Shown here: in pieces, positions 1 through 64,000 of the stretch | Position numbering within the stretch: the first letter of the stretch is position 1 | Layout: each line of letters begins with the position of its first letter | NCBI RefSeq assembly: GCF_900107645.1 | Contig: NZ_FNQN01000006.1 | Location: 124,001-188,000, forward strand | Length of the DNA: 64,000 nt | Reading direction: 5' to 3' | DNA from: Desulfuromusa kysingii | Lineage (GTDB): Bacteria; Desulfobacterota; Desulfuromonadia; Desulfuromonadales; Geopsychrobacteraceae | Position numbers and translations under genes: made by a program | The notes under the pieces: model-generated | Databases searched by the model: none | The model's input: the letters and a program-made list of their open reading frames with translations, nothing else | Told to the model about the DNA's origin: nothing

Positions 1-537
1 AAACGGGCGTCAACATTTTTTGGTCATGGGATTGTTGGTCATGTCCAGTTTGCTGACCCCGTGTGTAACGAACTCTCGTCTGTCCTTGTTGCTGCTGCTC
101 AAAAAGTGGGGGCGACAGTTCATCAAGGTGGCACCTATGTCTGCATTGAAGGACCAACTTTTTCAACCCGGGCCGAATCAAATCTTTATCGGAGTTGGGG
201 TGTTGATATTATTGGCATGACCAATCTGCCTGAAGCACGCTTAGCCCGCGAGGCTGAGATTTGCTATGGAACGGTCGCTCTGGCGACCGACTATGATTGT
301 TGGCATGACAGTCACGATGATGTCTCAGTGGAGGCTGTTATTGCGATCATTCAACAGAATGTCGCGACCGCGAAAAATATCATCAGTACTGCTGCTATGA
401 TGCTTGCTGGACAATCTGAACCTAAAAATTGTGCCTGCTCTGAAGCGCTAAAGTTTGCAATTATGACAAAGAAAGAGATGATCCCGGCAGAGACCCGCAA
501 AGCCCTTGAGCCTATTATTGGAAGATATCTAAAATAA
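1..537 (+). CDS. mtnP: S-methyl-5'-thioadenosine phosphorylase, 3' part
   Basis: Cut off by the left edge: the frame is open from base 1 and ends at TAA 535-537, so about 178 C-terminal residues are present. Visible motifs are GHGIVGHVQFADP, the phosphorylase core YVCIEGPTFSTRAES, the substrate-pocket segment IIGMTNLPEARLAREAEICYG, and DYDCWH. These fit the MTA/purine nucleoside phosphorylase family, which cleaves methylthioadenosine to adenine and methylthioribose-1-phosphate in methionine salvage. The C-terminal segment SEALKFAIMT fits bacterial MtnP. A PfkB kinase follows 12 nt downstream, probably in the same transcript. The MtnP call over other purine phosphorylases is by resemblance. 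Confidence 0.88.
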   Translation, partial: KRASTFFGHGIVGHVQFADPVCNELSSVLVAAAQKVGATVHQGGTYVCIEGPTFSTRAESNLYRSWGVDIIGMTNLPEARLAREAEICYGTVALATDYDCWHDSHDDVSVEAVIAIIQQNVATAKNIISTAAMMLAGQSEPKNCACSEALKFAIMTKKEMIPAETRKALEPIIGRYLK

Positions 538-549
538 AGGATTTTTAGT

Positions 550-1461
550 ATGAGCATTCTTGTTGTTGGTAGTGTTGCCTTTGATTCAATAAAAACTCCT
601 TTTGGGGTCGCAGAAGATGTCCTCGGTGGCTCAGCCAGCTATTTCTCAACTTCAGCCAGTTTTTTTACCGATGTCAATCTGGTCGCCGTTGTCGGTGATG
701 ATTTTCCTCAGGAACACGTTGATTTTCTCCAAAGTCGCAAGGTTGACCTCGCCGGATTGCAAAGGACTCAAGGGGAAACGTTTCGTTGGAAAGGTCGCTA
801 CGATTACAATTTAAATGAAGCGCATACGCTAGAGACTCATCTAAATGTGTTTGAATCCTTTAAGCCTGTTTTACCTGATAATTACTGCGATGCTGAATAT
901 GTTTTTCTTGCGAACATCGACCCTGAATTACAACTGGAGGTTCTCCAGCAGGTTAGACATCCAAAATTGGTTGCCTGTGACACCATGAACTTTTGGATTG
1001 AGGGGAAAAAAGCCCAATTAATTAAAACTCTTTCCCGTGTTGACATCCTGCTAATAAATGAAGCCGAAGTCCGTCAACTCGCAGACGAGCCGAACCTGCT
1101 GAAAGCGGCGGAAATAGTCCGTAGCTTCGGTCCTAAAACTTTAGTGGTTAAGCGCGGTGAGTATGGGGTCCTCATGTTTGGGGAAGGATCAATCTTCTCT
1201 GCTCCTGCCTATCCTCTGGAAGAAGTTTTTGACCCGACTGGTGCTGGCGATACCTTTGCCGGTGGCTTTGTCGGATATCTGGCTGCGACCCGGAATCTGG
1301 AAGAGCACAACCTGCGCAAGGCCACAGTGTTCGGAACAGTTATGGCCTCATTTACGGTTGAAAAATTCAGTCTTGATCGACTCAGAGAAATCGAGTATTC
1401 CGAGATTGTTGATCGCTATAAAAAAATAAAAGTTCTCACAGAGTTTGCTGATATTGATTAA
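550..1461 (+). CDS. PfkB-family carbohydrate/nucleoside kinase
   Basis: 303 aa with an AAAGGA SD just before the ATG. The N-terminal glycine-rich lid segment (VVGSVAFDSI, LGGSASYFS) and the C-terminal PfkB signature DPTGAGDTFAGGF, with the catalytic base Asp in GAGD, are intact, so it should be an active ribokinase-fold kinase. The substrate cannot be read from sequence. The tight spacing behind mtnP suggests a sugar or nucleoside in the methylthioribose/purine salvage area, but this is context only. Length is normal for the family and no membrane segment is seen. Confidence 0.85.
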   Translation: MSILVVGSVAFDSIKTPFGVAEDVLGGSASYFSTSASFFTDVNLVAVVGDDFPQEHVDFLQSRKVDLAGLQRTQGETFRWKGRYDYNLNEAHTLETHLNVFESFKPVLPDNYCDAEYVFLANIDPELQLEVLQQVRHPKLVACDTMNFWIEGKKAQLIKTLSRVDILLINEAEVRQLADEPNLLKAAEIVRSFGPKTLVVKRGEYGVLMFGEGSIFSAPAYPLEEVFDPTGAGDTFAGGFVGYLAATRNLEEHNLRKATVFGTVMASFTVEKFSLDRLREIEYSEIVDRYKKIKVLTEFADID

Positions 1462-1517
1462 GTGTGTTCAAATCAGATTTTAATTATCTCGATTGATAGA
1501 TGCGCGGGGAATAACTG

Positions 1518-2006
1518 ATGTTTATTCAGCATACGAAACTTAAAAGTCTTAATGTCCCAGCCGAAAAAATCACCCACCTGCATGTGGCTTCTAGCTCGGT
1601 GCAGTTAGCTTTTTCAAGTTATCCGCCACAGTTATGCCAAGCTTATCTGTTGCAAATCTCTGGTGGCAACAAGGTGTTGATCGTCGTGGCTTTTTATCTT
1701 GAAGAAAGTCAGTCCTCAATTTTCTTTGTTCCCAAATTTGGAGAACTGCCGGCAGAAGAAGCCGCTGCTGTCTACGAAGAAGGCTACAACTTTGTAGAAT
1801 CTATGGGATTTGTTTTAACGGAATCTGATTATCACTTATTATCTGAACAAAAGAAGAAATCTTATTGGGCTGCCTTGCCGATTTGTAAACTACCAAAAGT
1901 GCAGCCGGACAAGTTATCGACAGTTACGACCAAAGAAGATGAAGAACTGCGGAAACTACGCCTCTGCAGTCTCGAAAGCTTAGGACGTATGTTTGCGTCT
2001 CTGTAA
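1518..2006 (+). CDS. Conserved-type hypothetical protein (162 aa)
   Basis: I do not recognise this protein. It is soluble, has no signal peptide, and mixes hydrophobic beta-like stretches (residues 24-70, including KVLIVVAFYLEE) with an acidic helical segment (FGELPAEEAAAVYEEGYNFVESMGF). The C-terminus is charged (TTKEDEELRKLRLCSLESLGRMFASL). A weak purine-rich SD (GCGGGG) precedes the ATG. The following lipoprotein gene starts 20 nt after its stop, so the two are probably co-transcribed. Codon use looks like the neighbours, so it is likely a real gene of unknown function. Confidence 0.65.
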   Translation: MFIQHTKLKSLNVPAEKITHLHVASSSVQLAFSSYPPQLCQAYLLQISGGNKVLIVVAFYLEESQSSIFFVPKFGELPAEEAAAVYEEGYNFVESMGFVLTESDYHLLSEQKKKSYWAALPICKLPKVQPDKLSTVTTKEDEELRKLRLCSLESLGRMFASL

Positions 2007-2025
2007 TTTAACTCGGAGGTACTTG

Positions 2026-2790
2026 ATGTTTTGTGGATGGAAAACGATCTTTATTGTTTTTGTGATGGCTCTTTGTTCCTGTGTCCCTGCCGCTCAGGAA
2101 GTAAAATCGGAAGCCCATCAGGCCGATGTTCATTATAAGCTGGCAATGGCCCATCTCCAGGCTGATAACCCGACTCTTGCGTTAAAAGAGTTGCTGGAAG
2201 CGGTCAAGCAGGATCCTGAAAATAGCTCAATTCAAGTAGCCTTGGCACAAACCTATCAAATTAAGAAGGCCTACCCACAAGCCGAATCTCATTATTTAAA
2301 AGCTCTTGAGTTAGACAAAAATGAACCCCGTTTTCAGAATAATCTTGCGAGCCTCTATCTTGAAATGGAAGAGTGGGATAAGGCTATTGACTATTTTAGT
2401 CTTGCGGCGGAAAACCTCCTTTTTGTCAATGCCCACGTTGCTGTTGCCGGTAAGTCCTATGCCTATTTTAAGAAAAAAGATTTCGCGACCGCACTGACTT
2501 ATGCAAACGAATCATTAGAGATATCACCCCGCTATGCTTCTGCCTATTATCTTAAGAGTGAGATTTATCATGAGATAGGTGATATCGATCAAGAAAAGTT
2601 CTGTTTACAGCGTGCTATTGATGTCGCCCCACAGTTTCTGAGTGCACGCTATCAGTTAGCAATTTTATTATTGCAAGAGAACTCAGTGGCTGAAGCGGCG
2701 GCTCAACTCAAAATAATTACTGATGTTTCCCCTACAACAGAGATAGGCCATAAAGCCAACAATATACTGAAGACCTTACCTGATTATTGA
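2026..2790 (+). CDS. TPR-repeat lipoprotein
   Basis: 254 aa from the ATG at 2026, chosen because GGAGGT sits at 2015-2020; an in-frame ATG at 1993 would overlap the previous gene and has no SD. The N-terminus (MFCGWKTIFIVFVMALCSC) is a short signal peptide ending in a lipobox-like LCSC, so it is probably lipidated at that Cys. The rest is tandem tetratricopeptide repeats from about residue 35 to the end, e.g. PTLALKELLEAVKQDPENSS and PQAESHYLKALELDKNEP. The architecture resembles PilF/PilW-type pilotins and other periplasmic TPR scaffolds. No pilus gene is adjacent, so the role is left open. Confidence 0.75.
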   Translation: MFCGWKTIFIVFVMALCSCVPAAQEVKSEAHQADVHYKLAMAHLQADNPTLALKELLEAVKQDPENSSIQVALAQTYQIKKAYPQAESHYLKALELDKNEPRFQNNLASLYLEMEEWDKAIDYFSLAAENLLFVNAHVAVAGKSYAYFKKKDFATALTYANESLEISPRYASAYYLKSEIYHEIGDIDQEKFCLQRAIDVAPQFLSARYQLAILLLQENSVAEAAAQLKIITDVSPTTEIGHKANNILKTLPDY

Positions 2791-2859
2791 TTGCTGTATT
2801 TTCCTTATGGACTCTTAATTTCCTGATTATATCTGAATATATCCATTTAGTTAGGTGTC

Positions 2860-2887
2860 TTGACAGACAGCCGCCCGCTGATACACT
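2860..2887 (+). promoter_or_regulatory. Sigma70-type promoter for the response regulator/UspA pair
   Basis: A perfect TTGACA (2860-2865) is followed after 16 nt by TACACT (2882-2887). The expected start near 2894 lies 25 nt before the response-regulator ATG. Confidence 0.6.
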
Positions 2888-2918
2888 TGTCGTAAGAAGC
2901 AAGTAGGCGAGGGTCTCA

Positions 2919-3320
2919 ATGATGATTTTAATTGTCGACGACGAAGTGAACACCAGAATTGGCTTAGTAAAGTTGCTTTGTCAGGATGGGTACCAGACAG
3001 ATGCCGTTGCTAACGGGATTGAGGCGCTAGAGTATCTTGAGAAAAAGATGGTTGATCTGGTTATCACAGACATCAACATGCCGGAAATGAATGGGTTTGT
3101 TTTTTTTCATCAACTCACTCAATATTACCCTGACATAAAAGTTATTATGATTACCGCTTATAGTGGCGTTGAACGTTTTCTGCATCTAACTGATTCAGAG
3201 TACCCGACGTGCCTGCATAAGCCATTTAAAGTCGAAGAACTACGGGCATTAATCCGTAATTCTTTACAGCAACCATATTCATTGAAAGGGACGATTGCCC
3301 CTGACAGGAGGAGACCATGA
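2919..3320 (+). CDS. Single-domain response regulator (REC)
   Basis: 133 aa, essentially one receiver domain. The acidic pocket is VDDE near residues 6-9, the phospho-acceptor is Asp51 (LVITDINMPEMNG), the conserved Thr is in MITAYSG, and the Lys is in CLHKPFK. No output domain follows; the last ~15 residues are a short tail. ATG codons stand at 2919 and 2922, either of which could initiate. The gene overlaps the downstream uspA-like gene by 4 nt (ATGA), so the two are probably translationally coupled and act together. It could feed a CheY-like or stress relay; no dedicated kinase is adjacent. Confidence 0.88.
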   Translation: MMILIVDDEVNTRIGLVKLLCQDGYQTDAVANGIEALEYLEKKMVDLVITDINMPEMNGFVFFHQLTQYYPDIKVIMITAYSGVERFLHLTDSEYPTCLHKPFKVEELRALIRNSLQQPYSLKGTIAPDRRRP

Positions 3321-3769
3321 AAGACATCACAACAGTTTTGACCGCTATAGATTTCTCCGATAGTTCAGATAATGCTTTTCAAATGGCTCTATCTTTGGCA
3401 AAAAGTTTTTCTGCTAAATTGCTTGTTGTTCATGTCATTAATGAGCCCGTAGATTTACGTGGTTTTTATGTGCCACACATTTCATTTGAAAAGTTGGAAG
3501 AAGAAATTGAAGAGGGGGCCCATAAGATGATGGAAAGTTTTTGTCGCAAAAATTTAGCAGAATTTAAAAATTATGAATGTCATATTGTTGCAGGCCTGCC
3601 GTTTGAGCAGATTATACAACAAGCTGATGAAAAATCTGCTGATCTGATTGTCATCGGGACTCATGGCCGCACTGGTTTTGATCATGTTCTTTTTGGGAGT
3701 ACGGCAGAAAAAGTTGTAAGAAAATCCAAAGTTCCAGTTTTGACTGTCAGGTTAGAAGAAGAGGAATGA
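3317..3769 (+). CDS. Universal stress protein, UspA family
   Basis: 150 aa with a strong AGGAGG SD (3306-3311). It has the Usp fold signature: an N-terminal VLTAIDFSDSS strand/loop and the ATP-binding type G-x2-G-x9-G-(S/T) motif seen as GTHGRTGFDHVLFGSTAEKV, followed by KSKVPVLTVR. It therefore belongs to the nucleotide-binding UspA/UspFG-like class. It is coupled by an ATGA overlap to the receiver-domain gene upstream and ends just before a strong terminator, making a two-gene unit. The physiological signal is not visible. Confidence 0.9.
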   Translation: MKDITTVLTAIDFSDSSDNAFQMALSLAKSFSAKLLVVHVINEPVDLRGFYVPHISFEKLEEEIEEGAHKMMESFCRKNLAEFKNYECHIVAGLPFEQIIQQADEKSADLIVIGTHGRTGFDHVLFGSTAEKVVRKSKVPVLTVRLEEEE

Positions 3770-3788
3770 CTTGAGTCAACGTATAGGT

Positions 3789-3829
3789 CCTAATAAAAAA
3801 GCAGCCACACCGGCTGCTTTTTTATTAGG
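3789..3829. terminator. Perfect 18-bp hairpin, bidirectional-type terminator
   Basis: CCTAATAAAAAAGCAGCC (3789-3806), loop ACACC, and the exact reverse complement 3812-3829. The GC-rich core GCAGCC/GGCTGC is flanked by A-tract and T-tract, so it can terminate on either strand. It closes the response regulator/uspA unit. Confidence 0.9.
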
Positions 3830-3834
3830 TTGTT

Positions 3835-3863
3835 TTGCTTATGAGGTTGTTCCCTTGTATAAT
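3835..3863 (+). promoter_or_regulatory. Sigma70-type promoter of the REC-histidine kinase gene
   Basis: A consensus TATAAT (3858-3863) lies 17 nt after TTGCTT (3835-3840). It follows directly on the terminator and lies 34 nt before the next ATG. Confidence 0.5.
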
Positions 3864-3897
3864 CCACGATTGGAAAACTCAATAACATTCTCCGTTA

Positions 3898-5112
3898 ATG
3901 GAGCCGCTAATGCTGTTGCATCATAATCCCTTTGCTGGTGAGAAAATTGTTATCGCTGATGATGACGAAACGATTGTCAAGTTAACCAGTTTTTTATTGG
4001 CGAAAATCGGTTTCCAGGTCTTATCAGCAGAAAATGGTTACCAATGTCTGCAGCAGGTTGAAGAACATCACCCCGCTCTGGTTTTACTTGACTATATGAT
4101 GCCCGTGATGAATGGCCTGGAAGCCTTAAAAAAAATACGGAGCCAGTTTCCTGATACGTATGTCCTTGTGTTTACTGGAAAAGGAAGCGAGGAGGTTGCC
4201 GTTGATTTGATGAAAGCTGGCGCTGCAGATTATCTGCGCAAGCCCTTTGCTAGTCATAGCTTAAAAGAGCGAATCTACACGGTTTTATCGTTGCGAAAAA
4301 CAGAAATAGAAAATCGCAACCTCTTAAAAGAAAGAGAAATTTTACAAGCTGAGATCCAACGCTGGAATTTAAAACTTGAAGATCGCGTTCGGGAAAAAAG
4401 TTCGGAGTTAGAACAGGCACATAAAGAGATTGTCCAAGCTGAAAAACTTGCAACCCTTGGTCACATATCTGCAGGTATGGCGCATGAGATTCGCAACCCT
4501 CTAAATTCAATAAATTTGTTTGCTCAAATCCTCCTCTCTTCTGAGGGAATTGATGCGGAAAATAAAAGCTATGTTTCTAAAATCACTCAAGAGGTAGAGA
4601 GGATAGATGACATTCTGGTACAAATGCTTGCCTCGAGTCCTGATAATAAAAAAACTCAACAGCAGATTGACTTGGTTGTTGTTTTAGAAAAAGTGCTGAG
4701 TGAATGCCAGTTGAAGATAGACAAACAAAAAGTTGTTGTTGAATTGGATGTCAATCAAAAGCTCCCTGAGTTTTACGCTGATTTTCTAGAAATGGAACAA
4801 ATTTTTACCAATTTGATTACGAACGCTCTATATGAAATGCCTGATGGAGGAACCCTTACTATTTCTCTACAAGCAGATGCTGAAAACATTTATGCACGTG
4901 TCTCTGATACAGGTTCAGGCATTCCTGATGAAAATATTATGCGGATATTTGATCCATTTTTTACGACCAAAAAAAAGGGGACAGGTTTTGGTCTATCCGT
5001 TGTCTTGAGAATTGTTAACAGTTACGGTGGTAAGATTCATGTAGAAAATCTGCCGGATTCGGGTGTATGTTTTTTTATAGAATTACCACTATTTCCTCAA
5101 TTGGTTCATTGA
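3898..5112 (+). CDS. Soluble hybrid sensor kinase: REC-coiled coil-HisKA-HATPase
   Basis: 404 aa. Residues ~16-130 are a receiver domain (IADDDE, phospho-acceptor Asp65 in LLDYMMPVMNG, Lys in LRKPFA). Residues ~135-185 form a charged, coiled-coil-like helix. The kinase follows: H-box GMAHEIRNPLNS with His196, N-box NLITNALYEMPDGG, G1 DTGSGIP, F-box FDPFFTTK and G2 GTGFGLSV. There is no membrane segment or PAS/Cache sensor, so the input is probably phosphorylation of its own REC domain by another kinase. A second ATG at 3910 could be the start. The FAD dehydrogenase gene begins 3 nt after the stop. Confidence 0.88.
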   Translation: MEPLMLLHHNPFAGEKIVIADDDETIVKLTSFLLAKIGFQVLSAENGYQCLQQVEEHHPALVLLDYMMPVMNGLEALKKIRSQFPDTYVLVFTGKGSEEVAVDLMKAGAADYLRKPFASHSLKERIYTVLSLRKTEIENRNLLKEREILQAEIQRWNLKLEDRVREKSSELEQAHKEIVQAEKLATLGHISAGMAHEIRNPLNSINLFAQILLSSEGIDAENKSYVSKITQEVERIDDILVQMLASSPDNKKTQQQIDLVVVLEKVLSECQLKIDKQKVVVELDVNQKLPEFYADFLEMEQIFTNLITNALYEMPDGGTLTISLQADAENIYARVSDTGSGIPDENIMRIFDPFFTTKKKGTGFGLSVVLRIVNSYGGKIHVENLPDSGVCFFIELPLFPQLVH

Positions 5113-5115
5113 TAT

Positions 5116-6696
5116 ATGGCACTACGACTTCGTGAAATAACCCTCCGTTCAGGTGAAGATGAAAGTATATTGCCAGCAAGAATTGCTTCAATTCTCAATT
5201 GTGATATGGGGAGAATTCTCAGTTGGAAAATTGTACGAAAAGGTATTGATGCACGTCGTAAGCCCGATGTTTTGCGTGTTTACACTGTTGAGTTCACCTG
5301 TAATGATGAGTTTGAACTGCTGAAGAATCAACCTCTATCGACCCTTGATCTGGTCAAAGAGAAGCAGCCCTTCGCAATAACGACTCTGGAGAAAAAAACG
5401 AAAGTATTAATCGTCGGTATGGGACCGGCGGGGCTTTTCAGTGCGTTATTGCTCGCTCAATCTGGCGCACAAGTTTGTCTGATTGAGCGAGGACAACCGG
5501 TTGAACAGCGACTCAAGGATGTCCAATCCTTCTGGTCTGGTGAACCATTGAAATCTGATAGTAATATTCAGTTTGGCGAGGGTGGCGCTGGAACCTTTTC
5601 AGATGGAAAGTTAACGACACGCTTAAATCATCCCGGGATGAATTACATTCTTCAGACCTTGGTCAAGTATGGTGCTCCCGAAGAAATTTTATGGCAAGCA
5701 AAGCCCCATATCGGATCAGATCGATTGCGCGCGGTCCTGATCCGAATCCGGAAGCATCTCTTAACCGTAGGAGTTGAAATTCGCTTTTCCAGCTGCCTGA
5801 CAGATTTCCGCATGCAGGATGGGCATATCTCCGCAGGTATAATCAATGACCATGATTTGGTCAAATGTGATCAACTGGTTTTAGCTCCAGGACACAGTGC
5901 CAGGGACACCTATCAACTTCTTGCTGATAAAAGAGTTTTGTTGCAACAGAAAGCCTTCGCGATCGGGTTGCGGGTTGAACATCCGTTGTCGTTGATCAAC
6001 CAGATCCAATACGGTTCTGGTGCACATTCACAATTGCCCGCAGCTGATTACCGCCTCGCCTGGAATGACCCCGGCAGCGGTCGTGGCGTTTACTCCTTTT
6101 GTATGTGTCCCGGTGGTCAGGTCGTCAATGCATCATCGGAACAGGGGGGGATCGTTGTTAATGGGATGAGCGATTTTAATCGTGCTGCAAAAAATTCCAA
6201 CAGCGCTCTGGTTGTTTCGGTATCTCCCGATGATTTTGGTAGCGATCATGTTCTGGCTGGGGTCCATTTCCAGAGGCGATGGGAACAAGCCGCTTATCGG
6301 GCCGGAGAAAATGGGTGGAGGGCTCCAGCGCAACCGCTGTTGGAATTTTTGACTGGACGTGGCGGTCTCCTTCATTCATCCTGCCAACCTGAAGTGATTC
6401 ATGCGGATTTAAATACTTGTTTGCCTGCTTATGTCACTGCTAGCCTGCGTAATGCGTTACCCGTTTTTAATCGTCGTATGCGCGGATTCGTTGGTCCTGA
6501 AGCGACTCTTATCGGCGTAGAGACACGTACCTCTGCTCCGTTACGGGTTATGCGTGATTTCAACGGGGAATCGATGAGTCACAAGGGTTTGTTTCCTACG
6601 GGCGAGGGGGCTGGTTACGCCGGCGGAATCATGAGTGCGGCGTTGGATGGAATGAAAACAGCGACAGCAATAATCACTAGATGTAATGCTTCTTGA
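5116..6696 (+). CDS. FAD-dependent dehydrogenase, COG2509-like
   Basis: 526 aa. After a ~95-residue N-terminal domain there is a Rossmann dinucleotide motif VLIVGMGPAGLFSALLLAQSG ending in the acidic IERG. It is followed by QFGEGGAGTFSDGKLTTR, a segment typical of the large COG2509 family of uncharacterised NAD(FAD)-utilising dehydrogenases. The C-terminus has the second FAD contact FPTGEGAGYAGGIMSAALDG. No membrane segments or iron-sulfur motif are seen. Substrate unknown. It is packed between a kinase gene and the YhaM-type nuclease gene and may simply share their transcript. Confidence 0.85.
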   Translation: MALRLREITLRSGEDESILPARIASILNCDMGRILSWKIVRKGIDARRKPDVLRVYTVEFTCNDEFELLKNQPLSTLDLVKEKQPFAITTLEKKTKVLIVGMGPAGLFSALLLAQSGAQVCLIERGQPVEQRLKDVQSFWSGEPLKSDSNIQFGEGGAGTFSDGKLTTRLNHPGMNYILQTLVKYGAPEEILWQAKPHIGSDRLRAVLIRIRKHLLTVGVEIRFSSCLTDFRMQDGHISAGIINDHDLVKCDQLVLAPGHSARDTYQLLADKRVLLQQKAFAIGLRVEHPLSLINQIQYGSGAHSQLPAADYRLAWNDPGSGRGVYSFCMCPGGQVVNASSEQGGIVVNGMSDFNRAAKNSNSALVVSVSPDDFGSDHVLAGVHFQRRWEQAAYRAGENGWRAPAQPLLEFLTGRGGLLHSSCQPEVIHADLNTCLPAYVTASLRNALPVFNRRMRGFVGPEATLIGVETRTSAPLRVMRDFNGESMSHKGLFPTGEGAGYAGGIMSAALDGMKTATAIITRCNAS

Positions 6697-6708
6697 AAAG
6701 AGGAAATT

Positions 6709-7869
6709 TTGAACCAAAACAAGACAGACAAAATCTATATCAATCAAATAAAAGAGCGCGATCGGGTTGAATCAATCTTTCTGGTTCGCGACAAAATCAC
6801 TGCTATGGCCAAAAATGGTAAGCCTTATATGACCTTAAAGTTGATGGACCGTACTGGTGAAGTTGAAGGACGGATATGGGATCAGGTCGATCATTTTTCT
6901 GCGATCTTTGCAAAGAATGATTTCATTCAGGTGAATGCGAAGGCCAGTGTTTATATGGGAAAAATGCAACTGGTGGTCCAAGATTTGAAAAAAGTTGATG
7001 AAGATCTTGTTGAACTTGCAGACTTCCTCCCGGTCTCCAAACGTTCAGCACAGGAGATGCGGGCTGAGCTTGAAGCGGTCTTGGCATCACTGACCAATCC
7101 ACATATTGAGGCTTTGCTTCGAGCATTTTTTGATGATCCGGAATTCTATGCTCTTTATAGCAAGGCTCCGGCTGCCAAGGCTATGCACCATGTTTTCCTT
7201 GGTGGCCTGTTAGAACACTCTCTGGCTGTCGTTGCTTTAGCAACTGATGTTGCCTCTCGCTACCCACAGGTTAATCGAGATTTACTGATTTGTGGTGCTC
7301 TTTTGCACGATGTGGGTAAAGTCAACGAGTTAACATATATCCGTTCGTTCGATTATACTGACGAAGGTAAGCTTCTCGGACACATTGTTATCGGTGTACA
7401 GATGGTAGAGGACCGGATTCGTGGCTTGGAGGATTTTCCTCATGAACTCTCCATGTTGATTAAGCATCTGCTCCTCTCACACCATGGACAGTATGACTAT
7501 GGTTCGCCGAAAAGACCCAAGTTTCTTGAGGCGGTGATTTTGAACTTCATTGATGATCTGGATTCGAAGATAAACGGGGTTCTGACTCACATTGATAAAG
7601 AACCTGATCGCGAAGAAAATTGGACAAACTACCATCGGCTCTATGATCGTTACTTTTATAAGGGTTCAAAGCCGAAGGATAAAGTTCAGAGTCCGGTGAC
7701 AACAATGTCTGAATCCAAGCAATCTGAAGTTGCGCCAAAGGGACAAAATCCCCAGAATTTGAAGCGGCAACGCTATGATAAACCCCTTGGCTCAACTCTT
7801 GGAGATCAGTTAAGAGAGAAAAACCTTAATCTGTTTTCAACCTTGTCCGGGAAAGGGGAGAAACCTTGA
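6709..7869 (+). CDS. OB-fold/HD-domain 3'-5' exoribonuclease, YhaM family
   Basis: 386 aa with a TTG start (6709-6711) behind an AGAGGA SD. Residues ~15-105 form an OB-fold nucleic-acid-binding domain (YMTLKLMDRTGEVEGRIWD). Residues ~150-310 are an HD hydrolase domain with HHVFLGGLLEHSL and the metal-binding HD in GALLHDVGKVNELTY. This OB-HD order is that of YhaM/CBF1-type 3'-5' exonucleases acting on RNA and single-stranded DNA. The last ~70 residues are a basic, low-complexity tail (KRQRYDKPLGS) of unknown role. Its stop overlaps the next start by 4 nt (TTGA). Confidence 0.85.
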   Translation: MNQNKTDKIYINQIKERDRVESIFLVRDKITAMAKNGKPYMTLKLMDRTGEVEGRIWDQVDHFSAIFAKNDFIQVNAKASVYMGKMQLVVQDLKKVDEDLVELADFLPVSKRSAQEMRAELEAVLASLTNPHIEALLRAFFDDPEFYALYSKAPAAKAMHHVFLGGLLEHSLAVVALATDVASRYPQVNRDLLICGALLHDVGKVNELTYIRSFDYTDEGKLLGHIVIGVQMVEDRIRGLEDFPHELSMLIKHLLLSHHGQYDYGSPKRPKFLEAVILNFIDDLDSKINGVLTHIDKEPDREENWTNYHRLYDRYFYKGSKPKDKVQSPVTTMSESKQSEVAPKGQNPQNLKRQRYDKPLGSTLGDQLREKNLNLFSTLSGKGEKP

Positions 7870-8486
7870 TATTTGCAACCTTACCAACGGGGCCACTTGA
7901 AGTTAATTGTTATATCATTGGTTGTGAGAAGACCATGCAGGCAGCTGTTGTCGATCCTGGGGGTCATGCTGATCGTATTCTCCAGCGACTCTCCGAGCTC
8001 GGATTGAAGGCTGTTATGGTCATCAACACTCATGGCCACTTTGATCATATCGGTGGTAACAAAGACTTAATCAACGCGACAGGTGCTGAGTTGATCATTC
8101 ACTGTGATGACAGCCCCTTGCTTGAACGGGCTGGAGAGCATGCTGCTGTTTTCGGTTTGCAAGCGGAACCATCGCCAGCTCCAACGCACTTACTCGTCGG
8201 TGGGGAAAAAATTCCCTTAGGTGAGTTGACCTTGCAAGTCATTCACACTCCAGGTCATTCTCCTGGAGGGGTGTGTCTCTATGTTGAGGATTACCTCTTT
8301 GTTGGTGACACTTTATTTGCAGGATCTATCGGTCGGACTGATCTCCCTGGAGGAGACCATCAGCTGTTGATAGCGGGGATTAAAGAAAAACTGCTCCCAT
8401 TACCCGCTGACACAAAGGTTTATCCAGGTCATGGGCCGATGACAACGATCGGGGCAGAAAAGTTGCATAACCCGTTCTTGAATTAA
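7866..8486 (+). CDS. Metallo-beta-lactamase-fold hydrolase (glyoxalase II-like)
   Basis: 206 aa, TTG start overlapping the upstream stop in TTGA. It has the binuclear zinc motif THGHFDH (HxHxDH), a further His in HTPGHSPGG, Asp in LFVGDTLFAGSIGRTDL, and His in VYPGHGP. This is the short hydroxyacylglutathione-hydrolase-like class common in bacteria (YcbL type). It lacks the C-terminal helical glutathione-binding domain of true GloB, so thioester or related hydrolysis is likely but the substrate is not certain. Cytoplasmic. coaBC follows after 12 nt. Confidence 0.88.
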   Translation: MIFATLPTGPLEVNCYIIGCEKTMQAAVVDPGGHADRILQRLSELGLKAVMVINTHGHFDHIGGNKDLINATGAELIIHCDDSPLLERAGEHAAVFGLQAEPSPAPTHLLVGGEKIPLGELTLQVIHTPGHSPGGVCLYVEDYLFVGDTLFAGSIGRTDLPGGDHQLLIAGIKEKLLPLPADTKVYPGHGPMTTIGAEKLHNPFLN

Positions 8487-8498
8487 GGAGTTAACGGT

Positions 8499-9701
8499 AT
8501 GTTGCAGGGGAAATGTATTGTTCTGGGTGTCAGTGGTGGCATTGCCGTCTATAAAGCGGTAGAACTGCTAAGACTGTTGACGAAGGCTGGTGCAGATGTC
8601 CATGTCATAATGACCCGAAATGCGTGCGAATTTGTCACCTCTCTGACTTTTCAGACCCTCTCGGGGAATCCTGTCCACACTGAACTATTTAATCTATCCC
8701 AAGAGCAGGAGATTGATCATATCTCCCTGGCGGATCGAGCTGACTTATTTGTTCTGGCACCCGCGACTGCTAATCTGGTTGGCAAGATTGCCCATGGAAT
8801 TGCTGATGATTTGTTGACGACATCCATTATGGCGACCAAAGCACCGGTTCTTGTGGTTCCAGCGATGAATAGCAATATGTTTGAAAATGCTATCTATCAA
8901 CGTAATCAGAGACAGCTTGTCGAGTTTGGATATCATGTGATGGAACCAGCGATGGGGTCCCTGGCTTGTGGCTGGGAAGGCAAAGGGAAGTTGCCGGATC
9001 CTGTAGATATTTTCGCCGTAGCTGTATCTGTCTTCACCCCGAAGGATCTTCTCGGTTGCCATATTATGGTGACTGCCGGACCGACACGGGAACAGATCGA
9101 TCCCGTACGGTATATCTCAAATTACTCTTCGGGACGGATGGGTTTTGCTATTGCTGCTGCCGCTCAACAACGAGGCGCAGATGTTATTTTGGTCGCTGGT
9201 CCCACAAATTTAACCGTCCCCGTTGGCGTTCGTTGTATCCCGGTTTTTTCTGCAAAAGAGATGCATACGGCGGTGTTTGAACATTTTGACGACGTTGATG
9301 TGATAGTCAAGGCAGCGGCTGTTGCCGATTATAAACCGGTGGATAGTAAACCACAGAAAATGAAAAAATCGTCAGAAGATCTGATCCTGTATTTGGAAAA
9401 AACTTCTGATATTCTTACTGAACTTGGACGCCTTAAGAAGAACAAGGTCTTAATTGGTTTTGCAGCAGAAACTGAACGCTTGCTGGCTCATGCGGCGGAG
9501 AAGTTGCAGAAGAAAAATCTCGATCTGATCGTTGCCAATGATATCACCATGGAAGGTGCGGGTTTTGATGTCGATACGAATATCGTCCGTTTTCTGCATG
9601 CCGATGGCAAGATAGAAGAATTAGAAAAGATGAGCAAAGCCAATGTTGCGCAACAATTATTGAATCGTGTTGCCTTGTTGTGGAAAGCTAAACAGTCGTA
9701 A
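8499..9701 (+). CDS. coaBC: Bifunctional phosphopantothenoylcysteine decarboxylase / phosphopantothenate-cysteine ligase
   Basis: 400 aa, AAGGAG SD. The N-terminal half (residues ~1-185) is the FMN-dependent CoaC decarboxylase: LGVSGGIAVYKAVELLR, the PAMN motif in VPAMNSNMF, and the substrate-recognition clamp with the redox Cys in GSLACGWEGKGKL. The C-terminal half (~190-400) is the CoaB ligase with VTAGPTREQIDPVRYISNYSSG and AAAVADYKP. Together they convert 4'-phosphopantothenate and cysteine to 4'-phosphopantetheine in coenzyme A synthesis. The full-length fused form is normal in bacteria. The 3' end overlaps the convergent next gene by 14 nt. Confidence 0.96.
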   Translation: MLQGKCIVLGVSGGIAVYKAVELLRLLTKAGADVHVIMTRNACEFVTSLTFQTLSGNPVHTELFNLSQEQEIDHISLADRADLFVLAPATANLVGKIAHGIADDLLTTSIMATKAPVLVVPAMNSNMFENAIYQRNQRQLVEFGYHVMEPAMGSLACGWEGKGKLPDPVDIFAVAVSVFTPKDLLGCHIMVTAGPTREQIDPVRYISNYSSGRMGFAIAAAAQQRGADVILVAGPTNLTVPVGVRCIPVFSAKEMHTAVFEHFDDVDVIVKAAAVADYKPVDSKPQKMKKSSEDLILYLEKTSDILTELGRLKKNKVLIGFAAETERLLAHAAEKLQKKNLDLIVANDITMEGAGFDVDTNIVRFLHADGKIEELEKMSKANVAQQLLNRVALLWKAKQS

Positions 9702-10599
9702 AGAGCGGCAGGATTTCGTCTGGGTTGGTGATCCCAAGTTTAAAACGGTTGCGGAGCTCACTGAGGATTAAATCTGAATCTTGTGGTAGCAACTTTCCTT
9801 CAAGCCAGAGGTAGTTCATGTTCTTTCTGATGAGACTTGCTGCGGTTAAAGCTCTATCTCCTGTGGGATCTGCATTCCAATAAGGGCTGTTTGCATCGCC
9901 AAGAATACCGTTGACGGCTTCAAGCCCCATGGCCATATACTCGTTATGCTCCTCTTCATCAAACTTCCACTTGGATCGTTCAGAGATAGAATTGATGAGC
10001 TTATGCCAGTTTTGTAGTCGGGTGACCAACATCATTGAATTGAAAATCTTTTTATTTGTCCGAAATGAAAAAATCGTATCAGATAAAATTTTATTTAACA
10101 TCCGGTCATTTTGCCTGTTATCCTGTTTAGCTAGAAGTCGCGCGGTTTCCCAGGTCTCATCCCGAACACCAATATCCGCACGGATTTCCCAGTAGGCATG
10201 ATTGAGTAAGGTTGTGTTGTAGGTCATGCTTAATTTATAGGGGACAAAATAGTTGTGAGCTATGGTGTCTGCGGCCAGATGAGCAAGGTAACCATAAGCG
10301 CAGGCTTGTGCTGCGGGAGTTTCTTTTTTGCTTTGTTCGAGAAGCTTGCGACCAATACGCCAATTATGGCAATGTTCCAGGTGGTGAGTGTGTTTTTTCC
10401 CCAAGGTAATATCGGCGGCAATACAACCATACAGAAAGTCCATCGGGTGTGCTGCTAAAAGTGCTTGTAGAGCCATAGGTAGGGCTTCCGGTGCAGTTAG
10501 TAGCCGTAAACCAAGTCCGAGATGGACTCCGGCACCCCACGCGAAGGCGTTAACTGGAAACAAAAGAATTACGATTAAAAAAACGAAAAGGCGGAACAT
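9688..10599 (-). CDS. Secreted zinc-dependent phospholipase C-like protein
   Basis: 303 aa starting at the ATG 10599-10597, chosen because GGAGG lies just upstream and the signal peptide begins there; a longer frame to 10629 lacks both. The N-terminus MFRLFVFLIVILLFPVNAFA is a Sec signal with an AxA-type cleavage site, followed by mature WGAGVHLGLG. Several His/Asp clusters typical of the zinc-dependent PLC fold are present (WGAGVH, HTHHLEHCHN, YLAHLAADTIAHNYFVPY, HAYWEIRAD). Such proteins may act on lipids in the envelope, but activity is unproven. It is divergent from the uracil-DNA glycosylase gene, with only 23 nt between the starts. Confidence 0.75.
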   Translation of the reverse strand: MFRLFVFLIVILLFPVNAFAWGAGVHLGLGLRLLTAPEALPMALQALLAAHPMDFLYGCIAADITLGKKHTHHLEHCHNWRIGRKLLEQSKKETPAAQACAYGYLAHLAADTIAHNYFVPYKLSMTYNTTLLNHAYWEIRADIGVRDETWETARLLAKQDNRQNDRMLNKILSDTIFSFRTNKKIFNSMMLVTRLQNWHKLINSISERSKWKFDEEEHNEYMAMGLEAVNGILGDANSPYWNADPTGDRALTAASLIRKNMNYLWLEGKLLPQDSDLILSELRNRFKLGITNPDEILPLFTTV

Positions 10600-10622
10600 C
10601 TCGCCTCCAGGGTCAAATTTAA

Positions 10623-11333
10623 ATGTCAAATGAATTATATCACAAATGCCATGAAGCCATCTCTCAAGGACGAGCCATCCTTGAAGATTTACAACAATGG
10701 GACTTTGAGACGATTATACAATATCCGCAAGCAGAACCGCAATCGACTGCTTCTCACTTGTCGACAACAGCCATGCCGTCAACAGAGAAGACAACGTTAG
10801 CGGAAATGGAAAGTGGTTTAAAGGGGTGTTCTCTTTGTTCTCTTGCAAAACAGCGGAAAAATATTGTTTTTGGCGCTGGGAACCCTAGAGCCAGAGTTGT
10901 TCTTGTAGGTGAAGCCCCCGGAAGGGAAGAGGACGAGCAAGGTATTCCCTTTATCGGAGAAGCGGGTAAATTATTGGATAAAATACTTCTGGCGATGAAA
11001 CTTTCGCGCGAAGAGGTCTACATCTGTAATGTCCTCAAGTGTCACCCGCCTGGTAATCGCGATCCACAACCTGATGAGATTTCTGCCTGCGAACCATTTT
11101 TAAAACAGCAACTCGCTTTGATCAAACCCGAATTAATTATTACCCTTGGTCGTTTTGCAGCGCAAGAGCTGTTAAAAACCACGCAACCGATTGGAAAATT
11201 GCGTGGTCAATGGCATGAATACGAAGGCATTCCATTGATGCCAACTTTCCACCCAGCTTACTTACTGAGAAACCCTTCAGGGAAAAGACCTGTCTGGGAA
11301 GACATGAAGAAAGTGATGCAACGACTCGGGTAA
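10623..11333 (+). CDS. Uracil-DNA glycosylase, family 4 (iron-sulfur type)
   Basis: 236 aa. After a ~60-residue N-terminal extension the catalytic domain starts with CSLCSLAKQRKNIVFGAGNP. Motif A is GEAPGREEDEQGIPFIGEAG, and motif B-like HPAYLLRNP sits near the C-terminus. Cysteines in the CSLC cluster and in NVLKCHPPGNRDPQPDEISAC fit the [4Fe-4S] ligands of family 4 (UdgA-like) enzymes. It removes uracil arising from cytosine deamination, starting base-excision repair. The N-terminal extension is Ser/Thr-rich and probably a flexible linker. Other nuclease and repair genes lie 6-18 kb downstream. Confidence 0.92.
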   Translation: MSNELYHKCHEAISQGRAILEDLQQWDFETIIQYPQAEPQSTASHLSTTAMPSTEKTTLAEMESGLKGCSLCSLAKQRKNIVFGAGNPRARVVLVGEAPGREEDEQGIPFIGEAGKLLDKILLAMKLSREEVYICNVLKCHPPGNRDPQPDEISACEPFLKQQLALIKPELIITLGRFAAQELLKTTQPIGKLRGQWHEYEGIPLMPTFHPAYLLRNPSGKRPVWEDMKKVMQRLG

Positions 11334-11340
11334 AAATGGT

Positions 11341-11700
11341 TCAAGCAAAAATATTGAGATAGGACCCGGGTGGTGGTGTGTCAACCGCGCTGGTCTGATA
11401 TTTACTAAAGATGGAATTATTATTCTGCGTTGCGCTGGATTCCAGTTGCAGGGTCGTTGTCCCAACATCAGGAAAACGTTGGGGAATCTGTTTTTTTTCT
11501 TGCGACGCTGCGGTTGATTTAGGGTTGTATGTGTCTACATATTCAGCATCAATGACTTGTGCCGTTGCTGTATTCTTGGCGTAGCTATCCTTGGCCTGTT
11601 CCGTCGCCTGATTTGACGCAGATTGTCCCGAAGGCGTTATTGCTAACCTTGAATGATCCAGAATATATGAACTGTTAATCTGCATATCGGATAGAGCCAT
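11341..11700 (-). CDS. Small Ser/Thr/Gln-rich hypothetical protein
   Basis: 119 aa, convergent with the glycosylase gene (7 nt between stops). The sequence is polar and low in complexity: rich in S, T, Q, N and A, no cysteine, no signal peptide and no membrane segment. The N-terminus MALSDMQINSSYILDHSRL and C-terminus PPPGSYLNIFA are the least biased parts. Its normal start codon, lack of internal stops and base composition like the neighbours suggest a real but fast-evolving gene. I do not recognise a family and assign no function. Confidence 0.5.
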   Translation of the reverse strand: MALSDMQINSSYILDHSRLAITPSGQSASNQATEQAKDSYAKNTATAQVIDAEYVDTYNPKSTAASQEKKQIPQRFPDVGTTTLQLESSATQNNNSIFSKYQTSAVDTPPPGSYLNIFA

Positions 11701-11845
11701 CTTATCAGTTGTTTAATTGCTCAATTTCACCTGTAACTATAGAGAACATTGTTGTTTTATACAAGTGGTGCATTTTTATTGCCTTCATCCAATGGGCAGT
11801 GACGTCAAACAATTTAATTCTTGTTGGCTGTATTGATACACGTGG

Positions 11846-11888
11846 GTTGTGCCGGACTTAAGCTCGGGACCATTCAGCCCGGCACAAC
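11846..11888 (-). terminator. Stem-loop after ribB
   Basis: GTTGTGCCGG (11846-11855) and CCGGCACAAC (11879-11888) form a 10-bp perfect stem 7 nt after the ribB stop. No clear U-tract follows on the minus strand, so it may be an mRNA 3' end stabiliser rather than a classical terminator. Confidence 0.4.
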
Positions 11889-11895
11889 AAGAACG

Positions 11896-12549
11896 TTAGC
11901 TGGCCTTCTCCTGGATGGCAACGCGGTAGTTCACTAAGTCTTCAATCGTTAGCACTGGCATGTCATGGTTTTTGGCAAAACAGATGACTTCTGGTAGTCG
12001 CATCATGGTCCCATCAACATTGGTTAATTCACAAAGAACGCCGTAAGGTTGCAAGCCCGCTAACCGCATCAGATCGACAGTTGCCTCGGTATGACCGCCC
12101 CTTTCCAGAACCCCTCCTGGACGGGCGCACAGAGGGAAGACATGACCTGGATGACACAAATCTGTCGGCTTTGCCCCGGCAGCGGTGGCGGCCTTTATGG
12201 TGGTCACGCGATCTGCGGCTGAAACGCCAGTGGTAACTCCTTGTGCCGCTTCAATGGAAACAGTAAAAGCGGTTTGGAATTGACAGCTGTTGTTTTCAAC
12301 CATCATCGGTAGTTGTAGCTCTTGGACTTTTTCTTCAGGCAGACAGAGGCAGACGATGCCACTGCATTCGCGAATTAACATAGCCATTTGTGCGTTCGTT
12401 AACGATTGCGCAGCGAAGATCAGGTCACCTTCATTTTCTCGATCTTCGTCGTCAGTGACGAGAACTCCGCCACCATTGCGGAGTGTATTCAGGGCTGTTT
12501 CAACCCTTGCTGTGGAATTGCCAAATTGTGTTAAGGTTTGCTGATTCAT
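11896..12549 (-). CDS. ribB: 3,4-dihydroxy-2-butanone 4-phosphate synthase
   Basis: 217 aa with AGGAGGAG as SD. It shows the RibB hallmarks: [23 protein letters not shown] (acidic metal/substrate loop), [12 protein letters not shown], and the catalytic [31 protein letters not shown]. It converts ribulose-5-phosphate into the four-carbon unit for lumazine in riboflavin synthesis. It is a stand-alone RibB with no GTP cyclohydrolase II (RibA) domain. The other rib genes are not in the window. Expression is evidently controlled by the FMN riboswitch in its leader. Confidence 0.96.
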
Positions 12550-12654
12550 GGTTTTCTCCTCCTGCGAGATGGTCCAGAATCAGGGCGATTGGGATTACGA
12601 CAGAGATCTGTACAGAAAAGATATGCTAACATCTGCAGCTGTGACAACGTCCTC

Positions 12655-12800
12655 GATCCTCTTTTATCCGGACTTTAACCGTCGGCCCTGGCATTTCACC
12701 AGATCTGCTGACCTTCCTCCCCGATGGAAGAAGCGCTCGCGGGCTCCCCGCTCAAAAGTCGGGATACCGCCGGTGGGGACTTTCACCCCGCCCTGAGAAT
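12655..12800 (-). promoter_or_regulatory. FMN riboswitch (RFN element) controlling ribB
   Basis: Read on the minus strand from 12800 it carries the conserved RFN blocks in order: TTCTCAGGGCGGGGTGAAA, TCCCCACCGGCGGTA, AGCCCGCGAGCG, then TCTGGTGAAATGCCAGGGCC, GACGGTTAAAGTCCGGAT and AAAGAGGA, which closes the P1 helix against TTCTC (one G-U pair). About 105 nt separate it from the ribB ATG. I see no strong terminator there, so control of translation initiation (access to the AGGAGG SD) seems more likely than attenuation. Confidence 0.95.
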
Positions 12801-12810
12801 TCGACATATT

Positions 12811-12838
12811 ATTTAAGTCAGATATGTTTTTCTGTCAA
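12811..12838 (-). promoter_or_regulatory. ribB/riboswitch promoter
   Basis: On the minus strand a perfect TTGACA (12838-12833) lies 16 nt before TTAAAT (12816-12811). The predicted start near 12804 is immediately in front of the riboswitch, which supports the assignment. Confidence 0.6.
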
Positions 12839-12952
12839 TGTATTTTCAATACTTTATCGAATCATTATCATCGCATCTGATTTGTATCTCGGCCACACTT
12901 GTTTCGTTGTGTTTAAATTATTAAATCCTATGTTTTTGGAGCAAACAAAATA

Positions 12953-13007
12953 TTGACAGATCCGGTCTTTTGGTTTTAGCTTAGCTGGTTAAGGATTAGC
13001 TTGCTAA
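12953..13007 (+). promoter_or_regulatory. Promoter and operator-like repeats upstream of the MarR gene
   Basis: A perfect TTGACA (12953-12958) is followed by a poor -10 region overlapped by repeats: TTAGC at 12976, TTAGCT at 12981, and the inverted pair TTAGC-TT-GCTAA at 12996-13007. Such a dyad next to a marR gene is a likely autoregulatory operator. This is inference from position. Confidence 0.5.
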
Positions 13008-13024
13008 CTAAAGAGAATGATACG

Positions 13025-13501
13025 ATGGAAAAGCTCACTGAAAACCTACAAGAACCGACACTCGGCCAACTATTGGCTCAAGTCAGCCGCCTGATTGGTC
13101 GCCATCGGCAATTGAAGCTGGCGAGTATCGGCCTGCATCATGCGCAGGGGATGATCCTCTCACTGCTCTGTCGTAATGATGGTATGTCTCAGATGGAACT
13201 TGGACATGCTTTGCACATTCGTCCACCCACCGCAACCAACACGTTACAACGGATGGAACGTGATGGCTGGATCATGCGCCAACGTGATCCAGCAGATCAT
13301 CGTCTTGTCCGTGTCTACCTAAGCGATAAAGCCAAAGATTTCCATGAAGAGATTCGGCTCTCTTTCCATGAACTGGATCAAGAACTGAATTCTATCCTTG
13401 ATGCGCAGGAACGGGAAACACTCCGCGCTTGCCTGGAAAAAGTAAACGACTACTTAACCGCAACGGTTGTGAAGCATGTTGTCGATGAGGAGATACGATG
13501 A
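13025..13501 (+). CDS. MarR-family transcriptional regulator
   Basis: 158 aa from ATG 13025; an in-frame TTG at 13001 would add 8 residues but lies inside the operator-like dyad. The winged-helix core is clear: MILSLLCRNDGMSQMELGHALHIRPPTATNTLQRMERDGWIMRQ, then the wing RDPADHRLVRVYLSDKA. MarR dimers usually repress a linked transporter and release on binding small aromatic ligands. Its last codons overlap the first exporter gene (ATGA), so the regulator and both ABC half-transporters form one operon, very likely self-repressed through the upstream repeats. Confidence 0.9.
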   Translation: MEKLTENLQEPTLGQLLAQVSRLIGRHRQLKLASIGLHHAQGMILSLLCRNDGMSQMELGHALHIRPPTATNTLQRMERDGWIMRQRDPADHRLVRVYLSDKAKDFHEEIRLSFHELDQELNSILDAQERETLRACLEKVNDYLTATVVKHVVDEEIR

Positions 13502-15264
13502 AATCATTGTTTCGTCTTTACCGATTTCTGATTCCTTACCGGATACCATCGGTGATTGCTCTATTGCTTCTTTTTGCTATGGTTGCTGCCGATTTACTGA
13601 TTCCACATTTGACCCAGCGTATCATTGATCAGGGCATCGGTGCTGGTGACCTCGAGGTGGTGATTACAACTGCTATGTTTATGGCCGGGGCAGCACTTCT
13701 TTCTGCCGCTTTTGCTATCGCCAATAATTATTTGTCAGTGAGTATCTCCATGGCTTTCGGCGCCGATCTGCGCAGTGCAATGATTCGCAAGACTCAGTCT
13801 TTCTCCTTCGCCAATCTGGATACCCTGCAAACGGGAAAACTTATCGTCCGTTCCACAAGTGACGTCAATGCCGTACAAATGATTGTCATGCTCTCACTAC
13901 GTATCCTCACCCGTGCGCCGATTTGGGCTATTGGCGCAATTATTCTGCTGGTCATCACTAGCCCGCGATTAGCTCCGATTATGGCTGGTGCTATCCCCCT
14001 TATCATTTTGCTTGTCTGGCTCTTTGGTCGTAGGGCTCAACCGCTTTTCCTGATTGTGCAACAGCGACTTGACCGTCTAAATATTGTCCTTCAGGAAAAC
14101 CTCGCCGGAGTCCGAGTCGTTAAGGCCTTTGTCCGCAGTCAACGTGAAACGACTCGGTTCGAAGCTGCGAACGATGAGCTGATGACCGGAACGATAAATG
14201 TCGCCCGCTTAATGGCTGTTTTCTCTCCGATTATGCTTCTGCTTCTCAATCTGTCTATAACCGCTGCTGTCTGGTTAGGGGGAAAGACTGCGCTGTCTGG
14301 AGGGATGACAGTTGGTGAGGTGGTGGCGGCAATCAATTATTTATCTTTCGCGCTGTTTCCAATTTTAATGCTCAGTGGCATGCTCGGCCCTATCTCGGCG
14401 GCTGACGCTTCGGCGCGGCGGATCTTGGAGGTACTTGATGCTGATACCTTGCCGCGTCGGGATGACGGTGCCGTTATTACCCATCAACAGGGGCGTATTG
14501 TTTTTGAAAATGTCTCTTTTAGCTACCCAGGAGAGACTTCCGAAGCGGTATTGAGGGATATTTCCTTTGTTGCCGAACCTGGTCAAATTGTAGCCATTGT
14601 TGGTGCAACCGGATCTGGAAAGTCCACTCTGATCCACCTGATTCCGCGTTTTTATGATGTTAATGCCGGACGGATCACTTTCGATGGAGTTGATGTCCGT
14701 GACTTTGATCCCGCTGTATTGCGTCGGATGATCGGTATCGCTCTTCAAGAGACAGTCCTATTTACTGGCAGCATCGCTGACAACATCCGTTACGGACGCC
14801 CTGATGCAGATGACGAAGAGGTGAGGGCTGCCGCCAAGACAGCACAGGCCGATGCTTTTATCCAAGGGCTTCCGGAGGGTTATGCCACTATGGTTGGACA
14901 GCGTGGAGTTAACCTTTCAGGAGGACAACGACAGCGAATCGCCATTGCCCGGGCCTTGTTGATCAAGCCACGACTGTTGATTCTTGACGATTCGACCAGT
15001 GCCCTAGATATTGAGACTGAGATCAAGTTGCAAGACGCACTCGATGCTTTGATTGCTTCTGCTCGCCGCGCCATAACCTGTATCATTGTTGCACAGCGGA
15101 TCAGTACAGTACTCCTCGCCGATAAGATAATTGTCCTCGATCATGGTCAGATCAGTGCCTGTGGCAGTCACCAACAGCTGTTACAAGAGAGTTCTGTCTA
15201 CCGCGATATATATCGTTCCCAGTTGGGAGAATTGTCAGCAGCTGAAGGGGAGACACATGAGTGA
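13498..15264 (+). CDS. ABC exporter half-transporter with degenerate ATP site (subunit 1)
   Basis: 588 aa: six membrane helices (residues ~15-300), then an ATPase domain. Walker A is GATGSGKST (~369-377), the signature is LSGGQRQR, and Walker B is LLILDDST, where the catalytic Glu is Asp498. The switch His is replaced by Gln533 (VAQRIST). Both changes are typical of the non-hydrolysing partner in heterodimeric multidrug exporters of the TM287/288 and BmrCD class. The next gene encodes the canonical partner and overlaps by 8 nt. The substrate is unknown; linkage to MarR suggests drug or toxic-compound efflux. Confidence 0.92.
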   Translation: MKSLFRLYRFLIPYRIPSVIALLLLFAMVAADLLIPHLTQRIIDQGIGAGDLEVVITTAMFMAGAALLSAAFAIANNYLSVSISMAFGADLRSAMIRKTQSFSFANLDTLQTGKLIVRSTSDVNAVQMIVMLSLRILTRAPIWAIGAIILLVITSPRLAPIMAGAIPLIILLVWLFGRRAQPLFLIVQQRLDRLNIVLQENLAGVRVVKAFVRSQRETTRFEAANDELMTGTINVARLMAVFSPIMLLLLNLSITAAVWLGGKTALSGGMTVGEVVAAINYLSFALFPILMLSGMLGPISAADASARRILEVLDADTLPRRDDGAVITHQQGRIVFENVSFSYPGETSEAVLRDISFVAEPGQIVAIVGATGSGKSTLIHLIPRFYDVNAGRITFDGVDVRDFDPAVLRRMIGIALQETVLFTGSIADNIRYGRPDADDEEVRAAAKTAQADAFIQGLPEGYATMVGQRGVNLSGGQRQRIAIARALLIKPRLLILDDSTSALDIETEIKLQDALDALIASARRAITCIIVAQRISTVLLADKIIVLDHGQISACGSHQQLLQESSVYRDIYRSQLGELSAAEGETHE

Positions 15265-17107
15265 CGTCAGTCAAAAAAAGACTGCACCAGTACGTATGGG
15301 TGGTCTCCATGGGCCGGGTGGGCGTGGGGCTGGGGGACACAGTAGCGAGCGACCAAAAGACGCCAGAGGAACATTGAGGCGATTGTTGGCTTATCTTGCT
15401 CCGCAGCGTGGGAAAATAATAGTGGTCGGGATTGTCGCCACTTTAAGTACAGTCCTGGCGCTCGCTGCACCATGGTTGATGGGGGCGGCTATTGATCAAC
15501 TTATCGAGCGCAATATCGAGGGCCTAGCACAAATGTGCCTGCTGATGTTCGCTGCTTATTTCTTTTCCGCAGGAGCACAGCTGGTTCAAGGAGTTCTTCT
15601 TGTTGGAGTGGCTCAACGAGCAATGCGTACTTTGCGTGCGACGCTGTTTAAGCGCTTGCAACGGTTCCCTTTGAGTTTTTTTGATGCACGACGTCAAGGT
15701 GATTTGATGAGCCGGTTGACGAATGATATGGATGCCATCAGCCGGGTATTGACCGATAATGCAGCACAGCTGTTTACGGGAATCCTTACATTAGTTGGGA
15801 TTCTTTGCATCATTTTTGTTCTTAGCCCTTGGTTGGCTTTGGGTTCGATGCTTGTCTTTCCATTGATGTTGGGGTTGGTTGGTGGTGTCGGTCGGCGTAC
15901 GCGCACGGCTTTTCGTGATTATCAGAAACGCCTTGGAGAGCTCAATGCTGTGTTGGAAGAGACTTATAGTGGTCAGCGAGTAGTTCTCGCTTTTGGCCAA
16001 GAAGAAACAGTCCTGACTCAGTTTGATGAGGCTAATCAGGCGGTCCGTAGGGTCGGAGTTAAAGCAATGACTTTGGCATTGCTAGTGATGCCGATGATGG
16101 GTATTTTATCGAATCTGAATGTCGCTGTGCTCTGTGGCCTAGGGGGTTGGCTGGCCATCAAGGGGATGGTGACTATCGGTGCTATTGCCGCTTTTATTAC
16201 CTATTCCCGACGCTTCGCAGAACCCTTGCGCCAGCTCGGCAATCTTTACAATCAGGTGCAGTCAGCCCTCGCTGGTGCGGAACGTATCTTCCAGTTACTC
16301 GATATCCCTGACGAACCAGTCAATCCGAATGAGAAGGAGATGATTCGAGTTGATGGTAAGGTTGAATTCGATCACTTAAGCTTTTCTTACGTCGCCGGAT
16401 CACCGGTCTTGAGTGATATTTGCCTCAATGTTCGCCCCGGTGAGCGTGTCGCTCTGGTTGGTCACACTGGTGCTGGCAAGACCACTCTGGTGAATCTGTT
16501 GTCACGTTTTTACGAGCCCCTGGCTGGCGAGATCCGTATCGACGGTATTGATATTCGCACTGTCTCACGCGACAGCTTGCGCCGTCAGCTCGGTGTTGTC
16601 CTGCAACAGTCTTTCTTGTTCAGCGAATCGGTGTTGGAAAATATTCGATATGGACGTCTCGATGCTAGTGACGAAGCTGTTATTAAAGCGGCACAGTTAG
16701 CTCACGCCGACGGCTTTATCCGTCGCCTTCCACAGGGATATGGCACAATTCTCTCGGAGCGTGGCGAGAATCTCTCTGAAGGGCAGCGCCAACTCATCAC
16801 TATCGCCCGGGCAATTCTTGCTGACCCAGCAATCCTTGTCCTTGATGAGGCCACAAGCTCAGTCGATACCCGCACGGAAGTGCAGATTCAGAAGGCTCTT
16901 AATGAATTGATGAAGGGGCGTACCAGCTTTGTCATTGCCCACCGTTTATCGACTATCATCCATGCTGATCTGATTGTTGTCATTGACAAGGGGAGGGTGG
17001 TTGAACAGGGAAGCCACGAAACGCTTCTTGCTCAAGGCGGCGCATATCAGCATTTGTATGCCAGCCAGTTCCGGGATCAGCGAGTCGCTAAGATTGCAAC
17101 AACATAA
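15257..17107 (+). CDS. ABC exporter half-transporter, catalytic partner (subunit 2)
   Basis: 616 aa from ATG 15257 (AGGGGAGA SD); a longer frame from 15131 lies within the previous gene. A Gly/His-rich N-terminal tail (residues ~14-35, GGLHGPGGRGAGGHSS) precedes the six-helix membrane domain. The ATPase has Walker A GHTGAGKTT, Walker B ILVLDEATS with the catalytic Glu, and switch His in VIAHRLST, so it is hydrolysis-competent. Its signature is altered to LSEGQRQL instead of LSGGQ. That altered signature faces subunit 1's degenerate Walker motifs, giving one consensus and one degenerate site in the dimer. Confidence 0.92.
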   Translation: MSDVSQKKTAPVRMGGLHGPGGRGAGGHSSERPKDARGTLRRLLAYLAPQRGKIIVVGIVATLSTVLALAAPWLMGAAIDQLIERNIEGLAQMCLLMFAAYFFSAGAQLVQGVLLVGVAQRAMRTLRATLFKRLQRFPLSFFDARRQGDLMSRLTNDMDAISRVLTDNAAQLFTGILTLVGILCIIFVLSPWLALGSMLVFPLMLGLVGGVGRRTRTAFRDYQKRLGELNAVLEETYSGQRVVLAFGQEETVLTQFDEANQAVRRVGVKAMTLALLVMPMMGILSNLNVAVLCGLGGWLAIKGMVTIGAIAAFITYSRRFAEPLRQLGNLYNQVQSALAGAERIFQLLDIPDEPVNPNEKEMIRVDGKVEFDHLSFSYVAGSPVLSDICLNVRPGERVALVGHTGAGKTTLVNLLSRFYEPLAGEIRIDGIDIRTVSRDSLRRQLGVVLQQSFLFSESVLENIRYGRLDASDEAVIKAAQLAHADGFIRRLPQGYGTILSERGENLSEGQRQLITIARAILADPAILVLDEATSSVDTRTEVQIQKALNELMKGRTSFVIAHRLSTIIHADLIVVIDKGRVVEQGSHETLLAQGGAYQHLYASQFRDQRVAKIATT

Positions 17108-17165
17108 AGCCGTGTATCGACCCGTCTTTATTGATCTTGTGCTGGACAAGCCGAACTGAAGGAAG

Positions 17166-17630
17166 CTATTGAGCGGGCTGTTTTTCGATCCGCTCTACCT
17201 TCACCCGTTGCCAACCTTTTGTTTTCATGCAGATACGAAAGAATCGATCCAGATCGTCCTGACGTTGAAAAAATTTGTAGTGACTGTAGTTGTTAAAGTA
17301 GGGATCAAACGATTTAACTTTGCCCTTATGGTGGTTGTGGCGGTTATACGGCCAATAATAACGGACGTTGTATCTGGCATAATCATAGTAATAATTGATG
17401 CTGTCAACTTCGGCTTTGGCTAGATCCCAGCACTCTTTCCGGTCTTCTTGTAACTGCATCTCATCCAACATGTTGGGATGTTGCCAAGTCCAGTAACTGT
17501 TACTGACACAACCACAAAGCAACAGCACAATGAGAATCATTAGCAGTTTGAATAAATATTGAATCCTGTGTGGCTTTCTGTGTCTCATGTTTCTATTATA
17601 ACCGATCAAATACTCGTTTGATAAGAGCAT
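17166..17630 (-). CDS. Tyr/His-rich putative lipoprotein
   Basis: Up to 154 aa. From the ATG at 17630 there is an AAAGGA just upstream; from the internal ATG at 17588 the protein begins MRHRKPHRIQYLFKLL, a more usual lipoprotein signal length, but without an SD. The hydrophobic stretch ends in LLLCGC, a lipobox-like site, so lipidation at Cys is likely. The mature part is rich in Tyr, His, Asn and Asp (DSINYYYDYARYNVRYYWPY) with Cys at ECW and ICMKTKGWQRV. No family recognised. It lies between an exporter operon and sbcDC and is transcribed against both. Confidence 0.6.
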   Translation of the reverse strand: MLLSNEYLIGYNRNMRHRKPHRIQYLFKLLMILIVLLLCGCVSNSYWTWQHPNMLDEMQLQEDRKECWDLAKAEVDSINYYYDYARYNVRYYWPYNRHNHHKGKVKSFDPYFNNYSHYKFFQRQDDLDRFFRICMKTKGWQRVKVERIEKQPAQ

Positions 17631-17682
17631 CGATCCTTTTTCTTTATGTTCATTTTATTAATTCTCAACCTGCGAGACTGAT

Positions 17683-18834
17683 ATGCGCATCCTTCATACT
17701 GCTGACTGGCACCTTGGGCGGATCTTCAACAAACGATACCTGACTGAAGATCAACGCCATATACTCAATCAATTGGAGAGTTATCTTGAAAAAACTCCCC
17801 CGGATGTTCTGATTATTGCGGGTGACATCTATGATCGCAGTATCCCGCCTGAAGAGGCTGTTAATTTGCTGGATAATTTTCTCAGTAGGGTTGTTTTACA
17901 ATTAAAAATTCCAACAATTTTGGTGGGTGGTAATCATGACGGACAGGAACGGATGAACTTTGGGTCGCGGCTGATGCAAGATGCTGGCCTCTATGTTGTT
18001 GGCAGTATTTCATTGCAGCCCGTGCAAATTTGCATTGATGACAATGATGGACCGGTCTATTTCTATCCGATACCCTATGCGACTCCGATCGGTTGCCGGG
18101 AAATTTTCCCTGATGACGAGATAAAAACCCATCATGACGGTATGGAGAGGTTGATTGAAACTATTCATCAAATACATCCAGTAAAAGAACGTAAGGTCTT
18201 GATAACCCATGCTTTTGTTGCTGGTGGTGAATCCTCAGATTCAGAACGGATGCTAGGCGTTGGCGGAGCGACAGATGTTTCTTCCTCTCTTTTCAAGGAG
18301 TTCGATTATGTCGCCCTGGGTCACCTTCATCGCCCCCAGCGGGCTGGTGCTGACAATATTCGTTATTCCGGTTCATTACTGAAATACTCCTTTTCGGAAG
18401 CGGAACATCAAAAGGGGATGACCCTTGTGACTCTTGACGCGGATGGGTTTGTTGATTATCAATTGATCAATTTTACCCCGCTGCGTGATGTCAGAAAGAT
18501 TGAAGGGAATTTCCTTGACCTGCTTGAGTCAGGGAAAATACATCCCAGTGAAGATTATTTGCAAATCATCTTACTCGACAAAGGGGCTATTCTGGATCCT
18601 TTGTCCCGTCTGCGTGAATTTTATCCCAATATCTTAGAAGTACGCCGCAAAATTCTTGATGCTGCGACCATGCCACAAGCACCTTCGCAACAGAGTGACT
18701 TTAAGGCTCGTTCTCTGGAGGATCTGTTTGCCGATTTCTATTCTCAAGTCACGGATGAGGATTTGACCGGAGAGCAGGCTCAGGTTTTTGCAAAAGTTGT
18801 GAACACAGATAAAAGCAACTTAGGAGGAAACTGA
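17683..18834 (+). CDS. sbcD: SbcD (Mre11-type) nuclease subunit
   Basis: 383 aa. All the metallophosphoesterase motifs are present in order: HTADWHLGR, IIAGDIYDRS, LVGGNHD, ITHAF and LGHLHRPQ. These bind the two Mn ions that cut DNA. The residues after ~270 form the capping and SbcC-binding region. With SbcC it forms the SbcCD complex that opens hairpins, cleaves protein-blocked ends and degrades palindromes. Stop and next start share one base (TGATG), so the two subunits are translationally coupled. Confidence 0.96.
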   Translation: MRILHTADWHLGRIFNKRYLTEDQRHILNQLESYLEKTPPDVLIIAGDIYDRSIPPEEAVNLLDNFLSRVVLQLKIPTILVGGNHDGQERMNFGSRLMQDAGLYVVGSISLQPVQICIDDNDGPVYFYPIPYATPIGCREIFPDDEIKTHHDGMERLIETIHQIHPVKERKVLITHAFVAGGESSDSERMLGVGGATDVSSSLFKEFDYVALGHLHRPQRAGADNIRYSGSLLKYSFSEAEHQKGMTLVTLDADGFVDYQLINFTPLRDVRKIEGNFLDLLESGKIHPSEDYLQIILLDKGAILDPLSRLREFYPNILEVRRKILDAATMPQAPSQQSDFKARSLEDLFADFYSQVTDEDLTGEQAQVFAKVVNTDKSNLGGN

Positions 18835-21800
18835 TGCGACCTTTAAATCTCACTCTCGTCGCTTTCGGTCCTTATGCTGGAGAGCAGGTTTTCGATTTCA
18901 CTGAACTGGGAGACCATAACCTGTTTCTCATCACCGGTAATACTGGCTCCGGCAAGACGACCATGTTTGATGCTATGAGTGTTGCTTTGTTCGGTGAGAG
19001 TTCTGCTGGCCAGAATGGGCGCCAAGCGCGGGATCTGCGCAGTGACTTTGCTCAAGCAGGCACCTTGACGGAAGTGACCTTTGATTTCAGCCTGGGGCGA
19101 GGGAAAATCTACCGCGCATACTATGCACCAGAGCAGGAACGACCCAAAAAAAAGGGTGATGGCTTGATAAAAATCAACGCTGCAGCTTCGCTTCACGCCA
19201 TCTCTCTTCAAGCCCCTCCCGAATTGTTGGCCGAAGGGGTCCGATCCACCAAAGAAAAGATTGAAAGCCTGCTGGGGCTTGATGCGCATCAGTTTCGACA
19301 AGTTGTGATGCTTGCCCAAGGACAGTTTCGTGGACTTTTGGAAGCCGATTCGCAGAGCCGAGAGAAGATATTTGAAACCCTCTTCGGCACCCAGTATTAC
19401 GCCCAGATAGAAAGAATTCTCAAAGAACAGGCTGCTGACATACAGCGACTACACCGTGAATCCCAGGGGAAGTTGCAAACAATTCTCGAAGGGACAGAGT
19501 CTGCAACTCTTCAAGAACTTAAAGATGCAGTCCTATGGCAACAAGGGCAGTTGGATCAATTGCAACAGGCCGAAAAAGCAGCTGAAGAAGTAACCCTGGT
19601 TAGACAGCAAGCGTTCGATGCCGGCAAGTCGAATAATGAAAAGATAAATCAACTTGCAACGACCCGCTTGGTTTTACAAAAACTTCAGGATCAGGCGGAC
19701 AGTTACAAGACGAAAAAGGACCATCTGCAACGCGCTGAAATGGCCGCTCATATTTTACCTTATTACCAGGGGCGAAATACGCGCCAAGTTGAAGTTTCTC
19801 AAGCCGAAGAGCGACTGAAGAAGAATCGGAGTGATGCCGCAGGAGCTAAGGTTAAACTCGAATTGGCTGTTGCAGCCATGAAGCAGATTCAGGACAAACG
19901 CCCTGCAATTGAGGAGAAAAATAGGCAACGGCTAACTCTGGAAGGGATGCAGGTAAAGCTGGAGCAATATTCGCAGTCGTGCCGGGATCTAAAAGCAGCC
20001 GAGCAACATAGAACCACCTCACGTCACAACTATTTAGAAGCAAAAAGTGATCTGGACAGCTTGCGACAGACAATGCGTGACTTTCGCCAAAAATTAGTAG
20101 AGCAACGACATAATGATCAGGATCTGGATGCTATTGAGGCTGCTGGTAAAGCGGTCAGATCCTTGATTGATACCCACAAAGACATAGATAGAATAAGGCA
20201 AGAGATCGAAGATCATCGCTCTCATGTCAATCTCGCCAGTCAAACGGTCGCAAACCGCAAAAATGAAATAAACAAAGTCAAGCAGGAGCAGAGACAGAAA
20301 CTGACGGTCTGGCTGTCAGATCAGGCCGTGCGGATAGCATCAACCTTAGAGGTAGGTCAACCTTGTCCGGTCTGCGGCTCCCTCGAACATCCTAATCCAA
20401 ACCGGCATAGTGAGCACAGTATCACTGATGAACAACTCTCTGATCTTGATGAAAAGTTAGCTCGGATTGAAGATTTGCTCGAACAGGAGCAACAGACGCT
20501 TAATCGATTGCAGGATGAACAAAGTAATCGTATGACCCGCAAAGAAACTTTGAAGCAGACCTTGGGGGATGAAAATAATATTCCTCTTGAACAATTGGTT
20601 CAGCAACGGGAAGCTCTTAAACTTTCATATCAGAAGGTCAGTGCCGGAAAAAACATCATTAAAAATCTCGAAGAGCAGGTTGATACTTTGGAACAACGCG
20701 AAGTTCAGACCGATAAAACCCTTGAACAGCTACAATCTGCCGCGCAATTGGCAGAGGCTGAAGTGACAAGACTTTCTACCATTGTTACCGCCCTTGAGCG
20801 GGATATTGCTGAACCCTATCGTCAACCAGGGGTTTTGCTTCAACAGCTTAACCACCTGACACAGCAGATCGAAGCATTTGATCATGAATTGCAACAGCAT
20901 GATGAGATACATCAGACGGCGAGTCGTCTGTATACCACAACAAAAGAGAAGGTGAATGGTGCTGAACAAGATGTGAATCGCTGTGAAACCGCATTGTCTG
21001 ATGCTTCCAGTGATTACTTCTCACGGCTTAATACGTCAACTTTTATTGATGAAGCTGACTTTCTTGCCGCGATTCTGCAAGAGGAGGCTCGATCTGAACT
21101 GAAGAGTTCGATTGAGTCATACAACGCCGCTTTAGCCCTAGCCACTGCCAACTATAAGCAGGCGGAGATGGCGGCTACAGGTATTTATCCGGTTGATCTG
21201 GAAATACTACAGCAGTCTCTGGAGGCAGCAAGTACAGAATATAATCGGTGCATCGAAGAGAAAGTCACGTTACAAACAACTTTAGAAGCACGAACAAAAG
21301 AGTTAGCAAGGGCTCAACAGGAACAAAAAGCCATTGATCGATTGGATATTGAATATCATACCCTCGGTCGAATCGCTGATGTTGCTAACGGCAATAATAA
21401 TAGAAGGACCTCCTTTCATAGATTTATACTTCAGACCTTGTTGGATGAAGTTTTGGAGGTCGCATCCAGGCGGTTATTGAAGATGACAGATCAAAAATTT
21501 TATCTGTCCCGGGATGAAGGATTGCGTGATGCGCGTAAGCAGGCGGGGCTTGATTTGATCTTAACCGATACCTTTACCGGGACCCAACGCTCGGTGAAGT
21601 CTCTCTCCGGGGGGGAAGGTTTCCTTGCGGCCTTGTCCCTTGCGCTTGGTCTTTCTGAAGTGGTTCAAGCGCATGCCGGGGGGATAAGACTTGATACCAT
21701 TTTTATAGATGAGGGTTTTGGAAGTTTAGACCCCGCTGCATTGGATCAAGTGATTGATGTTTTAAATAGCCTTTCAGGAGAGGGGCGTTTAGTCGGAATT

Positions 21801-21893
21801 ATCTCTCATGTTCCTGAGCTTAAACAACAAATTGGGGCACAACTTCAGGTGCAGCAAGGCTTAAATGGTAGCACCGCCTCTTTCCGCGTTTGA
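18834..21893 (+). CDS. sbcC: SbcC (Rad50-type) ATPase subunit
   Basis: 1019 aa, AGGAGG SD inside sbcD. The N-terminal ATPase half has Walker A GNTGSGKTT (about residue 35) and Q-loop VMLAQGQFRGLL. Two long coiled coils (~180-480 and ~540-830) flank the zinc hook CPVCGSLEHP (CxxC, near residue 510). The C-terminal half has the signature SLSGGEGFLAALSLALGLSE and Walker B TIFIDEGFGSLD. This is the complete Rad50-like layout at normal length. It clamps DNA and couples ATP hydrolysis to SbcD nuclease action. Confidence 0.96.
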   Translation: MRPLNLTLVAFGPYAGEQVFDFTELGDHNLFLITGNTGSGKTTMFDAMSVALFGESSAGQNGRQARDLRSDFAQAGTLTEVTFDFSLGRGKIYRAYYAPEQERPKKKGDGLIKINAAASLHAISLQAPPELLAEGVRSTKEKIESLLGLDAHQFRQVVMLAQGQFRGLLEADSQSREKIFETLFGTQYYAQIERILKEQAADIQRLHRESQGKLQTILEGTESATLQELKDAVLWQQGQLDQLQQAEKAAEEVTLVRQQAFDAGKSNNEKINQLATTRLVLQKLQDQADSYKTKKDHLQRAEMAAHILPYYQGRNTRQVEVSQAEERLKKNRSDAAGAKVKLELAVAAMKQIQDKRPAIEEKNRQRLTLEGMQVKLEQYSQSCRDLKAAEQHRTTSRHNYLEAKSDLDSLRQTMRDFRQKLVEQRHNDQDLDAIEAAGKAVRSLIDTHKDIDRIRQEIEDHRSHVNLASQTVANRKNEINKVKQEQRQKLTVWLSDQAVRIASTLEVGQPCPVCGSLEHPNPNRHSEHSITDEQLSDLDEKLARIEDLLEQEQQTLNRLQDEQSNRMTRKETLKQTLGDENNIPLEQLVQQREALKLSYQKVSAGKNIIKNLEEQVDTLEQREVQTDKTLEQLQSAAQLAEAEVTRLSTIVTALERDIAEPYRQPGVLLQQLNHLTQQIEAFDHELQQHDEIHQTASRLYTTTKEKVNGAEQDVNRCETALSDASSDYFSRLNTSTFIDEADFLAAILQEEARSELKSSIESYNAALALATANYKQAEMAATGIYPVDLEILQQSLEAASTEYNRCIEEKVTLQTTLEARTKELARAQQEQKAIDRLDIEYHTLGRIADVANGNNNRRTSFHRFILQTLLDEVLEVASRRLLKMTDQKFYLSRDEGLRDARKQAGLDLILTDTFTGTQRSVKSLSGGEGFLAALSLALGLSEVVQAHAGGIRLDTIFIDEGFGSLDPAALDQVIDVLNSLSGEGRLVGIISHVPELKQQIGAQLQVQQGLNGSTASFRV

Positions 21894-21911
21894 CCAAGCA
21901 CAAAAATTTGT

Positions 21912-21939
21912 TTGTTTTAAATAAAATATATTATAGAAT
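21912..21939 (+). promoter_or_regulatory. Putative promoter of the Cache-HAMP gene
   Basis: TTGTTT (21912-21917), 16 nt, then TAGAAT (21934-21939; five of six consensus bases) in the AT-rich gap after sbcC, 55 nt before the ATG. Confidence 0.4.
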
Positions 21940-21994
21940 GCTGTTTGTCTTTTTTAATTTCTGAACATAATAGCGTTTTGAGGTGGAGGAACAC

Positions 21995-23074
21995 ATGGCA
22001 AAGCAAGTTAAGATTGGTATATCGCAAAAATTACTGTTAACGCTGTTGGTGGTTGCTTTAATTCCATTTGTAAGTATTTGGTTTATAAGCTACCAGAGCA
22101 ATAGCCGTCTGACTGAAGAAAAAGTCAATCAAGAATTGACAGCTATCAATAATATCTTGACGACGCATGTTGATGATTGGGTTGATCTGAATCAACGGAT
22201 GTTGAAGCAGAACGCTTCATTAGCCGAGATGAAGTCAATGCATTCACGCTTGCAGAATCCCATCTTAGAATCAATCAGTCGCTACTATGATTGGGCTTAT
22301 CTGGTTTTTACTGTTGACCCAAAAGGCAACAATATTGGTCGGAGTGATGGCAAAAAAACGACTTATTACGGGGACCGTACATACTTTAAGCAGGTTGTTG
22401 ATGGCGACCTGTTTGGTGAACAGCTCTTGATTGGTAAAACCTCTGGCAAACCAGCGATGGTTCTTGCTACGGGGATCTATGAGTCGACAGGAGATCTTAA
22501 AGGCGTTCTAGCTCAGGCGATGACCTTAACGGACTTGTCTGCAAAGATTGTCAATAATCGGATTGGTAAGACGGGCTTCACCTTTCTCGTTGACCAAAAA
22601 GGGGAGGTTATCGCCCATCCCGATCCAGAGTTAACCCGTTCTCGGGTCGATCTGAGTAGTCACCAAGCTTTGAAAGCATTAGCTCAAGGTCAACATACTT
22701 CAATGTATGTAGATGACAGTGGCAAAAAGATTGTCGCGGTCGCAAAGAAGACGACACAAGGTTGGACGATGGTCACCCAACAGGATTATGCCGAGGCATA
22801 TCGATTGATCAAAGTAGAAAATCAGAAGGCTCTCTATCTGTTGATTGCTACCTTTGTGATCGTTTGTCTGATTGCAGTCTTATTGTCACGCAAACTAACA
22901 GCACCAATTCGTGACTTGACGGAGATCGCTGATAAATATAGTCAAGGTCAACTCGATCTTAAAATTTCTGGATTAAATCGAGGTGATGAAATCGGTCAAC
23001 TCAGTCAGGCTATCGATCGACTCGGGACCAGTATCCGCATCGCTATGAATCGCCTGCAGAAAAAGAAATCTTAG
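21995..23074 (+). CDS. Cache-HAMP membrane sensor without output domain
   Basis: 359 aa from ATG 21995, with GGAGGA at 21985-21990; a GTG at 21983 overlaps that SD. TM1 is ~residues 13-33 (LLLTLLVVALIPFVSIWFI). A periplasmic double Cache (PDC) domain spans ~35-275, with YYGDRTYFKQVVDG and the membrane-distal/proximal pattern GKTGFTFLVDQKGEVIAHPD. TM2 is ~280-300. A HAMP domain (PIRDLTEIADKYSQGQLDLKISG...DEIGQL) runs to the end at KKKS. There is no methyl-accepting, kinase or GGDEF/EAL module, and a hairpin follows the stop at once. It resembles an MCP or histidine kinase truncated after HAMP. Confidence 0.88.
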   Translation: MAKQVKIGISQKLLLTLLVVALIPFVSIWFISYQSNSRLTEEKVNQELTAINNILTTHVDDWVDLNQRMLKQNASLAEMKSMHSRLQNPILESISRYYDWAYLVFTVDPKGNNIGRSDGKKTTYYGDRTYFKQVVDGDLFGEQLLIGKTSGKPAMVLATGIYESTGDLKGVLAQAMTLTDLSAKIVNNRIGKTGFTFLVDQKGEVIAHPDPELTRSRVDLSSHQALKALAQGQHTSMYVDDSGKKIVAVAKKTTQGWTMVTQQDYAEAYRLIKVENQKALYLLIATFVIVCLIAVLLSRKLTAPIRDLTEIADKYSQGQLDLKISGLNRGDEIGQLSQAIDRLGTSIRIAMNRLQKKKS

Positions 23075-23078
23075 TGTT

Positions 23079-23114
23079 GACCTCCGGGACGGTTTATTTG
23101 CTGTCCCGGAGGTC
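23079..23114. terminator. 12-bp perfect hairpin after the sensor gene
   Basis: GACCTCCGGGAC (23079-23090), 12-nt loop, GTCCCGGAGGTC (23103-23114). GC-rich and exact, 4 nt after the stop; only a weak T-tract (CATTTTTGG) lies further on. Confidence 0.6.
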
Positions 23115-23237
23115 GTTAGCTCATTTTTGGTAGCGTTTCAGTACGCCTCTTTTACACCAGATAATTATTCCCATTAGTCATCCATCTGCTAAGATAGGGT
23201 GAGTTTCGCCAATGACATCTCCTAAAGGTTTTTCGGT

Positions 23238-25907
23238 GTGATAGATTCGCAAAAAATGATCATTGATGCCGCAGCAGATGGCGCCTTGATTCTGACTGTC
23301 AATAAACGCTTATATCGATATTTACGCGATCTTTTCGAACAAGAGATGCTAGCGAAGGGGGAGAAAGTCTGGGCAACACCTCAGATTGCCAGCTATGAAT
23401 CTTGGTTGAGTCAATCCCTGTCAGACTTGGGAGAGGGTTGGCGGCTATTATCTCAACAACAACAAAAATGTCTCTGGGAAGAGGCGATAACGATATCCTC
23501 ACATGGATCTCAGCTGGAATTATTGCAACTTTCTAAAACCGCTGAAAAAGCTCTTCAAGCGCATCAATTGCTCAACCAGTATTGTTTGACTCTCGATAAT
23601 CAGCGTCTTACGGAGGATCAACAGGCTTTTTCTCTTTGGCAGCAGCACTATAAAAAACTTTGCCTTGAACAAGAATGGCTTGATCAGAGTGACTTGCCAG
23701 CGCGAATTATTGCCGCTCTTGAGCTAGGTCAGATTCAATCACCCGAAAAAGTTTTATTGTTTGGGTTTGATCAGTTTTCCCCTAGTCTTGTTCAGTTGAT
23801 GGATTGTTTCAGAAGTTTGGGGGCTCGCTGTCAAATCGTTTCTGTCGATCCTGGAAAAAATATCAGAATCAGCCGCTTTGGTGCACGAAACAGTCGCGAT
23901 GAAATTGAATCCGCGGCCCGTTGGGTCCGGTTTCTGCTCGATAGCGGGGCCGAGTCCATTGGTGTTGTGGTTCCCGATTTACATCTGTGTCGTCGCCAGA
24001 TTGAACGGGTCTTCCGACACCAGATTGATCCCGCTTCGACCATATCTCTGGATGCTGATGATTCGGTATTCAGCCTATCTCTTGGTGGCCCTTTAGCAGA
24101 GCAGGGAGTTGTCTATGCTGCTCTGGAATTTCTATCCGTTAACCATCAAGTGACTCTGGAGCAGATCTCTTTTCTGTTACGGACTCCCTATCTTGATGGT
24201 GCACAACATGAGGCAGATCATCGTGCTCTGTTTGATAAGAGGCTTCGATCTTTTAGACAGCAGACGTTTACGTTGTCTGGGCTGATAAGTTTGCTTACAG
24301 AGAACGCAGGGTTGAAGGTATTCTCTACTCTCTTAAGAGCTTTACAAAAAAACCTGCAAAACAATGAAAAATATCTACCCGGAACTTGGGCGATCCGCTT
24401 TGCAGATGAATTGCATGCATTGGGATGGCCCGGTGAACGGTCTCTTGTCAGCAGTGAGTATCAAGCCATTAAGGTCTGGCAGGAGAAGGCTTTATCTGTT
24501 TTGGTTTCACTGGATCCGTTACTTCCGGCATTGACACGACAACGGGCTCTTAGTCTACTTCGTCGTATCAGCAGTGATATTGAATTTCAACTTGAAGGTC
24601 CTTCAGGACCGGTTCAAGTTGTTGGCTTGCTGGAATCTTCGGGTTTACAATTTGACCATCTCTGGGTCATGGGGATGGGCGAGACATCCTTGCCCGCAAG
24701 GCCACAACCAAATCCATTTATCCCTTTAAAACTTCAACAGCTCAATGATATGCCCCACTCCAGTTCTGCCCGCGAGTTGGAATTCTCTGAACAGGTGATT
24801 GCCCGCATTAAGGCTTCCAGCTCTGATATTGTCTTCAGTTATCCGCTTCGTGATGGTGATTGTGACTTGCGTCCAAGTCCATTAATACCTCTGCCAACAG
24901 TAGAAAACCAACCAGCATTGTCCCCTTTTAATGATCTGTCGTCCTTGATGCAGGCGGCTTCGGAGCCGTTACAATATTTAGATGATCAAACTGGACCGCC
25001 GCTGCGGCAAAAGCTCGTTGAAGGGGGGACCAATCTGCTTAAAGATCAAGCTCATTGCCCCTTTCGGGCATTTATCCACTGTCGTTTGCAAGCCCAGGGT
25101 TTCTCTGTCCCTGAACCAGGTATCTCACCAATCGCTCGTGGAGATCTTGTCCATTTGACGCTTGAGAATGTCTGGAAAGAGCTAAAAAATCTGGATAATT
25201 TACTTAAGTTAAGTGACCAAGAGCGGGGCGATATGGTCAAATCAAAGGTAGCTGTAACATTCAAAACCTACTTTAAGGGTCGCACTCAGCCGCCAGAGAA
25301 ACTTCTTAAACTGGAAGCGGACCGGATTGCTATTTTAATCGGAGAATGGTTGGAAAATGTAGAGATGAAGCGTGAATATTTTCAAGTTCTAGAAACTGAA
25401 AAACAGCATGTGGAGCAGATTGGGTCACTGAAAATCTCCATTCAGATTGATCGGATCGATCAGCTTGAAAATGGCCGTTGTCTTGTTATCGATTATAAAA
25501 CGGGTGTGAACCTTCACGCCGAAGACCTCCTTAGCCAGCCTCTGATTGAACCGCAATTGCCAATTTATGCTGTTGCAGACACACAATCGGTAATCGATGC
25601 TGTTGTTTTTGCGAAGGTGCGACGAGGAGAGAGTCGCTTTATTGGTATTGTCAAAGAAAAGGGGCAGCTTGGCCGGGTGCGTGATCTCCAATCCTATTCT
25701 CAGGCCAAAGAGCTAAGTATTCATGGCTGGAATGAACTGTTACTTTTCTGGCAGCAACAGCTTGAACAACTTGCTGATGATTTTGCTTCAGGCAAAGCGG
25801 TGGTTAAACCTTATGATCTGGTGAAAAGCTGTCAATATTGCGATTTATCCGGGCTCTGTCGCATCGGTGAAACTTTTTCTGTGATTGGAGGCTCGGATGA
25901 TTGCTGA
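23238..25907 (+). CDS. AddB-like PD-(D/E)XK nuclease, probable DNA repair protein
   Basis: 889 aa, GTG start with AAAGG upstream. The N-terminal two thirds look like an inactive helicase fold: there is no Walker A (the corresponding start reads ILTVNKRLYRYL). The C-terminal nuclease domain has HLTLENVW, IDRIDQ and the catalytic IDYKTG (D-x-K). An iron-sulfur staple is predicted from Cys in DQAHCPFRAF plus CQYCDLSGLC (CX2CX5C), the same spacing as in AddB. It overlaps the UvrD-type helicase by 11 nt, so they likely act as one helicase-nuclease for double-strand-end resection. It is short compared with classical AddB. Confidence 0.85.
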   Translation: MIDSQKMIIDAAADGALILTVNKRLYRYLRDLFEQEMLAKGEKVWATPQIASYESWLSQSLSDLGEGWRLLSQQQQKCLWEEAITISSHGSQLELLQLSKTAEKALQAHQLLNQYCLTLDNQRLTEDQQAFSLWQQHYKKLCLEQEWLDQSDLPARIIAALELGQIQSPEKVLLFGFDQFSPSLVQLMDCFRSLGARCQIVSVDPGKNIRISRFGARNSRDEIESAARWVRFLLDSGAESIGVVVPDLHLCRRQIERVFRHQIDPASTISLDADDSVFSLSLGGPLAEQGVVYAALEFLSVNHQVTLEQISFLLRTPYLDGAQHEADHRALFDKRLRSFRQQTFTLSGLISLLTENAGLKVFSTLLRALQKNLQNNEKYLPGTWAIRFADELHALGWPGERSLVSSEYQAIKVWQEKALSVLVSLDPLLPALTRQRALSLLRRISSDIEFQLEGPSGPVQVVGLLESSGLQFDHLWVMGMGETSLPARPQPNPFIPLKLQQLNDMPHSSSARELEFSEQVIARIKASSSDIVFSYPLRDGDCDLRPSPLIPLPTVENQPALSPFNDLSSLMQAASEPLQYLDDQTGPPLRQKLVEGGTNLLKDQAHCPFRAFIHCRLQAQGFSVPEPGISPIARGDLVHLTLENVWKELKNLDNLLKLSDQERGDMVKSKVAVTFKTYFKGRTQPPEKLLKLEADRIAILIGEWLENVEMKREYFQVLETEKQHVEQIGSLKISIQIDRIDQLENGRCLVIDYKTGVNLHAEDLLSQPLIEPQLPIYAVADTQSVIDAVVFAKVRRGESRFIGIVKEKGQLGRVRDLQSYSQAKELSIHGWNELLLFWQQQLEQLADDFASGKAVVKPYDLVKSCQYCDLSGLCRIGETFSVIGGSDDC

Positions 25908-28900
25908 TTTTGATCAACGTGCCGCCGCTATTGATATCAGCCATTCTTGTATTGTTCAGGCCCCAGCCGGTTCTGGTAAGACTGAACTCTTGATTCAGCG
26001 GATTTTAGCTTTGCTTGCTGTTGTCGAGAAACCACAACAGATTCTCTCCATAACTTTTACCAACAAGGCAGCTGCAGAAATGCGCCAACGACTGTTGCAA
26101 GCGCTGGAGGCGGCGAGGGATAAGGCTTGCCCGACGGAACCTCATGCAGCGAAAACTTGGAATTTGGCATTTCAGGCTCTCCAACATCATGGTGATAGCT
26201 TGCTGCGTAATCCGGCCCAATTGAATATTCAGACTATCGACAGTTTTAACGTGACTCTGGTGCGGAAGATGCCCTGGGTGTCCCGATTTGGTAGTTTACC
26301 AGAAATCACCAAGGATGCTGATGCGCTGTACCGTTTAGCCGCTGAGAGACTGTTGTCTCAGCTTGAAACTGGTGGGGCAGGGCAGCAGCAGATCATGGTT
26401 TTGTTGCGGCATCTTGATAACAATGTCGGCTTGGTCAGTCAGCTCTTGGTTGGTATGTTGCGGCAGCGCGATCAATGGTTGCGGCATATGCTCTCTCATC
26501 GTGAAAATACTCGACAGAGTTTGCAGCAGGGTCTTGAGCGACTTTGTAGCGATTATCTAAAGTCAGTGAAGGAGCTGTTCCCCCATGCTTTGATTCCAGA
26601 TTTGTTGGGTTGTTTTAATTTCGCTGGAATGAACCTGGCTGAGAGTTCACACGAAGGCTATAAATCATGCGACTCTTTACCGGGCATCGAGTTTGTTGAC
26701 CTACCTCAATGGTTGATGATTGCAGATCTTCTGCTGACTTCTGCCGGGACTTTGAGAAAGACGGTCACCAAAAAAAATGGTTTTCCAGCTGGTCGAGAGC
26801 ATCAGACAGAAAAACAACGGATGCTCTCGCTACTTCAACAACTGGAGTCTGAGAGCCGATTCGTCACGCAATTGGCGGCTATCAGGAGGCTTCCTCACGC
26901 GGGATATTCTGATAGTCAATGGTTGTTGTTAGAGACTTTAATTGAGTTGCTTCCGGTTCTGGTCGCTGAGTTATGGCTGGTCTTCCGGGCTCATGGTCAA
27001 GCGGATTTCTCTGAGATCGCCTTGAAGGCAAATTATGCATTAGGCGATGCCGAAGACCCTACTGATCTGCTTTTGCAGATAGATCATGACCTTCATCACA
27101 TTCTTGTCGATGAATTTCAGGATACGTCTCGGTTGCAATACCAATTATTGAACACTTTGACATCCGGATGGAGTCAGGGAGATAGCCGTACTCTGTTTCT
27201 GGTTGGCGATCCCATGCAGTCAATCTACCGTTTCCGTGAAGCTGAAGTTGGTTTGTTCCTGCAGAGCTTCAAAGGACTGTTCGGAGAGGCATCGCTGCAC
27301 TTAAAACCACTGCAATTATGTTGTAATTTTCGTTCTCAACAAGGAATCGTAGCTTGGGTCAACACCACTTTCAGTTCGATTTTCCCAGCGTCAATGGATG
27401 CAGCCAAGGGAGCTGTCTCTTTGTCCCGGGCTGTTGCCGTTAAGCCCGATTTGCCCGGAGATTCTTGTCGCTTCTACCCGTTTATTGGACGTAACGACAC
27501 AGCTGAAGCTCTACAGGTTTTAGAATTAGTTAAGCAGAAACAAGCCGAAGATCCAGAGCAATCGATAGCTATCCTGGTCAGAGGGCGAAATCATCTAAAA
27601 GAAATCATGCCACTGCTCCGTCTGCATGAAATCCCCTATCAAGCTCAGGATATTGATTTACTCGGAGCTCGGCCAGCAGCATTGGATATCGTCCATTTGA
27701 CCCGGGCATTGCTGCATCGTGCTGATCGGCTCTCCTGGTTGGCAGTCCTACGTGCTCCCTGGTGTGGTCTGACCCTAAACGATTTACACCAATTGGTTGC
27801 AGACCATGCTCGACAAACCATCCCCACATTGCTTACGAATGAGGAGCTGATACAACAATTATCCGCTGATGGCCAGTTACGGTTGCAACGGATCTGGCCG
27901 ATTCTCAAAGTAGGAATGAAACGCCGTGGAAGTATCCCTTTGCGTCAGTTAGTTGAAAGTTGCTGGCTGTCATTGGGGGGACCGAGCAGTACCTCACCAG
28001 AAGGTTGTGCTGACGCACAAATGGTCTTTGAATTACTTGAAACTCTTGATAAAGGGGGAGACCTCGAAAGTTTTGATAAGCTTGATCAGGGGTTAAAAAA
28101 AATCTATGCCGAACCTGATAACCTGGTTAAGAGTCAATTGCAAATCATGACGATACATAAAGCCAAGGGATTGGAATTTGATACCGTCATTATTCCCGGG
28201 CTCGGCAAGTCTACAGGGAGATCAGAAAGTCCGCTCATGCGTTGGCAAGAACATCCTGATTATGGTTTGTTACTGGCACCAGTTTCTGCAAAAGGGAGTC
28301 AGGAGAAAGATCCTATCTACCAATTAATTGCGCAACTGGAACAGGAAAAACAGGATTTAGAGACTGGCAGGCTGTTATATGTGGCGACAACTCGTGCTAT
28401 TCGTCACCTCTATCTGCTTGGACATGTCGATGAAACAAAGGATGGTGACCTCAAGCCGCGTCATGGCTCGATGCTGGAAAAGCTCTGGCCACTTTATCAT
28501 GCTGTTTTTGAGAAAGCGGATGCGAAGACAGATGTCGTTGAACAGCCATTTATTCCACCACAATTGCAGCGGTTAAAACCTGACTGGTCGATGCCTGCCT
28601 CCCATTCAGTGCTTTTCCCTGTCCCTGAAAAGTCAAAGACAGCATCTTCGTCTCTTGACGCCGGAGAAATATTCAGCGGATGGGAGAATCCAGTCCATCG
28701 TCACGTCGGGACTTTAGTTCATCTGTTACTTGAGCAAATAAGCAAGAATGGCTTGGATTCATGGTTGCAAGAAGACAGCGACCGATTAAGAAAAAGAATC
28801 AAACAGCACTTGACTCATCTGGGGGTTGTCAGTTCTGATTTGCCTGGTAGCAGCTCCAAAGTCATTGCGATTGTCAAAAAAACCCTGGCCAGCCCACGTG

Positions 28901-29208
28901 GAAAATGGGTTCTCGATTCTCATCCTGAGCAGAGTTGTGAACTTCCTTTGACGGGAGTGGTTGACGGCCAATTATATCATGTTGTTATTGATCGCACTTT
29001 TGTGGCAGATGGGCACCGTTGGGTCATTGATTACAAAACCAGCATGCCGAAAATGGGTGAGGATTTAGCCACATTTCTTCGACGCGAAGCTGAGCATTAT
29101 CAGCAGCAATTAGACATCTATCGACATTTGTTACAACACAAATATGGTCAGCTCCCGATCAAAGCCGCGCTCTATTTTCCAGCCGTGGACGGATGGTATG
29201 AGTACTAA
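25897..29208 (+). CDS. UvrD/AddA-like helicase-nuclease
   Basis: 1103 aa from ATG 25897 (TTGGAGG SD at 25885-25891). Superfamily 1A helicase motifs: motif I APAGSGKTELL, Ia ITFTNKAAAEM, II VDEFQDTS, III LVGDPMQSIYRFR, IV CNFRSQ, V TIHKAKGLEFD, VI YVATTRA. The C-terminal ~150 residues carry a RecB-type nuclease domain with HLLLEQ, VVIDRTFV and WVIDYKTSMP. This is the AddA architecture, so with the upstream AddB-like protein it should unwind and trim broken DNA ends for RecA loading. The Chi-recognition partner cannot be judged by eye. Confidence 0.9.
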   Translation: MIADFDQRAAAIDISHSCIVQAPAGSGKTELLIQRILALLAVVEKPQQILSITFTNKAAAEMRQRLLQALEAARDKACPTEPHAAKTWNLAFQALQHHGDSLLRNPAQLNIQTIDSFNVTLVRKMPWVSRFGSLPEITKDADALYRLAAERLLSQLETGGAGQQQIMVLLRHLDNNVGLVSQLLVGMLRQRDQWLRHMLSHRENTRQSLQQGLERLCSDYLKSVKELFPHALIPDLLGCFNFAGMNLAESSHEGYKSCDSLPGIEFVDLPQWLMIADLLLTSAGTLRKTVTKKNGFPAGREHQTEKQRMLSLLQQLESESRFVTQLAAIRRLPHAGYSDSQWLLLETLIELLPVLVAELWLVFRAHGQADFSEIALKANYALGDAEDPTDLLLQIDHDLHHILVDEFQDTSRLQYQLLNTLTSGWSQGDSRTLFLVGDPMQSIYRFREAEVGLFLQSFKGLFGEASLHLKPLQLCCNFRSQQGIVAWVNTTFSSIFPASMDAAKGAVSLSRAVAVKPDLPGDSCRFYPFIGRNDTAEALQVLELVKQKQAEDPEQSIAILVRGRNHLKEIMPLLRLHEIPYQAQDIDLLGARPAALDIVHLTRALLHRADRLSWLAVLRAPWCGLTLNDLHQLVADHARQTIPTLLTNEELIQQLSADGQLRLQRIWPILKVGMKRRGSIPLRQLVESCWLSLGGPSSTSPEGCADAQMVFELLETLDKGGDLESFDKLDQGLKKIYAEPDNLVKSQLQIMTIHKAKGLEFDTVIIPGLGKSTGRSESPLMRWQEHPDYGLLLAPVSAKGSQEKDPIYQLIAQLEQEKQDLETGRLLYVATTRAIRHLYLLGHVDETKDGDLKPRHGSMLEKLWPLYHAVFEKADAKTDVVEQPFIPPQLQRLKPDWSMPASHSVLFPVPEKSKTASSSLDAGEIFSGWENPVHRHVGTLVHLLLEQISKNGLDSWLQEDSDRLRKRIKQHLTHLGVVSSDLPGSSSKVIAIVKKTLASPRGKWVLDSHPEQSCELPLTGVVDGQLYHVVIDRTFVADGHRWVIDYKTSMPKMGEDLATFLRREAEHYQQQLDIYRHLLQHKYGQLPIKAALYFPAVDGWYEY

Positions 29209-29228
29209 TCTGAGGCAACCACTTTCTC

Positions 29229-29711
29229 TCAATTCAGAGAGTTTGAGATTGAGTAATCGTTAACAATATCTCCTGTGAGATAGCTTTTCTGCGGATTCAC
29301 TTTGACCAGACTCTTGATGTTTTGGGGCGCAAGATGTAAGCGGAATATTGACTCTTCACGATTCACTAAAGTTAGATCAATATTTTTTTTCATCGAACCT
29401 ATGCGCATTTCTGTTTCAATCACGTAGCACCATTCTCTATCGCCATCAGCGAAGGAGACGAGTCGTCTGGTTTTAACTGGCATAACTGAGTAGACCTCGA
29501 CGTCATTGTTGTCCTGTATGGGGTGAACGCCGAAGCTAATCATCAAGTCTTCACCCTCTTTAAATGTCGAAAAATCAAATATATTTAAAATTGATTGTTT
29601 TGATTCCATCACGACCTGAGCTTCAATTGCCGGAATTTTTAAAGATGGAAATGACACCCACTCACACCAACCAATATCCAGCAACAGTGAGTTTTTATTT
29701 TTTTTCATCAA
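29229..29711 (-). CDS. Retropepsin-like protein (COG4067/PF05618 type) lacking the catalytic Asp motif
   Basis: 160 aa. The flow LDIGWCEWVSFPSLKIPAIE, then HPIQ, TRRLVSFADGDREWCYVIET, RIGSMKKNIDLTLVNREESIFRLHL and KSYLTGD matches the COG4067 'ATP-dependent zinc protease' family, now viewed as retropepsin-like and often linked to RimK-type ligases. Where the family has a DTGA(R/K)TSxL active site, this protein reads VMESKQSIL (residues 34-42): Asp is Val34, Thr is Met35 and Gly is Glu36. Protease activity is therefore unlikely. No RimK gene is adjacent. It is convergent with the helicase gene (20 nt apart). Confidence 0.7.
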   Translation of the reverse strand: MMKKNKNSLLLDIGWCEWVSFPSLKIPAIEAQVVMESKQSILNIFDFSTFKEGEDLMISFGVHPIQDNNDVEVYSVMPVKTRRLVSFADGDREWCYVIETEMRIGSMKKNIDLTLVNREESIFRLHLAPQNIKSLVKVNPQKSYLTGDIVNDYSISNSLN

Positions 29712-30086
29712 TTACGACTCCCAGTTAAAATGTGTTTATGTTAATGTTGAGTATGATATCGCGAGTATTTGAGAAAGTAAATTGTTCTAATATTAAAATT
29801 TAGGCAATATATGTATCGAAAAATAATAATGATTACCAATGGGTAGATTCCTGTTGTCTGCTACAGCAACTTATTCGCAGGAATTATTTTTGGGTGGTTT
29901 TGTCGCGGAATGGTTGGGTTTCGTTAACAATAATCGGTATGAGGATTGCTCATGCTGATAATTGTGGATGCTTTCCAATATTACGTTGCTTTATGTCATT
30001 TTCAGCAGTAAATTCTAATTCTTGTGTTACTTTTTTAGTCATAAAAGTTAAAATATCGATCTTGGTCGTTTTTTGGGGGTAATTAT
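29712..30086. other. 375-nt AT-rich intergenic region with a nested hairpin
   Basis: Region between divergent genes. It holds a nested stem-loop, ATTCCTG (29847-29853) with CAGGAAT (29878-29884), and inside it GTTG-t-CTG / CAG-CAAC, followed by TATTTTTGG, which looks terminator-like on the plus strand. A 62-codon GTG frame (29894-30082) has unlike-protein composition and is probably chance. No convincing promoter pair was found. Confidence 0.35.
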
Positions 30087-32462
30087 ATGTCAACACCAGT
30101 AAAAATAAGTATTTACTTTGTCGTAGTTGCGGCGATTCTTGCTGTTGTTCTGACGATCTTTGTGAAAACCCATGTCACTGCAGATAACGTAAGAAAAGAA
30201 TTTCTTCCATTGCTTGAAAAAACACTGGATAGAGAGGTTGATTTTGGTGCCGTCTCGATTGGTTTGTTCTCCGGTATTTCTGTTTCTGATCTCAATGTTA
30301 AAGAGAAGAATGGCAAGGATATCTTCTTCACAGTTGAAGCTGTTGAACTTCACTATCAGCTTTTACCCCTCTTACTTGGGAATGTGATTATCGATCGGGT
30401 CAACTTTGACCGTCCTGTTATCTCCTGTTCGCGCCTCGATCAAGGGGATTATAATTTCAGTGATTTATTGATTTCAAAGACCCCACGCAGTCACATTAAT
30501 CCTATTATTGATAACATCAATATATCCGAAATTTTATCGGCTACGTTTAATCTTCTGGTCAAAGAGGTCATCGTTAATGATGGCACTCTCCTGTTTGTTG
30601 ATAAATTGAAAAACCCTGTCTCCCCATTTCGTTATACCCTCAACCATCTACAGATAAAGGCGCGGCAAATAGCCTTTGATAAACCCTTTCCGGTTGATCT
30701 CTCTGCGGTTCTAAATGGATCAAACATCGATATATCAGGTCATTATGATCTCTCACAACAAACCGGAGATTTGACCGTTCACTTGGCCCCGCTGGACATA
30801 CTTCCGTTTGCACCCTATTACCGCGACTCTCTTCCGGGTACGTTGGGATCGGCAAATTTAGCTCTTAAATTAGAAGCTGACCTACAACCAGGATTGATTG
30901 CATCTAAAGGGATGGTGGCTCTTGATAATGTTGATCTCATATTTAACAGTCAGACCCATGCGCGACTTAAAGATACACAATTAACGGTAGACTATGCCCT
31001 GACTTACGATGCAACCCAAGAGCTTTTTGATTTATCGACTTTATTGTTGAGTATCAACGATATCAACCTTGGAGCTGAAGGAAAGGTCGACCTTTCTGCG
31101 ACTGATCCTTTCCTTGTCGCGACACTTTTTTTAAAAAAAATTGACCTGCGTGAGGTCATGCAAAGTCTCCCTGCGGATTTGACCAGACCCTATCAGAAAT
31201 ACAGTATTGCTGGAATTGTCGACGGACAGATTGATTTGTCAGGACGTTTAAGTTCTGGGACCGAGCTGCTGAAATCTGCTCGCTTAAACTTGACCGATGT
31301 GCGGGCTAGTGCAGAGAATCTACGCGCCGGGGTCAGTGGAGATCTAGTATATAAGGATCGCATGTTTCAATCTCAAAATCTGCAATTGCAGTATGGAGAT
31401 CAGCAGGCGTTGTTGCAGTTTAAGTTTGAGAATGTCCAAGAGCATCATCTGCAAGGGAATTTTACTCTGACGGCTCAAACATTGGATGTCAACAAACTTC
31501 TTGGTCGAAGTGACATCGTTAATAACTCCACTACAAGAAACCGTGACCGCTCTCGTGAATTGCAACGACAACCCTCTTTGGCTGATGATATTGGCCCCTT
31601 TGATTTCCCTGTTGATCTGACTGGTGGGGTGGCGATTAATCGTTTGCTTTATAATGATCTCCCTCTGGATAAGGTTACAGCGACCCTAAGTTTAAAAAAC
31701 AATTACTTGACCATTCTCAACCTTGACGGACTTGTCGCTGGAGGTGAATTAAAAACGTCCTCTGTTATTAATCTGGCGGAGCAGGGCTTGACTTATCAGG
31801 GAACTCTTGCTGTTAGTCAGTCAAAGATTATTCCCCTTGTCGGTGGGGTTTTACCGGATTTACAATCAAATATTTCAGGCAGTCTGCAATTGCACAATTC
31901 CTTTTCGGGACGGGGGACTCTTGCTGCTAATGTCCTTAGATATTTACACCTTAAGGGAAGTTTTAATCTCACCAATGGTCAACTCAGTGGTTCGTCAATG
32001 CAGGACGGTTTGGCTGAGTTTCTCGGCAGTACGGACTTGAAAACACTGAACTTTGATTCTTTGTCCGGGCAGTATGAATGGCAAGATGGCGTATCCCAGA
32101 TCAGTACCCATCTTGATAGCTCCAGGGTAAAAATTTCTCCGTTTGGAACAATTGGCTCTGCAGGGCAGGTCGATCTGTTGGTCGGTACAAACTTTGCTCC
32201 TGAAATTCTAGCCAAGATGAACATCAGTCAGAACTTAAAACACACAATTTCAGACCGGCAAGGGTGGGGGCGTTTGCCTCTGTTGGTACAGGGCGATCTC
32301 AGTGAGCCGCAATTCGGTTATGATTCAGAAGCGTTACAAAAACAAATCGTTGCAATAAACAATCAGCAACATGCTGAAGAAGTACGACAAGCAGATCAGG
32401 ATGACAAAAAATCGGTAAAGAAAATGCTTGATAATACGTTGAATAAACTTTTTGGGAAGTAA
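30087..32462 (+). CDS. AsmA-family envelope protein
   Basis: 791 aa with a GGGGG SD. A single N-terminal membrane anchor (residues ~7-25, ISIYFVVVAAILAVVLTIF) is followed by the AsmA-type N-terminal repeat (LEKTLDREVDFGAVSIGLFSGISVSDLNVKEK) and long beta-rich domains. The C-terminal AsmA-like part (LNGQLSGSS..GTIGSAGQVDLLVG) ends in a Lys/Asp-rich tail (QADQDDKKSVKKMLDN). AsmA/TamB-like proteins span the periplasm as hydrophobic grooves and are linked to phospholipid transport to the outer membrane. It appears to be a single-gene unit, convergent with tatD (9 nt apart). Confidence 0.82.
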   Translation: MSTPVKISIYFVVVAAILAVVLTIFVKTHVTADNVRKEFLPLLEKTLDREVDFGAVSIGLFSGISVSDLNVKEKNGKDIFFTVEAVELHYQLLPLLLGNVIIDRVNFDRPVISCSRLDQGDYNFSDLLISKTPRSHINPIIDNINISEILSATFNLLVKEVIVNDGTLLFVDKLKNPVSPFRYTLNHLQIKARQIAFDKPFPVDLSAVLNGSNIDISGHYDLSQQTGDLTVHLAPLDILPFAPYYRDSLPGTLGSANLALKLEADLQPGLIASKGMVALDNVDLIFNSQTHARLKDTQLTVDYALTYDATQELFDLSTLLLSINDINLGAEGKVDLSATDPFLVATLFLKKIDLREVMQSLPADLTRPYQKYSIAGIVDGQIDLSGRLSSGTELLKSARLNLTDVRASAENLRAGVSGDLVYKDRMFQSQNLQLQYGDQQALLQFKFENVQEHHLQGNFTLTAQTLDVNKLLGRSDIVNNSTTRNRDRSRELQRQPSLADDIGPFDFPVDLTGGVAINRLLYNDLPLDKVTATLSLKNNYLTILNLDGLVAGGELKTSSVINLAEQGLTYQGTLAVSQSKIIPLVGGVLPDLQSNISGSLQLHNSFSGRGTLAANVLRYLHLKGSFNLTNGQLSGSSMQDGLAEFLGSTDLKTLNFDSLSGQYEWQDGVSQISTHLDSSRVKISPFGTIGSAGQVDLLVGTNFAPEILAKMNISQNLKHTISDRQGWGRLPLLVQGDLSEPQFGYDSEALQKQIVAINNQQHAEEVRQADQDDKKSVKKMLDNTLNKLFGK

Positions 32463-32471
32463 CTCTCCTCT

Positions 32472-33281
32472 TTATACGGATGTCACTTTCACAGCACCTA
32501 AACCAAACAGACTTCGACAATTGGCGCTGGTTATTATTGCTACATCCTCAATCGTGAGGTCTTTGATTTCAGCAATTTTTTCAGCTGTATAACGAACTAA
32601 TGCGGGTTCGTTGCGTTTTCCTCGAAATTTTTGGGGTGATAGATAGGGACAATCAGTTTCAACCAACATCCTGTCGATTGGAATGTGTTTAATGACGTCT
32701 CTGATCTCCTGATTTTTAGGGTAGGTGATGGTTCCGGTAAACGACAGGTAAAAACCAAGCTCTAGACATTGTTCAGCTATCTGTAAATCCCCACTGAAAC
32801 AGTGGAGAACACCACCAATCTCAGAAGATTTCTCTTCTTTCAGTATTTGGATGACTTCATTGTGAGCATCACGATCGTGGATAATGATCGGTTTGCCCAT
32901 TTCTCTGGCGAGTCGGATTTGCCGGCGGAAGGCATAACGTTGAATCTCACGTGGCGATCGATCTCGATAAAAATCAAGACCGATCTCTCCTAAGGCGACA
33001 ACTTTCGGTTGGGTCAGCATTGACCTCAATATTTTTAAAGATTCATCGTCAATTTCTACGGCATCGTGGGGATGAACACCGACTGCCGCAAAAATATGTT
33101 CATATTTGTTGGCAATAGCAATGCTTTGTTCTGAGCTTTTAAGATCGCAGCCAATGGTCAGAATGTGACTGATGCCATTGGCTGTGGCACGATCTATTGT
33201 CGCGTCCAAATCGTCTACAAATTGTGAACCATCGAGATGAGCATGACTGTCGACTAACAATGAATCTTGATATTCCGCCAC
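32472..33281 (-). CDS. TatD-family metal-dependent hydrolase
   Basis: 269 aa. Metal-binding motifs are intact: DSHAHLDG (HxH), ALGEIGLDFYRDRSPREIQ with the bridging Glu, IIHDRDAH, VLHCFSGD and LVETDCPYLSP. It is the YcfH/TatD type of TIM-barrel phosphoesterase with 3'-5' exonuclease or D-aminoacyl-tRNA-deacylase-like activities reported in the family; the physiological substrate is uncertain. It is the last gene of the leftward holB-ricT-metG-tatD run, 24 nt after metG, an arrangement also seen in many Gram-positive and deltaproteobacterial genomes. Confidence 0.92.
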   Translation of the reverse strand: MAEYQDSLLVDSHAHLDGSQFVDDLDATIDRATANGISHILTIGCDLKSSEQSIAIANKYEHIFAAVGVHPHDAVEIDDESLKILRSMLTQPKVVALGEIGLDFYRDRSPREIQRYAFRRQIRLAREMGKPIIIHDRDAHNEVIQILKEEKSSEIGGVLHCFSGDLQIAEQCLELGFYLSFTGTITYPKNQEIRDVIKHIPIDRMLVETDCPYLSPQKFRGKRNEPALVRYTAEKIAEIKDLTIEDVAIITSANCRSLFGLGAVKVTSV

Positions 33282-33305
33282 TTATCAGTACTCCTTGTAT
33301 GGTTG

Positions 33306-34835
33306 TTACTCTGTTTCTATCCGTGGGAACAGTGGTGCCGCTTTCTCTATTGTTGTCCCTGGTTTCAGCCCCCCCCATTGATCTTGCCCATCCAGGGTTG
33401 GATTGTCTGAATCACAGCCCAGTATTTGTAGAATTTTTTTACCGGTGTCTGGCATAAATGGAGCGACAATCAAAGCGATGATTCGAATTGATTCCAAAAG
33501 ATTGTAGATAACCGTGGATAATCGCTGACGTTGTTCTGGGTCTTTAGCTAGAGCCCAAGGGGCTGTCTCATCAATGTACTTATTGCCTGCTGAAATCAGT
33601 TCCCAGATGGCAATCAGAGTTTTGTTGAATGCAAGGTCACTTAGCAGCGAGTCAATCTTAATGATATTCGTCGCAAAAATGTCAATCAAGGCCTGATCTG
33701 TCTCATTGCCTTTATCTGGAGTCGGGAGTTCCCCTTTGAAATATTTGTTGAGCATTGCGGTTGAACGGCTAACCAGATTGCCTAAATCATTGGCCAGATC
33801 CGAGTTGATACGGTGGATCAGGGCGTTGTGAGAGAAATCTCCATCTAGGCCAAAAGGGACCTCGCGTAGCAGAAAATAGCGGATCGAATCGACCCCATAT
33901 TTATCAATCAACATGTTCGGTTCTACGACATTACGTAAACTTTTGCTCATCTTTTGCCCTTCAACCGTCCACCAACCATGGGCAAAAACTTTTTCGGGCA
34001 GCGGCAGACCTGCGGCCATCAGAAAAGTTGGCCAATAGACGGCGTGGAAACGTAAAATATCTTTTCCGATAACGTGAGTTGCTGGCCAATATTTCGCAAA
34101 ATTGCCATTTTGGTCTTCCGGGTAATCAAGGGCAGAAATATAGTTGGTTAAAGCATCAAACCAGACATAAATGACGTGTTTTTCATTCCCTGGGGCTGGT
34201 ATCCCCCAGGAAAAGGATGTTCGAGAAATGGAAAGGTCCCGTAATCCTTCACGGACAAAACTCAGAATTTCGTTTCGGCGTGATTTGGGTTGGATAAAAT
34301 CTGGATTGTCTTCGATGTGTTTAAGTAATTGATCCTGATATTTGCTCATTCGGAAAAAATAGGATTCTTCTTTTAACTTGGTTGTTGGCCGTCCACAATC
34401 AGGGCAGTTGCCATCAAGTAGCTGTGTCTCAGTCCAGAATGTTTCGCAAGGAGTACAATACCAATCCTCATATTCACCAAGATAGATATCACCCTTGGCT
34501 TCAATGGCTTTAAATTGTTCCTGAACTGTGTGCTTATGACGTTCCTGAGTCGTGCGGATAAAGTCGGTGTTGGATATGTTCAGTTTGGTCCATAATGCTT
34601 GAAAGCGCTTAACGACACGGTCTGCAAGTTCCAAAGGGGTTTCACCGTTTGCTTTTGCGGCCGTCTCAACTTTTTGACCATGTTCGTCTGTCCCGGTTAA
34701 AAAGGCCACATCGTAACCACGAGCACGTTTGTAACGAGCAATCACATCACAGGCAAGAGTGGTGTAGGCGTGTCCTATGTGGGGGACATCATTAACATAA
34801 TAAATTGGGGTGGTAACATAAAAAGTTTTACTCAT
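33306..34835 (-). CDS. metG: Methionine-tRNA ligase
   Basis: 509 aa, ATG start with GGAG upstream. Class I motifs are VPHIGHAYTT (HIGH) and GQKMSKSLRNVV (KMSKS). The zinc knuckle CTPCETFWTETQLLDGNCPDC has the four-Cys form. The protein ends right after the anticodon-binding helical domain and lacks the C-terminal EMAP/tRNA-binding domain seen in longer MetRS, so it is the compact form. It charges both initiator and elongator tRNA-Met. Its position between ricT and tatD indicates co-transcription. Confidence 0.96.
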   Translation of the reverse strand: MSKTFYVTTPIYYVNDVPHIGHAYTTLACDVIARYKRARGYDVAFLTGTDEHGQKVETAAKANGETPLELADRVVKRFQALWTKLNISNTDFIRTTQERHKHTVQEQFKAIEAKGDIYLGEYEDWYCTPCETFWTETQLLDGNCPDCGRPTTKLKEESYFFRMSKYQDQLLKHIEDNPDFIQPKSRRNEILSFVREGLRDLSISRTSFSWGIPAPGNEKHVIYVWFDALTNYISALDYPEDQNGNFAKYWPATHVIGKDILRFHAVYWPTFLMAAGLPLPEKVFAHGWWTVEGQKMSKSLRNVVEPNMLIDKYGVDSIRYFLLREVPFGLDGDFSHNALIHRINSDLANDLGNLVSRSTAMLNKYFKGELPTPDKGNETDQALIDIFATNIIKIDSLLSDLAFNKTLIAIWELISAGNKYIDETAPWALAKDPEQRQRLSTVIYNLLESIRIIALIVAPFMPDTGKKILQILGCDSDNPTLDGQDQWGGLKPGTTIEKAAPLFPRIETE

Positions 34836-34901
34836 GTCTTGCTCCTGTGAAGGGTTTTTCTGTCGTTTGATTTATGGTTATAGCAAGATGATTTCTACAC
34901 A

Positions 34902-35972
34902 TCAAGATGGATTATCTGTGGGCTTTGCTTGTCTGTTGGTGCGCCGCCTTGGCCTTCTGCGTCTACGTTTACTTTTCTCCTGAGTCGGCTCTTCCTGCTT
35001 AGCTTTCTGCTCCGGCTTGACTGGAGGTTTTTCGGCATTATGCTTTTTGGCCACACGATGATTTGATTTGACTGGCTTACGTCTGGGCTTTTGTGGTTGT
35101 TGAGCTGCTTGCTTATCTGCTGGATTGGAGTTGGTTCCAACCGTTTCATCCTGTTTCTTTTCCGCCGCTTTTATCTCTTTATTAAGGTCGTCGATGTGCA
35201 ACTGACGGCGCTCGCCATTGCGGATAAGAGTCACTTTTTGTGCCAGAATATCTCTTGAAATAACCTCAGCAGGACCAGTTTCTAAGAGCAGTTTTTTGCC
35301 GCATTTTGGCAGGGTCTTTTTCATTTCATTGTATGTCTCATACTCGTACGCTAGACAGCACAATAAACGACCACACTGGCCTGAAATTTTGGTTGGATTT
35401 AGTGCGAGACCTTGTGCTTTTGCCATTTTGACAGAGACGGGGACAAATTCTCGTAAATGATTGCTACAGCAAAGTTCACGGCCACAAATCCCTAAACCAC
35501 CGACTTGTTTGGCCTCATCCCTGACACCAATTTGACGCATTTCAATCCGGGTACGAAAGTGTTGCGCCAAGTCCCTGACTAATTCTCGAAAATCAATACG
35601 ACCATCAGCGGTAAAATAGAAGATGATTTTTGAACCGTCGAACAGATATTCTGCTCGAACCAGTTTCATCTCCATTTTCCGCTGTTTTACCCGTTGTTGA
35701 CAGAACTGCAAAGCTTCTTGCTCGCGCAAGGCATTACTTTGTGCCATCTGCAAATCACTCTCCGTTGCAATCCGGAGGATCGATTTTAATTTCGGTGGCG
35801 CTTCGTCTGGGGTGATTTCACGCACATCTCTGACAACTTTCCCGAGGGCACGACCACGTTCAGTTTCAACAATGACCTTGTCGCCAAGAGATAATTCGAA
35901 ATCCTGAGAATCAAAATCAAAAATTTTCCCAGCAGTGTGAAAAGATATACTAACTATTTTAAGTCCATCCAT
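34902..35972 (-). CDS. ricT: PSP1/RicT-type protein with a long basic tail
   Basis: 356 aa. Residues ~1-265 are the PSP1 C-terminal-domain protein family (YaaT/RicT). They include the cysteine cluster ICGRELCCSNHL...GQCGRLLCCLAYEYETY, which in the Bacillus RicAFT complex contributes iron-sulfur ligands. After residue ~265 there is a ~90-residue tail almost entirely of Lys, Arg, Gln, Glu and Pro (e.g. KSKRRRRRPRRRTNRQ). This tail is absent from short RicT proteins and could bind nucleic acid. Located between holB and metG as in many bacteria. In Bacillus, RicT influences RNase Y and mRNA maturation; here that role is unproven. Confidence 0.85.
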   Translation of the reverse strand: MDGLKIVSISFHTAGKIFDFDSQDFELSLGDKVIVETERGRALGKVVRDVREITPDEAPPKLKSILRIATESDLQMAQSNALREQEALQFCQQRVKQRKMEMKLVRAEYLFDGSKIIFYFTADGRIDFRELVRDLAQHFRTRIEMRQIGVRDEAKQVGGLGICGRELCCSNHLREFVPVSVKMAKAQGLALNPTKISGQCGRLLCCLAYEYETYNEMKKTLPKCGKKLLLETGPAEVISRDILAQKVTLIRNGERRQLHIDDLNKEIKAAEKKQDETVGTNSNPADKQAAQQPQKPRRKPVKSNHRVAKKHNAEKPPVKPEQKAKQEEPTQEKSKRRRRRPRRRTNRQAKPTDNPS

Positions 35973-35993
35973 ATGACTATAATCCTTATTAAA

Positions 35994-36965
35994 TCAGGCA
36001 TTTGTAATCCTCATCAACATAACCTCCAGCGCCAGCCGACAATTGACATTACGCTGTAAATGGAAACGTGTGGATTCTAATGCCTTTAATTTTGTCATTA
36101 GGCTCGGCGTTGAAAAAAATTGACTCTGACTATGTAAAATATCGAGAAGATCTATATTGACAAGATCGTCTTCCGAGCATCCATGACGAAGCAGGAGGAT
36201 ATCCCGATAAAAAGTTTGAAAAATATCTATAATATCAGGAAGTAATTCTTTTTCTGAATCAAGTTCATCAGCAAAAGCGAAGGTAGGGATAATACTGCCT
36301 GCTGATAGCGCTGACAAGGATTGAATCAGTTTTCGACGTTTTTCGAGAAATAACTCTTGATTCTTTCCTAATGCTTTTTTGAAGCTTCCCTCAGAAAGGG
36401 CTGCTAAAATCATTGCGTCACTGTTGTTCAGGTCTAGCTTTTGCGTCAAGACCTTGGCAATCTGTTGTTTCGGTAGCGGTCTGAAGGTTAGCTTCTGACA
36501 ACGTGAACGGATCGTCGTCAGCAACGTTTCTGGCTGACTGGTAATGAGAATAATGATTGTCCCTTGTTGAGGCTCTTCCAGAGTTTTTAATAAGGCATTG
36601 GCTGCACCTACCGTGAAATGTTCAGCGCCATCGACCAGGCAAATCTTATAATCACCTTCGAGTGGTCGTAATGAGAGGACCTGTTGTAATTCCCTAACTT
36701 GATCAACCTTAAGAGCCGCCCCTTCAGCGAGAAGATAGTGAATATCTGGATGATTATTATGATCAATTTTCAAACAGGAGGGACAGTGACCGCAGCCGGT
36801 GCCCTGTGTACACAGCAATGTGCGTATGAAAGAGGTAGCAACAAGCCTCTTACCTATCCCTTCGGGGCCATCGAACAGGTAGGCGTGGGCAATATGCCGA
36901 CGACTGATTGCCCGTAGCAGGATATCTTTCTCTCGTTTGTGGCCAGTTATTTCATCAAATGTCAT
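35994..36965 (-). CDS. holB: DNA polymerase III delta' subunit
   Basis: 323 aa. The N-terminal AAA+ domain has HAYLFDGPEGIGKRLVA (a Walker A-like loop that is non-canonical, as usual in delta'), the four-Cys zinc module CTQGTGCGHCPSC, and LLKTLEEP with the SRC motif in TTIRSRCQKL. The C-terminal ~110 residues form the clamp-loader collar domain. It acts in the clamp loader that places the beta clamp on primed DNA; its partner delta (holA) is at 45.6 kb. First gene of the leftward operon; ricT starts 21 nt after it. Confidence 0.93.
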   Translation of the reverse strand: MTFDEITGHKREKDILLRAISRRHIAHAYLFDGPEGIGKRLVATSFIRTLLCTQGTGCGHCPSCLKIDHNNHPDIHYLLAEGAALKVDQVRELQQVLSLRPLEGDYKICLVDGAEHFTVGAANALLKTLEEPQQGTIIILITSQPETLLTTIRSRCQKLTFRPLPKQQIAKVLTQKLDLNNSDAMILAALSEGSFKKALGKNQELFLEKRRKLIQSLSALSAGSIIPTFAFADELDSEKELLPDIIDIFQTFYRDILLLRHGCSEDDLVNIDLLDILHSQSQFFSTPSLMTKLKALESTRFHLQRNVNCRLALEVMLMRITNA

Positions 36966-37071
36966 AAAGTCGGCTGTTTATTAACGGATGCAAGGGTGAT
37001 GTATTTAAAAATCTGCGAGAGTCACTAGCTTAAAGTAAACAATTATTATAGATAACGACAATGAAATGAAT

Positions 37072-37104
37072 CAAGGTTAAACCATTTATTCGATAAATAC
37101 CTTG
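37072..37104. repeat. Interrupted dyad upstream of rnc
   Basis: CAAGGT (37072-37077) with ACCTTG (37099-37104), enclosing ATTTAT-TCG-ATAAAT (37084-37098). It lies in the 205-nt gap between divergent holB and rnc and could be an operator or leader hairpin. Confidence 0.35.
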
Positions 37105-37170
37105 GTCTAATCATTGTGCTGAATATTCAACTTGGTTATACTCCGCCCAAAATATAAGCTTGGAGGAGAT

Positions 37171-37890
37171 GTGGATAAATATCTAGACGAATTACAAAAG
37201 ATTATAGGTTATACTTTTAATGATTCGAGTTTGTTATATCAGGCTCTGACACATAAATCATTCAGTAATGAACAACCTGAGTTTGTCCTTCACAATGAGC
37301 GGTTAGAATTTTTGGGTGATGCTGTATTGGAGCTGGTTATCAGTGATTGGGTGTTTAACCATTATCCCGATATTCCCGAAGGCGGTTTAACCAGAATTCG
37401 TTCCGAGGTTGTCAGCGAAAAAGGTTTGTTCCGCATCGCCAAGAATTTGCGACTAGGAACTGGATTGCGTTTGGGGAAGGGGGAAGCAAAAACCGGTGGC
37501 AGTGAAAAGCCCAGTTTACTTGCCGATGCCGTCGAGGCTCTTCTTGGAGCGATCTATTGTGATGGTGGCTTTATTGTTGCCAGCGAAGTCATTGATCGAA
37601 TTTTTAGTCGTGCAATAGAGGAATCCGCCTTGCTCCGCTATGGGAGTGATTATAAAACCTGCTTGCAGGAGCGATTACAGGCTCAGTTTGGGCATCTTCC
37701 TGAATATACACTGGTTCAAGTCTCTGGGCCGGAGCATGAGCGGGTCTTCTCTATGGAAGTCCATTCCTGCGGCAAGCTGTTGGGTAAGGGGAGTGGTAGT
37801 AGTAAGAAAAGTGCTGAGCAAAAGGCGGCTGCCGTAGCACTTGATCACACTGTTTTTAAGAAAGACACTTTAACTCATGACAAATCATAA
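37171..37890 (+). CDS. rnc: Ribonuclease III
   Basis: 239 aa from a GTG at 37171, chosen because GGAGGA (37162-37167) sits directly before it; an upstream in-frame TTG at 37132 lacks an SD. The RNase III signature ERLEFLGDAVLEL (catalytic Glu/Asp) and the second acidic motif LLADAVEALLGAIYCDGG are intact. The C-terminal double-stranded-RNA-binding domain spans YKTCLQERLQAQFGHLPEYTL to KKSAEQKAAAVAL. It processes rRNA precursors and structured mRNAs. It overlaps era by 14 nt; rnc-era pairing is widespread. Confidence 0.96.
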   Translation: MDKYLDELQKIIGYTFNDSSLLYQALTHKSFSNEQPEFVLHNERLEFLGDAVLELVISDWVFNHYPDIPEGGLTRIRSEVVSEKGLFRIAKNLRLGTGLRLGKGEAKTGGSEKPSLLADAVEALLGAIYCDGGFIVASEVIDRIFSRAIEESALLRYGSDYKTCLQERLQAQFGHLPEYTLVQVSGPEHERVFSMEVHSCGKLLGKGSGSSKKSAEQKAAAVALDHTVFKKDTLTHDKS

Positions 37891-38779
37891 CTTTTTATCA
37901 GGTTACGTTGCCATCATTGGACGACCGAACGTCGGCAAATCAACATTGCTTAATCGTGTTCTCGGTCAGAAAATTGCGATCACCTCAAATAAACCGCAAA
38001 CAACGCGCAATCGGATACTTGGTATTCATAACTTTCCGGACGGTCAGGCCTTGTTTGTCGATACCCCGGGTATTCATAAAGCAAAAGGTAAGCTGAATCG
38101 ATTTATGGTCGATCAGGCTATTGGCGCTTGTGCCGATGTGGATTTGATTCTGTTTCTGGTGGAGGCTGATGATTCTCCAGGCGGAGGTGATGAATATATC
38201 CTCAAGCTGTTGGACAAATCAAAGGTCCCTGTCTTTCTGATTATTAATAAGATCGACTTGGTAAAACCACCCAAATTACTGAGCTTGATTCAACAGTATA
38301 CCGATCGATTTGATTTTTCTCAGGTGGTGCCGGTTTCGGCAAAGAGTGGCGATGGGGTTCCGGATATGTTGCAAGCGATTAAGCCCTATCTACCGCAAGG
38401 TCCACGATATTACCCTGAAGATATGTTGACGGATCAGCCCGAACGTTTCATTGTTGCTGAAATGGTCCGAGAGAAAATCATGCGGCGCACCAGTGAAGAG
38501 ATCCCTTATGGTGTCGGAGTCATGGTTGATACGTTTGAAGAAAAGCCCGCAAAAAATCTTGTTGTTATCCAAGCTACAATCCATGTTGAACGGGACAGTC
38601 ATAAAAAGATTATCGTTGGTAAGGGCGGGCATATGATTAGAACTGTAGGGCAGGAAGCGCGGAAGGATATAGAAAAATTACTTGGAACTCGCATTTTCCT
38701 GGAATTATTTGTCCGTGTTGATAAAGACTGGAGCCAGAACGAACGCATGTTGCGTGAGCTTGGTTATAGCAAAAAGTAA
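37877..38779 (+). CDS. era: GTPase Era, 30S ribosome assembly
   Basis: 300 aa. G-motifs: G1 GRPNVGKST, G2 TTRNR, G3 DTPGIH, G4 NKID, G5 SAKSG. The C-terminal KH domain is clear in VERDSHKKIIVGKGGHMIRTVGQEARKDIEKLLG. It binds the 3' end of 16S rNA precursor and checks small-subunit maturation. Its start is inside the 3' end of rnc, so translation is coupled to RNase III. der follows after 21 nt. Confidence 0.97.
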   Translation: MTNHNFLSGYVAIIGRPNVGKSTLLNRVLGQKIAITSNKPQTTRNRILGIHNFPDGQALFVDTPGIHKAKGKLNRFMVDQAIGACADVDLILFLVEADDSPGGGDEYILKLLDKSKVPVFLIINKIDLVKPPKLLSLIQQYTDRFDFSQVVPVSAKSGDGVPDMLQAIKPYLPQGPRYYPEDMLTDQPERFIVAEMVREKIMRRTSEEIPYGVGVMVDTFEEKPAKNLVVIQATIHVERDSHKKIIVGKGGHMIRTVGQEARKDIEKLLGTRIFLELFVRVDKDWSQNERMLRELGYSKK

Positions 38780-38800
38780 ACAAAGGAAGAATGACTCCGA

Positions 38801-40123
38801 ATGATAAAAACCGTTGCCATTGTTGGTAGACCTAATGTAGGAAAATCTACCCTATTCAATAAGTTACTGAAAAAACGTAAAGCGATTGTTGAAGATTTTC
38901 CCGGGGTCACACGTGATCGGCACTATGCTGAAGTGACCCGTTTTTTAACCCCGTTTCTGCTAATCGATACTGGAGGCTTTGAGCCGATCAGTGAAGATCG
39001 ACTGCTGATCCAAATGCGTGAGCAGTCACAATTGGCGGTCGAAGAGGCAGATATTATTTTTCACATGATGGATGTTAAGGATGGATTGACTCCGGCAGAT
39101 ATCGAAATCGCCAAAATGCTTCGACAGATCAATAAGCCCGTTTTTTTTCTGGTAAATAAGGTTGATGGCGACAAGCAAGAGCTTGATACGGTCGATTTCT
39201 ACTCTTTGGGAATCGATAAGTTTTACCCCGTTTCGGCTGAACATGGTCGTGGGATTACTGACCTTATTGACGATTTAGAAAAAATCTTGCCTCCGGTGCC
39301 TGAAAAACCGGAGCCTGAAAACGAAATCAGGATGGCGATCGTTGGTCGACCAAATGTGGGTAAGTCATCACTTGTCAACCGGTTGTTGGGATATGAACGT
39401 GTTGTTGCCAATCCTGTATCCGGCACCACTCGGGACAGTATTGATACCGATTTTACTTATAACCAGCAAAGATATGTTTTGATCGATACTGCTGGGATCA
39501 GACGGAAAGGACGTATTAGTCAAACCGTTGAAAAATACAGCGCAGTCACGGCACTCAAAGCCATGGATCGTGCACACATTGTGCTGATGGTTCTTGATGC
39601 TGCAGACGGAGTGACTGATCAGGACTTGGCTGTAGCAGGTTATGCCTACGAAAAAGGTCGCGCTTTGATCCTTGTCGTTAATAAATGGGATCTGCCTGAA
39701 AAAGACGATCAAACGATGGGAAAATTTATCTCTGAAGTTCAGCGTCGCTTTAAATATCTCCCCTTTGCGCCACTCCTGTTTGTCTCTGCTTTAACCGGGC
39801 AGAGAGTCAATAAAATTATGTCTAAAGTGGAAGAGGTTGCCTTGGAGTTCAATAAAAGGATACCAACGGCAAAGTTGAATCAAGGATTAGAGGAATTTGT
39901 CAGTAAGCATCCACCGTCTATGGCTGGAGACCAGAGAATCAAATTTTATTACGCCGCTCAAGCCGCAGTAAGGCCACCGACCTTTGTTTTATTTTCCAAT
40001 CGTCCTGACAAAATCCATTTTTCTTATCAACGTTATCTGGTGAATTGTTTTCGAGAGAAGTTCAACTTAGATCAAGTCCCTGTGCGTTTAGAATTTAAAG
40101 GCCGGGGGAAAAAGAGCGTTTAG
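38801..40123 (+). CDS. der: GTPase Der (EngA), 50S ribosome assembly
   Basis: 440 aa with two tandem GTPase domains: first G1 GRPNVGKSTLF with DTGGFE, NKVD; second G1 GRPNVGKSSLVNR with DTAGIRRKGRIS, NKWDL. The C-terminal KH-like domain (residues ~355-440, PPTFVLFSNRPDKIHFSYQRYL) and basic end RLEFKGRGKKS complete the family layout. It acts in late large-subunit assembly. It is followed after 1 nt by the DUF4388 gene, so the ribosome-assembly run reads directly into a signalling cluster. Confidence 0.97.
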   Translation: MIKTVAIVGRPNVGKSTLFNKLLKKRKAIVEDFPGVTRDRHYAEVTRFLTPFLLIDTGGFEPISEDRLLIQMREQSQLAVEEADIIFHMMDVKDGLTPADIEIAKMLRQINKPVFFLVNKVDGDKQELDTVDFYSLGIDKFYPVSAEHGRGITDLIDDLEKILPPVPEKPEPENEIRMAIVGRPNVGKSSLVNRLLGYERVVANPVSGTTRDSIDTDFTYNQQRYVLIDTAGIRRKGRISQTVEKYSAVTALKAMDRAHIVLMVLDAADGVTDQDLAVAGYAYEKGRALILVVNKWDLPEKDDQTMGKFISEVQRRFKYLPFAPLLFVSALTGQRVNKIMSKVEEVALEFNKRIPTAKLNQGLEEFVSKHPPSMAGDQRIKFYYAAQAAVRPPTFVLFSNRPDKIHFSYQRYLVNCFREKFNLDQVPVRLEFKGRGKKSV

Positions 40124-40124
40124 A

Positions 40125-41204
40125 ATGGCACTTGAAGGATGTTTAGAGGATCTGGGAATACGCGATATTCTGCAAATCCTTAGTTTAAGTAAGAAATCAG
40201 GAACCCTGAGTCTCAAATGTCAAAATGGTTCTGGGGTGGTCTACTTTTCGGATGGACAGGTCGTCAGGGCCACGTCTAATATTTTTCCTGAAACACTAGG
40301 TCAACTCTTACGTCAGGGGAATGTTGTTACCGAAGATGTGATTGTTCAGGCCCTCAAATCTCAAAAATCCACGATACCTCACCGGCCCTTGGGGCAGATT
40401 TTAGTTGAAGATTATATGGTGTCTTCTGCTGCAATTGAAAAAATCGTTGCGGCACAGATAGAAAAAATTATCTTCAGTTTTTTCTCCTGTAACAAAGGAT
40501 CTTTTTCTTTTCAGTTGGGCGAGATGGAGGGCTTCGGGAGCGCTCAACTAAATCCCCTCGATTTTATGCTTGAGCAAGGGCTGAGCCCGCAACGTCTGGT
40601 AGTTAAAGGGTTGAAAGTCATTGAATCGGGTCCTGAAAAGAAAATTGATCAAGAGTTGATTGAGCGAGAACTGGCAGAACGGGAAACCCAGCAAACACAA
40701 TCCGGTTTAGAGCGTTTAAGGGGAATGCTGGCGGAGCTTGAACATTATGAGCTTGGTGGTGGAATTATCCTTTTAATCCTCCGCTATGCCAGTGAGATCA
40801 TGGGACGGGCAATTATTTTCGATGTCAGAGGGAGCCATTTAGTTGGTGTCGGTCAGTTTGGTTTGGCTGATAGCAGTCTTTGTGCGGATAGCATCGTCAG
40901 GAAAATGCAATTTCATATTGATTCTGGATCGCTTTTTGCCCAAGTCATTCAAGAGAAGGTGGCTGTTCGTTCTGCACTTAAAAATACAGCGGCAGAAGAA
41001 AGTCTTAAAGAGTTTTTAAACGGAGAACCCGAGGAGGTATTTCTTGGTCCACTGGTGAGCGACGGCAAAGTTGTTGCCCTTTTGTATGGAGACAGTGGGC
41101 CGGGTAACCAGGTGATGCAGGATGCCAATGCTTTTGAAGTCTTTCTGTCGCAGGCAGGGCTTGCCATGGAGCAGACGTTGCGCGGCGCTGGAAAAGATTT
41201 ATAA
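40125..41204 (+). CDS. DUF4388 (PATAN) protein with a GAF-like C-terminal domain
   Basis: 359 aa. Residues 1-~105 are a DUF4388/PATAN domain (MALEGCLEDLGIRDILQILSLSKKSGTLSL...GVVYFSDGQVVRA). Residues ~105-150 continue the pattern (ILVEDYMVSSAAIEKIVAAQIEKIIFSFF). A helical linker rich in Glu follows, then residues ~190-350 resemble a GAF sensor fold (IFDVRGSHLVGVGQFG... VFLGPLVSDGKVVALLYGD). PATAN proteins are common in Desulfuromonadales and Myxococcota, often beside response regulators, and are thought to pass signals by protein contact. The two receiver genes that follow support that here. Confidence 0.83.
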   Translation: MALEGCLEDLGIRDILQILSLSKKSGTLSLKCQNGSGVVYFSDGQVVRATSNIFPETLGQLLRQGNVVTEDVIVQALKSQKSTIPHRPLGQILVEDYMVSSAAIEKIVAAQIEKIIFSFFSCNKGSFSFQLGEMEGFGSAQLNPLDFMLEQGLSPQRLVVKGLKVIESGPEKKIDQELIERELAERETQQTQSGLERLRGMLAELEHYELGGGIILLILRYASEIMGRAIIFDVRGSHLVGVGQFGLADSSLCADSIVRKMQFHIDSGSLFAQVIQEKVAVRSALKNTAAEESLKEFLNGEPEEVFLGPLVSDGKVVALLYGDSGPGNQVMQDANAFEVFLSQAGLAMEQTLRGAGKDL

Positions 41205-41268
41205 GTCAAACCTGTTTTTCTTTTGTTATAATCAGGATTGAGCGTCTTGCGAACCGGAGGTTATTGCT

Positions 41269-41637
41269 ATGCAAAAAAAAATTCTCATTGTTGAGGATGA
41301 AGAAAGTTTGCTGAAATTGGAAAGTATCCTGCTTACGACCAAGGGTTATCTTGTCCAGGGTGCAACGACAGGGCTGGCGGCTCTTGAGGCCGTTGCTATG
41401 GAACCTCCAGACTTGATTTTGCTAGACATCATGTTACCAGAGCTGGATGGTTTTGAAGTGTGTAAACGAATCAAGAACAGCCCAGAAACCAGTCATATCC
41501 CGGTTGTACTCTTGTCAGCAAAGAAGACGCCAGAAGATATAAGGCGTGGTGAAGAGGTGGGGGCTGAAAAATATATAACGAAACCTTTCAAGTCCGCTGC
41601 GGTTATGGGTACGATCGAACAGCTTTTGGGGAGATAA
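41269..41637 (+). CDS. Single-domain response regulator
   Basis: 122 aa with a GGAGG SD. The receiver motifs are IVEDEE, Asp53 in LLDIMLPELDG, VVLLSAKKT and YITKPFK. It most resembles the PilG/DivK-like class that signals by protein contact. It lies between the DUF4388 gene and a second receiver, probably in one signalling unit. Confidence 0.88.
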   Translation: MQKKILIVEDEESLLKLESILLTTKGYLVQGATTGLAALEAVAMEPPDLILLDIMLPELDGFEVCKRIKNSPETSHIPVVLLSAKKTPEDIRRGEEVGAEKYITKPFKSAAVMGTIEQLLGR

Positions 41638-41704
41638 GGCGTAACCACTCTTATGATGGGTTACGAACTCAATTACAATCCGAAAGAAAGTGAAGTGACA
41701 GTCA

Positions 41705-42091
41705 ATGCATCAGCGTAAAGTTCTTGTCGTCGACGATTCACCAACTATGAGACAATTTATCGTTTTGGCGTTGAAGCGGCTCCCTGATCTATCTGTCGAT
41801 GAGGCGGATAATGGTGTTGCTGCATTAAAGCAATTATCTTCAAAGAAATATGATTTATTACTAACAGATGTCAATATGCCAATAATGGATGGCTTAAAAC
41901 TCGTGAGTCTGATCCGCAATGATGTTGTGAATGCTGATTTGCCTGTTGTTGTTATCACTACGGAAGGGTCAGAAATGACCCGGGAACGTGCACTGCAAAG
42001 TGGCGCTAGCGAATTTGTCACTAAACCTTTACAAACTGCGCGGCTTATTGAGGTTGTGCGGCGCCTTCTTGATCCAGAGATGCGACATTAG
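41705..42091 (+). CDS. CheY-like single-domain response regulator
   Basis: 128 aa. Receiver motifs: VVDDSPTMRQFI (a very CheY-like start), Asp55 in LLTDVNMPIMDG, VITTEGSEM with the conserved Thr, and FVTKPLQ with Lys. There is no DNA-binding output. It resembles CheY of chemotaxis-like systems more than its upstream neighbour does. No che gene lies in the window, so the cognate kinase is elsewhere. It is followed by a promoter and infA. Confidence 0.88.
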   Translation: MHQRKVLVVDDSPTMRQFIVLALKRLPDLSVDEADNGVAALKQLSSKKYDLLLTDVNMPIMDGLKLVSLIRNDVVNADLPVVVITTEGSEMTRERALQSGASEFVTKPLQTARLIEVVRRLLDPEMRH

Positions 42092-42107
42092 GTGCTCATT
42101 CACAGGC

Positions 42108-42136
42108 TTGACAGCTTGGTGTAAACATGTAATAAA
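42108..42136 (+). promoter_or_regulatory. Putative infA promoter
   Basis: Perfect TTGACA (42108-42113), 17 nt, then AATAAA (42131-42136; four of six). It lies 36 nt before the infA start and after the response-regulator stop. Confidence 0.45.
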
Positions 42137-42172
42137 ACTCGTTGTTTAAAACTATATATTCAGGAGGAAGCG

Positions 42173-42391
42173 TTGGCAAAAGAAGAAGCAATAGAAGTAG
42201 AAGGAACCGTTGTAGAGCCACTACCAAATGCGATGTTTAGAGTAAAGCTCGACAATGATCATGTTGTTTTGGCGCATATCTCAGGAAAAATGCGTAAATA
42301 CTACATCCGTATTCTACCTGGCGATCGAGTAACCGTTGAGTTGTCTCCTTACGATTTGACCCGTGGTCGTATTACCTATCGGGCAAAATAA
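42173..42391 (+). CDS. infA: Translation initiation factor IF-1
   Basis: 72 aa S1/OB-fold protein: [60 protein letters not shown] is nearly a textbook IF-1. It uses a TTG start (42173-42175) behind an excellent AGGAGGA SD. It binds the ribosomal A site during initiation. A monocistronic unit seems likely, with its own promoter upstream and hairpins downstream before leuS. Confidence 0.97.
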
Positions 42392-42434
42392 CTCCGTTTA
42401 TTAGGGTTTAGCCTGATTTAAAAATGCGAGAAAC

Positions 42435-42490
42435 CAAGGGATTTGTCCCTTGATGATCTTTTTTATCATGATACCGGCATCTGCCGGTTT
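42435..42490 (+). terminator. Two hairpins between infA and leuS
   Basis: CAAGGGA-TTTG-TCCCTTG (42435-42452), then ACCGGCA-TC-TGCCGGT (42473-42488) followed by TTTTC. The second is a plausible intrinsic terminator for infA; the first may help or be part of a leader. No T-box sequence was seen. Confidence 0.5.
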
Positions 42491-42514
42491 TCGTGTATAT
42501 GCTAGCTTTGTAAG

Positions 42515-42537
42515 ACAGCGGTGCTGCTGCACGCTGT
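42515..42537 (+). promoter_or_regulatory. Hairpin abutting the leuS Shine-Dalgarno
   Basis: ACAGC-g-GTGC loop TGCT GCAC-GCTGT: a 9-bp stem with one bulged G, ending at the base before GGAGGA (42538-42543). It may modulate ribosome access or insulate the SD. Confidence 0.4.
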
Positions 42538-42546
42538 GGAGGAATT

Positions 42547-45102
42547 ATGGATAACCAGTATAATCCTAAAGATGTCGAAGCGAAGTGGCAGCACATCTGG
42601 CAAGAAGAACAACCCTTCAGTGCTTCCGTGGATTCAACTAAAGAAAAATATTACTTGCTTGAAATGTTTCCATACCCTTCAGGTCGTATTCATATGGGGC
42701 ATGTTCGCAACTACGCAATCGGAGATGTTGTTGCTCGATTTAAGCGTATGCAGGGCTTTAATGTTCTCCATCCTATGGGCTGGGATGCTTTTGGTATGCC
42801 TGCTGAAAATGCCGCTATTGAGCATGGTATTCATCCGGCTAAATGGACTTATGAAAATATCGCTAGCATGCGTCATCAGTTAAAAAAAATTGGTCTTTCA
42901 TATGATTGGAAGCGTGAGTTTGCTACTTGCGATGCCGATTATTACCGTTGGGAACAGCTGGTCTTCTTAAAAATGTTTGAAAAGGGATTAGCGTATAAAA
43001 AAGGATCTTCTGTCAATTGGTGTGAAGATTGTCAGACTGTCCTCGCGAATGAACAGGTTGAAGATGGCTGTTGTTGGCGTTGCCATAATCAAGTGCAATC
43101 AAAGGAGTTAGATCAATGGTTTTTTAAAATCACCAATTATGCAGATGAACTCTTAGATTGGACGGATAAACTCTCCGGTTGGCCTGAACGAGTATTAGCA
43201 ATGCAACGTAACTGGATCGGCAAGAGCTATGGTTGTGAGATTGATTTTCAAGTCGCTGGAGACGATGAAAAGATCAAGGTCTTTACGACACGTCCAGACA
43301 CGCTTGCTGGCGTGACGTTTATGAGTCTGGCTCCTGAGCATCCGATGGTTGAAAAGTTAGTAACAGCAGAACAGAGTCAGGCTGTTCAAGATTTTATGAC
43401 TACCGTTGAACGTCAGGATAAGGCTGATCGAACCAGCGGTGATTTAGAGAAAATAGGGATTTTTACAGGTTCATACTGCTTAAATCCATTTAACGGTGAA
43501 AAAATACCCGTCTTTCTTGCAAACTTTGTCTTAATGGGCTATGGAACCGGCGCCGTTATGGCGGTCCCAGCTCACGATCAACGTGATTTTGAATTTGCGA
43601 AAAAGTACGATTTGCCGATACGGGTGGTTATTCAACCGAAAGACGTTGACTTGGTCGCTGATCAATTGACAGAAGCCTATTCTGACCCTGGTTTTCTGGT
43701 AAATTCCGATCAGTTTGATGGAACCGACAATGAGTCGGCAAAAGAGCAGATAGCGGCTTTTCTTGATAACCTTGGCGTTGGACGGAAGACTGTAAACTAT
43801 CGCCTTCGTGACTGGGGGGTTTCCAGACAGCGCTATTGGGGGACGCCAATCCCCATCATTTATTGTGATGATTGTGGCGCCGTCCCAGTCCCTGAAGAGG
43901 ATCTGCCAGTTGTTTTGCCGACCGATGTTGAATTAACCGGTGAAGGGGGATCCCCCTTAGCCAGACATCAACAGTTTTTGCAGGTGAGTTGTCCAAAATG
44001 TGGCAAAACTGCCAGGCGGGAATCGGATACTTTTGACACTTTCGTCGAGAGTTCCTGGTATTTTGCCCGTTACACTTGTCCAGACTATACCGATGGGCCT
44101 TTGGATAAGAAAGCGGCTAATTATTGGTTGCCGGTAGATCAGTATATTGGTGGCATTGAACATGCGGTTATGCATCTTCTGTATGCTCGCTTTTATACCA
44201 AAATATTACGCGACTTAGGCTTGATGGATGTCGATGAGCCTTTTACCAACCTGTTGACTCAAGGGATGGTTTGCAAAGAGACGCAACGCTGTCCCGAGCA
44301 TGGTTGGTTATATCCTGAACAGGTGATCGATGGCAAATGTGAGCTATGTCAGCAGCTTGTTGAGCAGGGTCGCACTGAAAAAATGAGTAAATCAAAAAAG
44401 AATGTTATCGATCCGAATCAATTGATCGATCAATATGGTGCGGATACTGCGCGACTCTTTTCCCTCTTTGCGGCCCCTCCAGAAAAAGATCTGGAGTGGA
44501 ATGAGCAGGGGGTTGAAGGTTGTTACCGTTTTCTTAACCGTGTCTGGAGAGCGGTTGCTGATAACAAAGAACTGATAACCGACGCTAAAGTTGGAGCTGA
44601 TATTTCCGGAGAGGCTGCTGACTTACGTCGTAAGACCCACCAAACCATCAAAAAGGTCAGTGAAGACATTGATGGCAGTTTCCACTTCAATACAGCCATT
44701 GCTGCAGTTATGGAACTGGTGAATGCCATCTATGCCTTTAAATCAGCCAAGGAAAGTCCTGGCGTCTTACGTGAAGCCTTGGAAGCTGTGGTTTGCTTGC
44801 TAAATCCATTTGTTCCTCATATTTGTGAAGAGTTATGGCACGCGATGGGACATGAAGAGGGTGTCGAATTATCTGGCTGGCCCACCTGGGATGAAGCGGC
44901 ATTGGTGACTGAAGAAATATCTCTGGTTGTTCAAGTGAATGGTAAGGTGCGGGGCAAAATCAGTGTCGCAACTGCAGCTGAACGGCAAGCTATTGAGGCC
45001 GAAGCCTTAGCCGATGAAAATGTACAAAGATTTATTGGAGCCAAAGAGGTCTGTAAAATTATCGTCGTTCCTGGTCGCTTAGTTAATATTGTGGTGAAAT
45101 AA
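42547..45102 (+). CDS. leuS: Leucine-tRNA ligase
   Basis: 851 aa, GGAGGA SD. Class I motifs: [15 protein letters not shown] (HIGH) and [10 protein letters not shown] (KMSKS). The CP1 editing domain is present with [12 protein letters not shown] and [18 protein letters not shown], so mischarged Ile/Met-related products can be hydrolysed. Zinc-type Cys pairs occur (CEDC..CCWRC, CDDCG, CPKCG). The C-terminal domain ends [15 protein letters not shown]. Length is normal for bacterial LeuRS. Its stop abuts the lptE ATG (leuS-lptE-holA operon), a common order in proteobacteria. Confidence 0.98.
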
Positions 45103-45609
45103 ATGAAATCTGCCTTTTTTCTTCTTCTGTTTCTGTTCTTGGCGGGCTGTGGATATCATTTTCCGGGGCAGGGGGGAACGCTTCCTGAAGGTGTTGAAAA
45201 AGTTTATATCCAGTTATTTACGAACAAGACATCTCAACCGCAATTGGATAATAAGTTAACCAGCCGAGTCAGTGAAGTGTTTTCGCGCAATAACAAGATT
45301 TCACAAGTTGAGCATATCGGACAGGCTGAAGCTATTTTAGAGGGGACTATCCGCAGTTACTCAAGTCGGGCTCTATCCTATGATAGCAACGATGATATTG
45401 GTGAATATCGGGCCACAATGGTTGTCGATGTGACCTTGAAAAAACCAAATACTGAGGCTCCGATATGGACTGGCACCGTCAGTTGGAGTGAGGAATACAG
45501 TTCATCAGCGAACAAAAATGACGAGGATGATCTCGAACAGAATGCTATTAATGAAATTACCTTGCGGATGGCTGAAGAGATCCTCTATAAGATGCTAGAT
45601 GACTTTTAG
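45103..45609 (+). CDS. lptE: LPS-assembly lipoprotein LptE
   Basis: 168 aa. A signal peptide with lipobox (FLFLAGCGYHF) gives a lipid-anchored Cys; the GCGYHF start of the mature part is characteristic of LptE/RlpB. The mature domain has TSQPQLDNKLTSRVSEVF and a conserved C-terminus with AINEITLRMAEEILYKML. LptE plugs the LptD barrel and helps insert LPS in the outer membrane, which supports a Gram-negative host. It starts right after the leuS stop and is followed by holA after 3 nt. Confidence 0.9.
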   Translation: MKSAFFLLLFLFLAGCGYHFPGQGGTLPEGVEKVYIQLFTNKTSQPQLDNKLTSRVSEVFSRNNKISQVEHIGQAEAILEGTIRSYSSRALSYDSNDDIGEYRATMVVDVTLKKPNTEAPIWTGTVSWSEEYSSSANKNDEDDLEQNAINEITLRMAEEILYKMLDDF

Positions 45610-45612
45610 TCG

Positions 45613-46614
45613 ATGAATGCTGCTGAACTATTCCAGAGACTTCGTTCAGGACAGGTTCCATCAGTTATTTTCCTCTGTGGTCAAGAACCATATCTGATTC
45701 AAAAGGCGGCACGAGCAGTCAGGCAGGTGGTTCTCCCTGCGGGGCACGATGATTTTAATGACAATCAGTTTTATGCTAAGGAAGTTAAGGCCGACGAGAT
45801 TCTCGCTGCTGCGATGACTTTGCCGGTCTTTGCCGATAAGCGTCTGGTGTCAGTAAAAGATGCCCATCAACTTCCTGCTGCTGAACTTGAAAAGCTACTC
45901 CCTTATATTCTCGATCCTGTTCCTGAGACTTGCTTATTGTTCATCGCCGGAAAAGTAGATAACCGGCGTAAATTTTTTCAAAAACTCAAAAAAAACAATT
46001 CTCTTGTTGAATTTAAGCCGCTCACAGAGAGAGAGCTACCTCAGTATGTCCGCCACACCCTCAACCAACGTGACATCAAGATTTCTGCTGACGCGGTTGA
46101 ACTTTTTTGTTCCATGGTTGGGGTTAATCTCCATGAGATTCATGCCGAACTTGATAAATTAATAAATTACATTGGGACTGCCACGCTGATTGATGTTATC
46201 GATGTTCAGGCCGTTGTTTCCAGAGGCCGAGCTGAAAATGTCTTTGATATCGGGGATGCTGTCGGATCTGGTGATATCGGCAAGGCGTTGACTTTGGTGA
46301 TGCGTCTCAATGATGCAGGTGAAGCACCACTGAAGATTCTCTCTCTCTTAGTCATGCACTTCCGACGACTCTGGAAAGTTCGGGAATTGCAAGTGCAAAA
46401 ATACCCGACCAAAGATATTGCCAGTCTCGCCGGGGTTCCACCATTTGTGGTCACGGGGTTGATTCAACAAGGAAAAAAGTTCTCACGTAACGACTTTATC
46501 CGCGCTTATGAATTGTTCCTTCAGGCTGATCTGGCGATGAAGTCGAGCGGAGCTAATTCCAGAGCCTTACTTGAAAGTTTAATTTTGGCTTTGGTTAAAA
46601 CTAAATCTCAATAA
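45613..46614 (+). CDS. holA: DNA polymerase III delta subunit
   Basis: 333 aa. The delta-family pattern is visible: VIFLCGQEPYLIQKAARAVR near the N-terminus, VFADKRLVSVKDA, LLFIAGKVDNRRKFFQKLKK, then the helical collar region MRLNDAGEAPLKILSLLVMHFRRLWKVRELQ. Delta opens the beta clamp in the clamp loader. The leuS-lptE-holA order is shared with many proteobacteria. A terminator follows the stop by 2 nt. Confidence 0.92.
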   Translation: MNAAELFQRLRSGQVPSVIFLCGQEPYLIQKAARAVRQVVLPAGHDDFNDNQFYAKEVKADEILAAAMTLPVFADKRLVSVKDAHQLPAAELEKLLPYILDPVPETCLLFIAGKVDNRRKFFQKLKKNNSLVEFKPLTERELPQYVRHTLNQRDIKISADAVELFCSMVGVNLHEIHAELDKLINYIGTATLIDVIDVQAVVSRGRAENVFDIGDAVGSGDIGKALTLVMRLNDAGEAPLKILSLLVMHFRRLWKVRELQVQKYPTKDIASLAGVPPFVVTGLIQQGKKFSRNDFIRAYELFLQADLAMKSSGANSRALLESLILALVKTKSQ

Positions 46615-46616
46615 AA

Positions 46617-46643
46617 AAAGGGAACTACGCAGTAGCTCCCTTT
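46617..46643. terminator. Terminator shared by holA and rpsT
   Basis: AAAGGGA and TCCCTTT arms plus inner CTAC-GCA-GTAG form a near-perfect hairpin (one A/C mismatch), flanked by A-tract and T-rich sequence. It sits between convergent genes and can serve both. Confidence 0.85.
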
Positions 46644-46665
46644 GTCATTTTATTTAAAACATTAT

Positions 46666-46929
46666 TTAGTTCAGGGTATTAATAAGCTTTGTCAGTCGGG
46701 AAATCTTACGACTGGCGGTTGCTTTATGGATAATCCCTTTGGTCGCTGTCTTGCTGATATAAGGGACTGCTTTTTCAAACGCTGCTTGTGCTAATTCTTT
46801 GTTTTCAGCAGTGACTGCTTCTCTGACCTGCTTAACGAGAGTACGCATAGTTGAACGGACATGCATGTTGCGAGCTCTTCTGACTTCACTTTGGCGGTTA
46901 CGTTTTGCTGCTGATTTATGGTTGGCCAC
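46666..46929 (-). CDS. rpsT: 30S ribosomal protein S20
   Basis: 87 aa, GTG start with AAGGAG upstream. The sequence MANHKSAAKRNRQSEVRRARNMHVRSTMRTLVKQVREA, with the later KGIIHKATASRKISRLTKLIN, is a clear bS20: highly basic, helical, a 16S rRNA binder in the body of the small subunit. Monocistronic, with its own strong promoter and the shared terminator. Confidence 0.98.
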   Translation of the reverse strand: MANHKSAAKRNRQSEVRRARNMHVRSTMRTLVKQVREAVTAENKELAQAAFEKAVPYISKTATKGIIHKATASRKISRLTKLINTLN

Positions 46930-46981
46930 GAATTGTTTCTCCTTGATTATTAATTGATTGCTTAACTACGAAAGTTCCGCG

Positions 46982-47010
46982 ATATTAATGGTTAATATTT
47001 CGCCTGTCAA
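46982..47010 (-). promoter_or_regulatory. rpsT promoter
   Basis: Minus strand: perfect TTGACA (47010-47005), exactly 17 nt, then TAATAT (46987-46982). Start expected near 46975, about 45 nt before the GTG. Confidence 0.75.
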
Positions 47011-47086
47011 GTTAGAATAAAATCATTAATGTGAAAAAAAACTCGCATCTTCAAACTCTTAGGGTGGAGATGCAAGGGATTAAAAT

Positions 47087-48661
47087 TTGGTAATGACAAA
47101 TAAAAAGAAAATGACTGCGGCCACCATTATCATGGCATCAGCCACCTCGATGAGTCGAGTCGCTGGATTGGTCAGGGATATCGTTGTTGCCCGTCTGTTC
47201 GGTGCCGGAATGATGACCGATGCTTTCTTCATGGCCTTTACGATCCCCAATCTGTTGCGCCGGTTTTTTGGTGAAGGTTCTTTAACTGCAGCCTTTGTCC
47301 CGATTTTTTCTGAAACCTTTCATCGACGTGGTGAAAAAGATGCACAGCAACTTGCCAATCGTTGTGTCAGTTTACTTATGATCGTCATGTTGGTCGTGGT
47401 CTCACTCGGGGTCTTGTTTTCTCCCTGGATTGTTCAGGGTGTTGGCTATGGATTTGGTCAAGTTGAAGGGAAGTTGCAGTTAACGAACCAATTGAATCGC
47501 ATCATGTTTCCCTATATTGGGTTTGTCTCAGTCCTCGCCTTATTGACTGGGATTTTAAATGTTCGCGGTCATTTCTTTGTTCCTGCTGTCTCACCGCTGT
47601 TTTTAAATTTGTCAATGATCATCAGCGCCCTCACTCTGGGTCACCTATTTGCGCAACCTATTTTTGCTTTGGCTATCGGGGTTTTATTGGGTGGAATAGT
47701 ACAACTGTTATTACAGGTCCCGGTTTTATGTCGCTATAAAATCAGATTAAGGTTCGATTTTAATTTTCGCCATGATCCTTCATTACGTAAAATTAGAAAC
47801 CTGATGTTGCCGGGAATTGCCGGTGTTGCCATCTATCAAATTAATATTATTGTGACACGTTTACTCGCCTCGTTTCTCCCTGAGGGGAGTGTCTCTTATC
47901 TCTATTATGGACAGAGACTTTTTGAATTTCCGCAGGGTATATTTATTGTCTCTCTGGCTCAAGCCGCTTTGCCGATGATGAGTAGGCAGGTTGCTGAGGA
48001 CGATAAAGATGGATTACAGCAATCTCTGAACTTTGCTCTCACTCTTATCACCATTTTTACTTTGCCCGCTATTGTCGGACTTATCCTCTGCGCAAAGCCG
48101 ATCTATTCCTTATTCTTTTTTGGTGGGGAGTTCAACATGTCGGCGTTGGAAAATACCTCTCTTGCGCTTATCTGTTATGCTCCCGGACTTATTTTCGTTG
48201 GTTATAGTCGCATCGCCGCACAGACCTTTTACGCCTTAAAGGACACCCGAACTCCGGTTATTATCTCATTCTGGACCCTCCTGGTTAATCTCTTTGCTGG
48301 ATTGCTGTTGATGCAGTATTGGGGGTTTCTGGGACTGGCAATTTCATTGACGCTGGCATCGTTGTTTAACGCTTTCATGTTGCTGTTGTTGTTGCAGCGA
48401 AAAGTTGGATCATTTCTCCAGACCAGCCTTTATAAACCAGTTATCAAAGTCATACCGGCCTGTGTGTTGATGGCTATGGTGGTTACGATGTTGCTCGGTT
48501 TTGCCGACTGGATGCAGGTGGGGGCAGTCGTAAACAAATCTATAGTGTTATTTGGTGCGATTGCGGTTGGTCTCTTGATCTTCTTCGGCAGTTGCTACCT
48601 GTTGAGGGTGGAAGAAATCCGTCAGGGATGGCAGCTTTTAAGGGGTAGAAACCAGCGCTGA
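47087..48661 (+). CDS. murJ: Lipid II flippase MurJ
   Basis: 524 aa with about 14 hydrophobic segments, MOP-superfamily layout. Family hallmarks are MASATSMSRVAGLVRDIVVARLFGAGMMTDAFFMAFTIPNLLRRFFGEGSLTAAFVP at the N-terminus and YFGQRLFEFPQGIF-like YYGQRLFEFPQGIFIVSLAQAALP mid-protein. It flips lipid II across the inner membrane for peptidoglycan synthesis. Start: TTG 47087 has AAGGGA 7 nt upstream; the ATG at 47093 would shorten it by two residues and has poorer spacing. No obvious operon partner. Confidence 0.95.
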   Translation: MVMTNKKKMTAATIIMASATSMSRVAGLVRDIVVARLFGAGMMTDAFFMAFTIPNLLRRFFGEGSLTAAFVPIFSETFHRRGEKDAQQLANRCVSLLMIVMLVVVSLGVLFSPWIVQGVGYGFGQVEGKLQLTNQLNRIMFPYIGFVSVLALLTGILNVRGHFFVPAVSPLFLNLSMIISALTLGHLFAQPIFALAIGVLLGGIVQLLLQVPVLCRYKIRLRFDFNFRHDPSLRKIRNLMLPGIAGVAIYQINIIVTRLLASFLPEGSVSYLYYGQRLFEFPQGIFIVSLAQAALPMMSRQVAEDDKDGLQQSLNFALTLITIFTLPAIVGLILCAKPIYSLFFFGGEFNMSALENTSLALICYAPGLIFVGYSRIAAQTFYALKDTRTPVIISFWTLLVNLFAGLLLMQYWGFLGLAISLTLASLFNAFMLLLLLQRKVGSFLQTSLYKPVIKVIPACVLMAMVVTMLLGFADWMQVGAVVNKSIVLFGAIAVGLLIFFGSCYLLRVEEIRQGWQLLRGRNQR

Positions 48662-48823
48662 ATAAAGAGTCGAATAATCAGTTGCTTATTGATTGAGTTT
48701 TCGGGTGCAGCGACTGATCGATATTATCTGCATGTATTTTTCCGCCTCCTCCTTTAATTTTTTTTCAGCCATTATCTTCCCGTTCACTCTTCATTTTCGT
48801 AACCAATTACTTTTTGAATAGAT

Positions 48824-49513
48824 TTACCGCATTGTCGGACAAACGCCCCCTGCGGTTGCGCTGTAACTTTTCAATGTTTTGAGCCCTGTTGGGGTGTTGA
48901 ATGAAGCAGCCATATATGGCAGCGCATTTTTAGGTAAAGGGATTATTTTGACCAGTTTTTGCGCCCCAATGGTTGCAAGTGCTGATTGTAACCACTCTGG
49001 ATAGGGGTGATAGATTTTTAGAGATAGAAATCTGCAATTGAGATCGACCATCTCTGTCGCCGGATGTTTGTCACTATGCCATTGGATGGGATAGGGCAAC
49101 ATGCCGGCAGCGATAAGGCTGCCATCATCGGGAAGTCCAAAGTCCCAGCTTAATTTTCCACGGGTGATCGGCTCGATGTTGCCAAAAGAAAGCAAGGTTT
49201 GTTGCATCAGTTTTTTGAGATTATTAGTATTTACTACCCAAGTCAGTAATCTCGGTTGTTGGGCAATCTGTTGCCGGACAGCAGGATCATCCAAGCCAAA
49301 CCATCTGGGTCGATCGGGTGGATCCATATCCGGATTGATAGCGATGATCTCAAAAAAAAGCTCTTTTCCGATCTTCATCAAATGGTTGTGGGTCCCCATT
49401 TTTTCATGGGTACCACCATAGGGAATATCAACACCCATACAAGAACGTACATAATCAACTCCCTGAGAAAGGGATTCCGCTCCGACAACAAGATGGTCGA
49501 TATGTGTTGACAT
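48824..49513 (-). CDS. Glyoxalase-like (VOC fold) domain protein
   Basis: 229 aa. The N-terminal strand IDHLVVGAESLSQGVDYVRSCMGV followed by GGTHEKMGTHNHLMKIGKELFFEIIAINPD is the Glyoxalase_3/VOC pattern, with His/Glu at plausible metal-ligand positions. The second half (GKLSWDFGLPDDGSLIAAGMLPYPIQWHSDKHPA) fits this larger single-chain VOC subfamily. Substrate unknown. It starts 5 nt after the cysteine-rich CWC gene stop, so the pair is co-transcribed. Confidence 0.8.
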   Translation of the reverse strand: MSTHIDHLVVGAESLSQGVDYVRSCMGVDIPYGGTHEKMGTHNHLMKIGKELFFEIIAINPDMDPPDRPRWFGLDDPAVRQQIAQQPRLLTWVVNTNNLKKLMQQTLLSFGNIEPITRGKLSWDFGLPDDGSLIAAGMLPYPIQWHSDKHPATEMVDLNCRFLSLKIYHPYPEWLQSALATIGAQKLVKIIPLPKNALPYMAASFNTPTGLKTLKSYSATAGGVCPTMR

Positions 49514-49517
49514 AATT

Positions 49518-49745
49518 TCAACCTGATTTTAAGGATTTATGACCGTATTTAGCTTTAAAGGTCGATGGATCCTTATGAAATAAATCTATACACTTTTGGC
49601 AGATACAGGACTGCGATAACTTTGTTTGTGGTAGTAACTCAATAAGTTCATCTGGAACCACGACATCATGACACCAGCACATCTCTGATGTCTCCACCAT
49701 GCAATAGTTTTCATGCAGACAAAAGGGACACCGTTTTTCTTTCAT
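49518..49745 (-). CDS. Cysteine-rich CWC-family small protein
   Basis: 75 aa with GGAGG SD. Cysteine pattern: CPFCLHENYC, then EMCWCHDVVVPDELIELLP, then SCICQKCIDLF. The CWC core followed by the P-x-LLP stretch and CxCxxC is the Cys_rich_CWC family, a presumed zinc-binding domain of unknown function. It leads a two-gene unit with the VOC protein. Confidence 0.8.
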   Translation of the reverse strand: MKEKRCPFCLHENYCMVETSEMCWCHDVVVPDELIELLPQTKLSQSCICQKCIDLFHKDPSTFKAKYGHKSLKSG

Positions 49746-50000
49746 TTGTCCTCCATGATGACAGCCACGATCATATTCGCTCCAAGCTCCTCTCTGAGCA
49801 AATTTAATCCATTGATTTGCGTCATTTTGAACGCTCTGTTTCGGATTGTCAAAATTAACTTTTTGTTATTGGCCCTCAGCCCGTTCTTTAGAGAGTTTGT
49901 TACGTATTTACCGTTTCAGTTTCAATCAATTTATGAAATAACAAGAACTCTTTTTGAGTAGATCGTCAAGAAGAGCGATATTCATTTGAGGAGCCCCAAT

Positions 50001-51203
50001 TTGAAAACGCGACATAAATTTTCTGGAAACGTGAAAATCATCCTTTTTTTGGCGCTGATTAGTGCTTTCCCACCACTCTCAACCGATTTGTATCTACCCG
50101 CTTTACCGCAAATGGTCGAAACTTTGGCGGCGAGTATCTCCAAGGTGAACATGACCTTGAGCATGTTTTTTATTTTTTATGCAGGGGGATTGCTTTTCTG
50201 GGGGCCTTTAAGTGAAAAGTATGGACGTAAGCCCATATTGCTCATCGGCTTGACGATTTATATTGTCTCCAGTTTGCTGTGCGGTTTTGCCGCAACTGTC
50301 AACCAACTGATTCTTGGTCGTATTTTTCAGGCATTTGGTGGGAGTGCAGCGACAGCTATCGCTACGGCAATGGTGAAGGATTTATATTGTGGTCGAGAGC
50401 GGGAGAGGGTAATGGCACTCGTCATGTCGATGGTCATTATTGCACCGATTGTTGCCCCTGTCATGGGAGCTATCCTGCTCAAATATATCTCATGGCGGGC
50501 AGTTTTTTACGCATTGGCTGGAATCGGCATTATTGCCATTGCGATAAGTTCAACCATGAAAGAAACCATCGAGAAGCGGTATTCTGGATCACCTCTTCGT
50601 TCCTTGGGACGCCTTTTCGTCGTTCTAAAAAATCCCCAATTCGCAGTGTTGCTTGCCATCTTTTCCGTTGGTCCCATGACAATAATGTCTTTTCTTTCGA
50701 CATCAGCATTTATTTATATCGACGGATTTGGTTTAAATGAACAACAATATAGCTACTTTCTTGCTTTCAACGCTGCCTTTGCATTGGTGGGTCCAATGCT
50801 CTATTTGCAGTTATCAAAATCTTTTACTCCCCGAGGAATTATCTCTGGAGGTTTTCCCCTTATTATATGTTGCGGTATTGCAGTAATGACTTTGGGGATG
50901 ACATCTCCCTGGGTTTTTGCCCTATGTATTGCACTGGGAACCTTGGTTGTGACTGTTATGCGGGTCCCTGGGGTCAATCTGATGCTCGACCAGCAACAAC
51001 AAGATGGGGGCTCTGCGTCGGCATTAATCAATTTTTTTGGTATGATTATGGGGAGCCTCGGTATGCAACTTGTTTCGCTCAATTCCCATAACCTTATCTG
51101 GACTCTAGGTTCTCTTCAGCTTTTGGTCGGACTGATGACTGGCTGCCTCTGGTTGTTAATCCGTAACCGTCCTTTTGTGCTACAAAATGTTTATAAGGGA
51201 TGA
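50001..51203 (+). CDS. Bcr/CflA-type MFS efflux transporter
   Basis: 400 aa from a TTG at 50001, chosen for GAGGAG at 49988-49993 with 7-nt spacing; an upstream TTG (49986) overlaps that SD. Twelve hydrophobic segments. The loop 2-3 signature GPLSEKYGRKPILLIGL, LGRIFQAFGGSAATAIATAMVKD and ISTDLYLPALPQM-like STDLYLPALPQMV mark the DHA1 Bcr/CflA drug-resistance group. A proton-coupled exporter of small toxic compounds is likely. It is apparently a single-gene unit; the 255 nt upstream hold no other gene that I can support. Confidence 0.9.
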   Translation: MKTRHKFSGNVKIILFLALISAFPPLSTDLYLPALPQMVETLAASISKVNMTLSMFFIFYAGGLLFWGPLSEKYGRKPILLIGLTIYIVSSLLCGFAATVNQLILGRIFQAFGGSAATAIATAMVKDLYCGRERERVMALVMSMVIIAPIVAPVMGAILLKYISWRAVFYALAGIGIIAIAISSTMKETIEKRYSGSPLRSLGRLFVVLKNPQFAVLLAIFSVGPMTIMSFLSTSAFIYIDGFGLNEQQYSYFLAFNAAFALVGPMLYLQLSKSFTPRGIISGGFPLIICCGIAVMTLGMTSPWVFALCIALGTLVVTVMRVPGVNLMLDQQQQDGGSASALINFFGMIMGSLGMQLVSLNSHNLIWTLGSLQLLVGLMTGCLWLLIRNRPFVLQNVYKG

Positions 51204-51271
51204 GATTGTTTGTGACTTTTTCTGACACTGTATGGCAGTATTATGGACTTCACCGTTAAGGGAGGATATTT

Positions 51272-52405
51272 ATGCGTGAACAAGGACTGGAAACTTATGC
51301 TGCTTTTAGTGATCAAAGTCTTGGTCGACAATATCAGGAGCCATTCAAAGATGAACGTCTGGCGTTTGAACGTGATCGTGACCGGATCATTCATTGTGCT
51401 GCTTTTCGTCGACTTGAATACAAAACTCAGGTTTTTGTGAACCATGAAGGAGATTATTACCGGACCCGCCTGACCCACTCTTTAGAGGTTGCCCAAATTG
51501 CTCGTGGTATCGCAAGAAATTTAAAACTCAACGAAGATCTGGTTGAGGCATTGGCTCTGTCTCATGACCTTGGGCATACACCGTTTGGTCATACTGGTGA
51601 ATATGTTCTCAAACGTTTGATGAAAGATCATGGTGGTTTTGAACATAATCAGCAATCATTGCGCATAGTTGAGCTGCTTGAGCATCGTTACCCCCTTTTT
51701 GATGGTCTCAATTTGAGTTGGGAGGTACGGGAGGGGATTATCAAACATTCATCCGATTATGATGGAGCTGAAAGTGCAGCTATTCAACCATATAAACCTG
51801 AACAACGGGGTTCACTTGAAGCTCAGATCATTGATCTTGCAGATGAAATTGCCTACAACAACCACGATATTGATGACGGACTCAAGGCCGGATTTATCAC
51901 TTTGAAAGATTTGACCGAGGTGGAGTTATGGCAACGTACCTTCGTCATGGTGGGAAATTTATATCCAGCACTCGATGATAAACGTCATATTTTACAGACA
52001 ATCAGCTATTTAATCGGGGAGTTGATTCATGATCTGGTGAGTACCACTATGGATAATTTACGCAACAATAATATTGTGAGTCTTGCAGATGTCCGCAATC
52101 ATGATAAAAACCTGGTCAGCCTCAGCCCTGAAATGATGCAATTAAATCGTCAATTGAAAAAATTTCTTTATAAAAGGCTCTATCGCCATTCAAAAGTTGA
52201 GCGGATGCGGGTTAAGGCCGAAAGATTTTTGACGTTATTGTTTGAAAACTATATCACGACACCAGGCTTATTACCTGAACGTCATCAACAGCGATTTGCT
52301 AAGTATGGCGTTGAGAGGGTGATATGTGACTATATCGCCAGCATGACAGACCGATATGCTCAAGACGAGTACAAACGGCTCTATGAGCCTTTTGAGAGGG
52401 CTTAG
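51272..52405 (+). CDS. dgt: dGTPase-like dNTP triphosphohydrolase
   Basis: 377 aa, GGGAGG SD. HD-domain metal ligands are in RTRLTHSLEVAQIARGIA (His) and ALALSHDLGHTPFGHTGE (HD), with a further Asp in IIDLADEIAYNNHDIDDGLK. N-terminal DRDRIIHCAAFRRLEYKTQVF is the typical family start. It belongs to the shorter type 2 dGTPase-like group that hydrolyses dNTPs to nucleoside and triphosphate, shaping dNTP pools. The 3' end overlaps the convergent membrane-protein gene by 4 nt. Confidence 0.93.
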   Translation: MREQGLETYAAFSDQSLGRQYQEPFKDERLAFERDRDRIIHCAAFRRLEYKTQVFVNHEGDYYRTRLTHSLEVAQIARGIARNLKLNEDLVEALALSHDLGHTPFGHTGEYVLKRLMKDHGGFEHNQQSLRIVELLEHRYPLFDGLNLSWEVREGIIKHSSDYDGAESAAIQPYKPEQRGSLEAQIIDLADEIAYNNHDIDDGLKAGFITLKDLTEVELWQRTFVMVGNLYPALDDKRHILQTISYLIGELIHDLVSTTMDNLRNNNIVSLADVRNHDKNLVSLSPEMMQLNRQLKKFLYKRLYRHSKVERMRVKAERFLTLLFENYITTPGLLPERHQQRFAKYGVERVICDYIASMTDRYAQDEYKRLYEPFERA

Positions 52406-53004
52406 GGGTGCTTCTCAGCCCACTCTTGCATAGCGGTCAGTTCACCATAGGCTAAATGGGGTCTTAGGTACTGTGTTGCCACTTCACGGTAATGATCTAG
52501 TTCAGGAAACTGACGGCATAATGCCATAAGTTTCTGTTTAGCGATGTTGTCATCGACAATCGAACGCATACTCTCAATTGTTGTCATCACTGTTTTAATC
52601 TTTCTCCCCAATGTTGCCCCGATAACCACAATGGATCCCGAGGCTAAAGCGGCAATGAGACTTCCCGTAAATGATTGCTTCATGCCCATATTCAGAAGCA
52701 TCAGGGTTGTCATAATAGTCCCCAGGCAAGCCACTGAGATAATGATTATTTCAGATCTCTTAAACGCTTGTCGGTTTCCAGTTGCCAGGAGCAGGGCAAT
52801 GACAGTGCTGAGCATCACCGCAGCTGTAATGGCGTATCCAGAAAGAAAATGGTTAAAGTATAGAGTGATAAAAACAAATGCGTGTAGCACGTCTGAGATA
52901 CATGAATACTTTATCTGCGTTTTGCGCACGTCTTTGAGTGTCTGCAGCTGTGTATTTAGCTCTAAGTTCGTTAATGGTTCTTTAGTTAAGTCAAAATGGA
53001 ACAT
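52402..53004 (-). CDS. Hypothetical membrane protein (four predicted helices)
   Basis: 200 aa. Hydrophobic segments at about residues 40-60, 62-80, 88-108 and 113-132 suggest a four-helix inner-membrane protein with cytosolic N- and C-termini. The C-terminal ~65 residues are soluble and helical (IVDDNIAKQKLMALCRQFPELDHY). No family recognised. It starts 6 nt after yhbY, so it belongs to the azlC-azlD-yhbY transcript; the juxtaposition may be only operonic. Confidence 0.65.
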   Translation of the reverse strand: MFHFDLTKEPLTNLELNTQLQTLKDVRKTQIKYSCISDVLHAFVFITLYFNHFLSGYAITAAVMLSTVIALLLATGNRQAFKRSEIIIISVACLGTIMTTLMLLNMGMKQSFTGSLIAALASGSIVVIGATLGRKIKTVMTTIESMRSIVDDNIAKQKLMALCRQFPELDHYREVATQYLRPHLAYGELTAMQEWAEKHP

Positions 53005-53010
53005 AGATAA

Positions 53011-53310
53011 TTATTTAGCCGTTGGAAGCTTGATCTTCTTTTCTTCAGATTCACGATACAGAAGAAAGTTTTTACCCAAAATCTGAGCAACACAGGCATC
53101 CGTTGCCGATGCCAACTCTGCTGCAACATCTTTACGATCTCCCAGACATCCCTCTTGAAGTTTTACTTTAATTAATTCGTGACTGTTCAGAGCTTCATCC
53201 GTTGCGGCTATGATCGCTTCATTAACCTCATCCTTACCAACCATAACAACTGGCTTTAAGTGATGTCCGAGTCCACGCAGATAGCGTGCTTGTTTTCCTG
53301 TTAAGTTCAT
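53011..53310 (-). CDS. yhbY: YhbY-type CRM RNA-binding protein
   Basis: 99 aa from ATG 53310 (GGAG 8 nt before); a longer frame to 53382 runs into azlD and lacks an SD. It is one CRM (CRS1-YhbY) domain: MNLTGKQARYLRGLGHHLKPVVMVGKDEVNEAIIAATDEALNSHELIKVKL, with the conserved GxxG-like GLGH loop. In E. coli YhbY associates with pre-50S particles. It suggests a ribosome-assembly role here too, in an otherwise transport operon. Confidence 0.92.
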   Translation of the reverse strand: MNLTGKQARYLRGLGHHLKPVVMVGKDEVNEAIIAATDEALNSHELIKVKLQEGCLGDRKDVAAELASATDACVAQILGKNFLLYRESEEKKIKLPTAK

Positions 53311-53323
53311 TATTTCTCCAAAG

Positions 53324-53647
53324 TTAAATAAATAATCCTGCCAGCCAATAAAGGAGCATGCCGACAAGAACCGTTCCACCAAGGCTACGGGTTTTTAAAG
53401 CAAAGATCAATGTCGGAATAGCGACGATAAATTCAGTCTTTCCAAGTGACAAACTGCGACTGGATCCATCAGTGAAAAGACCGGGGGCCAGCAGGGCGCT
53501 TAAAATTGCAACGGGGATCAACTCTAACCAGTCTGTTAACCATTGTGGTAATTTTTTATGGGCCAGATAGATTAGTGGAAGGGTTCGGGGAAGGTAAGTT
53601 ACCAGGCCCATCCCCATAAATAAAAACAAATAATCGAAGAAACTCAT
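53324..53647 (-). CDS. azlD: AzlD-type branched-chain amino acid export subunit
   Basis: 107 aa, about four hydrophobic segments. GLVTYLPRTLPLIYL is the AzlD-type N-terminal motif. It is the small partner of AzlC, with which it overlaps by 4 nt (ATGA). Together they form a YgaZH/BrnFE-type exporter for branched-chain amino acids or related compounds. Confidence 0.9.
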   Translation of the reverse strand: MSFFDYLFLFMGMGLVTYLPRTLPLIYLAHKKLPQWLTDWLELIPVAILSALLAPGLFTDGSSRSLSLGKTEFIVAIPTLIFALKTRSLGGTVLVGMLLYWLAGLFI

Positions 53648-54351
53648 TTGTCCCTCCGGTCATGTCGTTTTAAAGCGTAACCAACCGTTGCTGCACTGAT
53701 TGAAGCCCCGACAATATAGGAGTCTCCTGGAATCAATAGATACCAGACGGTTGAGATCAGTGCCGCTAATAATCCGGTAAGAATATAGATTCTGCCATGA
53801 AGTTGAAAAACTAAAAGACAGATAAACATCCCAGTAAGGGCGTAATCTATGCCGAAGGCCCCTTTAGGGACAAGTTGTCCAACCAGGGTCCCCGTAATTG
53901 TCGCCACAATCCAGACAGTATTTGCGACGTGATTAACTGTCAGTGCTTGCCAGCGGTTCCATTGTCCCTCACGGAACTTAGACATATTAACCGCAAAACT
54001 TTCATCGGTAATTCCATAGGAAAAAACCGCCAGAAAACCACGGCTAATGCCCGAAAGATAGATAGCAAGAGCCGAACTCATCAAAGTATGGCGCAGATTA
54101 ACGATCAATGTGGTGAAGATGATCGCAGGGACAGAGGCGCTTGTCGTTATCATCGCAACACAAATAAATTGCGCGCTTCCTGCAAAGACCAGTACTGACA
54201 TCATGGCGACAGCCCACCAAGATAATCCTGCTTGCTGCGCTAAGACACCAAGAGCTAATCCAACCGGGATATAACCAAGACAGATTGGCCAAGCAGCGGA
54301 AGCACCCTGGCGTAAAGTCTCTGCGCGCCAATGTGATTCTTTTTGTTTCAT
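53644..54351 (-). CDS. azlC: AzlC-type branched-chain amino acid export subunit
   Basis: 235 aa from ATG 54351 (a TTG at 54363 would add four residues and falls in the upstream terminator). About seven hydrophobic segments. AWPICLGYIPVGLALGVLAQQAGLSWWAVAMMSVLVFAGSAQFI and NLRHTLMSSAL are AzlC/YgaZ hallmarks. First gene of the leftward azlC-azlD-yhbY-membrane-protein operon. Confidence 0.92.
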   Translation of the reverse strand: MKQKESHWRAETLRQGASAAWPICLGYIPVGLALGVLAQQAGLSWWAVAMMSVLVFAGSAQFICVAMITTSASVPAIIFTTLIVNLRHTLMSSALAIYLSGISRGFLAVFSYGITDESFAVNMSKFREGQWNRWQALTVNHVANTVWIVATITGTLVGQLVPKGAFGIDYALTGMFICLLVFQLHGRIYILTGLLAALISTVWYLLIPGDSYIVGASISAATVGYALKRHDRRDK

Positions 54352-54361
54352 AATGTCCCAC

Positions 54362-54386
54362 AAAAAAGGGCGCCAGAAAGGCGCCC
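54362..54386 (-). terminator. Terminator of the amino-acid importer operon
   Basis: GGGCGCC-loop-GGCGCCC: arms 54368-54374 and 54380-54386, loop AGAAA. On the minus strand it is followed by a run of six T (TTTTTTG), a strong intrinsic terminator just after the ATPase gene and directly before azlC. Confidence 0.88.
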
Positions 54387-54408
54387 AATAACGTTTCTGA
54401 AGAAATGA

Positions 54409-55143
54409 CTATAAAACTTGTCGGAGGAATAATTTAGCCCGCTCTTCTTGCGGCTCAATAAAGAAATGTTCAGGTGTGCCTTCTTCGACGAGTTTACCGT
54501 AATCCATAAAAAGAACCCGATCCGCAACTTCGCGGGCAAAGCCCATTTCGTGTGTAACGACGACCATGGTCATCCCTTCTCGGGCAAGTTGTTTCATAAC
54601 CTCAAGGACCTCACCAACCATCTCAGGGTCCAGAGCACTGGTCGGCTCATCAAATAGCATAACCTTCGGATCCATGGCTAAGGCACGGGCGATAGCGACA
54701 CGCTGTTGCTGACCACCCGAGAGTTGACTTGGGTAGTTGGTTTCTTTTTCTGCGATGCCTACTTTTTCGAGTAATTCTCTGGCTTTTTTTTCAGCATCAA
54801 TCCGTTTCCGCTTCCTGACCTTCATTTGTGCAAGAACCAGATTTTCAAGGACAGTTTTATGAGGAAAGAGGTTGAACTGCTGAAAGACCATTCCTACTTC
54901 GCGCCGGATTTTGTTCATGTCTGTTTTCCGATTAGCCAAATCAATGCCATCAACATGAACATGACCACCGGTTAGGGTTTCGAGTCCGTTTAAACAACGC
55001 AGATAGGTCGATTTACCCGAACCGGAAGGGCCAATGACAACCACGACCTCTCCTTGTTTTATATGCGTCGTTATGCCATCAACAGCACGCACTGTTTGAC
55101 CTCGGCCAACAAATATTTTTTCTAAATCGACTGTTTTAATCAC
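54409..55143 (-). CDS. Polar amino acid ABC transporter ATPase (GlnQ/HisP type)
   Basis: 244 aa, GTG start, overlapping the permease stop by 8 nt, GGAGG upstream. Walker [11 protein letters not shown]-loop [16 protein letters not shown], signature [16 protein letters not shown], Walker [15 protein letters not shown], switch His VVTHEMGFA. This is the PAAT-family ATPase. The third gene of a binding protein-permease-ATPase set. Confidence 0.95.
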
Positions 55144-56089
55144 TGACTGCTAACCTCCGCTCAACCCAGGCAACCACTTGTGACAGACTGAATGTCAAAA
55201 TTAGGTACAGGAACGCAACAACAAACCAAATTTCAAAGACTGCGAACGTTGATGTGATTACCTCACGCCCACTTTTCGTCAGGTCAGTAATGGCGATAAC
55301 TGAAACCAGTGACGAATCTTTAATCAAGCTGATAAATTGGCCGGCTAATGGCGGCAATGTACGCTTGAAGGCTTGCGGCAGGATGATATAAATCATCGCT
55401 TGAGGGACATTCATTCCTAGAGAACGCGCAGCCTCCATCTGCCCTTTAGGGATAGATTGAATCCCTGCACGGATAATTTCTGCAACATAGGCTCCAGCAA
55501 AAATAGCCAAGGCAAAAATACCTGATGCTAAGCGACCAATATCCAGAACTGTACCAAGGAAAAAATAGAAAATAAAGAGCTGAACCAGTAAGGGTGTCCC
55601 CCGGATCAGTTCAATATAGGTGATCGACAATTGCCGTAGAGTTAGATTTTTGGAGACCCGACAGAGTCCGGTAACGACTCCAATAACTAAACCGATAATA
55701 CTGGCTAGAGCCGATATCCAGAGGGTAACCCAGAGACCTGTGACGAGCGGTCCAGCCTTCCAGTCCAGAATAGCACCGACAGTGTCGTCTTCCATGAGAT
55801 AATCATCAACATCAAGGTTAACGGTTTCCGTATCGACAATAAAGACGTTATCTTCGTTGTCAGAGTTATGGACGGTAATTATTGAAGTTTTACCTTTTTG
55901 TTCGATCTTTGTGACGGTACCATCAATAACCGTCTTTTTTACGTCTTTATCCTGATAAAAAAAGTATTGAGGGACACGGTTCCAACGCCAGGTGTAATCA
56001 ATTCTTTTTGTGGCAACCCAAAGTCCTAAAACAATTCCGAGTAAAACAAGGATGGTTAATAGCCACCAAAGCCAGTTTTTTGTATTCAT
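55136..56089 (-). CDS. Polar amino acid ABC transporter permease with N-terminal periplasmic insertion
   Basis: 317 aa from ATG 56089 (an upstream TTG at 56134 would add 15 residues). A first helix (~7-25) is followed by ~85 residues of mostly beta-forming, charged sequence ([39 protein letters not shown]) before the typical permease core, which has [17 protein letters not shown] and the EAA loop [23 protein letters not shown]. Standard GlnP/HisQ proteins lack the insertion. Only one permease gene is present, so a homodimer is likely. Confidence 0.9.
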
Positions 56090-56182
56090 ATTCAAGGTAC
56101 TGGTCTTTCTGTAAACTATTTTGAATTCGCGCAAAACTAAACAGCGAGTTCAAAATTCAATTAAAAGTCAAAATCATAAAAA

Positions 56183-56216
56183 AACGGAGAATGCAGGGTG
56201 AAAGACATTCTCCGTT
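56183..56216 (-). terminator. Intercistronic terminator between binding protein and permease
   Basis: AACGGAGAATG (56183-56193) and CATTCTCCGTT (56206-56216): an 11-bp exact stem, 12-nt loop. On the minus strand it is followed by a run of T (TTTTTTTATG), so it should terminate part of the transcription after the binding-protein gene. Confidence 0.85.
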
Positions 56217-56227
56217 ATTCAATACAA

Positions 56228-57031
56228 TTATTTTTGGATTTGTTTCAACCAAGCATCACTCTGGATCCACTTGGCATAAATTTTATCGTAGGTTCCATCG
56301 CTTCTTACCTGTGTCATATAGTTATTCAACCAGTTCAGAAAGTCATGGTTACCACGACGGATAGCCCAGCCGAGTGGTTCGTAAGTAAATGGTTTATCAA
56401 GATAAACCAATTTATTTTCACCTTTTTGTGCGTAAGCAATTTCCATATAAGGGAGGTCGTAAACAAAGGCATCAATCTGCCCGTTAACCAAGTCAGTAAT
56501 CCCTTCTTGTTCTGTATCAAAAGAGATGTAACTACAGTTAGGGATCATTCTCTTGGTTGCTTTTTCACCTGTGGTTCCAAGCTTAGAACCAACTTTGTAT
56601 TTGGCATTGTTCAAATCTTTGTACGATTTAACATCGCCAGCAATTTCTTTTTTAATCAGAATCGTTTGACCAATAACTATGTAGGGATCAGCAAAGTTTA
56701 CTTTCAGATTTCTCTCCTGAGTCACTGTCATCCCACTCATGATGATGTCATATTTTTTAGTTAACAGGGCGGGGATGATGCCATCCCAAGCGGTGTTGAC
56801 TAATTCCAACTTGACGCCCATAGCTTTGGCAATTCCTTTAGCCATATCAACATCAAAGCCTATGATCTCACCTTTTTGGTTGGTCATTTCAAAAGGCATG
56901 TAACCTGGTTCCATACCAACCCGCAAAACACCACGGTCTTGGATCTCATCTAAAGTATCTGCGCTGACAATGCCAGGGAGCACAATACAAAGAGCTAACA
57001 GACAAGCAACGACAACTTTTACATGTTTCAT
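56228..57031 (-). CDS. Polar amino acid ABC transporter substrate-binding protein
   Basis: 267 aa, AAGGAG SD. Sec signal peptide MKHVKVVVACLLALCIVLPGIVSA, mature part beginning DTLDEIQDRGVLRVGMEPGYMPFEM. The SBP family 3 signature GFDVDMAKGIAKAMG and ligand-loop region (DIIMSGMTVTQERNLKVNFADPY, GTTGEKATKRM) are clear. It captures a polar or acidic amino acid in the periplasm. The exact ligand is not readable. Heavily expressed relative to the permease, judging by the terminator that follows. Confidence 0.93.
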   Translation of the reverse strand: MKHVKVVVACLLALCIVLPGIVSADTLDEIQDRGVLRVGMEPGYMPFEMTNQKGEIIGFDVDMAKGIAKAMGVKLELVNTAWDGIIPALLTKKYDIIMSGMTVTQERNLKVNFADPYIVIGQTILIKKEIAGDVKSYKDLNNAKYKVGSKLGTTGEKATKRMIPNCSYISFDTEQEGITDLVNGQIDAFVYDLPYMEIAYAQKGENKLVYLDKPFTYEPLGWAIRRGNHDFLNWLNNYMTQVRSDGTYDKIYAKWIQSDAWLKQIQK

Positions 57032-57089
57032 TGTTTTTTCTCCTTGATAATATGTAGGAATGCTAAGCCGTGTAACCGGCAGGTCAAAT

Positions 57090-57254
57090 TTAATACGACT
57101 TTCCTTCGTCCAGAAGTTCGTTAATTAACATCGGAATTTTGCATGTTGGGCAGAGAGGAAGATCAGCTCTCGGAAGATAGGTGATCTCGGTGTATCGACA
57201 TTTAGGACAGATAACCTCGATAGGCTCTTTTTTAGAGCGTTCAGTATGATCCAT
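57090..57254 (-). CDS. 54-aa zinc-ribbon protein
   Basis: Small gene, ATG 57254 to TAA 57092-57090, with a GGAG upstream. It encodes VICPKCRYTEITYLP then PLCPTCKIPML: two CxxC knuckles 16 residues apart, a compact zinc ribbon. N-terminus MDHTERSKKEP is charged. Conserved codon pattern, its own promoter-like sequence and position 58 nt before the binding-protein gene support it as real. Function unknown; a regulator or chaperone-like adapter is possible. Confidence 0.7.
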   Translation of the reverse strand: MDHTERSKKEPIEVICPKCRYTEITYLPRADLPLCPTCKIPMLINELLDEGKSY

Positions 57255-57306
57255 ACTCTCTATCTCCATAAAATCTATTAAAAAACATTGTAATCGCAGA
57301 ATTGTG

Positions 57307-57336
57307 CTTATACCATAGCGCCTTTACTGGAAACAA
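57307..57336 (-). promoter_or_regulatory. Promoter of the zinc-ribbon/amino-acid importer genes
   Basis: Minus strand: TTGTTT (57336-57331), 18 nt, then extended -10 TGG-TATAAG (core 57312-57307). It lies 52 nt before the zinc-ribbon ATG. Confidence 0.5.
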
Positions 57337-57371
57337 GAAATTAACGCTAATTAGCTTGGACTTATTTTGTT

Positions 57372-58286
57372 ATGATAAAAGCTCATAAGGTCAATAAAAG
57401 GCAATTAATTGCCGAATTGATGCTTGCCTCAGTCACAATTTTTTGGGGGGCTACTTTCCCGATAGTCAAAGATGCGATAGTCGAGATGCCGGTTATGGCG
57501 TTTCTTTGGGTGCGCTTTGCTCTCGCTGCTTTGATGCTTGCGTTTCTCGCAGGCAAGTCAGGTTTTGCGACCTTGGATCGTCGTGGGTGGCTGCTCGGGG
57601 CTGGCCTCGGTTCAGTTTTGGCTTTATCTTTTATTTTTCAAACTTTTGGTCTAGAACGGACATCGTCCGCCAACACCGGTTTTCTGACAGGTCTTGGGGT
57701 TATCTGGGTGCCACTGCTTGCTGGCCCTTTATTGAAAAAACCGGCGGCTCTTGGCTCCAAGATCGGGGTTGCATTTGCTTTGTCTGGGCTCTTCTTTCTG
57801 ACTTGGCATACGCCATGGACGATAAACTTCGGGGATCTTCTGGTCGTTATCTGTTCAATATTTATTGCTCTTCACATTCTTGGGCTTGATGTCTTTGCGA
57901 AAGGGTATGACAGTAAAGCTCTTACGTTTGTGCAGATTGCAACGGCGTCACTTCTCTATCTTGTCGGCAGTCTTTTTTTTGAGCCCGTTTCCTGGCCACA
58001 ACAATGGACGGGATCGTTGATTTTTGCTTTTCTTATCACCTCAGTCTTCGCAACAGTTTATGCTTTCTGGGCGATGACCACCTTCCAGAATCGCACCACA
58101 CCCACCAGAGCCGCATTGATTTATACCCTTGAACCTGTTTTTGCTGCACTGTTTTCAATCTGGTTAGCTGGAGATCGGCTGACTGCTATCGGTTGGTTTG
58201 GGGGCTTTATGATCGTATTCGGAATGGTTTTTGCCGAAGCATGGCCAATTTTTACAGCGAAGAAAAGGCCATTGACGAACGAATAA
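57372..58286 (+). CDS. EamA/DMT-family transporter
   Basis: 304 aa, ten hydrophobic segments in two EamA repeats (~15-145 and ~155-295). ASVTIFWGATFPIVKDAI, FLWVRFALAALML, LTGLGVIWVPLLA and IYTLEPVFAALFSIWLAGDRL are typical of the drug/metabolite transporter superfamily. The first segment GGTFP-like GATFPI and the EPV motif are conserved. Substrate unknown. No good SD precedes the ATG, so the start is less certain. Confidence 0.88.
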   Translation: MIKAHKVNKRQLIAELMLASVTIFWGATFPIVKDAIVEMPVMAFLWVRFALAALMLAFLAGKSGFATLDRRGWLLGAGLGSVLALSFIFQTFGLERTSSANTGFLTGLGVIWVPLLAGPLLKKPAALGSKIGVAFALSGLFFLTWHTPWTINFGDLLVVICSIFIALHILGLDVFAKGYDSKALTFVQIATASLLYLVGSLFFEPVSWPQQWTGSLIFAFLITSVFATVYAFWAMTTFQNRTTPTRAALIYTLEPVFAALFSIWLAGDRLTAIGWFGGFMIVFGMVFAEAWPIFTAKKRPLTNE

Positions 58287-58383
58287 TCGGTTTATAACAG
58301 CATAGCGTTTCTTTGGTCTTTACTTCCACTTTCCTTCACGTTTAATATATGCGGTTAATTTAACCCTGTAATGTTGGGATTTT

Positions 58384-60183
58384 ATGATTCAAAAAAATAT
58401 TCGAAACTTTTCTATCATCGCCCATATTGACCACGGCAAATCGACCCTTGCAGATCGCTTACTCGAAGCAACTGGGGCTCTGACTGATCGTGAGAAATCT
58501 GCTCAATATCTTGACAAGATGGAACTTGAACAAGAGCGAGGGATCACAATCAAAGCCCAATCGGTCCGGCTCAATTATCGAGCTAAGGACGGGCAGGATT
58601 ACACCCTCAATCTGATTGATACCCCGGGGCATGTTGACTTCTCTTATGAAGTCAGCCGTTCTCTGTCGGCTTGCGAAGGGGCTATGCTGGTTGTTGACGC
58701 TGCTCAAGGAGTTGAAGCGCAGACACTTGCCAACGTGTATATGGCAATTGATCAGGATCTTGAGATATTTGCCGTCCTCAATAAGATTGATTTGCCCAGT
58801 GCAGAACCTGAGCGGATCAGAGCCGAAGTTGAGGAAATTGTCGGGATTGATACGAGCGATGCCATCCTTGCCAGCGCAAAAGAGGGGATCGGCATTGAAG
58901 CAATTCTTGAAGCCATCGTACAACGGGTTCCTGCTCCTAAGGGAAATCCTGATGCCCCATTGAAGGCTCTCACTTTTGATTCCTGGTATGATTCATATCA
59001 AGGTGTCGTCGTCCTTGTTCGCGTTTTTGATGGCACCATCAAGAAGGGTGAGAAAATCAAATTGATGGCGACCGGTGGTGTTTATGAGGTCCAGAAAGTC
59101 GGTGCCTTTAATCCTCACCCGATTCAATTGTCACAACTATCGTCAGGTGATGTCGGTTTTATCATCGCTGGGATCAAAGTTGTCGAAGATGCAAAGGTTG
59201 GTGACACCATTACTCATCTTCACAACCCTGCAGCAGAGGCATTGCCGGGCTACCAAGAAGTCAATCCCATGGTTTTCTCCGGACTTTATCCAGTTGATGC
59301 AGCAGACTATGATAACTTGCGTGACGCATTGGAAAAGTTGCGTTTAAATGACGCTGCATTCTCATTTGAACCTGAAAACTCTCTGGCCCTGGGATTCGGA
59401 TTTCGCTGTGGTTTTCTTGGCCTCCTCCATATGGAAATTATTCAGGAGCGATTAGAGCGCGAATTTGGTGTGAATTTGATCACCACCGCTCCCACTGTTG
59501 TCTACAAGGTGACAACCACAAAAGGTGAACTCTTGGAAGTCGAGAGTGCTAACATGCTCCCCGAAATCCAGTTTATTGAACAAATTGAAGAACCATTTGT
59601 TCTTGCCTCAATCCATGTCCCCAACGAATTTGTCGGTCCGGTCCTCAAGTTATGTATTGAAAGACGTGGCATCCAAAGAGAAATAAAATATCTGACCGCT
59701 AACCGGGTGATGGTTGTTTATGAGATGCCACTGAATGAAATTGTTCTCGATTTCTTTGACCGACTGAAATCAATTTCTCGCGGTTACGCTTCACTTGATT
59801 ATGAACATTTGGACTTTAGAATCAGTAAGCTGGTTCGCCTGAATGTGTTGATTAATGGGGATGTTGTCGATGCACTCTCACTTATTGTCCACCAGGATAA
59901 GGCCCAACACCGAGGCCGTGATCTAGTCTCGAAAATGAAGGAGTTTATCCCTCGACAACAATATGAGGTTGCGATTCAGGCCGCTATCGGTAACAAAGTT
60001 ATTGCCAGGTCAACAGTAAAAGCGTTAAGAAAAGATGTGACCGCCAAATGTTATGGCGGTGATATAACCCGAAAACGTAAGTTGTTGGAAAAACAAAAAG
60101 CAGGCAAGAAGCGGATGAAACAAATTGGCAGCGTTGAGCTTCCCCAAGAGGCATTTTTGGCGATCCTCAAAGTCAAAGATTGA
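58384..60183 (+). CDS. lepA: Elongation factor 4 (LepA)
   Basis: 599 aa. GTPase motifs: [16 protein letters not shown] (G1), RGITI (G2), DTPGHVDF (G3), NKIDLP (G4), SAKEG (G5). Domains II-V follow, and the LepA-specific C-terminal domain ends [33 protein letters not shown]. It is the ribosome-bound translation factor linked to subunit biogenesis and stalled elongation. lepB is 30 nt downstream, the classical lepA-lepB order. Confidence 0.98.
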
Positions 60184-60213
60184 CGATTCTTATAACTGAC
60201 GAGTGAGAGCATA

Positions 60214-60882
60214 ATGGCAATTTTTAAGAAGAAACAAAATTCTGTTGAGGTCAAGAAACCCTGGTATCGAGAGTGGTCAGAGGCTCTGATTGTTGCTGTT
60301 GTTTTGGCAATGATTATCCGTACTTTTTTGTTTCAGGCATTCAAAATTCCTTCTGGATCAATGTTGGATACACTTTTAATTGGTGATCACCTGCTGGTGA
60401 ACAAGTTTATTTTTGGCACCAAAATTCCTGGTATTGATGGTCGTTACCTGAAGGTGCGCAATCCTGAACGTGGTGATGTCATCGTTTTTGAATTTCCTGG
60501 CGATGAAGGGAAGTCATATTTTGAACGGCGTGATTTTATCAAGAGAGTGATTGGCCTTCCTGGAGATGTCATCGAGGTCAAAGCTAAGCAAGTTTTTGTG
60601 AACGGCGAGCCATTTACTGTTCCTTATGAAATTCACAAAGATCAGGAAGTGATCCCTCCCGTTGCGAGTCCTCGCGATTTTACCGGTCCCATTAAGGTTC
60701 CTGAAGATAGTTATTTTGTCATGGGTGATAACCGCGACTTTTCCTATGATAGTCGTTTTTGGGGCTATGTTCATAAATCAAAGGTTAAAGGTTTAGCCTT
60801 TATTAAATATTGGTCTTGGAATGCAGAAGGGAGTTTGTTACATAAAATCAGATTCTCACGCATTGGAAGGCTGATAAACTGA
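60214..60882 (+). CDS. lepB: Signal peptidase I
   Basis: 222 aa. One N-terminal membrane helix (residues ~23-41, LIVAVVLAMIIRTFLF). Catalytic Ser49 is in IPSGSMLDTL and the general base Lys110 in RRDFIKRVIGLPGD. The box FVMGDNRDFSYDSRFWGYV matches region E. It cleaves Sec/Tat signal peptides on the periplasmic face. Co-transcribed with lepA; the operon end is followed by the pyr leader. Confidence 0.96.
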   Translation: MAIFKKKQNSVEVKKPWYREWSEALIVAVVLAMIIRTFLFQAFKIPSGSMLDTLLIGDHLLVNKFIFGTKIPGIDGRYLKVRNPERGDVIVFEFPGDEGKSYFERRDFIKRVIGLPGDVIEVKAKQVFVNGEPFTVPYEIHKDQEVIPPVASPRDFTGPIKVPEDSYFVMGDNRDFSYDSRFWGYVHKSKVKGLAFIKYWSWNAEGSLLHKIRFSRIGRLIN

Positions 60883-60913
60883 TTGATGTGGGCTTATTTT
60901 AATAATTTATTGA

Positions 60914-60942
60914 TTGACTTATCTTTTCTGTAATTGTTAATT
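60914..60942 (+). promoter_or_regulatory. Candidate pyr operon promoter
   Basis: TTGACT (60914-60919), 17 nt, TTAATT (60937-60942); the -10 is weak. A TAAAAT at 60961-60966 is an alternative -10 without a good -35. Either would start transcription upstream of the PyrR-loop-like hairpin. Confidence 0.35.
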
Positions 60943-60971
60943 TTTTGAAAAATTTGTAACTAAAATATTAA

Positions 60972-61003
60972 CCCTTTAATTTGGTCCGAGAGATCAGCAA
61001 GGG
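60972..61003 (+). promoter_or_regulatory. PyrR-binding-loop-like stem-loop
   Basis: Lower stem CCCTT (60972-60976) with AAGGG (60999-61003); asymmetric internal loop; upper stem TGGTC (60982-60986) with GATCA (60992-60996) and loop CGAGA. The TCC-GAGAG core and the two-tier stem resemble the PyrR binding loops of pyr mRNAs. The 3' arm AAGGG is also the SD of the leader frame that follows. Confidence 0.65.
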
Positions 61004-61011
61004 ATAAAACG

Positions 61012-61056
61012 ATGAAAACACTTTATAAAAATAGATATAACGCCTGTACAGTTTGA
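61012..61056 (+). CDS. Predicted pyr leader peptide (14 codons)
   Basis: ATG 61012 to TGA 61054-61056 encodes MKTLYKNRYNACTV. SD AAGGG ends 8 nt before the ATG. The stop lies in the loop of the terminator, so a ribosome finishing the peptide would cover the terminator's 5' arm and keep it from pairing. No regulatory run of codons is evident, so the act of translation, not the amino acids, would matter. Real translation is not proven. Confidence 0.55.
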   Translation: MKTLYKNRYNACTV

Positions 61057-61075
61057 GCTGTACAGGCGTTTTTTT
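61039..61075 (+). terminator. Terminator/attenuator before pyrR
   Basis: AACGCCTGTACAG (61039-61051), loop TTTGAG, exact complement CTGTACAGGCGTT (61058-61070), then a T-run to 61075. A 13-bp perfect stem 31 nt before the pyrR ATG; also closes lepA-lepB. Confidence 0.92.
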
Positions 61076-61105
61076 GTGTCTGTCCCTTTCTTCAGGAGGA
61101 TTATT

Positions 61106-61642
61106 ATGGCAGAGAAAATATTAGAGATACTGGACCTCGATGGGGTTAATCGCGCATTAACGCGCATTGCGCACGAAATTCTCGAAAAAAATCAAGGTGT
61201 CGACGATTTGCTGCTTATTGGGATTCGCACTGGTGGAGCCTATCTGGCGACACAGTTGCAGAAAAGGATCAGTGAGATTGAAGGAACCGAGCCACCTCTG
61301 GGAATTATTGATGTCACCATGTATCGGGATGACTTAGGTTCTCGCCGCGACCTGATGATTGGACAGACCGAGATTCATGTCCCGGTGACGGGCAAGAAAG
61401 TGGTCCTTGTCGATGACGTGCTTTATACCGGAAGGACTATCCGTGCCGCATTGGAAGCGGTTATTGCCCTTGGTCGGCCAGAAAACATTCAATTGGCGAT
61501 CTTGTTAGATCGTGGGCACCGGGAACTACCGATTCGTCCCGACTATATTGGGCGAAACATTCCAACAGCCAAGAATGAACAAATCAAGGTCGATTTTGAC
61601 GCCCAGAATATTCCCCAAGCTGTTCATTTACTTCGAAATTAA
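61106..61642 (+). CDS. pyrR: PyrR: pyr mRNA-binding attenuation protein / uracil phosphoribosyltransferase
   Basis: 178 aa from ATG 61106 (AGGAGGA SD at 61094-61100); the longer frame from 61076 starts inside the terminator. The PRPP loop [20 protein letters not shown] and hood region [18 protein letters not shown] are PyrR hallmarks, as is [26 protein letters not shown]. In Gram-positive bacteria and Thermus, UMP-bound PyrR binds pyr leader RNA to promote termination; a weak UPRTase activity is also reported. Here it heads the pyrR-pyrB-pyrC-carA operon behind a leader that could be its target. Confidence 0.96.
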
Positions 61643-61656
61643 CGGGAGGTTCAAGT

Positions 61657-62592
61657 ATGTCTTTCAATCCGAAACATATCCTCGGAATTAAAAATCTGAC
61701 TGCCGACGAAATTAACTTTATCCTCACTACGGCTGAGAGTTTTAAAGAAATTAACACCCGACAGATCAAGAAGGTCCCGACGCTGCGCGGCAAAACGGTT
61801 ATCAATTTGTTTTACGAAGCCAGCACGAGGACCCGGACATCTTTTGAAATTGCAGGGAAGCGACTGTCAGCTGACACAATCAATATCACCGCGGCCTCTT
61901 CGTCGGTCGTTAAAGGTGAAAGCCTCGAGGATACGGCGCGCAATATTGAAGCCATGCGGCCTGATATCATTGTCATGCGTCATAGTGCTTCAGGTGCTTG
62001 TGATTACCTCGCTCAACGGTTGCACTGTTCAGTGATTAACGCCGGAGATGGAACTCACGAACACCCTAGCCAGGCTCTTCTTGATGCCTTCACCATCCGT
62101 CAGCATAAAGGTCACCTGAAGGGATTGACCGTTACCATCGCTGGCGATGTCGCCCATAGCCGCGTTGTTCGATCTAATATCTATTGCCTGAATAAACTCG
62201 GGGCGAAGGTCCGTGTCACCGGTCCGCGGACGATGTTGCCTGTGGGGATTGAAAAGCTGGGTTGTGAAGTCTACTATAACCTCGATGAGGCGATAACCGA
62301 CGCTGACTGTATCATGATGCTGCGGATTCAACATGAACGCCAAGGAAAGACGTTGATTCCTTCGTTACGTGAATATTCCCGTTTCTTTGCCCTTAACGAA
62401 GACAACCTGAAGTTAGCCAAGAAAGATGCCATTGTCATGCATCCAGGGCCTGTAAACCGTGGGGTAGAACTTTCTTCTTCCGTTGCTGACGGTCCCCAAA
62501 ATGTTATTCTTGATCAGGTTGAGAATGGCGTTGCGATACGGATGGCACTCCTTTATCTGGTTGCTGGTGGTGAAAAACTGCAGGTGAATTAA
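61657..62592 (+). CDS. pyrB: Aspartate carbamoyltransferase, catalytic chain
   Basis: 311 aa, GGGAGG SD. Carbamoyl-phosphate loop [25 protein letters not shown]-like [25 protein letters not shown], aspartate-loop RIQHERQ and C-terminal [13 protein letters not shown] are all intact. It condenses carbamoyl phosphate with aspartate, the first committed step of pyrimidine synthesis. No pyrI regulatory chain is seen between pyrB and pyrC, so allosteric control by PyrI is not expected and leader-level control would matter more. Confidence 0.97.
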
Positions 62593-62615
62593 CAACTTAA
62601 CGAAAGGTTGAAAGA

Positions 62616-63887
62616 ATGAAGACGTTAATTAAAAATGGTCGTGTCATTGACCCTGCAAACAAAATTGACGCTGCCTGTGATGTTTTGATTGAGGATGGCG
62701 TTATCCAAGAGGTCGCTACTAACATCAGCGTGACTGCTGATGAAATTATTGATGCCACAGGGCTATTAGTTGCCCCAGGATTGGTTGATATTCATACTCA
62801 CATGCGTGATCCAGGCTTTGAGTATAAAGAAGATATTATTTCTGGAACCCGTGCGGCAGCTGCCGGTGGTGTCACTTCATTGACCTGTATGCCTAATACT
62901 AACCCCGTCAATGATTCATGTGCTGTGACCCAATATATTATTAATAAAGCCAAACAGCAGGGGAGCGCCAATATCTATCCTATCGCTTCCATCAGCAAGG
63001 GGATGAAAGGGGAGATCCTTGCAGAAATGGGCGACTTGAAGGAGGCAGGCTGTGTTGGTTTTTCTGATGACGGTATCCCCGTAACCCATGGTGAACTGCT
63101 CCGTCGGGCATTTGAGTATGCAGACACCTTTTCTATGCCAATCGTTACCCATTCAGAGGATCTCTCTATCACTGGTTCAGGTTGTATGCATGAAGGGGAT
63201 GTGGCGACTGAATTGGGTTTGCAGGGGATTCCTTGGGTCGCAGAAGATGCCGGGACAGCTCGAGAAATTATGTTGGCAGAGTTTACCGGCGGACGTCTCC
63301 ATGTCTGTCATGTTTCGACCAAAGGGAGTGTTGATTTGATCCGTCATGCCAAAGCGCGTGGCGTTCGGGTCAGCTGTGAAGCCACGCCGCATCATTTTAC
63401 TCTGACAGATGAAGCCGTTCGTGGTTATAATACCAACGCCAAGATGAGTCCACCTTTGCGAAGTCAGGATCATGTCGATGCCGTCCGTGCTGGTCTGGCT
63501 GATGGGACTATTGATGCCATCGCCACTGATCATGCTCCTCACCACTACGATGAAAAGAATGTTGAGTTTCCAGTGGCTATGAATGGTATTGTTGGACTGG
63601 AGTCGTTGCTGCCTCTTAGTTTAAGATTGGTTGCTGATGGTCTCCTTGGCTTGAACTCTTTAATTTCATTATTGACGGTTCAACCCGCCACAATTATGGG
63701 AATCGATCGTGGAACGTTATCTGTTGGTGCCGTTGCTGACATTGTCTTGATTGACTTAGAGCGTGAATGGACGTATACCGCAGAGTCTCTCCACTCAAAG
63801 AGTAAAAACTCTCCATTTCTGGGTTGGGAAATGAAGGGTGCTGCAGTAAAAACCTTGCTCGCTGGGAAAGTGGTATTTGAAAGATAA
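62616..63887 (+). CDS. pyrC: Dihydroorotase
   Basis: 423 aa, GAAAGG SD. Amidohydrolase motifs: [18 protein letters not shown] (HxH with substrate Arg), [33 protein letters not shown] and [14 protein letters not shown]. The Lys that bridges metals in many type I enzymes is not assigned by eye. It cyclises carbamoyl aspartate to dihydroorotate. It is the active, long (type I) class rather than the catalytically dead PyrC' partner, judging by the intact His and Asp ligands. Confidence 0.96.
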
Positions 63888-63950
63888 ACCTTTACTTTCA
63901 GGCTCTTAAAAACAGAAACTTAATGTATATAATTAAAAATAGAGGTCTCA

Positions 63951-64000
63951 ATGAAAGCAGTTTTGGCTCTTGCTGATGGCAAGTTTTTTTATGGGAAGGC
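63951..64000 (+). CDS. carA: Carbamoyl phosphate synthase small subunit, 5' end
   Basis: Sixteen codons are visible before the window ends: MKAVLALADGKFFYGK, a typical CarA start (ALADGxxFxG). GAGGT lies 6 nt upstream. It is 63 nt after pyrC in the same direction, extending the pyrimidine operon. Confidence 0.82.
   Translation, partial: MKAVLALADGKFFYGK

Follow-up and report, generated by a model that had tools for sequence, protein, structure and literature searches.

The window, i.e. the whole stretch of 64,000 nucleotides analysed here from Desulfuromusa kysingii (contig NZ_FNQN01000006.1, positions 124,001 to 188,000), carries a pyrR-pyrB-pyrC gene cluster. Ahead of these genes come, from 5' to 3', a promoter-like element, a PyrR-type hairpin, a frame of 14 codons, a terminator and a separate ribosome site (Table 1). 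The -10 hexamer of the promoter-like element ends some 28 nt 5' of the hairpin, and the AGGAGG of pyrR lies about 90 nt 3' of it, beyond the terminator. The pyrR product scores 233 bits against its NCBIfam model (cut-off 138) and shows 54% identity to PyrR of Thermus thermophilus across 154 amino acids; judged from its sequence, the PyrR protein of the window is intact.

Table 1. Coordinates in the window of the features of the pyr leader and of the genes that follow it.
Feature	Position	Strand	Basis
Promoter-like TTGACT-18 nt-TAATTT	60914-60943	+	pattern; generic promoter scan without match
PyrR-binding-loop type hairpin	60972-61003	+	RF00515 match, fold, covariation
Hairpin lower stem, CCCTT/AAGGG	60972-60976/60999-61003	+	
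Hairpin upper stem	60981-60986/60992-60997	+	
Hairpin loop CGAGA	60987-60991	+	
AAGGG, hairpin 3' arm and Shine-Dalgarno of the leader frame	60999-61003	+	start codon position in relatives
Leader frame ATG...TGA, 14 codons	61012-61056	+	start and openness conserved
Leader ATG	61012-61014	+	
Leader TGA	61054-61056	+	
Intrinsic terminator, perfect 13-bp stem and T run (T run ends at 61075)	61039-61075	+	sequence, fold
Terminator stem	61039-61051/61058-61070	+	
AGGAGG, own Shine-Dalgarno of pyrR	61094-61099	+	sequence
pyrR, bifunctional pyr regulator/uracil phosphoribosyltransferase, 178 aa	61106-61642	+	NCBIfam NF003549
pyrB, aspartate carbamoyltransferase catalytic chain	61657-62592	+	reading frame; name from own sequence
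pyrC, dihydroorotase	62616-63887	+	reading frame; name from own sequence

A sequence-only reading of this leader had proposed that a hairpin resembling the PyrR-binding loop has AAGGG as its 3' arm, and that the same AAGGG is the Shine-Dalgarno (SD) sequence of the 14-codon frame. The hairpin was recovered at exactly that position by sequence, by fold and by its match to the Rfam family RF00515 ("PyrR binding site"); the second proposal was confirmed as well, the leader ATG lying 8 nt after AAGGG and a start codon being kept there in relatives. The minimum-energy fold of the leader consists of the PyrR hairpin (predicted energy of the hairpin alone, -8.8 kcal/mol) and the terminator (-23.4 kcal/mol), and none of 200 shuffles folded as well (z = -4.1). 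The frame encodes the peptide MKTLYKNRYNACTV, and its TGA is contained in the terminator loop TTTGAG.

Against RF00515, a model of the full leader, the window leader aligns end to end with 45.8 bits (E 2e-5), under the gathering score of 54. The hairpin has the two parts, the conserved CCNGNGAG loop, one base shorter, and the UAA internal bulge of this family; the antiterminator part that the model also contains has no counterpart in the window. We offer this antiterminator part as a possible reason why such leaders are missed or barely caught by the model. Leaders L042, L182, L154 and L172 of our collection (see below) do reach the gathering score, and the Thermus leaders fall below it.

Sequences preceding pyrR were collected from the window's family and order, and the comparison as a whole took in more than 150 relatives (hereafter, L numbers designate leaders, and f and g labels families and genera). 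A comparison with related pyrR loci and a covariation test on the hairpin had both been suggested by the sequence-only reading, and both came out strongly positive. Of 120 regions preceding pyrR in the order, 119 contain the PyrR hairpin. Across 53 distinct sequences, 96% of the cells are paired and five pairs show two-sided changes, with 73 two-sided-change cells against 12.8 +/- 7.5 in shuffles; the signal is lost when the partner is slid by 1 to 3 columns. Related sequences are not independent, and neither are the counts within one family given below, such as the 39 leaders of the window's family. With a covariance model of the hairpin only, a site was found in 143/146 genomes of the class and in 44/247 genomes spread across the phylum, and all 29 hairpin loci fetched in the phylum search adjoin a pyrR gene. 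The position of the terminator is likewise conserved in relatives, and 112 of 117 leaders carry the pattern TTGA-16..18-TnnnnT in the 70 nt that precede the hairpin. In four leaders, L099 and L103 (f18g27) and L158 and L159 (f47), the PyrR hairpin precedes pyrR, but no terminator followed by five Ts was found where one would usually lie; a different mechanism may operate in them. Genome G094 has two pyrR loci on two contigs (L037, L056), each with its own leader, which represents either a duplication or a mixed assembly (6% contamination is reported for it).

We then asked how well the leader frame is kept, using a rule based on position only, namely a start codon 5 to 10 nt past the A/G run of the hairpin arm. 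Such a start was found in all 39 leaders of the window's family (7.8 +/- 2.5 in shuffled linkers) and in 97/117 leaders of the order. In the family, the frame of this start is open into the terminator loop in 36/39 leaders, compared with 4.4 +/- 1.9 for shuffled linkers and 23.6 +/- 2.6 when the start is fixed and only the remainder shuffled; for the two remaining frames the counts are 7/39 and 21/39. Among the other families of the order, 58 of 78 leaders have the downstream start, 53 of them with an open frame (shuffled 14.7 +/- 3.5). When one leader per genus was kept, start and open frame were found together in 32/48 (shuffled 9.0 +/- 2.5). Allowing a start 4 to 11 nt after the arm with a frame open to the terminator gave 38/39 in the family (shuffled linkers 7.7 +/- 2.3), and 6/27 among Firmicutes pyrR leaders, which is the chance level (shuffled 7.0). 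In the window's family, L035 (genome G004) is the sole leader whose frame closes after 3 codons, and its arm is shortened to AAGG.

In the order, 20 leaders lack a downstream start, and each of them has one within the arm itself, nearly always GTG, followed by an open frame (20/20); by comparison, 13 of the 47 leaders with a downstream start have a closed arm frame. Starts within the arm thus occur in many of the related families. The arms concerned read AAAGGTG or AAGGGTG (L041, L042, L057, L058, L060, L061, L062, L065, L066, L069, L070, L071, L072, L077, L078, L102, L104, L106, L114 and L119). In these GTG leaders the start codon is part of the hairpin arm, so that it would be directly concealed by PyrR. 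An ATG inside the hairpin arm is seen in some leaders of f51 (L154, L157, L160).

Under a wider rule, the frame had to remain open until 12 nt or less from the terminator stem, and a start inside the arm was allowed if there was no downstream one. An open frame was then found in 38/39 leaders of the window's family, 78/78 of the other families of the order (shuffled 31.3 +/- 4.3), 21/21 in the remainder of the class (9.4 +/- 2.2), 17/17 in the remainder of the phylum (7.0 +/- 1.8), 7/7 in the Thermus group (1.8 +/- 1.1) and 7/9 in other phyla; counted by genus, 77 of 78 pass. The value for Firmicutes, 7/27, equals the shuffled level (8.3 +/- 2.1), and Firmicutes are a clean negative control, bearing the same hairpin.

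What is not kept is the end of the frame. The sequence-only reading had noted that the perfect 13-bp terminator holds the TGA in its loop, which is true of the window. Relatives differ: the stop codon of some is in the loop, that of others in the stem, and that of others again downstream of where the T run begins, by up to about 117 nt. A conserved stop in the terminator loop was rejected. The outcome named by the sequence-only reading as refuting its proposal, a lack of conservation of the frame or the loop in relatives, was not observed: loop, SD arm, start and open frame into the terminator are kept over the family, the order, the class and scattered members of the phylum, and the position of the stop is not. 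In 20 of the 34 family leaders checked, the frame even overlaps the start of pyrR, ending 4 to 26 nt inside the gene (L007-L013, L015, L017-L019, L021-L026, L030, L032, L034); the window has no such overlap. This overlap could couple the translation of leader and pyrR on read-through transcripts. Start codons are ATG, GTG or TTG, spacing and frame vary between genera, and the peptide sequence is not conserved, from which it follows that the act of translation is what is kept.

How, then, is the terminator prevented from forming? In Bacillus-type attenuation, PyrR binding prevents an antiterminator RNA, and translation is not involved. The window shares with the Bacillus subtilis pyr attenuators the PyrR-binding hairpin, a terminator before a pyr gene, and PyrR. 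An antiterminator was sought in the window through arm-terminator pairing, through duplex energies of own versus swapped pairs, and in folds of the truncated RNA, and none was found. The longest helix between the arm and the 5' arm of the terminator is 3 bp (AGG/CCT), and a helix score of at least 5 was reached by none of the 39 leaders of the window's family, whose own arm/terminator pairs gain nothing in duplex energy over pairs exchanged among genera. Our helix score catches the antiterminator of Firmicutes poorly (at least 5 in 44%, versus 31% for shuffled arms), but pairing probabilities in the truncated RNA, in which the 3' arm of the terminator is not yet made, did separate the groups. 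In this RNA the SD arm is retained in the PyrR hairpin with a mean probability of 0.92 in the window's family and of 0.97 in the window, compared with 0.25 in Firmicutes; the other families of the order are at 0.47.

In these other families the situation is less clear-cut. A helix score of at least 5 was found in 77% of their leaders, typically AAAGGTG with TACCTTT, but shuffled arms give 48% and swapped pairs reach 5 too. Own and swapped duplexes have nearly the same energy (-8.2 versus -8.1), with no family-specific co-variation of arm and terminator, so that an antiterminator in these families is no more than a possibility. The AAAGGTG arm complementary to the terminator TACCTTT is seen in L042, L060, L083 and L039 and in most families of the order except f1, and the longest complementarity of arm and terminator is AAAGGTGTTCG/CGAATACCTTT, in L039 and L040. 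This complementarity may provide the other families with an added antiterminator, besides the leader frame. The absence of an antiterminator noted by the sequence-only reading consequently stands for the family of the window, and may not extend to the many related families with complementary arms. For the window itself, a Bacillus-type mechanism appears very unlikely: the same kind of hairpin, and the complementarity seen elsewhere in the order and class, speak for it, but the PyrR hairpin persists in the truncated RNA, and it would be left unexplained why the start codon and the open frame, which Firmicutes leaders have at chance level, are conserved. In addition, B. subtilis has three pyr attenuator sites, and the hairpin covariance model found no second PyrR site in the genome of the window, its single match being the leader.

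Two other known arrangements involve a ribosome. In E. coli pyrBI, the terminator is kept from forming by a ribosome that translates a leader frame, and UTP is sensed via polymerase pausing, in the absence of PyrR. The leader frame of the window also enters the terminator, so that leader translation might be coupled to pausing of the polymerase at U-rich tracts, with direct sensing of UTP and a minor role for PyrR. We consider this highly improbable, because the stretch from the leader ATG up to the terminator (61012-61038) contains no T run longer than 3, the PyrR hairpin covaries and is better conserved than any other part of the leader, and pyrR is the next gene. In Mycobacterium smegmatis, Fields and Switzer reportedly described, in 2007, translational repression of pyrR, PyrR hiding the ribosome site of the pyr gene itself. 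There too the PyrR hairpin overlaps a ribosome site, and the SD in the hairpin arm is similar; in the window, however, the hidden site belongs to the leader frame, and pyrR, with an AGGAGG to itself, lies about 100 nt beyond the hairpin, on the far side of the 13-bp terminator. That PyrR would directly repress pyrR translation in this way is hardly credible here. Finally, an attenuator responding to an amino acid through its leader peptide, as the short frame before a terminator could evoke, was rejected, and its probability is negligible, since the leader peptides contain no amino-acid runs or clear enrichment, have a composition near that of shuffled linkers and are not conserved, and no alternative RNA structure is present for a stalled ribosome to favour.

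The arrangement that most resembles the window is that of Thermus. For the pyrR-pyrB-bbc-pyrC operon of Thermus strain ZO5, Van de Casteele and colleagues are said to have proposed in 1997 that a translating ribosome prevents the terminator from forming, with no antiterminator. To our knowledge, this translation-dependent proposal was made from one sequence, and we know of no later test of it. We retrieved genomes with the PyrR of T. thermophilus as a query, verified to be PDB 1UFR over its full length. The seven Thermus, Meiothermus and Truepera leaders fetched all have the hairpin, an SD arm of AAAGG type, a start 4 to 7 nt further on and a frame running into the terminator, and none of them has an antiterminator helix. 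They share with the window the SD in the 3' arm of the PyrR hairpin, the frame into the terminator and the lack of an antiterminator, and pyrR is the first gene of the operon in both Thermus ZO5 and the window. The differences are the sequence and the phylum, the A+T-richness of the window, its frame ending in the terminator loop, and its hairpin loop (CCGAGAG), one base shorter than CCNGNGAG in Thermus. The likeness to Thermus drawn by the sequence-only reading was right as to anatomy, and the predicted anatomy of the window element fully matches the Thermus type. Some Omnitrophota and Chloroflexota leaders of the same set resemble this layout as well.

We conclude that the window element is, with good probability, a Thermus-type, translation-dependent PyrR transcription attenuator, in which the ribosome on the leader, rather than an antiterminator RNA, would block the terminator. 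The comparative evidence supports the interpretation of the pyr leader initially put forward, as far as sequence comparisons can speak to it, and the best reading of our counts is that the Thermus-type layout is widespread in this phylum. Sequence and comparison show that SD and PyrR hairpin share nucleotides, that a frame leads from there into the terminator, and that this terminator is strong, with no other RNA structure in competition with it. At low UMP, PyrR would be off the RNA; a ribosome would then open the lower stem of the hairpin, translate the leader and cover the 5' arm of the terminator, so that RNA polymerase would read into pyrR-pyrB-pyrC. At high UMP, PyrR-UMP would clamp the hairpin, the leader would be left untranslated, the terminator would form and the operon would be off. 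It is the passage of a ribosome that would matter, not the peptide made.

Timing is the weakest step of this proposed mechanism. The leader ATG and the last base of the T run are no more than 64 nt apart, and the ribosome must therefore start very early, unless the polymerase pauses or the ribosome follows it closely, and inspection of the sequence identified no polymerase pause site in the leader. The second weak point is the pairing of the SD, predicted to be mostly paired even when PyrR is absent (0.97 in the window): as the hairpin alone pairs most of it (-8.8 kcal/mol), initiation must outcompete the hairpin. If the mechanism is true, pyrimidine control in these bacteria would require RNA polymerase and ribosome to be closely coupled.

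Such a design had been anticipated for Thermus; the comparison extends this one-sequence proposal to a rule for a class of Gram-negative bacteria, and its breadth, the strength of the comparative signal and the contrast with Firmicutes make an old proposal directly testable. Literature searches on PyrR with Geobacter or Thermus yielded no description of such leaders, and a comparative RNA-motif survey states that the Geobacter lineage was left out of its analysis (PMC3766115). A more tentative idea, which we regard as rather doubtful, concerns a hybrid design in the class: in most families, one and the same arm, AAAGGUG, would be the hairpin arm, the ribosome site of the leader (including its start codon in 20 leaders of the order) and the antiterminator strand facing UACCUUU. 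The window's family would have shed the antiterminator and be left with the ribosome alone, and the series would show how Bacillus- and Thermus-type control interconvert.

Elsewhere in the window, an FMN riboswitch (RF00050, 106.6 bits) was found at 12652-12804 on the - strand.
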